From positions 1 to 29,933 of IMG/VR virus record IMGVR_UViG_3300035670_000967: a DNA stretch of 29,933 bases; one strand, 5' to 3'. A program made the position numbers and the translations under genes. This document shows positions 1-29,933 of the stretch, piece after piece (the stretch's first letter is position 1; every line of letters starts with the position of its first letter). A model generated the notes under the pieces. That model was not told the origin of the DNA. It saw nothing but the letters and a program-made list of their open reading frames with translations, and searched no databases. This stretch comes from a virus.

Positions 1-1107
1 GTTTACCTAGAATTTGAATCCCCAAGAACAGATAATGGACCCACAAAAGTATATCGTCATCGGTTCAGAATTCATTCATATGAATCCCACCCTTTAAGCG
101 GTGGCACTGATGCTCGAATGGAGCATAAAATTCAATTGATCAGTCAAGAATTCTATAACGATAGACATAATACGGTAATTCGAGGATTCTCTAACTTGAC
201 TGGTACAGCAGCTGCTGTTCAGGTACATAATCAATTTGTACAATCACAAGACAGTGGACCAATCAATCCAATACATTCAACTGGATTGATTGGTAGTGCG
301 GAGGTACCTCATCAGGCGAGAAACGTTAAACCTGTTAAAGCAATCCATGATATCCTTGATAGATGTGTTTGGGCTCAATATCCATCATGTGCGCCTGTTT
401 ATTTTAAATCAGCAAACGGGTTCGTAATTGCGCCTCTTCAACAGATATTAGAACAAGGACCAATTGCTGGTAATTATTATTATCAGAAGCTTGGAGCTGG
501 GAATGATTTGAATGAGGTATTGGCTGGTTATGAAGGTGTTATTCATTTTAAGCCATTAACTCCTCCTGGTGAATCTAATGCTGATTCAACATCGATGATG
601 TCTTCGTTTGGTAAGGCAATACAATTCTTCGATCCAAAGACTGGTCAAACACAAAACATTCCTGGCAACATTCAAAAGATCTTGAATTTACCATGGATGA
701 ATAAAGTACCAAACGTCAAGGCTCGTGTTCAACAGATGTTAAGCGAAGCAAATAAGAGCAATTTTGGTGCTGAGAATATCACAAGAGTAATCAATGACTT
801 GATGCAATCCAGATCAACTGCAAAACATGGTCCGGGCGGATATAATCTTGCACAAGAAGCGTTTTTGACGTTGTTAGGGTACACACAAAAATATTGGGTT
901 TCTGTTCCAATGCAATCAGGATTGAATGTTACTTGTGGTTCAAGGATTAACATGTTACATCCAATCGTTGAAGATGGAAGACCTAAACAAGTAAGAAAGA
1001 CTTTATTTGTACCCAGATTAATTCATGAGATTAAGTTCACTGAAGGTGTAAAAAGAGAGCCTTTAGTTGTTAATGGTATAACTGATATGTATTGTGTTCA
1101 TTGGTAA
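1..1107 (+). CDS. Baseplate central hub protein, gp27-like (5' end cut off)
   Basis: The reading frame is open from base 1, so this is the C-terminal part (368 residues) of a longer protein; the ATG at 118 is internal. It probably forms the baseplate hub that joins the tail tube to the central spike. The support is mostly positional: it lies 9 bases before a gp5-type OB-fold gene, followed by the spike, PAAR tip and gp25. The last 80 residues look like a beta-rich hub domain (VPMQSGLNVTCGSRINM, then a conserved-looking PRLIHEIKFTEGV segment). An internal stretch at about residues 185-260 of the fragment is helical and polar. No catalytic motif or membrane segment is visible. T4 gp27 is about 390 residues, so little may be missing. 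Alternative: another tail-tube or hub-associated structural protein. Confidence 0.6.
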   Translation, partial: VYLEFESPRTDNGPTKVYRHRFRIHSYESHPLSGGTDARMEHKIQLISQEFYNDRHNTVIRGFSNLTGTAAAVQVHNQFVQSQDSGPINPIHSTGLIGSAEVPHQARNVKPVKAIHDILDRCVWAQYPSCAPVYFKSANGFVIAPLQQILEQGPIAGNYYYQKLGAGNDLNEVLAGYEGVIHFKPLTPPGESNADSTSMMSSFGKAIQFFDPKTGQTQNIPGNIQKILNLPWMNKVPNVKARVQQMLSEANKSNFGAENITRVINDLMQSRSTAKHGPGGYNLAQEAFLTLLGYTQKYWVSVPMQSGLNVTCGSRINMLHPIVEDGRPKQVRKTLFVPRLIHEIKFTEGVKREPLVVNGITDMYCVHW

Positions 1108-1116
1108 GGAGGGAAT

Positions 1117-1560
1117 ATGAGTTCAAGAAATTACTTCGAACATGGTGATGAGAGACGTACAGCACTACCGGACACTGCTGTTATTATTGATACAAGAGCC
1201 AAAGAGGGCACTAATAACAAGGCCCAACAATTGGCGTTGGTTTGTCCTCTTGGAGCTGAGGGTAAGTTAGATGAAACCCAGATGCAATGGATTCCTGTAT
1301 CGACTGTTGGTGGAGCTTCCCGTGGAATTGGTTTTTCTCCAGCAACGTATGGAATGACTCCAGGTATGATTGTTGATTTGAATTATGACAATCAACAAAA
1401 TCCAAGAATCGTTGGCGTTCGATCAAATTATGAAGTTAATGAACAAAAAGCTGATACAAACAAAGCTGGTTCTGACAAACAAAGAGTGTGGCATAACACC
1501 AGCGGTCGAACGCAAACAGCTTCTTCAAAAGAAGAGCATACTCCAACAAAAATAGGTTAA
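1117..1560 (+). CDS. gp5-type OB-fold spike-base protein
   Basis: A 147-residue protein matching the N-terminal OB-fold domain of T4 gp5, which sits under the hub at the base of the spike. Residues 15-105 are beta-rich with the expected pattern: ALPDTAVIIDTR, then LALVCPLG, then GMTPGMIVDLNYDNQQNPRI and a VGVRSNYEV strand. The last 40 residues are a polar, probably disordered tail. T4 gp5 continues into a lysozyme and a beta-helix; this protein stops after the OB fold and the beta-helix is a separate gene at 2235. A strong AAGGAGGG ribosome site at 1106-1113 overlaps the stop of the hub gene and fixes the start. It is co-transcribed with the hub and spike genes. The fold call is by pattern and position and is fairly confident. 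Confidence 0.65.
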   Translation: MSSRNYFEHGDERRTALPDTAVIIDTRAKEGTNNKAQQLALVCPLGAEGKLDETQMQWIPVSTVGGASRGIGFSPATYGMTPGMIVDLNYDNQQNPRIVGVRSNYEVNEQKADTNKAGSDKQRVWHNTSGRTQTASSKEEHTPTKIG

Positions 1561-1564
1561 CTCT

Positions 1565-2233
1565 ATGGCACTTCGACCTCCATCTGACGTAATAATAAAT
1601 CCGCCAGGTCTTAGCGAAATTAAAAAGATTTTAACAGCTGGACCATCAGTTCAACAACAAGAAGGCAATCCAAAGCAAGTAGCATCTCGTACCCAAAGAA
1701 GTTCTCAGTATCAATTGGCTCAAGCAATGAAAGCAATGAACCAATTAACAAGTATGGGAGGATTTCCTTTCATTGGTGATTTGAAAAACGCTGTTAAATT
1801 TGCTCAACAAGTAGGGGCTCCTGAGCAGTTTGCTAAATCGTTTGATATGGCAACTAACCTTTTAAAAACTGCAACGTCTGGTCAAAACATTCTTGCAAAC
1901 TTATCTGTTGGGGGACAACAAAACATTTCAGCTGCATTATCAGCAGCATCTGCATTCCAAGCAGCAACGAAGAAACAAAATGATGCTGATGCAAAAGACC
2001 CCTACGAAGAGTTTCTCAAAGCGTTGTATAGAGAGGTAACCAAATTAGAACCATTAGATTCTAATGAAAAGCCCACGCCCGAATATAAGCTGTGGAAAGC
2101 GTTATATCTATTGGCATTGGAATTAGCAGTATCAGAGCAGTTTTTGGATGCATGTAGAGCGATCGTTGCAATAAATAAGTTCAATCTTGCTTTTTTGCAA
2201 AACTTCAATGTCAATTCTTTAGTGGGAACATAA
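1565..2233 (+). CDS. Helical protein of unknown function in the spike operon
   Basis: A 222-residue protein that I do not recognise. Residues 1-60 are Pro- and Gln-rich and probably flexible. Residues 60-145 are Ala-, Gln- and Ser-rich amphipathic segments (FAKSFDMATNLLKTATSG, ISAALSAASAFQAATKKQ). Residues 155-215 are strongly helical (YKLWKALYLLALELAVSEQF). There is no signal peptide or clear membrane helix. It lies between the OB-fold gene and the beta-helix spike gene, the place where T4 gp5 encodes its lysozyme domain, but there is no Glu-Asp-Thr lysozyme triad context and no recognisable peptidoglycan hydrolase motif. The start 4 bases after the previous stop has a weak ribosome site, suggesting translational coupling. 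A hub or spike chaperone or a minor hub subunit are possibilities only by context. Confidence 0.75.
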   Translation: MALRPPSDVIINPPGLSEIKKILTAGPSVQQQEGNPKQVASRTQRSSQYQLAQAMKAMNQLTSMGGFPFIGDLKNAVKFAQQVGAPEQFAKSFDMATNLLKTATSGQNILANLSVGGQQNISAALSAASAFQAATKKQNDADAKDPYEEFLKALYREVTKLEPLDSNEKPTPEYKLWKALYLLALELAVSEQFLDACRAIVAINKFNLAFLQNFNVNSLVGT

Positions 2234-2234
2234 T

Positions 2235-2885
2235 ATGGCGATACCTCCAACCCCAATTAATACAAAGCGATATTCTGACAATGCAACTGAGGTATCAAAG
2301 TCACCATTGTCTGGAGTATTTGAAACGCCATCCGGTCATATTGTTTATATTGGAGATGAACGTGGCAAAGAAACGATAGTGATATCCCACAAAGGTGGAT
2401 CGCACGTTGAATTTACTCCAGACGGTTCAATGCGGATGATGGTTGCATCGTCTTTGAATCAGTACGTTAAAGGCAGCATATCAATGTCATCTGATCATAA
2501 CATTGATATTAAAATGGATGGACATGGTACTTTACAAGTTGGGGGCGGATTGAAGATTGAAGTTACCGGTGATGCTCAAATATCAGTTGCTGGAGGGGGT
2601 TCGATGAACTTTGCCGAAAGTCTTGGCATTCAGGCAAAGAACATTTATATTGGGGCAACTGGTAACATGAATGTTAATGTTGAAGGAAACCTTGCAATGG
2701 ACGTTAAAGGAACCTCTTCTCTAACGTCTGATGGTAATATGTTATTAGCGACTAACGGTTCGATGGAAAGAGCATCTGCTGGGGCAATGTCTGATAAAGG
2801 ATCAAAGATCGTCCATAACTCTGGTGGTTCCCGTACTGCAGGTCAAGCTATTGCTGGCGTAAGAGCCAATAACTTAGGAACATAA
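2235..2885 (+). CDS. Trimeric beta-helix tail spike (gp5 C-terminal type)
   Basis: A 216-residue protein resembling the triple-stranded beta-helix needle of T4 gp5 and of VgrG proteins, which punctures the outer membrane. After an approximately 30-residue leader, residues 30-80 hold beta segments (GHIVYIGDERGKETIVISHK, SHVEFTPDGSMRMMV). Residues 85-170 are short repeats alternating hydrophobic and polar or Gly residues (HNIDIKMDGHGTLQVGGG, GNMNVNVEGNLAMDVKG). The C-terminal 40 residues are Gly-, Ser- and Ala-rich. The PAAR gene starts one base after the stop, matching its role in capping the needle. The stop-to-start gap from the upstream gene is also one base, so these genes are tightly coupled. 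The unusual point is that the needle is not fused to the OB-fold or a lysozyme domain. Confidence 0.75.
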   Translation: MAIPPTPINTKRYSDNATEVSKSPLSGVFETPSGHIVYIGDERGKETIVISHKGGSHVEFTPDGSMRMMVASSLNQYVKGSISMSSDHNIDIKMDGHGTLQVGGGLKIEVTGDAQISVAGGGSMNFAESLGIQAKNIYIGATGNMNVNVEGNLAMDVKGTSSLTSDGNMLLATNGSMERASAGAMSDKGSKIVHNSGGSRTAGQAIAGVRANNLGT

Positions 2886-2886
2886 G

Positions 2887-3168
2887 ATGCCTGGAGCGCA
2901 TAGAGACGGAGATTCAAGGTTTTGTGGAGCAGTCACAGTTGTAACTAGACAATCAACAGTTTTCGTTGAAGATAAATTATGGGCAGTAGCCGGCGATAAG
3001 AATAGTCATGAAGCCGGCTTTCTAATTCCAGTTGTTGGCGATAGTGTATACGTTGAAGATAAGTTGGTGATTGTTGCAATTGGAGATACAGCAACAATTG
3101 ATGATTTGTTACATCCTCCAGCATTAACTGCTCCATTAGGATTCAGTTCAACAGTAAACGCATACTAA
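2887..3168 (+). CDS. PAAR-repeat spike tip protein (gp5.4-like)
   Basis: A 93-residue PAAR-type protein, the family that forms the sharp cone, usually metal-binding, at the end of the needle in T4-like phages (T4 gp5.4) and type VI secretion systems. The start MPGAHRDGDSRFCGA fits the PAAR opening. It is followed by repeats of strand-forming segments: QSTVFVEDKLWAVAGDKNSH and a second VYVEDKLVIVAIGDTATI. His5, Cys13 and His40 are candidate metal ligands, although I cannot fix the set. The length is close to T4 gp5.4 (97 residues). It starts directly after the spike gene and precedes gp25. An AGGA ribosome site lies 9 bases upstream in the end of the spike gene. Confidence 0.8.
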   Translation: MPGAHRDGDSRFCGAVTVVTRQSTVFVEDKLWAVAGDKNSHEAGFLIPVVGDSVYVEDKLVIVAIGDTATIDDLLHPPALTAPLGFSSTVNAY

Positions 3169-3177
3169 GGATTACAA

Positions 3178-3600
3178 ATGTCAAGAGCCGACAAATATTC
3201 ACTAGAACAAAAGAAAACTGAAATCTATTCAGACTTTTTAAATAGCTTTGACTTGAATCCAGTAACAGGATTCTTGGCTCGGTTGACTAACGAAGAAAGT
3301 GTTAAACAATCAGTGAAGAATCTAATGCTGACTTCAATTGGTGAGAGATTCTACAACACATCAAAAGGATCAAAGATTCGCAATTCGTTGTTCGACAACT
3401 TTGATCCTACAAACCTTGAACTAATCAAAATGCAAGCGTCAGAAGTGCTTCAAGCATATGAACCAAGAGCGAGAGTTCATGCAATCAGACTAAACGAAGA
3501 TTTAGATCGTAATGCATATAACATCACGTTTGTTTTTTCAATTATAAATATACCAGATCAAACGTTCGATTTAACAATTAATGTCAAGAGAGTCAGATAA
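3178..3600 (+). CDS. 25: Baseplate wedge protein gp25
   Basis: A 140-residue member of the GPW/gp25 family, the small conserved wedge subunit that binds gp6 and starts sheath assembly (T4 gp25 is 132 residues). The diagnostic segment MLTSIGERFYNTSKGSKIRN at about residues 50-70 corresponds to the family's ...GER...P..GS.I... motif. The conserved Glu-Pro-Arg is present as YEPRARVHAI at about residues 98-107. The C-terminal 30 residues form strands (NITFVFSIINIPDQTFDLTI), consistent with the short sheath-like handshake region. An AAGG ribosome site overlaps the stop of the PAAR gene. The order tip, gp25, gp6 is normal for marine T4-like phages. Confidence 0.9.
   Translation: MSRADKYSLEQKKTEIYSDFLNSFDLNPVTGFLARLTNEESVKQSVKNLMLTSIGERFYNTSKGSKIRNSLFDNFDPTNLELIKMQASEVLQAYEPRARVHAIRLNEDLDRNAYNITFVFSIINIPDQTFDLTINVKRVR
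3543..3550 (+). promoter_or_regulatory. Possible late promoter box inside gene 25, upstream of gene 6
   Basis: A perfect TATAAATA lies 53 bases before the gp6 start, inside the end of gene 25 (encoding part of SIINIPD). T4 late promoters consist of this box alone. The sequence is AT-rich and another exact match at 11970 encodes a similar Ile-Asn-Ile peptide, so chance is a serious alternative. Confidence 0.25.
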
Positions 3601-3603
3601 CCG

Positions 3604-5424
3604 ATGGCCAATACTTCCGTTTCATATGTCGATCTGGATTTCGATACTCTAAAAACAAACCTAAAAACATACCTAAAAGGCAATAAAGTCTTCAAGGATT
3701 ATGACTTTGAAGGGTCCAATCTCAACGTATTGCTAGACCTATTATCATATAATACGCATAAAAATGCATTCTATATTAATATGCTGATGTCGGAAGCATT
3801 TCTCGATTCTGCTCAATTGACAAGTTCTGTTGTTTCTCATGCGAAAGAATTAAATTACTTACCAGCTTCATACCGTTCAGCAAAAGCAAAAGTAACAGTG
3901 ACATTTGAGGCAACTGGAGATACTCAACCTTATGTGATCGAAAAAGGTTCTTTGTTATCAACTGTAGTTAAGTCCAATGCATATACGTTTACTATACCAG
4001 AAACGTTAACTGTATCTTCTTCAACGAGAAATGCTGCAAATACTGGTTATGTTTTCACGTTTACGTCTGACATCTACGAAGGGTATTACATCAAAGACAC
4101 TTATGTAATGATGGAATCTGATGATGTTCAGAGATTCAAAATTACTAATAAGAATGTTGATGTTGATAGTATTACTGTTGCTGTTTATCAAGATGGTAGT
4201 GTATTACCAGACATTTACAAACAAACGCAGACATTGCTTGGTTTGAAATCGACATCAAAAGTATATTTCATTCAATCCACTGGCAGTGGTTATTACGAAA
4301 TCTTATTTGGTGACGGAGTTCTTGGAACTCTTCCCAAGGTTGGTTCTCAAATTGTAATTGACTATCGTTTATCTTCTGGATCACCAGCAAATGGTGCGAA
4401 GACGTTTTCGATGGACTTTGATCCAACGGCAGCTGGTGAGATGTTAACTTATACTGTAGAAACAGTTGAAGCGTCTGGAGGGGGGGCTGAAAGTCAACAA
4501 ATTGACTTAGTCAGACAATATGCCCCAAGATACTTTGCAACTCAGCAACGAGCGGTTTCGACTGACGATTATGCTTCTTTAATTTTGTCGAAGTATAGCG
4601 GATCAGTCAATGACGTTACGATTTATGGAGGAGAAACGCTCGAACCTAAATTGTATGGACGCGTCGTTATTGCGTTGAAACCAGTAACCGGCGATGCTGT
4701 ACCAACTTACGTCAAAGATCAAATCAGCAATTACTTACTCGATTATGTATCCCTTCCAACAAGAGTTGTAATAGTCGATCCAAACACCTTCCATTGCGAG
4801 GTAGTGACGACAGTTCAATACGATCCAATTTTAACAACAAAGACGGCAACGCTAATAAAAGACATTGTGTTCAATCAGATTTTAGATTATAGTTCAACTA
4901 ATCTCGATCGTTTTGATAGAGATTTTAGATATTCGAAGTTCGTTAAAGACATCGATGATGCGGATGAAGCAATTGTTAGTAATGACACTGAAATTCGAAT
5001 GATAAAGAAACTTTATCCAACAGTCAATCGATATTACACAACAGAAATAAATTTTGGCAATCAACTGCATCCTCCTCGGGGAACTACTGCTCTAACTACA
5101 CCAGTCGTTATTTCTAGTTTGTTTACGTACATTGATGATCAAAATGTTTATTATCCTTACTCATTCTTACAAGACGATGGGTTCGGCACGATGATCGTTC
5201 GGACCACGATTAACAATCAAGTAGTGACAATCAATTCTTCAATTGGAACCGTTGACCATCAAACGGGCACGGTTAAGTTGTCAAAACTGTTAGTGTCTAC
5301 ATACGGAAATCACTTGTCATTATATGCTTCAACGAGAATAAAAGATATAGTAATTAACAAGTCTTCTATTATAAAAATAGATGCTGAGGATATTACCGTT
5401 AACGTAATAGGAATCTTGCAATAA
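3604..5424 (+). CDS. 6: Baseplate wedge protein gp6
   Basis: A 606-residue homologue of T4 gp6 (660 residues), the dimeric wedge component that makes the inner baseplate ring and relays the signal for sheath contraction; it contains a baseplate-J-like core. The N-terminal region is typical: LDFDTLKTNLKTYLKGNKVF, then EGSNLNVLLDLLSYNTHKNA, then the helix with MLMSEAFLDSAQLTSSVVSH and KELNYLPASYRSAKAKVTV. The middle has YYEILFGDGVLGTLPKVG (about residues 226-243), the J-family GDG loop, and RYFATQQRAVSTDDYASLI at about 305-323. The gene starts 3 bases after gene 25. Its stop overlaps the next start in TAATG, so the two are translationally coupled. No interruptions were seen. Confidence 0.9.
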   Translation: MANTSVSYVDLDFDTLKTNLKTYLKGNKVFKDYDFEGSNLNVLLDLLSYNTHKNAFYINMLMSEAFLDSAQLTSSVVSHAKELNYLPASYRSAKAKVTVTFEATGDTQPYVIEKGSLLSTVVKSNAYTFTIPETLTVSSSTRNAANTGYVFTFTSDIYEGYYIKDTYVMMESDDVQRFKITNKNVDVDSITVAVYQDGSVLPDIYKQTQTLLGLKSTSKVYFIQSTGSGYYEILFGDGVLGTLPKVGSQIVIDYRLSSGSPANGAKTFSMDFDPTAAGEMLTYTVETVEASGGGAESQQIDLVRQYAPRYFATQQRAVSTDDYASLILSKYSGSVNDVTIYGGETLEPKLYGRVVIALKPVTGDAVPTYVKDQISNYLLDYVSLPTRVVIVDPNTFHCEVVTTVQYDPILTTKTATLIKDIVFNQILDYSSTNLDRFDRDFRYSKFVKDIDDADEAIVSNDTEIRMIKKLYPTVNRYYTTEINFGNQLHPPRGTTALTTPVVISSLFTYIDDQNVYYPYSFLQDDGFGTMIVRTTINNQVVTINSSIGTVDHQTGTVKLSKLLVSTYGNHLSLYASTRIKDIVINKSSIIKIDAEDITVNVIGILQ

Positions 5425-8400
5425 TGGACGTTGGAATCGAAAAGAAGATATCACCGCTAATCGAGCATCAATTTCCAGCGTTCTATCGTGACGAAGGTCC
5501 TGTATTCATTCAGTTCGTTAAAGCGTATTATGAATGGTTGGAAGACACTGACAATCCTTTATATTTTGCTCGAAACTTCTTATCATTACGAGACATCGAT
5601 GACACTTTAGACTTGTTTCTTAGTCATTTCCAAAAGAAGTACTTGTATGGGATCCCTTTTGACGTAATTGCTAACAAACGTTTGTTGTTAAAGCATGTAT
5701 TAGATGTCTATCGATCAAAAGGCTCTATACAATGTTATAAACTATTGTTTCGTCTAATTTACAATGAAGACTGCGAAGTGTATTTGCCCGGCAGAGATAT
5801 CCTTCGGGCCTCTGACGGAAAGTGGAAAGAAATTCGTTATGTTGAAATAACAGAAACGGAAGCAGCAAAAAACTTTGTTGGCAAAACAATTATTGGTACG
5901 TCTTCAAAAGTATCAGCGGTCGTTGAAAATTATACCAGAGAACCATTAAATGGCAATCGAGTCAATACATTGTTCATTTCCAATATTGCTCCAATTGATG
6001 GCGATTTTGAAATAGGTGAAAAGCTTGTTTTGTACAATGATTTATTCTCATTAAATCTACCAACGATTTTGAACGGAGCCCCAAGTGTAATTGGCTCGTT
6101 AGATCGAATTGAAATTATTAATGGGGGTAGACAATTCAAGCCTGGCGATTTAATCAAGATTGCTCAAAAGAATTTATACACTGGTGACACAATATCTCAA
6201 GGCGTCGACGGTGTTGTTAAAGTAACAGAAACGTTTGGCGGTCGTGGCCGTATTTTATTTGAAATTCTGTCTGGAGGGTCTGGATACACTCTAGATTCAA
6301 AGAAGATTATTTACAATGGAGCAACAGACACGACAGGGTCTGGTGCAACGTTCAACCTCGGTTCATATTTCAATACAGAAATCGTAACATACAACACCGA
6401 CGTTATTACCAATTTATTGTTTAAGCCTATCGATTCTGCTCAATATGATTTGGAAAGAGAACCAACAGCAGATAGATTCTCAGTGATTGGAGACGTACTA
6501 ACCTATCAGACTAGACGTTTTGGTTCGATCTCCTCTCTTGCACAAATTCGAACAGGTAGCTTCTATACTGAACCTTTAAGTATTTTTGTTAGATCGTCAA
6601 TTACATCCGGTGCAATGCCTGGCAAAGTTCAATTCAATTCGGCGTGCACAGAAATAACTGCAACAGAATATTCATTTAATGCAAATACGGATGTAGATGG
6701 AACAACAGAAACCATTGCAATTGAAAATGCTAGCGATTTTGCCGTGAACGATTTCGTATACTACAACGTTGCTGCAGGCAACACTGCTTTAACAGGCTTG
6801 ACTGCAAATACAAAGTATTATATCAGTTTTGCAAACTCTACTCACATAGCGTTGAGTGAAACATATGGGGGTTCTAACGTAGACATCACTGCTAGTTCAA
6901 TAAGTGAAACTGGACATTACTTTACTGGAACAGAATTCAATTTGTATCTGGCAAATAATGATACTATTGCAATCCTATCAGATGCTGCAAATAACAGTAC
7001 AGAAGAATTTCATGTGATCGAAACGGTTGCCAACAACACCTTTATAACATTGTATGGCAAACCTTTATCCAATTCTACTTCAAATTCAGTTTACAAAGTA
7101 GCGCCAGAAATATATCCAGCGAATTTTGATTATAAAGATCCAAGGCTAGCAAGACCTGACGGGTCTGTTAGCGGTCGAAACGCAAGTATTATTGGTGCGC
7201 CTTCTTTTGGTAATAACGTTATTTCTAACACGGCAGCAATAAACTCCGGTCGTGGATATGTTGACGGTGAATTCGTATATCTTTATCTTTATGGGGGATT
7301 GACTACACCTGAAGTATTGAATGGAGGGGCTGGTTATGCAAATGGTGAGCAGCTAGTTTTCCGAGGAGGATTGCCCCAAAAAGAAGCAACCGCTACTGTT
7401 ATTACAGATGCGTTTGGAACAATCGAAGAAATATCAATGACGTATAATGGAGCTGGTTATACAGCAGCGCCAGAGATCTTTGTTCGAACCAAAAATGGTA
7501 CTGGGGCCAAGCTCCAAACTTCTGTGACAGAATATAATGATTTATATGAAATTACCGGACGGGTGGTTAAAAAAGGAATTGGGCGTAAGCCTGGCTACTG
7601 GGCAACCAATGATAGCTTCTTAAATTCTGACAAGTATATTCAAGACAGTTATTATTTCCAAGACTTCTCGTATCAAATTAACGCTGCCCTGTCATTAAAT
7701 AAGTATAAAGATATTCTTTATAACACGTTCCACACCGCTGGAGCTGAATTGTTTGGGCAATTCTTCTTGAAGTCTGAAATCACTTCTATTCATTATAATG
7801 ATGGTCCTTCAAATGCTGATTTGAATACTTATGTTCAATCGGCAGTTGATTTTGATACTGCAGATTCAGCAATTCTAACCGCGGACAACGACTTCTTTAC
7901 GATTGACATGGCTCAATCAGACATCAAACTCGAAGAAAATTTGTTTGCGCATTCAGAAGAAGTCGACAATGCATATTGGACTGCTATCAATTGTACCATT
8001 GAAGCGAACGTTGTAGAAGACAGAGACGGCGCTAATACGGTCGATCAAATAATTTCTGATAGTTCAAATGGCATTCACGGAGTATACGCAAACGTATCTC
8101 AGCTAAGTCGTTCAAGTGCATATCAATTTTCCGTTCATGCTTCTGCAAATACAGGCAATTGGTTGGCTCTTGTCTGGAACAATCCAAATACAGCAGTTGC
8201 TTATTTTGACTTGGCAAATGGCGTTGTTGGATCTTCATATGGAACAAGAGCACCAACCGACTTACAGATAACTGAAATCAATGGTGGGCTGTATAGGTGT
8301 TCGATGCAAGTAACTCCAGTAGTTTCTCCATCAAATTGGTATGTTTGCATTGCTCAAGACGATGGACAAGTAGAATTTGAGAGCAATGGTGTTGCCATTA

Positions 8401-9686
8401 ACGTTTGGGGAGCCCAATTAGAAAGAGGAAGTGACCTTCTACCATATACTAAAACCATAAACAATCCATTATCTGATCGTATATCATATCCGGGAGTAGT
8501 TTATGGAGTAAAGTATATCCCAGACAATCGAACAAATCTGGTATTAGATTCTGAAGATTTTGATTTTTCTCTTTGGATTAATACAAACAGTCAAGCGTTT
8601 GGCGACGCAATTACTGCGCCAGATAGCAGATTTACTGCAGACAAGTTTACGGAAGATAACACGTCAAATTCAATACATCGACTTGAACCGACGTCTAATA
8701 TTTCTTTTACTGCTAACACAACTTATACATATAGTGTTTACGCTAAGCAATCCGAACGAAATTGGATATCAATCGATCTTCATTCAGACAACACTCAATC
8801 ATTTACAGATCGACCAATTGCATTTTTTGACTTGGCAAATGGTGTAGTAGGCAATACTCAAAACGCAAATGCTGATATTATTGAATTATACGATGGTTGG
8901 TACCGTTGTTGGATTACTGCAACTGCCAATTCTACTTCAAGTGACAATCGTCCAGGATTTCAGATTGCTGAATCTGATGGAGTGGAACAATATGATGGAA
9001 TTGGAAACGACGGGATATTCATTTGGGGCGCACAATTAGAAGCCAATACTCAAGCAACTTCATATATTAAAACAACAAAAGGTAAAAACTACTTAGTGTA
9101 CACTTCGCAATTTGGTAATCAAACAGCATGGCAAACCAATCAAGTTACAGTAGTTAACAACACTGCGTTTGCCCCAAATGATTTAGAGATTGCTGATTCA
9201 ATATATGCAACAGATTCAGCAAATCAACATTACATCGAATCTATCCCTGTTAGCATTCCTGTTTTTGAAGGCAATACATACACGTTATCTGTATATTTAA
9301 AAGCAAACACTGAAACTGTAATTCAGCTTGCCGCAGGTAGCAATGCCTTTGGAACCGATGTTTGGGCCAATTTCGACATTTCTGCTAATGCAATTGGTAA
9401 TACTGGATCAAATAATACCAACACTTCAATCGAGAGCGTGATTGATGGCTGGTATCGTTGTTCAATTTCTGGTGTGGCTATTGCAAACACAGACGATGCT
9501 CAATTAATAATTTCCTTTGCAAATAACGACGTTGATGTTGGCAGACTAGCAGTGGTTACAGCAAATGCCTCTCAAATGTTTTTCGTTTATGGTGCTCAAT
9601 TAGAAAAATCAACTGAACCAACTTCATACACTGATGTGGAAGGATTTTCAACGTCGGCTGGTAGTTTTGAATTTCAACCTGAATAA
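5424..9686 (+). CDS. Large baseplate wedge protein at the gp7 position, with three C-terminal lectin-like repeats
   Basis: A 1420-residue protein lying between gp6 and gp8, where T4 encodes gp7 (1032 residues). Residues 1-130 form a helical domain found at the start of such marine-phage proteins: IEHQFPAFYRDEGPVFIQFV, KAYYEWLEDTDNPLYFARNF, KRLLLKHVLDVYRSKGS. Residues 190-770 are beta-rich with repeated Gly-Gly/Gly-Tyr turns (GGSGYTLDS, GGAGYANGEQ, NGAGYTAAPEIFV). Residues about 835-1015, 1030-1220 and 1222-1408 are three diverged copies of one jelly-roll-like module, each with an Asn-Leu opening, YFDLANGVVG or a variant, DGWYRC, and WGAQLE near its end. Such modules are linked to sugar binding in phage fibers and would extend from the baseplate edge. 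Assignment to gp7 rests on position and the N-terminal domain; a separate structural family is possible. Confidence 0.65.
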   Translation: MDVGIEKKISPLIEHQFPAFYRDEGPVFIQFVKAYYEWLEDTDNPLYFARNFLSLRDIDDTLDLFLSHFQKKYLYGIPFDVIANKRLLLKHVLDVYRSKGSIQCYKLLFRLIYNEDCEVYLPGRDILRASDGKWKEIRYVEITETEAAKNFVGKTIIGTSSKVSAVVENYTREPLNGNRVNTLFISNIAPIDGDFEIGEKLVLYNDLFSLNLPTILNGAPSVIGSLDRIEIINGGRQFKPGDLIKIAQKNLYTGDTISQGVDGVVKVTETFGGRGRILFEILSGGSGYTLDSKKIIYNGATDTTGSGATFNLGSYFNTEIVTYNTDVITNLLFKPIDSAQYDLEREPTADRFSVIGDVLTYQTRRFGSISSLAQIRTGSFYTEPLSIFVRSSITSGAMPGKVQFNSACTEITATEYSFNANTDVDGTTETIAIENASDFAVNDFVYYNVAAGNTALTGLTANTKYYISFANSTHIALSETYGGSNVDITASSISETGHYFTGTEFNLYLANNDTIAILSDAANNSTEEFHVIETVANNTFITLYGKPLSNSTSNSVYKVAPEIYPANFDYKDPRLARPDGSVSGRNASIIGAPSFGNNVISNTAAINSGRGYVDGEFVYLYLYGGLTTPEVLNGGAGYANGEQLVFRGGLPQKEATATVITDAFGTIEEISMTYNGAGYTAAPEIFVRTKNGTGAKLQTSVTEYNDLYEITGRVVKKGIGRKPGYWATNDSFLNSDKYIQDSYYFQDFSYQINAALSLNKYKDILYNTFHTAGAELFGQFFLKSEITSIHYNDGPSNADLNTYVQSAVDFDTADSAILTADNDFFTIDMAQSDIKLEENLFAHSEEVDNAYWTAINCTIEANVVEDRDGANTVDQIISDSSNGIHGVYANVSQLSRSSAYQFSVHASANTGNWLALVWNNPNTAVAYFDLANGVVGSSYGTRAPTDLQITEINGGLYRCSMQVTPVVSPSNWYVCIAQDDGQVEFESNGVAINVWGAQLERGSDLLPYTKTINNPLSDRISYPGVVYGVKYIPDNRTNLVLDSEDFDFSLWINTNSQAFGDAITAPDSRFTADKFTEDNTSNSIHRLEPTSNISFTANTTYTYSVYAKQSERNWISIDLHSDNTQSFTDRPIAFFDLANGVVGNTQNANADIIELYDGWYRCWITATANSTSSDNRPGFQIAESDGVEQYDGIGNDGIFIWGAQLEANTQATSYIKTTKGKNYLVYTSQFGNQTAWQTNQVTVVNNTAFAPNDLEIADSIYATDSANQHYIESIPVSIPVFEGNTYTLSVYLKANTETVIQLAAGSNAFGTDVWANFDISANAIGNTGSNNTNTSIESVIDGWYRCSISGVAIANTDDAQLIISFANNDVDVGRLAVVTANASQMFFVYGAQLEKSTEPTSYTDVEGFSTSAGSFEFQPE
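7927..9650 (+). repeat. Three diverged repeats of a lectin-like module
   Basis: Protein-level direct repeats of about 180-190 residues at the end of the gp7-position gene. Copies begin near 7927, 8520 and 9088. Shared landmarks by copy are YFDLANGVVG, FFDLANGVVG and NFDISANAIG; then GGLYRCSM, DGWYRCWI and DGWYRCSI; then VWGAQLE, IWGAQLE and VYGAQLE followed by a YT.. or YIKT segment. Copies 1 and 2 are closer to each other than to copy 3. Confidence 0.8.
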
Positions 9687-9689
9687 ATA
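9682..9689 (+). promoter_or_regulatory. Possible late promoter, variant AATAAATA box
   Basis: AATAAATAGCT overlaps the stop of the gp7-position gene, 28 bases before the next start. It differs from the T4 late box TATAAATA at the first base. The location, exactly in a short intergenic gap, favours it, but one mismatch in AT-rich DNA keeps this tentative. Confidence 0.35.
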
Positions 9690-9717
9690 GCTAAAACTCA
9701 CTAAAGAAGGTATCTCA

Positions 9718-10512
9718 ATGGCAAAACAATTAGTGTATAGAGGTGGAGCTCCAAATGATGGTCAAGGAGATTCCATTTATAATGCGTTCAAGAAAGTTAA
9801 TGAGAACTTTGATGAGCTATACAGTGCATTTGGTACATTCTCTTCCAACAACGTTGCGATAGCAAATAATATTTTGATTGGAAATTCTTCGGTCAACGCC
9901 GTTGTTAATTCATCGCTAATTGAATTTAAGAATGGTAACACAATTACCATTGCACCACCAAGTATAACTATTGGAAATTCAACAGTCAACTCGACAATAA
10001 GTTCAGCCTCGTTAAGATTTGGAAACACTACTATTAACAATCAAATTAACAGTGTTTCGATAAAGATTTATGGTTCTGTTGGTAATGCTACCGTTAATTC
10101 ATCAATGATTCAAATATCCAACACTTCAAGTGGAGCTGTAGCAAACCTTCAGCCAGGATTATTGACAATTGGTACAAATCAAATAAACTCAACATCAATA
10201 ACTGGGTCAGTAGTGAATGTTGCCTCAAATACACTTTATCTTGGAACTCGAAGCGTTGCTGCTAATGGCTATAGTAGATTGCCAAACGGTCTGTTGTACC
10301 AGTGGGGTAAAGTATCAGCCAATAGTTCGAACAGTGTGATAACATTTTCAACTGCATTCGACACGGTATATTCTATAACAGTAACGCCGTCTAGCTCAAC
10401 GTTTGACAATTCGTATTTTACAATGGTCGTTGGATCAAACACAACTACAGCAAATGTAAAAACATCAAATGCAACATCGATCAATGTCTACTACACTGCT
10501 ATTGGAGTATAA
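9718..10512 (+). CDS. Short tail-fiber-like protein with Gp53-like C-terminal knob
   Basis: A 264-residue protein probably attached to the baseplate and likely to contact the host. Residues 15-40 hold GDSIYNAFKKVNENFDELYS, a motif common at the start of phage fiber and collar proteins. Residues 50-150 are four or more short repeats built on GNSTVNS (first at bases 9880, 9972, 10020 and 10081), likely a repetitive beta shaft. The C-terminal 85 residues start ANGYSRLPNGLLYQWGKV, the signature opening of Gp53-like fiber-tip domains (Tyr-x-x-Leu-Pro-x-Gly-Leu...Gln-Trp-Gly), and continue as a beta sandwich. A ribosome site AGAAGG lies about 8 bases before the ATG. Its place between the wedge genes recalls the T4 gp9-gp12 fiber group, but sequence identity to those is not evident. 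Confidence 0.7.
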   Translation: MAKQLVYRGGAPNDGQGDSIYNAFKKVNENFDELYSAFGTFSSNNVAIANNILIGNSSVNAVVNSSLIEFKNGNTITIAPPSITIGNSTVNSTISSASLRFGNTTINNQINSVSIKIYGSVGNATVNSSMIQISNTSSGAVANLQPGLLTIGTNQINSTSITGSVVNVASNTLYLGTRSVAANGYSRLPNGLLYQWGKVSANSSNSVITFSTAFDTVYSITVTPSSSTFDNSYFTMVVGSNTTTANVKTSNATSINVYYTAIGV

Positions 10513-10515
10513 CCA

Positions 10516-12096
10516 ATGAGTGGAGAACTTCTACCAAGATATAAACAAGCGGTTGTTGAAGATTTAATTCAATCAATTGCTGGTAACACTTCTATTTACT
10601 ATGCATTTGCTTCAAACCCAACAGCATATGCAGGATTGGCCCCAAACACAGAAGTGACCGACTACGCAACTGCTTATGAAAATGGATGGAATCTACTATT
10701 TGGTAAGAAAATTGCCAACACCGACGTCTCTGCTATCATCAAACGTTATGATTGGCAAACGAACACAGTATACTTGGCCTACGACGATCAACAGTCATTT
10801 GCTAACACTGGAAACAGTTCATTTTACGTTTCTGTTCCCCCATCAGCTCCTGGCGGTTATTACCACATTTACAAGTGTGTTGATAATGCAAATGGGACCA
10901 TTTCAACTCAAGTTCCTGATTTAAGAGAGACTTATTCTTTTACTCTGTCTGATGGATATACATGGAGATATATTTACTCAGTGTCAAGTTCAAATTTTGC
11001 AAAGTTTGCAACTGATGATTATCTACCTGTTTATCCAAACAACTCTTTAACTGCAGCAGCATATAATCACTCAGGAATAGACAAAGTTGTAATTAGCAAC
11101 ACTGGTTCGGATTACAGAACTTACCATGACGGGACGGTTCTCAGTGCTGTTAATACAACGTTAATACAAATTTCAAATACAGCAAGTGGAGACAATGATT
11201 TTTACACCAATAGCGCGATATACCTGTATAACAACGGCTCTGCGACAGCTCAGTTGAGAAAGATTACTAGTTATGTTTCCAACTCTAGTGGCAAGTGGTG
11301 TTACGTTGACGGAGAAATCAACCAAGATTATATCATTGAAGAAACTACTCAATACAAAATTTCCCCGGCAGTTGATTTTGATACAGATGGCAACGAATCG
11401 CCACTGGCATATTGTGTCGTAAATTCTATATCAAATACCATTGCTAATGTTGTATTAATAGAATCTGGATATGGAATAACTAGAGCAAGTGCAACTATAT
11501 CAGCAAATGGTGCTTATGGTAATGGAGCAACGTTAAGATGTGTAGTTGCCCCTCCAGGAGGACACGGCAGTAATCCTGCTTCTGAATTACAAGCAGTTGG
11601 AATGTGCATTACATCTTCTTTCGTTGAAACAGAAAGTAACACGATCGTAACCAAAATTGGCAACTCTTCTGTTACTGCAAACTTATCATTCAACAAAATT
11701 GGAATCATAAAGGATCCATATGAACTTTATGGTGTAGGTGAAAAGGGAACTATTCAATTCAGCAGTAACACGTTTGACCAAATATTCAAAGCTGATTTGA
11801 ATCCTGATCTCGTTACTCCTTTAGATAAGGATAGTTTTGTTGTCGGTGAGACGAGTGGAGCTAAAGGTAAAGTCGTATTTTGTAATACTTCTCAGATTTA
11901 TCTGGTTGGAGATAAGCATTTTGTTAACAATGAGGTAATAGTTGAAGAAGGTGGTACTGTTAATACTTATATAAATATAACACACCGTGGCGATATTTAC
12001 GCTAAAGACTTCCGTCCAATTTATGTTGAGAACGTAAACGACATTGAAAGATCGGACGATCAATCAGAAACATTCAAGATAATCATTAGGGTATAG
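10516..12096 (+). CDS. 8: Baseplate wedge protein gp8
   Basis: A 526-residue homologue of T4 gp8 (334 residues), a dimeric wedge protein that links gp6, gp7 and gp10. Conserved features in order: IYYAFASNPTAYAG at the start; VSAIIKRYDWQTNTVYLAYD at about residues 75-95; the YHIYKCVDNANG strand at about 117; DGYTWRYIYSVSSSNFAKF with DDYLPVYP at about 145-175; and a C-terminal strand PIYVENVNDIERSDDQSETF ending in IIIRV, as in gp8 proteins. It is about 190 residues longer than T4 gp8, mostly in the middle and C-terminal beta region (VLIESGYGITRASATISANG; VGETSGAKGKVVFCNTSQIY). The start follows the previous stop by 3 bases. A homing endonuclease gene begins 49 bases downstream. Confidence 0.85.
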   Translation: MSGELLPRYKQAVVEDLIQSIAGNTSIYYAFASNPTAYAGLAPNTEVTDYATAYENGWNLLFGKKIANTDVSAIIKRYDWQTNTVYLAYDDQQSFANTGNSSFYVSVPPSAPGGYYHIYKCVDNANGTISTQVPDLRETYSFTLSDGYTWRYIYSVSSSNFAKFATDDYLPVYPNNSLTAAAYNHSGIDKVVISNTGSDYRTYHDGTVLSAVNTTLIQISNTASGDNDFYTNSAIYLYNNGSATAQLRKITSYVSNSSGKWCYVDGEINQDYIIEETTQYKISPAVDFDTDGNESPLAYCVVNSISNTIANVVLIESGYGITRASATISANGAYGNGATLRCVVAPPGGHGSNPASELQAVGMCITSSFVETESNTIVTKIGNSSVTANLSFNKIGIIKDPYELYGVGEKGTIQFSSNTFDQIFKADLNPDLVTPLDKDSFVVGETSGAKGKVVFCNTSQIYLVGDKHFVNNEVIVEEGGTVNTYINITHRGDIYAKDFRPIYVENVNDIERSDDQSETFKIIIRV

Positions 12097-12109
12097 GTGG
12101 AATACTTTT

Positions 12110-12117
12110 TATAAATA
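12110..12117 (+). promoter_or_regulatory. T4-type late promoter (TATAAATA)
   Basis: A perfect TATAAATA box followed by GTCT, 14 bases past the gp8 stop and 28 bases before the endonuclease ATG. By the T4 rule the transcript would start about 6 bases after the box, near 12123. Confidence 0.65.
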
Positions 12118-12140
12118 GTCTCTATAAAATAAAGGAGACT
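12117..12140 (+). promoter_or_regulatory. Hairpin able to hide the endonuclease ribosome site
   Basis: Bases 12117-12123 (AGTCTCT) can pair with 12134-12140 (GGAGACT): six Watson-Crick pairs plus one G-U, with a 10-base loop. The 3' arm contains the GGAG Shine-Dalgarno, 8 bases before the ATG at 12146. A transcript starting at the adjacent late promoter (near 12123) would lack the 5' arm. The same arrangement recurs at 24896-24924. Confidence 0.6.
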
Positions 12141-12145
12141 GATAA

Positions 12146-12871
12146 ATGCAAGAAAAATATGGATTTGTATATATTTGGTATGATAGAAAACATAAAAGAT
12201 TTTATATTGGATGTAGATGGGGTTCAGAAGATGATGGTTATATTTGTTCTTCTAAATGGATGAGACAAGGATATAAACGTCGTCCTGAAGATTTTAAAAG
12301 AAGAATATTAGAAAGAGTTTATTCGTCTCGCCAAGATCTTTTAGAACGCGAACATAAGTGGATTTCATTAATTGACGAAAATCAATTAGGAAAAAGATAT
12401 TATAATCTTCGCAAACATCATTTTTCTCATTGGGCTACTGATGAAATAATAAAATTAAAAGTTGTTAATAAGATCAAAAATTCTTGGGACGATGAAAATA
12501 AAGAAAAACTTAGAAAATTAAATACAGGAAAAAAACATTCTGAAGATACTAAACAAAAAATCCGAGAAAAAAATACAGGAAAAAAACATTCTGAAGATAC
12601 TAAACAAAAAATAAGTGAATCAAAAATTGGAATTCCTAGATCTGAACATACCAAACGCAAAATATCTAAAGGAAATAAGGGAAAAAAAAGACCAGATGGA
12701 TATAGAACGGGAACATCGCATCCTATGTTTGGAAAGAGATTTTCAGAACAAGCCAGATTAAATATGAAAGTTCCTAGAAAAAGAAAGATAGTTAAATGCC
12801 CTCATTGTGAAAAGGTTGGAAATCAGAGTCCAATGAGCAGATATCATTTTGAAAATTGCAAGCATAAATAA
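12146..12871 (+). CDS. GIY-YIG homing endonuclease with NUMOD3 repeats
   Basis: A 241-residue site-specific endonuclease of the kind that copies itself between related phages. The GIY-YIG domain is residues 1-95: FVYIWYDRKHKRFYIGCRWG carries the two strands in variant form, and ERVYSSRQDLLEREHKWISL carries the conserved region with the Glu after Arg-Glu. Residues about 120-185 are NUMOD3-type DNA-binding repeats (NTGKKHSEDTKQKI twice, then IPRSEHTKRKI). The C-terminus has CPHCEKVG...RYHFENCKH, a plausible zinc finger. It is free-standing between gp8 and the next structural gene, AT-richer than its neighbours, and clearly related to the gene at 24931 (both start MQEKYGFVYIWYD). It has its own late promoter and a possible ribosome-site hairpin. 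Confidence 0.9.
   Translation: MQEKYGFVYIWYDRKHKRFYIGCRWGSEDDGYICSSKWMRQGYKRRPEDFKRRILERVYSSRQDLLEREHKWISLIDENQLGKRYYNLRKHHFSHWATDEIIKLKVVNKIKNSWDDENKEKLRKLNTGKKHSEDTKQKIREKNTGKKHSEDTKQKISESKIGIPRSEHTKRKISKGNKGKKRPDGYRTGTSHPMFGKRFSEQARLNMKVPRKRKIVKCPHCEKVGNQSPMSRYHFENCKHK
12520..12612 (+). repeat. Perfect 42-bp direct repeat, 51-bp period, within the endonuclease gene
   Basis: Bases 12520-12561 are repeated exactly at 12571-12612. The 51-base offset keeps the frame (17 codons) and duplicates one NUMOD3 unit. The lack of any substitution points to a recent duplication. Confidence 0.9.
12863..12870 (+). promoter_or_regulatory. Possible late promoter, variant CATAAATA box
   Basis: CATAAATA overlaps the stop of the first endonuclease gene, 36 bases before the start of the 2166-residue structural gene. 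It has one mismatch to the T4 late box. It could restore late expression of the gene downstream of the inserted endonuclease. Confidence 0.35.
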
Positions 12872-12906
12872 TAGTAATCAAATAATCAACTTTACGGGTA
12901 TAATAA

Positions 12907-15900
12907 ATGGCGACCGAAAAAGACTTTAACGTTCCTCCTTATTTTGATGATTTTGATGCGAACAACCGTTACCATCGAATTCTGTTTCGTCCATCAGTTG
13001 CAGTTCAGGCTCGTGAGCTAACGCAGCTTCAAACGACTTTGCAAGACCAAATTGAAAAATTTGGCAATCATATCTTCAAAGATGGGTCAATCGTTCAAGG
13101 TTGCGGTCTTGTATATTATCCTAATGTTCATTTTATTTCATTAGACGACCGATTCAATACAAACATTGAATTGTTTCCCACTGATCTGACTACCAATACA
13201 GAGTTCCAATACCTAGTAACAAACTCAGAAGATTCTGATGCAGCAACAAGAGCTGTGATCAAAATTGCTAAAACTGGGTCTAAAAATGATCCACCAAACA
13301 CAAATCGAATCTATTTGGATTATATTTCTACAGGCACAGATCCTGATGGAAACGACGTCCCACGATTTAGACCTGGCGATACACTATACATCTACACACA
13401 AGAACAAAATAAGTTTTCTACCTTAGATTCTGCAAACTTGTTTGATTCTATTCAGACATTGGATTCAAATTCAACGTTTTCTTCTGATGGATATGCTTAT
13501 TGTATTGGTGTATCTGAAGGCATTGTGTTCCAAAAAGGGTTCTTTGTTCAGGTAGAACCTCATACAATTACAATTCGTGACTATTCAAATCAAGTTGATG
13601 GTTACGTGGTTGGTTTTGATACAATTGAAGAAATTTATACTGAAAATAACGACAACACATTGAACGACAATGCACTGGGATACGACAACGAAAATGCACC
13701 AGGCGCTCACCGACTAAAACTAATACCAACATTAGTCTCAAAAACAAGAGCTGATGCAGCAAACAATAAAAACTTCTTTGCCCTGGTAGAGTTTGATGGC
13801 AATGAGCCAACGGAACAGCGAGATGGTGCTCAATACAATGAATTGAATAAACAATTTGCTTTGCGTACTTACGAAGAGTCTGGTGATTATTTCGTTTATC
13901 CATTTATTGTTGACACATTACCATATGCAGCAAATTCCCAATACTTAACATATCAAATCTCCCCAGGAATTGCTTATGTTAGAGGTTCAAGAGTTGAAAA
14001 GATTGGAACCACTAGCGTTGTTGCTCCAAGAGCAATAGATACAAACTTTGTCCAAAACCAAACTCTGACAGCAAATTATGGCAACTATGTGATTTGTAAT
14101 GAATTTCTTGGAGCTGCTGATTTAGAAAACATGACAGAAGTTTCTCTTTATGACACTGCTCAAAGATCAATTTCTGAATATGAATCAGTTTCAGCATCGC
14201 CGTCAGGATCTGTAATGGGTAAAGCAAACGTTCGTGCTGTAGTTTTTGAACAGGGCACGAAAGGCACTACTACGGCAAAGTACTTAGTATACTTATTCAA
14301 CATTCGAATGAATGCTGGATATTCGTTCTCTCAAGTAAAAAGTTTATATGGAACATCGGGTACAGCTGGTAACTTTAAATGCGATGTTGTTTTAGAAAAT
14401 GGCGTATGTGTTCTTAAAGAATCGTCAAAGAATAACTTATTGTTGAACACTGGCTTATTGTCCGTAAAGTCACTAACCAATAACACTGGGATTGGCGATA
14501 CGTATTACGTATATAACCAAATCAAAACAGCAACTCTGGCGGTTGATGGTACAGTTTCTGTATCATTGGATACAGCTGGCCCCGGTACTTCAACAGAAAA
14601 ACTAAATTCAGCTTCGGGAACAACGCTGACAGGAAGTTCTGCTGAACCATATAACATTTACCTATCTCAAAATGCCTATTCATCTAATTTAACAGGTAAC
14701 GTATCATTTTCAACAACTTCCGTAACAGTTTCGGGTACAGGGACATCGTTCCTTACCAGTTATCAAGTTGGTTCTTTGATTTATTTGTATGCGAATACAA
14801 CAACGGCATTCGTTCGTCGCGTCGAATCAATTGCCAACAATGAGTCGTTAACCGTAGATGCGCTACCTGCTTATTCCAATACTGATACAACACATGCTCG
14901 ATACTTTGTCGGTGGTTCTGTACTACCATTAACTGCAGTTAATATTAATTCTAACACAGCATTTACTGCAAATACTGATTTAACAATAGCATCTGGTACT
15001 CAAAGCGTTTACTGTTCGTATCCTGTCAACAGAAACCTTGCACTTTCTATACCCAAAGTTATCAACAAATCAGTGTATGTTAAAATCTCATGTGCTTCCG
15101 ATCAAACTGGTCCATGGAATCTCGGACTATGTGATGTTCACAAGATCAGACACGTCTACGTTGGAACAGGCACATATTCGACAACTAACGCAGATCGCTT
15201 GTCATGGTTCACTTTTGACGATGGCCAGAAAGACGATATGTATGATCATGCAAAGTTGGTTGTTAAACCAGAATACAAGTCTAAGATAACATCATCAACA
15301 ACAATTCTTGTTGAATTGGATGCTTTCACTGCTAACACAACAGCGTCAGTTGGATTCTTCAGTGTTGAATCCTATCCAATCGATGACAACAATACTTCAA
15401 ATACAAATGCAATTCAAACAATTGAATTGCCAAAGTACAAAGGAAACGAACTAAGAAACTTCATTGATTTCCGTCCAAGGAAATATAACACAGCCAACGT
15501 TCAAGCAACGTCGATTGGTGATGCCACACTTAATCCTGCAACAAACACTATGTTTGATGTGTCTGTTTCTCCATCTGGTCAATATACAATTATTCCAGAT
15601 TCAAACTTTGTGGCAGATTTTGAATATTACATGCCAAGAATCGATTTAATTACGATCGATCCTTTTGGTACATTCAATGTGATTAGAGGAGTGCCTTCAA
15701 ATACTCCAAAAACACCATCATCTGAAAACGATCAATCGATTGTATGTGAAGTGTTTATACCAGCGTATCCATCCGCTTCAAAGAGAGAAGCCGATCAGTA
15801 TACTGGAGTACAACCAGTCAAGGTATTGCCAAAACAAAATCGTCGTTATACAATGAAAGACATTGGTGCGTTGGATGAACGGATCAAACGCGTTGAATAT

Positions 15901-18900
15901 TACACTGTGCTGAATACAATTGAGCAACAAGCGAGAGATCTGACAATTCCAGACGCATCTGGATTGAACAGATTTAAAAACGGTATCTTCGCAGATCCAT
16001 TTAATTCTCACAACATTGGTAACGTTGCTGATTTTGAATACAAAATTGCGATCGATCCAAAAGAAACTGTTGCTCGTCCATACTTTGATAAACACGACGT
16101 CGACTTCCAATACACTGGGGCTTTGTCGTCTAATACTCAAGTTACCGGACCAATCGTGACATTGCCATATACCCATGTCAACAGCCAATCTCAAAGATTT
16201 GCTACAAAATATAGAAACACAACACAATCTCTTTGGAAGTGGAATGGATTCATCGATCTTTATCCTTCCAGTGATTTTTACCGCGATGAGGAACCCCCAG
16301 CAAACATTTCATTGTCGTTGGACATTGCTGCTCCTTGGGAGCAGTTTGTCAATTCTCCTTTTGGTTCTTTATATGGTGATTGGCGAACGGTTTCTGTAGT
16401 TACAAACACATCCGTTTCTTCATCAACATCTGGCTTTATAACCACAACAAATACAACACGAACAACAACTGAAACGCAAAATCAAATTGTTACAAATCTG
16501 GGTGTTAATACATTTACTGAACAATTAGATTTTGGAACAACAGTCAAAGACATTTCTATTCAGCCTTACATGAGATCCAGACTGGTCTCATTTGTTGCTC
16601 GAAACATGAAACCAAATACAACTCTACATGCATTTTTTGACGATGTATCAATAGATCAATATTGCGCACCTGGCGTGTTATCAGGAGTAACTTCTGTTGC
16701 TGAAGGATTTGAAGATAGATTCGTCACACAAAACGGCAACTTTGGAGATCCACTAGTATCAGATGCAAATGGGTTTATTTGTGGGGTGTTTAGAATACCT
16801 GCAGAAACATTCCGTACTGGCGATCGTGTATTCTTATTAACAGACGTCGATTCGTTAGAACTTGGCGCTGATGCATTTATGACGACTGGTAGAGCAAGGT
16901 ATACTGCTGATGCAGTATCAGTAACCAAACAATCTACTACACTAAACGTAAGACAGCCAATTCTATTCAGAAATAGCATTACAAATACTAGAAGTTCTGT
17001 CACTTCAAATACCAGAACTGTTATAATTGATAACACACCAAACCCAGAACCATGGGGAGGTGGTGGCGATGGTGATAGTGGCGGCGGTTGTTTCGTTAAA
17101 GGTTCTATGGTGCTAATGGCAAATGGGGAATCTATTGCGATTGAACAGGTGAAAGTTGGCGATCGTTTGGTTGGAAAGGACAGAATTAATACAGTATTAG
17201 AAGTGTCAACACCTTCGCTTCGCTCAGCATATCCTGATGGGGGATTGTTCGCAATCAATGATGGAAAAGCATTCGTCACGGCAGAACATCCATTTTTAAC
17301 ACAACAAGGTTGGAAAGCAATCGATCCCTCTGAAACAACCAGATTGAAACCTGGTTTGGCAGAACTAAACATAACAAAGTTGATGATTGGTGATCGAATC
17401 CTATCAGTTGATGGCACAACAGAAGTTCTGTCAATTCAAAAGTATCATTGCGATGATCAAACGCTGTATAATTTCAGATTGGATGGCGATCAATGTTACT
17501 TTGTTAACGGATTGTTAGTTCACAATAAACCAATTGCCCAGTCGTTTGAGGTAATCAATGTGCCTGCAAACGTCTCAGGAATATTCCTAACCAAAGTGGG
17601 TGTTTATTTCAAAAAGAAAGATTCAACGCTTGGTTGTCAGTTGTTCATTTGTGAAATGGTTAATGGTTTCCCTGATTTCAGTCGAGTACTTGGTAAATGT
17701 CACTTGCCTTCTTCCAGCATTTCTGTATCCGACAATGCAACAACAGAAACGGTGTTTACATTGGAGTATCCAATCTTCCTATTGAAAAACAACGATTATG
17801 CAATGGTAATTCAGCCTGATGGATATTCTCCTGAATATCAAATTTGGGTTTCTGAAACAGGAAACGTGGATATTGCTACTGGTGAACAAGTGTACTCTAA
17901 TCCATGGGTTGGTACGTTGTTCTATTCTGGTAATAGAAAGACGTGGACCGATGTCCAGTTGGAAGATATTAAGTTTAAGTTGTATAGAGCAGCGTTTACT
18001 GCTAATAGTGGCTATGCAATCTTTAACAACGAGACTGACGAATATCTAACTGTCGATGGTTTTACGAAAGTGAATACTGCGCTTAGCGTGTCAGTGGGTG
18101 ATGTCGTATATACCGTAAATTCATCAGCTGACACTGCAAATGTTCAAAGCATTGTTTCCAATACACTTTCAACTATGGTATATGGACGTGTTCAATATGT
18201 CAACGAAGCAACTGGCAAAATATGGTTGGATTCTTCAACTGCATCACCAGCCAGTTACTTCTCAAACACAACAAACCCAACAATTGCAATTTATCGGATA
18301 TCCAATCCAACGAATACTAGTTTGTTGTCAACAAATACGTTGATTGCTCATGCAACAATTGAAACCGTTGATAACTTAACTTATCATGCAGTTGTACCAA
18401 AGTTTGGAACGTTGCAACCATCTTCAACAACATTAAATTATGAGTTCAAAGGAACAAGCACATCAAATACATTTGACAGTTTCTATCGATCTGTTGAAAA
18501 TAATAATGAACTTGAATACAATGACGTTGAAAGACATGCCATGTCAAAGTCTAACGAGGTGCTGTCTCTTGACAATACAAAGAGCTCACAGTTCAAAGTA
18601 AACATGCGTAGCTATTCAACGTTTGTTTCACCAGTAATCAATCTATCGGCAAAGTCAATGTTGTTCATTGAAAACCTGATAAACAATGACACTACAAACG
18701 AACATACTAGATATGGTAATGCGTTAACAAAGTATGTTTCAAAGACAATGATTCTAGATGATGGTCAAGAAGCTGAAGATCTAAAAGTGTATCTAACAGC
18801 ATTTCGTCCATCAGAGACAGACATTAAAGTATATGCGAAGTTCTGGAACAATCAAGATCCTGAACCATTTGATGACAAAGTTTGGACCGAGCTTCAATAT

Positions 18901-19407
18901 GATAATGGAGGAGAATTGGTATATTCATCTCCTTCGGACACAAGAGATTACATTGAATATCAATTCTCTGTTCCATCAACGAACTCAGTTGCTCAAGGTG
19001 CATTTGCCAACAGTGGGTCAGATACATTGACCGTACTATCTGGAACAATTTCAATATCAAACAACTCAAATGAAATTACTGGTACAAGTACTTCATTTAC
19101 AACGGAAGTGTCTGTTGGCGATAGAATTCGGATTGTATCAGACGATTACTTTGCAATCCGAACGATTACTTCAATTGCAAATAACACGTCATTGTTTGTG
19201 GACAATGGTGTAACCCAGACCAACTCTGCTTCTCTTGCTTATGTGTTTGATCAAATTGGAAACGAGGGAATCGTTGAGTATAAAAACTCAGCTGACTCTC
19301 GGATGATTGGGTTCAAGCAAGTTGCATTCAAGGTAGTGTTACTATCTTCTAACCCAGTGAAAGTTCCAATGTTGAACGACATTCGAGCAATTTGTCTTCA
19401 GATTTAA
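12907..19407 (+). CDS. Giant DUF4815-type virion structural protein with internal Hint domain
   Basis: A 2166-residue baseplate or tail structural protein. Residues 1-70 carry the family's N-terminal signature (NRYHRILFRPSVAVQARELT, then QLQTTLQDQIEKFGNHIFKD), which I associate with DUF4815 proteins of marine T4-like phages. Long beta-rich regions follow. Two copies of a small module with Thr-Gly-Thr-Ser-Phe and SIANN-Ser-Leu-x-Val occur near residues 591-665 and 2041-2115. A Gly-rich linker at about 1383-1394 leads into a Hint (intein-like) domain, residues 1395-1540, after which PIAQSFEVINVPANVSGIFL resumes the structural fold. It follows gp8, roughly where T4 encodes gp9-gp11, suggesting a role at the baseplate periphery. 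If the Hint domain is active, the mature virion would contain cleaved or rejoined fragments rather than one chain. Confidence 0.75.
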   Translation: MATEKDFNVPPYFDDFDANNRYHRILFRPSVAVQARELTQLQTTLQDQIEKFGNHIFKDGSIVQGCGLVYYPNVHFISLDDRFNTNIELFPTDLTTNTEFQYLVTNSEDSDAATRAVIKIAKTGSKNDPPNTNRIYLDYISTGTDPDGNDVPRFRPGDTLYIYTQEQNKFSTLDSANLFDSIQTLDSNSTFSSDGYAYCIGVSEGIVFQKGFFVQVEPHTITIRDYSNQVDGYVVGFDTIEEIYTENNDNTLNDNALGYDNENAPGAHRLKLIPTLVSKTRADAANNKNFFALVEFDGNEPTEQRDGAQYNELNKQFALRTYEESGDYFVYPFIVDTLPYAANSQYLTYQISPGIAYVRGSRVEKIGTTSVVAPRAIDTNFVQNQTLTANYGNYVICNEFLGAADLENMTEVSLYDTAQRSISEYESVSASPSGSVMGKANVRAVVFEQGTKGTTTAKYLVYLFNIRMNAGYSFSQVKSLYGTSGTAGNFKCDVVLENGVCVLKESSKNNLLLNTGLLSVKSLTNNTGIGDTYYVYNQIKTATLAVDGTVSVSLDTAGPGTSTEKLNSASGTTLTGSSAEPYNIYLSQNAYSSNLTGNVSFSTTSVTVSGTGTSFLTSYQVGSLIYLYANTTTAFVRRVESIANNESLTVDALPAYSNTDTTHARYFVGGSVLPLTAVNINSNTAFTANTDLTIASGTQSVYCSYPVNRNLALSIPKVINKSVYVKISCASDQTGPWNLGLCDVHKIRHVYVGTGTYSTTNADRLSWFTFDDGQKDDMYDHAKLVVKPEYKSKITSSTTILVELDAFTANTTASVGFFSVESYPIDDNNTSNTNAIQTIELPKYKGNELRNFIDFRPRKYNTANVQATSIGDATLNPATNTMFDVSVSPSGQYTIIPDSNFVADFEYYMPRIDLITIDPFGTFNVIRGVPSNTPKTPSSENDQSIVCEVFIPAYPSASKREADQYTGVQPVKVLPKQNRRYTMKDIGALDERIKRVEYYTVLNTIEQQARDLTIPDASGLNRFKNGIFADPFNSHNIGNVADFEYKIAIDPKETVARPYFDKHDVDFQYTGALSSNTQVTGPIVTLPYTHVNSQSQRFATKYRNTTQSLWKWNGFIDLYPSSDFYRDEEPPANISLSLDIAAPWEQFVNSPFGSLYGDWRTVSVVTNTSVSSSTSGFITTTNTTRTTTETQNQIVTNLGVNTFTEQLDFGTTVKDISIQPYMRSRLVSFVARNMKPNTTLHAFFDDVSIDQYCAPGVLSGVTSVAEGFEDRFVTQNGNFGDPLVSDANGFICGVFRIPAETFRTGDRVFLLTDVDSLELGADAFMTTGRARYTADAVSVTKQSTTLNVRQPILFRNSITNTRSSVTSNTRTVIIDNTPNPEPWGGGGDGDSGGGCFVKGSMVLMANGESIAIEQVKVGDRLVGKDRINTVLEVSTPSLRSAYPDGGLFAINDGKAFVTAEHPFLTQQGWKAIDPSETTRLKPGLAELNITKLMIGDRILSVDGTTEVLSIQKYHCDDQTLYNFRLDGDQCYFVNGLLVHNKPIAQSFEVINVPANVSGIFLTKVGVYFKKKDSTLGCQLFICEMVNGFPDFSRVLGKCHLPSSSISVSDNATTETVFTLEYPIFLLKNNDYAMVIQPDGYSPEYQIWVSETGNVDIATGEQVYSNPWVGTLFYSGNRKTWTDVQLEDIKFKLYRAAFTANSGYAIFNNETDEYLTVDGFTKVNTALSVSVGDVVYTVNSSADTANVQSIVSNTLSTMVYGRVQYVNEATGKIWLDSSTASPASYFSNTTNPTIAIYRISNPTNTSLLSTNTLIAHATIETVDNLTYHAVVPKFGTLQPSSTTLNYEFKGTSTSNTFDSFYRSVENNNELEYNDVERHAMSKSNEVLSLDNTKSSQFKVNMRSYSTFVSPVINLSAKSMLFIENLINNDTTNEHTRYGNALTKYVSKTMILDDGQEAEDLKVYLTAFRPSETDIKVYAKFWNNQDPEPFDDKVWTELQYDNGGELVYSSPSDTRDYIEYQFSVPSTNSVAQGAFANSGSDTLTVLSGTISISNNSNEITGTSTSFTTEVSVGDRIRIVSDDYFAIRTITSIANNTSLFVDNGVTQTNSASLAYVFDQIGNEGIVEYKNSADSRMIGFKQVAFKVVLLSSNPVKVPMLNDIRAICLQI
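17089..17526 (+). other. Hint (mini-intein or bacterial-intein-like) domain within the structural protein
   Basis: Residues 1395-1540 of the host protein (146 residues). Block A begins at Cys1395: CFVKGSMVLMANGESIAIEQ, then VKVGDRLVG. Block B is FVTAEHPFLTQQGW with Thr1458 and His1461 of the T-x-x-H motif. Block F/G is YNFRLDGDQCYFVNGLLVHN, ending in His1539-Asn1540. No homing endonuclease insert is present. The residue after Asn1540 is Lys, not Cys, Ser or Thr, so classical splicing chemistry lacks its second nucleophile; cleavage, as in bacterial-intein-like domains, is more likely. It lies between a Gly/Asp-rich linker (PWGGGGDGDSGGG) and a conserved structural domain. Confidence 0.85.
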
Positions 19408-19418
19408 AGGACCAATAT

Positions 19419-19607
19419 ATGAGCCAAACTAATGATAAATACGTTAGGTCAGCGTCTAATCCTGGTGTGGTAATAAACACTGACGTTGAGGGGTTGAAAG
19501 CATATAAGCTTCAAAAAAAGCGATTGCAAGACATTGACAATCTGAAAGAAGAAATTAATGAAATTAAATCTCTGCTAACACAATTGTTGCAGAAAGCAAA
19601 TCAGTGA
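19419..19607 (+). CDS. Small coiled-coil protein of unknown function
   Basis: A 62-residue protein starting at the ATG at 19419, which has an AAAGG ribosome site 8 bases upstream; the upstream in-frame start at 19392 would overlap the structural gene. Residues 1-25 (NDKYVRSASNPGVVINTDVE) are extended. Residues 25-62 form a charged helix with heptad spacing (LQDIDNLKEEINEIKSLLTQ), a likely coiled coil. There is no signal peptide or catalytic motif. It directly follows the giant structural protein gene and precedes the phosphoribosyltransferase pair by 10 bases. A small structural or assembly factor is plausible from context, but no family was recognised. Confidence 0.65.
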   Translation: MSQTNDKYVRSASNPGVVINTDVEGLKAYKLQKKRLQDIDNLKEEINEIKSLLTQLLQKANQ

Positions 19608-19617
19608 GATCAATTGA

Positions 19618-20181
19618 ATGAACAATGATGTGAAATATATTAGAGAAATTATTGTAAATAAATGTATTATTACACCTTCGCATGGAATAATGTTTGGAAA
19701 GTTGCCGGGAGCGAGATATCAACACCAATACTATCTTGCTAACGGTTTATACGATCAAGAATTTTTACATGCTGTAGCTCGAGAATTTTATCGAATAGTT
19801 AGCGATAGAATTGGTCATTTTAATTTTCAAATAACAGGACGGGAATGGTCAGCTTGTCCTTTAATTACTGGATTGCCAATTATTTTGAAACATCTTTATG
19901 GAATTGAACTGAATAGTTTTTTAATAAAACGTAAGAGAAAAACTTACGGTACAAATAATATAATTGAAGGTATTCCAAATCAATTACCAGTATTAATTGT
20001 AGATGATTTATGCAATTCCACTAATAGTTTTTATCATTGTAGTCGTGTATTAAAACATAGTAAAATACCACAGTTAGAATATATTTTTGCAGTAGTAAAC
20101 AAACAATCAGAAGAGGTTGTCACTGATAAGTATTTGAACGATAAAACTGCTTTGTTTATTATTTCAGGAGATCAATTGTGA
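19618..20181 (+). CDS. Phosphoribosyltransferase-fold protein, first of a tandem pair
   Basis: A 187-residue protein with the layout of a type I phosphoribosyltransferase, closest in pattern to orotate phosphoribosyltransferase. Residues 104-111 (KRKRKTYG) match the basic loop region. Residues 124-137 (PVLIVDDLCNSTNS) occupy the position of the PRPP-binding motif; the Asp129-Asp130 pair is kept, but the following Thr/Ser-Gly-Gly/Lys-Ser loop has become NSTNS. The loop change suggests weak or lost PRPP binding. The gene overlaps the second pair member (GTG start at 20178 across its TGA). The same 11 bases, GAGATCAATTG, precede both starts. It is AT-richer than the flanking structural genes. 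Its substrate is unknown; nucleotide salvage or a regulatory or pseudoenzyme partner role are possible. Confidence 0.7.
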   Translation: MNNDVKYIREIIVNKCIITPSHGIMFGKLPGARYQHQYYLANGLYDQEFLHAVAREFYRIVSDRIGHFNFQITGREWSACPLITGLPIILKHLYGIELNSFLIKRKRKTYGTNNIIEGIPNQLPVLIVDDLCNSTNSFYHCSRVLKHSKIPQLEYIFAVVNKQSEEVVTDKYLNDKTALFIISGDQL

Positions 20182-20885
20182 TACCAAAACTTAATGATGA
20201 TTTGAAAGATGATATGATTAAACAGTTACATCAACACATCGATGACAATTGTTTATTCAGATGCAATCCAAGTGTGCATTATAGTGAATGCTGTGAGGCT
20301 GGTAGATTGCCAACAACATATGAAGCTGAAATGTCGTTTCAATTTTTTCTTCGAAGATTGACACATGATGCTAAGATGATGACTTATGTTAGCGCATTAT
20401 TCATACACGATCTATTTGAAAAGATTGAAACTGGGTTTGAACATCCACATATTCAATTGTGTGGATTGGAAAGTTCTTCTATTCCAATAATGATTGCGAT
20501 GCAGGCGTATGCAGCGAGGTTTAATATTAATATTAATTCATTTTCTATTCGTAAAGAAAGAAAGTCGTATGGATTGTTTAATTTAATTGATGGTAAACCA
20601 ACAGATGCTCCAGTAGTAATCGTTGATGATATTATTAATTCAGGAAAATCTATTGGCAGTTGCATTGATGTTTGTTTATATGAATTGAATATAAAACCAG
20701 CAAAGAATTGTTATTCAATAGTCAAATTCAATCAATTGATGGAATCAATTGAGTATAAACAACATAAAGTTGATCTAACAAGTATATTTGTAGTGGACGA
20801 CTTCAATGTTAATTATAGTAAAGAAAAATACTGGTTGCCAAAAGATTGCGATAAAATAGATAATAAAAGACCAGATTATTTTTAA
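20178..20885 (+). CDS. Phosphoribosyltransferase, orotate-type motif, second of a tandem pair
   Basis: A 235-residue type I phosphoribosyltransferase. Residues 146-158 (VVIVDDIINSGKS) fit the 13-residue PRPP motif well: four hydrophobic residues, Asp-Asp, then a Ser-Gly-Lys-Ser loop. Upstream, residues 123-139 (SIRKERKSYGLFNLIDG) match the flexible Arg-Lys-x-x-Lys-x-x-Gly loop and following segment of orotate phosphoribosyltransferases. Such enzymes join a base to PRPP. The N-terminal 40 residues are Cys-rich (CLFRCNPSVHYSECCEAG) and unlike PyrE. The GTG start is set by AGGAG at 20166-20170 and overlaps the previous stop. The first gene is a paralogue with a degenerate loop. Location between tail genes is unexpected for nucleotide metabolism. 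Its substrate cannot be read from sequence. Confidence 0.75.
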   Translation: MIPKLNDDLKDDMIKQLHQHIDDNCLFRCNPSVHYSECCEAGRLPTTYEAEMSFQFFLRRLTHDAKMMTYVSALFIHDLFEKIETGFEHPHIQLCGLESSSIPIMIAMQAYAARFNININSFSIRKERKSYGLFNLIDGKPTDAPVVIVDDIINSGKSIGSCIDVCLYELNIKPAKNCYSIVKFNQLMESIEYKQHKVDLTSIFVVDDFNVNYSKEKYWLPKDCDKIDNKRPDYF

Positions 20886-20893
20886 GATAAATA
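20886..20893 (+). promoter_or_regulatory. Possible late promoter, variant GATAAATA box
   Basis: GATAAATA begins one base after the stop of the second phosphoribosyltransferase gene and 34 bases before the next fiber start. It has one mismatch to the T4 late box. Its intergenic placement supports it. Confidence 0.35.
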
Positions 20894-20927
20894 AACCAAC
20901 AAGAACAACCAATAAAAACGGGTAATT

Positions 20928-22721
20928 ATGACTGTAAACATAGCCAACACTTCAAATACCGCAACGTTTCAATATTGGCTGAATCGAACAAACGAAATGG
21001 CTGAAGCCTTTCGTGTCAATGTTGTTACAGTCGAATCAGATCCTACTTCTGGTAACTTATCGTTAATTGGTTCGTTCGAAGCCAATAACATCCACGTTTC
21101 TGAAAATCTTCGGGGCGGTAATATAGACAGTACCGCAGTATTAACAATTTCTTCAAATGTTTATATTACCGATCAAAAGATGTCAGTTGGCAATTCTACG
21201 GTTAACTCAACTGTCAACTCATCATCATTTATTTCTGGTAATTCGACGGTCAATTCAGTTCTGTATTCAACATATCTTAAAATTGAAAACCCAACCATTC
21301 AAGCAAATTTAACACCAAACTCTTTGAAGCTTGGTAACTCTACTATCAATGCAATTACAAACTCATCGCAATTAACGATATCGGATGAAACGGATTCAGT
21401 TAAACTAACAACTGTCAATCTAACATTTGGAAACTCTACAGTCAATGCAGTTTCTAATTCTACAGCATTAAAAATTTCAAGCGCAACGTCAAATGTTACT
21501 ATAACTAATGTTAATATTGGCGGTAATGCAAATGCTCAGCTCAATGTAATAAATGCTAGTAGTTTAACTACGACAACTGGAGTATTTCCAACATCAAATG
21601 CATCCGGAACTGCACTCGGTAATACAACAAATCGTTGGATTCTAAACGCAAATACAATTGATGCAACTGGACTAGTTACTGTTGTCAACTTGAACAGTTC
21701 AGCTACAATAAATGCGGCTTCTGATATCAACATTGGAACTAATTTAACAGCAAATACAACTGCAGTTAAAATTGGATCTGCAACTGTAAATTTAGTTGCA
21801 AATTCAACAACAATAAAACTTGCAAATTCTACAACAGACGTTACAATTACTAAATCGTCAATCACCGGTAATGCAAATGCTGAATTCAATAATGTAACAA
21901 CAGTTGGATATGTTAACGCAGCTGGGTTATTTGTATATGGAACGAATACTCATATTGGTAATAATACAACTCAGGCAGATGCAACATTGCGAGTTGATGG
22001 TACAGCAAATGTAACTGGTAATGTATTCATTAGTGAAAACTTAACAGTTGCTGGTAATTTGGTGTTTACTAGCGAACTTGCTGCAACAGCAAACATTTCT
22101 CCAGTTTCAAATGGTGGAGCAACCGGATATTGGCTTGGAAATACTACTGGCCTTTGGAATGCATATACAAACACTGTAATTGTTTCAGGTACAGGAGGTG
22201 TATATCCATCTTCAAATACAACAGGAAATAAATTAGGTAATACAACCAATCGTTGGATAATTAGTGCAAATACTATCGATCTATCAAGTAACTTAGTTAT
22301 TGGAACTACATTCCATGCAAATACTTCAACATTAAGAATTGCTGATGGATCAACCAATTCAACTATTAATTCAACTGCTCTAGCGTTTAATAACGTCCTA
22401 ACAGTTCAAGATTTTCAGTTTCAAACGACTACTACTGGAACAACATCTCAGGTGGTCGATTCTTTCTTGAAAGCTTCTTGGATATCTGGTGAGTATACAA
22501 TTACTATTAAGGATGGCTCAGCAAACGCTAGTCAGATTTCCAAATTGCTAGTGGTTCATGCGGCGGATGTTGCAGATATAAATGAATACGGAGTGGTTAC
22601 GACGGATGGTACATTAGGTGTGTTTACAGCAACGACAAATACAACTCATGTAGTAATATCAGTTACACCAGTTGTATCAAGTACAACAATTAAAGGATCT
22701 AAGAAGTTATATAATGTCTAA
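20928..22721 (+). CDS. Tail fiber-like structural protein with GNSTVNS repeats
   Basis: A 597-residue fiber-type protein. The N-terminus TATFQYWLNRTNEMAEAFRV, then NVVTVE, resembles an attachment region common to fiber proteins of marine T4-like phages. Residues 85-190 contain at least four GNSTVNS-like units (bases 21189, 21238, 21333, 21430). Two longer internal repeats carry GNTTNRWILNANTID (near 21618-21662) and GNTTNRWIISANTID (near 22236-22280), each preceded by a GV[FY]P-Ser-Ser/Asn segment. The C-terminal 110 residues, from about FQFQTTTTGTTSQVVDSFLK, are a different beta domain (GEYTITIKDGSANASQISKL) and may form the tip. The composition is nearly all Asn, Thr, Ser, Ala, Val and Ile. 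It opens the fiber cluster and shares its repeats with the proteins at 9718 and 26243. Confidence 0.75.
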   Translation: MTVNIANTSNTATFQYWLNRTNEMAEAFRVNVVTVESDPTSGNLSLIGSFEANNIHVSENLRGGNIDSTAVLTISSNVYITDQKMSVGNSTVNSTVNSSSFISGNSTVNSVLYSTYLKIENPTIQANLTPNSLKLGNSTINAITNSSQLTISDETDSVKLTTVNLTFGNSTVNAVSNSTALKISSATSNVTITNVNIGGNANAQLNVINASSLTTTTGVFPTSNASGTALGNTTNRWILNANTIDATGLVTVVNLNSSATINAASDINIGTNLTANTTAVKIGSATVNLVANSTTIKLANSTTDVTITKSSITGNANAEFNNVTTVGYVNAAGLFVYGTNTHIGNNTTQADATLRVDGTANVTGNVFISENLTVAGNLVFTSELAATANISPVSNGGATGYWLGNTTGLWNAYTNTVIVSGTGGVYPSSNTTGNKLGNTTNRWIISANTIDLSSNLVIGTTFHANTSTLRIADGSTNSTINSTALAFNNVLTVQDFQFQTTTTGTTSQVVDSFLKASWISGEYTITIKDGSANASQISKLLVVHAADVADINEYGVVTTDGTLGVFTATTNTTHVVISVTPVVSSTTIKGSKKLYNV

Positions 22722-22769
22722 ACAGCCAATGGCTATTATACATAGGTAGAAAAATAGGTCAACAGAAAA

Positions 22770-23102
22770 ATGGCATTCAAAGTAAACTTAGTTATCGATC
22801 AAGGAACAACGTACAACTTGCACGTTGAATTGAATGATGATAACGACAATCCATTGTCTGGTGAACACTACACTCCAAGAGCAAAGCTTCGAAAACATTA
22901 TGCATCAGCAAATGCAACCACGTTTGCAGCCACTCTTTCAAACACTGGAACGGGTGTATTAACATTATCGCTAACAGCTGAACAAACTGCTAACTTGCAA
23001 CCTGGCAAGTACGTTTATGATGTTGAAGTAGTTGATTCAGCAAATAGTGTTACTCGTGTATTTGAAGGAAATGCTTTGGTTACACCGGAATCAACCAAAT
23101 GA
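22770..23102 (+). CDS. Small structural protein, Ig-like fold, fiber cluster
   Basis: A 110-residue beta-rich protein: FKVNLVIDQGTTYNLHVELN; then TPRAKLRKHYASANATTFAA; then GVLTLSLTAEQTANLQPGKY; VYDVEVVDSANSVTRVFEGN; and a final VTPESTK. The pattern (intrinsic DQG start, middle RKHYAS, LQPG-Lys-Tyr-Val-Tyr-Asp-Val) is the one seen in small fiber-cluster proteins of marine T4-like phages, resembling an immunoglobulin-like or BppU-N-type domain. Its stop overlaps the next start in ATGA, so the two are probably made together and may form one assembly. The ribosome site is weak. Its precise role, a fiber adaptor or collar piece, is unproven. Confidence 0.65.
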   Translation: MAFKVNLVIDQGTTYNLHVELNDDNDNPLSGEHYTPRAKLRKHYASANATTFAATLSNTGTGVLTLSLTAEQTANLQPGKYVYDVEVVDSANSVTRVFEGNALVTPESTK

Positions 23103-23356
23103 TTAAAGTAACAGTACGTACACCAGAAACAAATTTTAAAGTACAGACAAGTACATCACCAATCCAGATTGGTTCTCGAATACAAAACTCAATTGCTGGT
23201 GGTAGACTAGACACATTGTCTGATGTCGTTGAACAATCGCCAGCGAATAATTCCACTTTGGTTTATAATGCAGAGACAGATAAATATATTGTAAAAAGAC
23301 TTGATCTTGATGATGTTATTGATACTCTTGATGATTTGGATGGCGGACAATTTTGA
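23099..23356 (+). CDS. Small fiber-cluster protein with DGGxF C-terminus
   Basis: An 85-residue protein with an ATGA overlap to the gene before it. The N-terminal 25 residues are beta-like (IKVTVRTPETNFKVQTSTSP), the middle is polar (LSDVVEQSPANNSTLVYNAE), and the C-terminus is very acidic and ends DDLDGGQF. The same kind of ending, DTLDGGSF, closes the next fiber protein at 23386, and the VYNAETDKYIVK segment resembles the ALVYDTLDGG stretch there. I infer a structural linker or an attachment tag, but the family is not recognised beyond its occurrence in marine phage fiber clusters. Confidence 0.6.
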   Translation: MIKVTVRTPETNFKVQTSTSPIQIGSRIQNSIAGGRLDTLSDVVEQSPANNSTLVYNAETDKYIVKRLDLDDVIDTLDDLDGGQF

Positions 23357-23385
23357 ACAATCATTCTTTTAATAAGAGGACCTAA

Positions 23386-24873
23386 ATGTCAACAAGTATT
23401 AAAATTAAACGAAGCCAGAGTACCGCTACTCCGACGTCTCTAGATAGTGGCGAGTTGGCGTTTACGTCAAATGGTGATATTCTCTATATCGGTTCACCAA
23501 ACTCAAATACAGTTACACCAATTGGTGGTAAACGATATCCTGGCGTTCTAACTGCAAACCAAGCACTGGTCGCAAACTCAACTAGTTACCTTGATGTTAT
23601 TAAAACTGCTAATTTGTACATCAATGAGTTTACAGTAAATGCAATCAATGCAATTGCAAATACAACACATCTTGGTGCTGCTTCTAATAATGAATTAACT
23701 ACTACTTGGGCAGTAAAGACATACGTTGATTCGTCTATCTCATATACCGTAACATCTGGATCATCAAATGCACAAGTACTATTCAACAATTCGGGAATTG
23801 TTGGTGGCGATGCTGGATTAACATATAATGCTTCAACTGATACGTTAACTGCTGGTAATTTTTCTGGCAATGGTGCTTTGGTTACATCTGTTGATGCTGC
23901 TACTGTTGGTGGTAATACTGCTACTACATTACGCAATTATTCTGATACAATGGCAGGAACTGCGTATACAAACGCTGCGTCATATGCTGATACAAAAGCA
24001 TCACAAGCGTATTCAAATGCTGTTGCATATGCCGCTTCAAACACTTACGTCAATACAACATTTGCCCCAAAAGCCTCACCAACTTTTACTGGACTGATTA
24101 CTGCTCCAGACGTTACAATTAATGGTAATACAATTATTGGTTCTGATGGTGCTGATTCTGTAATTGTTAATGCATTGGTATCCAGTAATGTTATGCCAAT
24201 TGCAAATAACACTTACCATATTGGTAACAATTCTTTACGATGGGCACAAGTTCATACTGCAAATGTTCACTCAGTTTCTGGTAACTTTGATGGTGACGTT
24301 CAAATTGCTGGTGACTTGACTGTTGCTGGTAATCTTGTTACTACAGATGTACAGTCAGTAATTGTTTCAGATCCAATGATCTACCTGGCTGGTAACAATT
24401 ACTCTTCAGATCTGGTTGACATTGGTATTGCTGCTAACTATAATGATGGAGTGACAAATAGACATACAGGTTTCTTCCGAGATGCTTCGGATGGTGGCAA
24501 GTGGAAATTATTTTATAACTTAACCCAAGAATTATCTGGCAATAATTATGTTGATGTTTTAGATGCAACTTATGAAACAGCAACTTTACAAGCATACCTA
24601 GATTCTGGTGCTCTATTAACAAGCTCAAACTCACTTGCTATTACGGCAAACTCAACTGTATCAGTTTCAATTACTGCCAACACAGTTGCATTGGCAACTG
24701 CTCTTGCTGGAACATCAGGTGGTACTGGTAGAGCAACAACTACTAGCCAATCATTGCTTGTTGGTAATACTTCTAATGGTTATGACGTGTTAACATTAGG
24801 AACAACTGGTCATGTATTGCAATCTAATGGATCGGCATTGGTTTATGATACTCTGGATGGAGGTTCATTTTAG
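23386..24873 (+). CDS. Tail fiber protein with GELA-type N-terminal domain and DGGSF end
   Basis: A 495-residue fiber protein. The N-terminus KIKRSQSTATPTSLDSGELA, then DILYIGSPN, is the widespread fiber-start domain (IKRS...TP..L..GELA.N..D..LYIG). Residues 180-230 are Ala-, Tyr- and Asn-rich (YADTKASQAYSNAVAYAASN), a likely helical or coiled trimer region. Residues about 265-395 hold the module seen in many cyanophage fibers: IGNNSLRWAQVHTANVHSVS, DVQIAGDLTVAGNLV, then DIGIAANYNDG...TGFFRDASDGGKWKLFYNL. The C-terminal GGTGRATTTSQSLLVGN and TTGHVLQSNGSALVYDTLDG repeats end in DGGSF. Ribosome site AGAGGA lies 7 bases before the ATG. The second endonuclease gene follows. Confidence 0.8.
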   Translation: MSTSIKIKRSQSTATPTSLDSGELAFTSNGDILYIGSPNSNTVTPIGGKRYPGVLTANQALVANSTSYLDVIKTANLYINEFTVNAINAIANTTHLGAASNNELTTTWAVKTYVDSSISYTVTSGSSNAQVLFNNSGIVGGDAGLTYNASTDTLTAGNFSGNGALVTSVDAATVGGNTATTLRNYSDTMAGTAYTNAASYADTKASQAYSNAVAYAASNTYVNTTFAPKASPTFTGLITAPDVTINGNTIIGSDGADSVIVNALVSSNVMPIANNTYHIGNNSLRWAQVHTANVHSVSGNFDGDVQIAGDLTVAGNLVTTDVQSVIVSDPMIYLAGNNYSSDLVDIGIAANYNDGVTNRHTGFFRDASDGGKWKLFYNLTQELSGNNYVDVLDATYETATLQAYLDSGALLTSSNSLAITANSTVSVSITANTVALATALAGTSGGTGRATTTSQSLLVGNTSNGYDVLTLGTTGHVLQSNGSALVYDTLDGGSF

Positions 24874-24888
24874 GGACCCAATTTACCA

Positions 24889-24896
24889 TATAAATA
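24889..24896 (+). promoter_or_regulatory. T4-type late promoter (TATAAATA)
   Basis: A perfect TATAAATA followed by GTCT, 15 bases after the fiber stop and 34 bases before the endonuclease ATG. The 12 bases TATAAATAGTCT are identical to those at 12110. Confidence 0.65.
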
Positions 24897-24924
24897 GTCT
24901 TTGAGAGTAACACTAGAGGAGACT
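24896..24924 (+). promoter_or_regulatory. Hairpin able to hide the second endonuclease ribosome site
   Basis: Bases 24896-24902 (AGTCTTT) can pair with 24918-24924 (GGAGACT): five Watson-Crick pairs plus two G-U, with a 15-base loop. The 3' arm is identical to that at 12134 and includes the GGAG ribosome site, 9 bases before the ATG at 24931. The 5' arm differs by one base (T for C), converted to a G-U pair. A late transcript starting near 24902 would lose the 5' arm. Confidence 0.5.
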
Positions 24925-24930
24925 GTTTAT

Positions 24931-25689
24931 ATGCAAGAAAAGTATGGATTCGTATATATTTGGTATGATAAGAAACATAAAAGATATTATGTTGGAAGCC
25001 ACTGGGGAACAGAAAATGATGGATATATTTGTTCTTCAAGGTGGATGAGGAAATCTTATAAAAGAAGACCAAATGATTTCAAACGACGTACTATCAAAAA
25101 AGTTTATGATAGAAAAACTTTGTTGATTGAAGAACATAACTATTTGTCTATGATGAAGGACGATGAATTAGGAAAAAAATATTATAATTTAACAAATCAT
25201 TTAAATGGTCATTGGTCTACTGATGATAATTTATTTTTAACAGTTGGTGAAAAAATATCCAGATCTCACAAAAGTAATCCAAACTGGGGATCGTGGTCAA
25301 TTGGAAAAGTGGTTTCAGAAGAAACTAAACAAAAGTTGCGTGAAGCTAATAAAAAGCAGTTTGAAGATGATGAACAAAGGCAAATGAGACGCAAGAAGTC
25401 GTTAGAGTTGTGGAATGATCCAGAGTATAGAAAAACAAATACTGAAAATAAAAAAGGCAAGAAACAGTCTCAGGAAACTATACAGAAAAGAAAAGATTCT
25501 ATAAAGGAAAGAAGAAAAACAACTCCGCCTAAGCAGAGACCACCAAAGTCAGAACAAGAAAAACAAAGAATATCTTTGATGACAAAAGGAACTATTTGGA
25601 TTAATAATGGAATTAAAAATAAGAGAATAAATAAAGATCATGTAATGCCAGATGGTTACTGTTTAGGCAAATTACCATACAGAAAGTGA
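24931..25689 (+). CDS. GIY-YIG homing endonuclease, second copy
   Basis: A 252-residue paralogue of the gene at 12146; both begin MQEKYGFVYIWYD. The ATG at 24931 is chosen over an in-frame TTG at 24901 because it has GGAG 9 bases upstream and matches the paralogue's start. The GIY-YIG domain is residues 1-95 (FVYIWYDKKHKRYYVGSHWG; KTLLIEEHNYLSMMKDDELG). After it come NUMOD3-like segments (VVSEETKQKLREANKKQFED; QSQETIQKRKDS) and a Lys/Arg-rich tail with a final TKGTIWINNGIKNKRI module that is found at the end of some phage endonucleases. It is free-standing between two structural genes. The N-terminal halves are clearly related to the first copy while the C-terminal DNA-binding parts differ, suggesting different target sites. 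Confidence 0.9.
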   Translation: MQEKYGFVYIWYDKKHKRYYVGSHWGTENDGYICSSRWMRKSYKRRPNDFKRRTIKKVYDRKTLLIEEHNYLSMMKDDELGKKYYNLTNHLNGHWSTDDNLFLTVGEKISRSHKSNPNWGSWSIGKVVSEETKQKLREANKKQFEDDEQRQMRRKKSLELWNDPEYRKTNTENKKGKKQSQETIQKRKDSIKERRKTTPPKQRPPKSEQEKQRISLMTKGTIWINNGIKNKRINKDHVMPDGYCLGKLPYRK

Positions 25690-25722
25690 TTTGTACACTT
25701 ATTAATTTGAAAGGAATTGATT

Positions 25723-26196
25723 GTGGTAGAAGAGAATAATGAAAAAGAGCGATATACATTAGCATATATTCAACAGCAAGAGCGTCATATTATGGACGCC
25801 TTGCGTGAAAAGTTTAATTTACAAATTCAAATGAACAATCTTGCTGAAACGGCAGAACAGTTCAAGCGAATGTATAATGAATCGCAAAATGAAGTTGCTA
25901 AACAGAATGAACTATTAAGACAGGCTACAACTTCGATTGAGAAGTTGACCAAAGATTTAAAGATCTGCGAGAATGTCAGTGAAGATAGAATGAAATTGAT
26001 TAGCCAGTTGAATCAGGCAACAATTGATTTTGATAATTTGAAAACTGTTCATTCTTCGGCTCAGAAAGAAATTGAACGACTAAACAACGAATTGAATGAG
26101 ATGTACACAGCTCAATCTAAGTCAGTTGACGTTATTAACGAAACAGCAGTTAAGAAGTCGAAACCAAAGAAAGTGATTGAGGACGATACGTTTTAA
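25723..26196 (+). CDS. Coiled-coil protein of unknown function, acidic aromatic C-terminus
   Basis: A 157-residue protein. I take the GTG at 25723, which has AAAGGAA 8 bases upstream, rather than the TTG at 25717. Almost the whole length is predicted helix with heptad repeats (QMNNLAETAEQFKRMYNESQ; ATTSIEKLTKDLKICENVSE; SSAQKEIERLNNELNEMYTA). A short polar linker and Lys-rich stretch (KKSKPKK) follow, and the chain ends VIEDDTF. The acidic-plus-Phe ending resembles the DGGSF and DGGQF endings of neighbouring proteins. There is no signal peptide. Its position just before the S74 fiber gene suggests a fiber assembly factor or chaperone, but that is inference from context alone. Confidence 0.65.
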   Translation: MVEENNEKERYTLAYIQQQERHIMDALREKFNLQIQMNNLAETAEQFKRMYNESQNEVAKQNELLRQATTSIEKLTKDLKICENVSEDRMKLISQLNQATIDFDNLKTVHSSAQKEIERLNNELNEMYTAQSKSVDVINETAVKKSKPKKVIEDDTF

Positions 26197-26207
26197 TAAC
26201 AAGTAGT

Positions 26208-26223
26208 ACCGATATATATCGGT
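26208..26223 (+). promoter_or_regulatory. Perfect 16-bp palindrome between genes
   Basis: ACCGATATATATCGGT is perfectly self-complementary. It lies 12 bases after the stop of the coiled-coil gene and 19 bases before the fiber ATG at 26243. It could be a protein-binding operator or a short AT-centred stem. The stem is not followed by a T run, so a rho-independent terminator is unlikely. Function not established. Confidence 0.5.
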
Positions 26224-26242
26224 CATAAGGAGAATATGCCAT

Positions 26243-28069
26243 ATGGCAGGGACAACGTTTCAATTAAAACGGTCTTCTGTGGCCGGAAAGGTTCCTAATA
26301 CATCAACATTGAGTATTGGTGAGCTTGGAATAAATCTAACAGATCAAAAATTATACTCATCAAATGGAACTGGTGTATTTGAACTTGGTGCAAACTTAAC
26401 CAATCTTACTGTTGGTAGCATAAAGGCAAATGGATCTTATGGCAATTCAGGTCAAGTTCTGACTTCTAATGGTACTGTTGCATATTGGGCCAATGGGGCA
26501 TCCGCTGGTGCAGCTAGAATATATTCTATAACTACCGTTTCAGGCACGCAAAACACATTTACAACTTCCGAGCAATTTGTTTCCGGTACAGTCGATGTTT
26601 ATCTGAATGGCGTTCACCTATCCAATTCTGAATATGCAGAAGTCAATTCTACAGCAATTCAATTAACATCCGATGCAACAAACGGGGCAATTGTAGAAGT
26701 TTCTGGTTGGGTAACGATCAATACTTTAGTTGCTGGGGCAAATACAACTATACAATTTAATGATTCTGGATTTATAAACTCTTCACCAACATTCACTTGG
26801 AATAAGAGTTCAGAAAGGTTAACTGTTGGTAATTCTTCTGTTAATTCCACTGTTAACTCGACTTCTATTTCTATTGGTTCAAACAATTTGACTGTTGGAA
26901 CCTCTGCTTATTTTGTTTCTAATGGTAATGTTGGTATTGGTACAAGTTCTCCTTCCTACCTTTTAAGTATCGAAAATTCATCCACTGATGCTAATTATTA
27001 TGCTGGTCGTTTCTATTCTGTTGCTAACCCAGCTAACACATCAATTACACATATTCGTATTGAAAAAGGAAATGGTTATGGAGGTACTGTTGGAGGCTAT
27101 ATAAATCAAGGTGTTGGCAGTGGTTTAGTATTTTCCACATTAAATGGAGGAACTCTTAGTAATGCAGTTTGGGTAAATAATTCTGGTAATGTTGGTATTG
27201 GTACTAGTTCTCCCTCACAAAAAATAGAAGTTTATGATGGCAATATTCAAACTACAAGTACTGCTGGATCATATGTTCGACTTGTTAGAGGTGATGTTAA
27301 TGGTGCTTTACTCCAATTAAATCGTGGAGGAAGTGCTAATCAAAATGCGTATTTCGGTCAATATCAAGGCAGTTTATACATTAAAAATTTAGATAGCGGT
27401 TCTACTATATTCACTAATACAACTGGTGACACAGAACGAATGAGAATCACTTCTGCTGGCAATATTGGTATTGGTACAAGTTCTCCAGCAACTAAATTTC
27501 ATGTATCTGGTAGTGATAACATAACATCCGTTTTATTTTCAGGAAATACTCGTGCAGTTAGATTTTTTACAGATACCAATGGTACCACCTTAGAAGGTGT
27601 TGACAATACTGGATTTACGACATATCAGCCACTTACTATTGGCGGATCAATAGTTACTTTTACCATTAATGGCTCAGAAAAAATGAGACTCACTTCTGCT
27701 GGTAATGTTGGTATTGGTAACAGTTCTCCATCATATCCACTTGATGTTAATGGAAATATAAACTCATCAAATACAGTATTTGCAGTTCATTTTGATAACG
27801 TGTCAGACATCTCATTGAAAGACAATATATCACCACTAACAAACACAAAAGAAACTATCAATCAATTAAACCCAGTCTCATTTAATTGGAAAAGTTCTGG
27901 TGAAAAGTCATATGGACTAATCGCACAAGATGTTGAACAAATCCTTCCAACAATCGTCCATTCAAAATCTGATGGAACCAAAACAGTCAACTATATAGAA
28001 ATAATAGCATTCTTGATTGCAGCAGTAAAAGACCTACAGCAGCAAATTGATGATATAAAAATGAAATAA
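26243..28069 (+). CDS. Tail fiber with C-terminal S74 self-cleaving chaperone domain
   Basis: A 608-residue fiber protein. Residues 1-50 (FQLKRSSVAGKVPNTSTLSI then GELGINLTDQKLYSSNG) are the same GELA/GELG attachment domain as in the 23386 protein. GNSSVNSTVNSTS occurs at bases 26830-26868. Four GNVGIG(T/N)SSPS units lie at residues 228, 315, 406 and 487. Residues 521-608 are an intramolecular chaperone of the peptidase S74 family, which trims itself off after the fiber trimer folds: Ser521-Asp522-Ile-Ser-Leu-Lys526-Asp-Asn matches the Ser-Asp...Lys active site, and LNPVSFNWKSSGEKSYGLIA, then QDVEQILPTIV and a C-terminal coiled coil follow. Cleavage would occur just before Ser521. The ATG at 26243 has AAGGAGA 9 bases upstream. 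The third endonuclease gene follows. Confidence 0.85.
   Translation: MAGTTFQLKRSSVAGKVPNTSTLSIGELGINLTDQKLYSSNGTGVFELGANLTNLTVGSIKANGSYGNSGQVLTSNGTVAYWANGASAGAARIYSITTVSGTQNTFTTSEQFVSGTVDVYLNGVHLSNSEYAEVNSTAIQLTSDATNGAIVEVSGWVTINTLVAGANTTIQFNDSGFINSSPTFTWNKSSERLTVGNSSVNSTVNSTSISIGSNNLTVGTSAYFVSNGNVGIGTSSPSYLLSIENSSTDANYYAGRFYSVANPANTSITHIRIEKGNGYGGTVGGYINQGVGSGLVFSTLNGGTLSNAVWVNNSGNVGIGTSSPSQKIEVYDGNIQTTSTAGSYVRLVRGDVNGALLQLNRGGSANQNAYFGQYQGSLYIKNLDSGSTIFTNTTGDTERMRITSAGNIGIGTSSPATKFHVSGSDNITSVLFSGNTRAVRFFTDTNGTTLEGVDNTGFTTYQPLTIGGSIVTFTINGSEKMRLTSAGNVGIGNSSPSYPLDVNGNINSSNTVFAVHFDNVSDISLKDNISPLTNTKETINQLNPVSFNWKSSGEKSYGLIAQDVEQILPTIVHSKSDGTKTVNYIEIIAFLIAAVKDLQQQIDDIKMK
26924..27736 (+). repeat. 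Four GNVGIGTSSPS repeats in the S74 fiber
   Basis: Short conserved units begin at 26924, 27185, 27458 and 27701, spaced 261, 273 and 243 bases. Each is preceded by an (S/N)(A/S)GN segment. They mark repeating shaft domains of about 80-90 residues. Confidence 0.8.
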
Positions 28070-28077
28070 TATAAATA
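28070..28077 (+). promoter_or_regulatory. T4-type late promoter (TATAAATA)
   Basis: A perfect TATAAATA directly after the stop of the S74 fiber gene. It is followed by G as at the other three intergenic boxes, and lies upstream of the third endonuclease gene. Confidence 0.6.
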
Positions 28078-28087
28078 GATATGTAAT

Positions 28088-28117
28088 GTGGTTCACGAGA
28101 TTGCAGTCTCCAACCAC
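28088..28117 (+). promoter_or_regulatory. Stem-loop in the leader of the third endonuclease gene
   Basis: GTGGTT (28088-28093) pairs with AACCAC (28112-28117), and inside it GAGA (28097-28100) pairs with TCTC (28107-28110) around a TTGCAG loop. It lies just after the expected late transcription start (near 28083) and 27 bases before the ATG. It has no T tract. Confidence 0.45.
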
Positions 28118-28144
28118 TCTAATACTTACAGGGAGTATCAGCAT

Positions 28145-28717
28145 ATGTCTATTTATAAATCCAATTCATTAGAGTTCTATGTTTATGCATATCTTCGTAA
28201 AGATGGCACACCCTACTATATTGGTAAAGGTAAAGGCAATCGTGCTTTTACACAATATAGAACTAACAAACCACCAAAAGACAAATCTAGAATTGTTATA
28301 TGTGAATCTAATTTAACTGAACTTGGTGCATTTGCATTAGAGAGAAGACTTATAAAATGGCACGGTCGTAAAAATAATGGAACAGGAGTTCTTCATAACA
28401 GAACAGATGGGGGTGAAGGATGTTCTGGAATAATAATTTCAAATGAAACTAGAAAAAAAATGTCTGACAATAGAAAAGGAAAAAAACTTAATAAAATCAC
28501 CGTTGAAAAAATGGTAGAAACTAGAAGACAAAAAGGTTTATATACACATACAGACGAAGCGAAGAAGAAAATGTCCGAAAGTAAAAAGGGCAAACCAGGA
28601 AAACCGCATTCTGAAGAAACCAAAAGAAAAATTTCAGAATGGAATAAAGGAAAAATAGTAAGTAAAGAAACCAGAGAAAAAATATCTTCAATTGTAAAAG
28701 AACGCAAAAAAAAGTAA
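28145..28717 (+). CDS. GIY-YIG homing endonuclease with NUMOD3 repeats, third copy
   Basis: A 190-residue endonuclease. The ATG at 28145 has GGGAG 9 bases upstream; an in-frame GTG at 28088 lacks a ribosome site and lies in a hairpin. GIY-YIG domain: [20 protein letters not shown], then KGNRAFTQY, with the conserved [12 protein letters not shown] region and [10 protein letters not shown] at about residues 65-98. NUMOD3 repeats follow: [57 protein letters not shown]. It belongs to the longer PYYIGKGKG subgroup and is not a close paralogue of the genes at 12146 and 24931. It ends in a basic Lys run. It sits directly between a fiber gene and the small gene at 28780, with perfect late promoter boxes on both sides. 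Confidence 0.9.
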
Positions 28718-28725
28718 TATAAATA
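28718..28725 (+). promoter_or_regulatory. T4-type late promoter (TATAAATA)
   Basis: A perfect TATAAATA, starting one base after the endonuclease stop and 54 bases before the next ATG. It probably drives the genes at 28780 and beyond late in infection. Confidence 0.6.
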
Positions 28726-28750
28726 GTAAGTAACCCGAAACGCCGTTTAG

Positions 28751-28779
28751 TATCTTTTTTAAGAAAGGAATCGAAGATA
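28751..28779 (+). promoter_or_regulatory. Possible stem-loop holding the ribosome site of the 28780 gene
   Basis: TATCTT (28751-28756) can pair with AAGATA (28774-28779), leaving the AAAGGAA ribosome site (28764-28770) in the loop directly before the ATG. The stem is AT-rich and six pairs long, so it is weak. Confidence 0.3.
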
Positions 28780-29097
28780 ATGGCTAAATACGAAACAACT
28801 AAAACACTAAAGAAAGCTCAACCAACAGTACGTACAGCAGACAATGTTGTAAAACAATGGGACATCGAAGTTATCTATTCTCATACAAATGCTGATGGTA
28901 AAACATGGACTCGTGCCTATCCACACACAGAAGACGTTGAATATCTCAACAAAACAACTTCGGGATTTACAAAAGCAGAATTGATTGGTTTCATGCCATC
29001 CAACATGGACACAATCTTTGATGCCCATTATGATGCTCACAATACTCCACCAACAGAAGAAAGAGTATCAAATTTCAATCTAAATGATTTGCAATAA
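28780..29097 (+). CDS. Small protein of unknown function near the fiber cluster
   Basis: A 105-residue soluble protein with no recognised family. The first 20 residues are Lys- and Thr-rich (AKYETTKTLKKAQPTVRTAD). The core has KQWDIEVIYSHTNADGKTWT, then RAYPHTEDVEYLN, and a helical SGFTKAELIGFMPSNMDTIF. It ends in a polar tail with NFNLNDLQ. No signal peptide, membrane segment or catalytic motif is visible. A good AAAGGAA ribosome site and an upstream late promoter support expression. The glycosyltransferase gene starts 14 bases after its stop, so the two are probably co-expressed. A structural or fiber-assembly role is only suggested by position. Confidence 0.65.
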   Translation: MAKYETTKTLKKAQPTVRTADNVVKQWDIEVIYSHTNADGKTWTRAYPHTEDVEYLNKTTSGFTKAELIGFMPSNMDTIFDAHYDAHNTPPTEERVSNFNLNDLQ

Positions 29098-29111
29098 AAA
29101 GGTGAATGATT

Positions 29112-29795
29112 ATGGAACAGAATGAACAAGAAGCTCAGAAAATGAGAACTGTTATGCTTGCTTCACCATGTTATGATGGTAAAGTAGATGTATGGCATGT
29201 TGCAGCACTTGCAGAAACTTGCAAGATTGGTCTGGCAAATGGAATCAATGTAATCCCAATCTATATGTCATTTGATGCTCTGGTTCAAAGAGCAAGAAAT
29301 GATATTGTTAAAATGGCAGTTGATTTGGATGTTGATGATTTATTTTTCATTGACACAGATCAGGATTGGAATCCACAGGATTTCTTTCGCATGTTGAATC
29401 ATGATGTTGGTGTTGTTGGAGCACCGGTTCCCAAGAAATCAGATATCGAACAGTATAACGTAAAATTACTTGGTGATTTTATTGTTGAAGATAATGGTCT
29501 GGTATCTGTTGATGGTGTTGGTACTGGAATGATGAGGATTCGTAAAGACGTTTTGAAGAAAGTGTATGAAGCATCTGAAGAATATAAAGAACCTCATAAA
29601 GAACAGCCAACCAAGAATGTATTTGAAGTCAAGGTTGTTGATGGTCAATTGATGTCAGAGGACATTGTTTTCTGTGACAAAGTAAAGACTGTTGGTGAGA
29701 AAGTATATATTGATCCACTTATTAATTGTGGTCACTCTGGTTCCAAGAGATGGGTTGGAAACTTCTATCAATGGATTAAATTACTTAGGAGATAA
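29112..29795 (+). CDS. GT-A-fold glycosyltransferase-like protein
   Basis: A 227-residue protein resembling small phage glycosyltransferases. The N-terminal fold begins RTVMLASPCYDGKVDVWHVA with SFDALVQRARNDIVKMAVDL. The metal- and sugar-nucleotide-binding acidic motif follows as DDLFFIDTDQDWNPQDFFRM, with Asp81-Thr-Asp83 as the DxD. VGVVGAPVPKK and GTGMMRIRKDVLKK match the later strand and helix seen in these proteins, and the C-terminus has DPLINCGHSGSKRWVGNFYQ. The ATG at 29112 is preferred over the in-frame ATG at 29106 because AAAAGG ends 9 bases before it. Beside fiber genes it may decorate virion proteins or host surface sugars; the donor and acceptor are unknown. Confidence 0.75.
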   Translation: MEQNEQEAQKMRTVMLASPCYDGKVDVWHVAALAETCKIGLANGINVIPIYMSFDALVQRARNDIVKMAVDLDVDDLFFIDTDQDWNPQDFFRMLNHDVGVVGAPVPKKSDIEQYNVKLLGDFIVEDNGLVSVDGVGTGMMRIRKDVLKKVYEASEEYKEPHKEQPTKNVFEVKVVDGQLMSEDIVFCDKVKTVGEKVYIDPLINCGHSGSKRWVGNFYQWIKLLRR

Positions 29796-29807
29796 GGGTA
29801 AGTACCA

Positions 29808-29933
29808 ATGGCTTTAAAAATCCAAGGAAATGTCGTTCTTGATTATGATGGTGCTGGTTATTCCAGCACCAATATTGCCGTTGGTGCTGATGCTTTAGAG
29901 AATAATACGACAGGACAATATAATACTGCTGTT
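29808..29933 (+). CDS. Fiber protein with NTAVG-type repeats (3' end cut off)
   Basis: The first 42 codons of a gene that runs past the window end. The translation MALKIQGNVVLDYDGAGYSS continues with STNIAVGADALENNTTGQYN and TAV. The N-TAVGADAL-NNTTG-YNTAV units are typical of repeat-built phage fibers and trimeric adhesins. AAGGGTAA lies before the ATG. It follows the glycosyltransferase gene by 12 bases. A strong hairpin (29849-29871) lies within the first codons. Confidence 0.7.
   Translation, partial: MALKIQGNVVLDYDGAGYSSTNIAVGADALENNTTGQYNTAV
29849..29871 (+). repeat. 9-bp inverted repeat in the start of the last fiber gene
   Basis: TGGTGCTGG and CCAGCACCA flank a TTATT loop. The 9 perfect pairs are GC-rich for this genome and begin 41 bases into the gene, encoding part of GAGYSST. 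It may be chance or an RNA structure; no T tract follows. Confidence 0.5.

Follow-up and report, generated by a model that had tools for sequence, protein, structure and literature searches.

The question raised by this locus is whether the late promoter of a homing endonuclease gene can also serve as the antisense of that gene's own ribosome site and, if so, what such a leader would do. The window, i.e. the whole stretch of DNA analysed, is a 29,933-base virus fragment with T4-type baseplate and tail genes (phrog_261, phrog_219 and phrog_438). An earlier note on this DNA had described a late promoter box followed at once by an arm that pairs over the Shine-Dalgarno sequence (SD) of an endonuclease gene, here termed HEG1. 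Box, arms and coordinates were recovered exactly as the note had given them:

12110..12117, plus strand: T4-type late promoter box TATAAATA of HEG1, read from the sequence and conserved among relatives as [ACT]TAAATA.
12117..12123, plus strand: 5' arm AGTCTCT, absent from RNA beginning at about 12123.
12123, plus strand: predicted late transcription start, the 6th base past the box (from T4 geometry and an SD exposure of 0.83).
About 12124-12133, plus strand: hairpin loop (sequence).
12133-12137, plus strand: SD of HEG1, AGGAG (sequence).
12134..12140, plus strand: 3' arm GGAGACT, overlapping the SD (sequence, folding and exposure scan).
12146..12871, plus strand: HEG1, free-standing GIY-YIG/NUMOD3 homing endonuclease gene of 241 aa with its ATG at 12146 (phrog_314, E 3.8e-30; NUMOD3).

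The gene 5' of HEG1 encodes a gp8-like baseplate wedge protein (phrog_438). The assignment to a "non-T4 phage" had to be revised: gp8-like and gp6-like wedge genes, together with gp55 in a relative of 84% identity, place the virus in the T4 superfamily. In the GIY-YIG alignment G6, Y9, Y20, G22, E69 and N87 were invariant; the match of HEG1 to the catalytic domain of I-TevI (1LN0) was weak (E 0.05). Domain content and an intergenic site that is empty in relatives identify HEG1 as a putative free-standing, Seg-like GIY-YIG endonuclease gene. Two adjoining genes with phosphoribosyltransferase-like domains (19618-20885; phrog_32468 and PRTase-CE) were also seen in the tail module.

AGTCTCT, whose first A (12117) is the final base of the box, pairs with GGAGACT over the gene's own SD. 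RNA of positions 12110-12165 folded with -8.1 kcal/mol (z -3.2; 0 of 200 shuffles equally stable), RNA of positions 12123-12165 was unstructured at 0 kcal/mol. Following the earlier note, SD exposure was compared with and without the bases before 12123, giving 0.21 and 0.83, respectively. Scanned by 5' end, the probability of an unpaired SD was 0.21 through 12118, 0.63 at 12122 and 0.83 from 12123 on, so that the jump coincides with the start expected of a T4 late promoter, which we take to be 12123 from the geometry of such promoters. Exposure of the AUG was no higher in the short RNA (0.30 to 0.14). Silencing of read-through RNA and release of late RNA, as the note had proposed, are thus predicted in silico from SD exposure, and by this modelling HEG1 would be a hairpin-gated late gene with its SD paired in read-through RNA and free in RNA from its own promoter. 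TATAAATA occurred 7 times in the window versus 2.65 expected, a count reached by 2 of 100 shuffles. When bases of the 3' region were shuffled, a stem as good as that of HEG1 arose in about 1.7% of cases; taken alone the stem is only modestly unlikely and suggestive, and the strong evidence is comparative.

For comparison, a profile search of IMG/VR yielded at least 573 relatives of the HEG1 family, of which 80 were kept, representing 72 distinct upstream regions. Start codons of the relatives were assigned by rule. Six, i.e. half, of the query-profile members came from a late-box pattern scan, which entails a mild selection bias. In the bias-free set of relatives found by protein only, all 8 distinct full-start loci had the box and 7 the stem, one weak; these loci carry TATAAATA or CTAAATA, followed by ACTCC-type arms and GGAGT. 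Over the whole set, [ACT]TAAATA was present in 61 of 72 upstream regions versus 5.3 expected by shuffling, the canonical box being missing in 11. The mean stem score was 19.5, compared to 13.3 (sd 0.38) with 3' arms swapped between loci and 11.0 after shuffling. Because swapping keeps the consensus, the excess over swapped arms represents covariation. Predicted median SD exposure was 0.01 in long and 0.80 in short RNA. As control, 72 neighbour genes from the same loci, with a late box but outside the family, were analysed. Here, the mean stem score was 9.4, scores of at least 16 were found in 1/72 versus 46/61 family leaders (p 6e-18), and SD exposure was 0.44 (long) and 0.57 (short); nested hairpins are therefore rare before neighbour genes. 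G-U pairs added 3.30 to the family stem score and A-C pairs 0.34 (control genes: 0.76 and 1.08, respectively). A gain from G-U but not from A-C pairs means that selection acts on pairing of the sense-strand RNA. On the protein tree, the pair type changed at least 13-18 times per stem position. Even indels in the arms were mirrored (TAAATA-ACTCC..GGAGTTATT versus TAAATA-CTCC..GGAGTATTT), an extra 5' A being matched by an extra 3' T. Across the relatives arm sequences and register vary widely with pairing retained. The arms, in which the earlier note had suggested looking for compensating changes, do covary; the note's own refuting condition, arms that vary without compensation, thus came out in favour of its model. 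The HEG1 hairpin is real and far from chance.

The stem measure was checked on T4 gene 49, which scored 23. I-TevII, with its box in the loop, was missed, which makes the measure conservative. RNAalifold returned no consensus structure on the MAFFT alignment (A4), where arm registers are shifted, which accounts for this result; in a count of named helices on the same alignment, covariation and paired cells were above every shuffle. No such stem was found at the window's structural genes behind late boxes (9718, 12907, 20928 and 28780). The second of these genes (12907-19407), encoding a large structural protein, contains at about 17010-17500 a Hint (intein-like) domain (Hom_end_hint, E 4e-8); it ends in ..LVHNKP without the usual C/S/T after HN, which makes splicing uncertain. 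Relatives without a good stem were L009, L273, L291, L294, L303 and L327. In the longest stems (L321, L335 and RHph) a tip is still left in RNA from the predicted start, where the SD remains partly paired. The same leader, in the following termed class 1, was also found in Sinorhizobium phages phiM12, phiM7 and phiN3 and in Rhizobium phage RHph_I1_18.

Several of the 11 relatives lacking the canonical box have a variant instead: in L281, L285-L287, L293 and L301, TATACATA or TATATATA replaces TATAAATA, and the stem there likewise covers the SD; these boxes are possible variant late promoters. Nested late-box hairpins were also seen before some virion genes (L026-L145, e.g. L042:4241 and L077:9733, and L105, L164 and L178), among them genes for a tail-fibre-like protein (MAVPTPTEVSPWYLRN), a 55-aa protein (MAKIVEDVVVIKFSK) and a neck-like protein (MAVPNSRDTLIDYCKR). 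Some of these have a T run behind them and may also act as terminators. The pattern scans that found them select for hairpins and so yield no frequency.

A second gene of the HEG1 family is present in the window, with the following features:

24888..24902, plus strand: HEG2 5' arm AUAUAAAUAGUCUUU with the box inside (hairpin of -19.2 kcal/mol).
24889..24896, plus strand: HEG2 late box TATAAATA (sequence).
24918..24932, plus strand: HEG2 3' arm GGAGACUGUUUAUAU, over the SD and the AU of the start codon (folding, exposure scan).
24931..25689, plus strand: HEG2, second GIY-YIG gene of the family (phrog_314, E 1.7e-18; N-terminal domain 63% identical to HEG1).

In HEG2 the box is fused to a 15-bp stem, and the loop has diverged from that of HEG1. 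In all three endonuclease genes of the window, including HEG3 (see below), the late box pairs with the gene's own start region.

Empty sites in relatives delimit the insert:

12089..12095, plus strand: GGGTATA, end of the gp8-like gene (sequence).
12097..12906 (ends approximate), plus strand: inserted cassette of leader and HEG1, flanked by the gp8-like gene and the structural gene that follows (empty sites).
12896..12902, plus strand: second GGGTATA, before the downstream ATG, in the position held by the gp8 end in the empty site.

In L353, a 126-kb contig with a gp8 84% identical, the interval from gp8 stop to next start reads AGGGCATAACTAATGGCGAC, and this junction holds no box, no hairpin and no endonuclease. 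Ten further gp8 relatives are empty as well (11 in all), their junctions likewise without box or hairpin, which indicates that leader and HEG1 form one cassette. The GGGTATA on either side of the insert seemingly leaves both the gp8 end and the displaced gene's leader undamaged. Genes of the family begin a median of 49 bases past the upstream stop, i.e. only the length of the leader. Their upstream genes (n=57) were mostly head and tail genes (15 head-tail adaptor and 10 head closure genes, besides sheath, wedge, tube and major head protein), and downstream neighbours were likewise mainly head and tail genes; in T4 such genes belong to the late class. A late sigma factor of gp55 type is encoded in the 84% relative (G001; phrog_234, E 2e-55), and the gp55 family was found in 4 of 5 contigs tested (G001 and 3 of 4 others carrying such genes). 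The idea that the cassette always supplies a promoter to the displaced gene, raised by a box in the 3' end of HEG1 (12863-12870), was rejected, as such boxes were not enriched (24/69 family versus 109/324 other genes).

Very probably, then, a leader of about 45 bases travels with the endonuclease gene and ties its translation to its own late promoter, the main effect being to uncouple it from operon read-through. When transcription runs on from the structural gene 5' of HEG1, the RNA copy of the box, together with the bases that follow, would pair with the SD and block initiation. A late polymerase of gp55 type would start RNA at about 12123; the 5' arm would then be gone and HEG1 could be translated. 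The gp8 stop (12094-12096) lies about 20 bases 5' of the stem, so that a terminating ribosome should not melt it. Whatever site the gene invades, such a lock would make its expression independent of strong read-through of the operon, and earlier read-through RNA, if any, would be blocked too. Uncoupling is put forward as the main effect because insertion sites lie mostly within late structural operons. The earlier note had proposed that the hairpin limits toxicity to late infection. This appears doubtful: HEG1 and most of its relatives follow late structural genes, mostly for head and tail, and the read-through RNA is therefore probably itself late.

The alternatives differ in what the hairpin would act on. 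A classical T4 timing switch, in which early or middle read-through RNA is silenced and late RNA translated so that the nuclease appears only late, is possible but rather doubtful here. Described cases are I-TevI and genes carried on long early or middle transcripts (PMC2988022, PMC3014915), and the hairpin would act on early RNA too, if such RNA reaches HEG1. However, HEG1 follows a baseplate gene within a structural module, and the relatives have mostly head and tail genes upstream. Accidental pairing of a late promoter with a Shine-Dalgarno sequence would fit the shuffle frequency of the HEG1 stem alone (1.7%), but is contradicted by the swapped-arm, shuffle and neighbour-gene controls and by the tree counts, and its probability is close to nil.

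The inverted repeat might instead work as DNA, either as an autorepression operator or as a cruciform; I-TevI binds an operator that overlaps its own late promoter and represses it (PMC2988022). This is improbable given that pairing persists although the arms differ greatly in sequence and register, and that the preference for G-U over A-C is explained only by pairing of sense-strand RNA; the latter test disfavours a DNA palindrome, although the repeat may serve as an operator in addition to its role in RNA. An intrinsic terminator of the upstream operon is slightly less probable than the DNA reading. A stem followed by a T run does occur in some relatives and in some structural-gene leaders, but HEG1 and HEG2 lack a T run past the stem, five Ts near the start were found in only 6/61 family leaders, and transcription has to continue into the structural gene downstream. 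This reading was rejected on the T-run counts.

An RNA lock opened by late transcription is known from several T4 genes. For I-TevI, gene e, soc and 49 hairpin gating is established, and I-TevII, I-TevIII, segB and Aeh1 mobE are listed as further cases (PMC2988022, PMC3014915); deletion of the I-TevI hairpin had no reported viability cost (PMC2988022). Like HEG1, I-TevI, I-TevII and I-TevIII have an adjoining late promoter, an SD hidden in the longer RNA and a late RNA without the 5' part (PMC2988022, PMC3014915). They are, however, intron-encoded and lie in early or middle units, whereas genes of the HEG1 family are free-standing in late structural operons; and in I-TevII the box is in the hairpin loop, whereas the end of the HEG1 box is part of the 5' arm. 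The earlier note had pointed to this T4 logic on a free-standing GIY-YIG gene; on such a gene it is not new, T4 segB being one with a late promoter and an SD-hiding RNA structure (PMC2988022; "implicated" in PMC3014915). Its arrangement is that of HEG1, but it is a single case, inserted in a tRNA gene region. Aeromonas phage Aeh1 mobE is also a free-standing homing endonuclease gene with its ribosome-binding site sequestered by a hairpin, but belongs to the HNH family and is inserted in nrdA. T4 e, soc and 49 are late genes whose initiation region is hidden in longer transcripts, and gene 49 (TAAATACCCTTAT..GTAAGGGTTTA) has the same geometry as HEG1; these are phage genes, whereas HEG1 is a mobile endonuclease gene. 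The literature searched yielded reports of such leaders from T4/Aeh1-type phages but from no others. In its predicted action HEG1 itself is like the known hairpin-gated genes; what is new is the late-operon setting, the portable family-wide leader and a second leader class.

This second class was recognised at the third endonuclease gene of the window, HEG3, directly 5' of which (26243-28069) a tail-fibre-like protein with a terminal Peptidase_S74 intramolecular chaperone is encoded:

28070..28084, plus strand: HEG3 late box and 5' arm of helix P1 (class-2 alignment, covariance model).
28088..28117, plus strand: conserved HEG3 P2 hairpin GUGGUU-CAC-GAGA..UCUC-C-AACCAC (class-2 alignment).
28122..28138, plus strand: HEG3 P3 hairpin AUACU/AGUAU, with the SD in its loop and 3' strand (class-2 alignment).
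28142..28157, plus strand: HEG3 P1 3' arm CATATGTCTATTTATA, i.e. start codon and codons 2-5; contains TATTTATA, the minus-strand match to TATAAATA.
28145..28717, plus strand: HEG3, GIY-YIG/NUMOD3 gene of another subfamily with its ATG at 28145 (phrog_15526, E 8.3e-22; phrog_314, E 1.3e-14).

The whole leader spans 28070-28157, with the late box 75 bases 5' of the ATG. In long RNA the AUG had a predicted exposure of 0.02, which rose to 0.61 for 5' ends beyond 28076. In the short RNA P3 persists with an SD exposure of 0.21; release is thus incomplete in silico because P3 keeps the SD partly paired. The P2 pattern was found in 21 more stretches, almost all of which combine late box, P2 and P3 with an ATG NNN ATT TAT start. 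The consensus of the P2 hairpin, which has a conserved C(A/G)C internal loop, is GUAGGUCRCGGAnnGCAnUCCCACCUAC. Class-2 loci comprise window positions 28070-28157 and L374, L375, L379, L294, L320, L402-L422, L122 and L427. The covariance model found members beyond its training set: two in L122, a second in L418, L412, weakly L021, and one in a sister phage (L427). In the alignment of 19 sequences, 86.5% of cells pair compared to 76.7% after shuffling and no more than 46% after sliding; double changes number 42 versus 16, and covariation is 0.245 versus 0.104 (0/500 shuffles). The leader had no match in Rfam, and blastn against named phages found nothing; class 2 is a candidate new RNA family.

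Class-2 leaders precede GIY-YIG, HNH (PF01844) and KilA-N (PF04383) genes, so that the RNA may travel regardless of which protein family it serves. For the MxIY start that otherwise unrelated endonucleases share, a constraint from the RNA is the best reading. On balance, it seems likely that at least two transferable leaders in which the promoter acts as antisense follow mobile endonuclease genes in T4-like viruses. In class 2, the box would pair with codons 2-5 (ATG NNN ATT TAT A, forcing the MxIY N-terminus), close a junction with P2 and P3, move independently of the protein family, and might be sensed by a protein or the ribosome.

The control scheme of a few T4 and Aeh1 genes hence becomes a family-wide, testable rule. 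In the environmental T4-like viruses sampled, free-standing endonucleases have their promoter and presumed translation lock combined in a single short element that is portable, and in class 2 the promoter sequence, the RNA structure and the first codons each limit how the others can vary. A direct test is possible in the Sinorhizobium phages phiM12 and phiN3, which are culturable and lysogeny-free and whose free-standing genes have the class-1 leader. The leader suggests a way in which a selfish gene may enter a strongly expressed structural operon and yet escape its expression.
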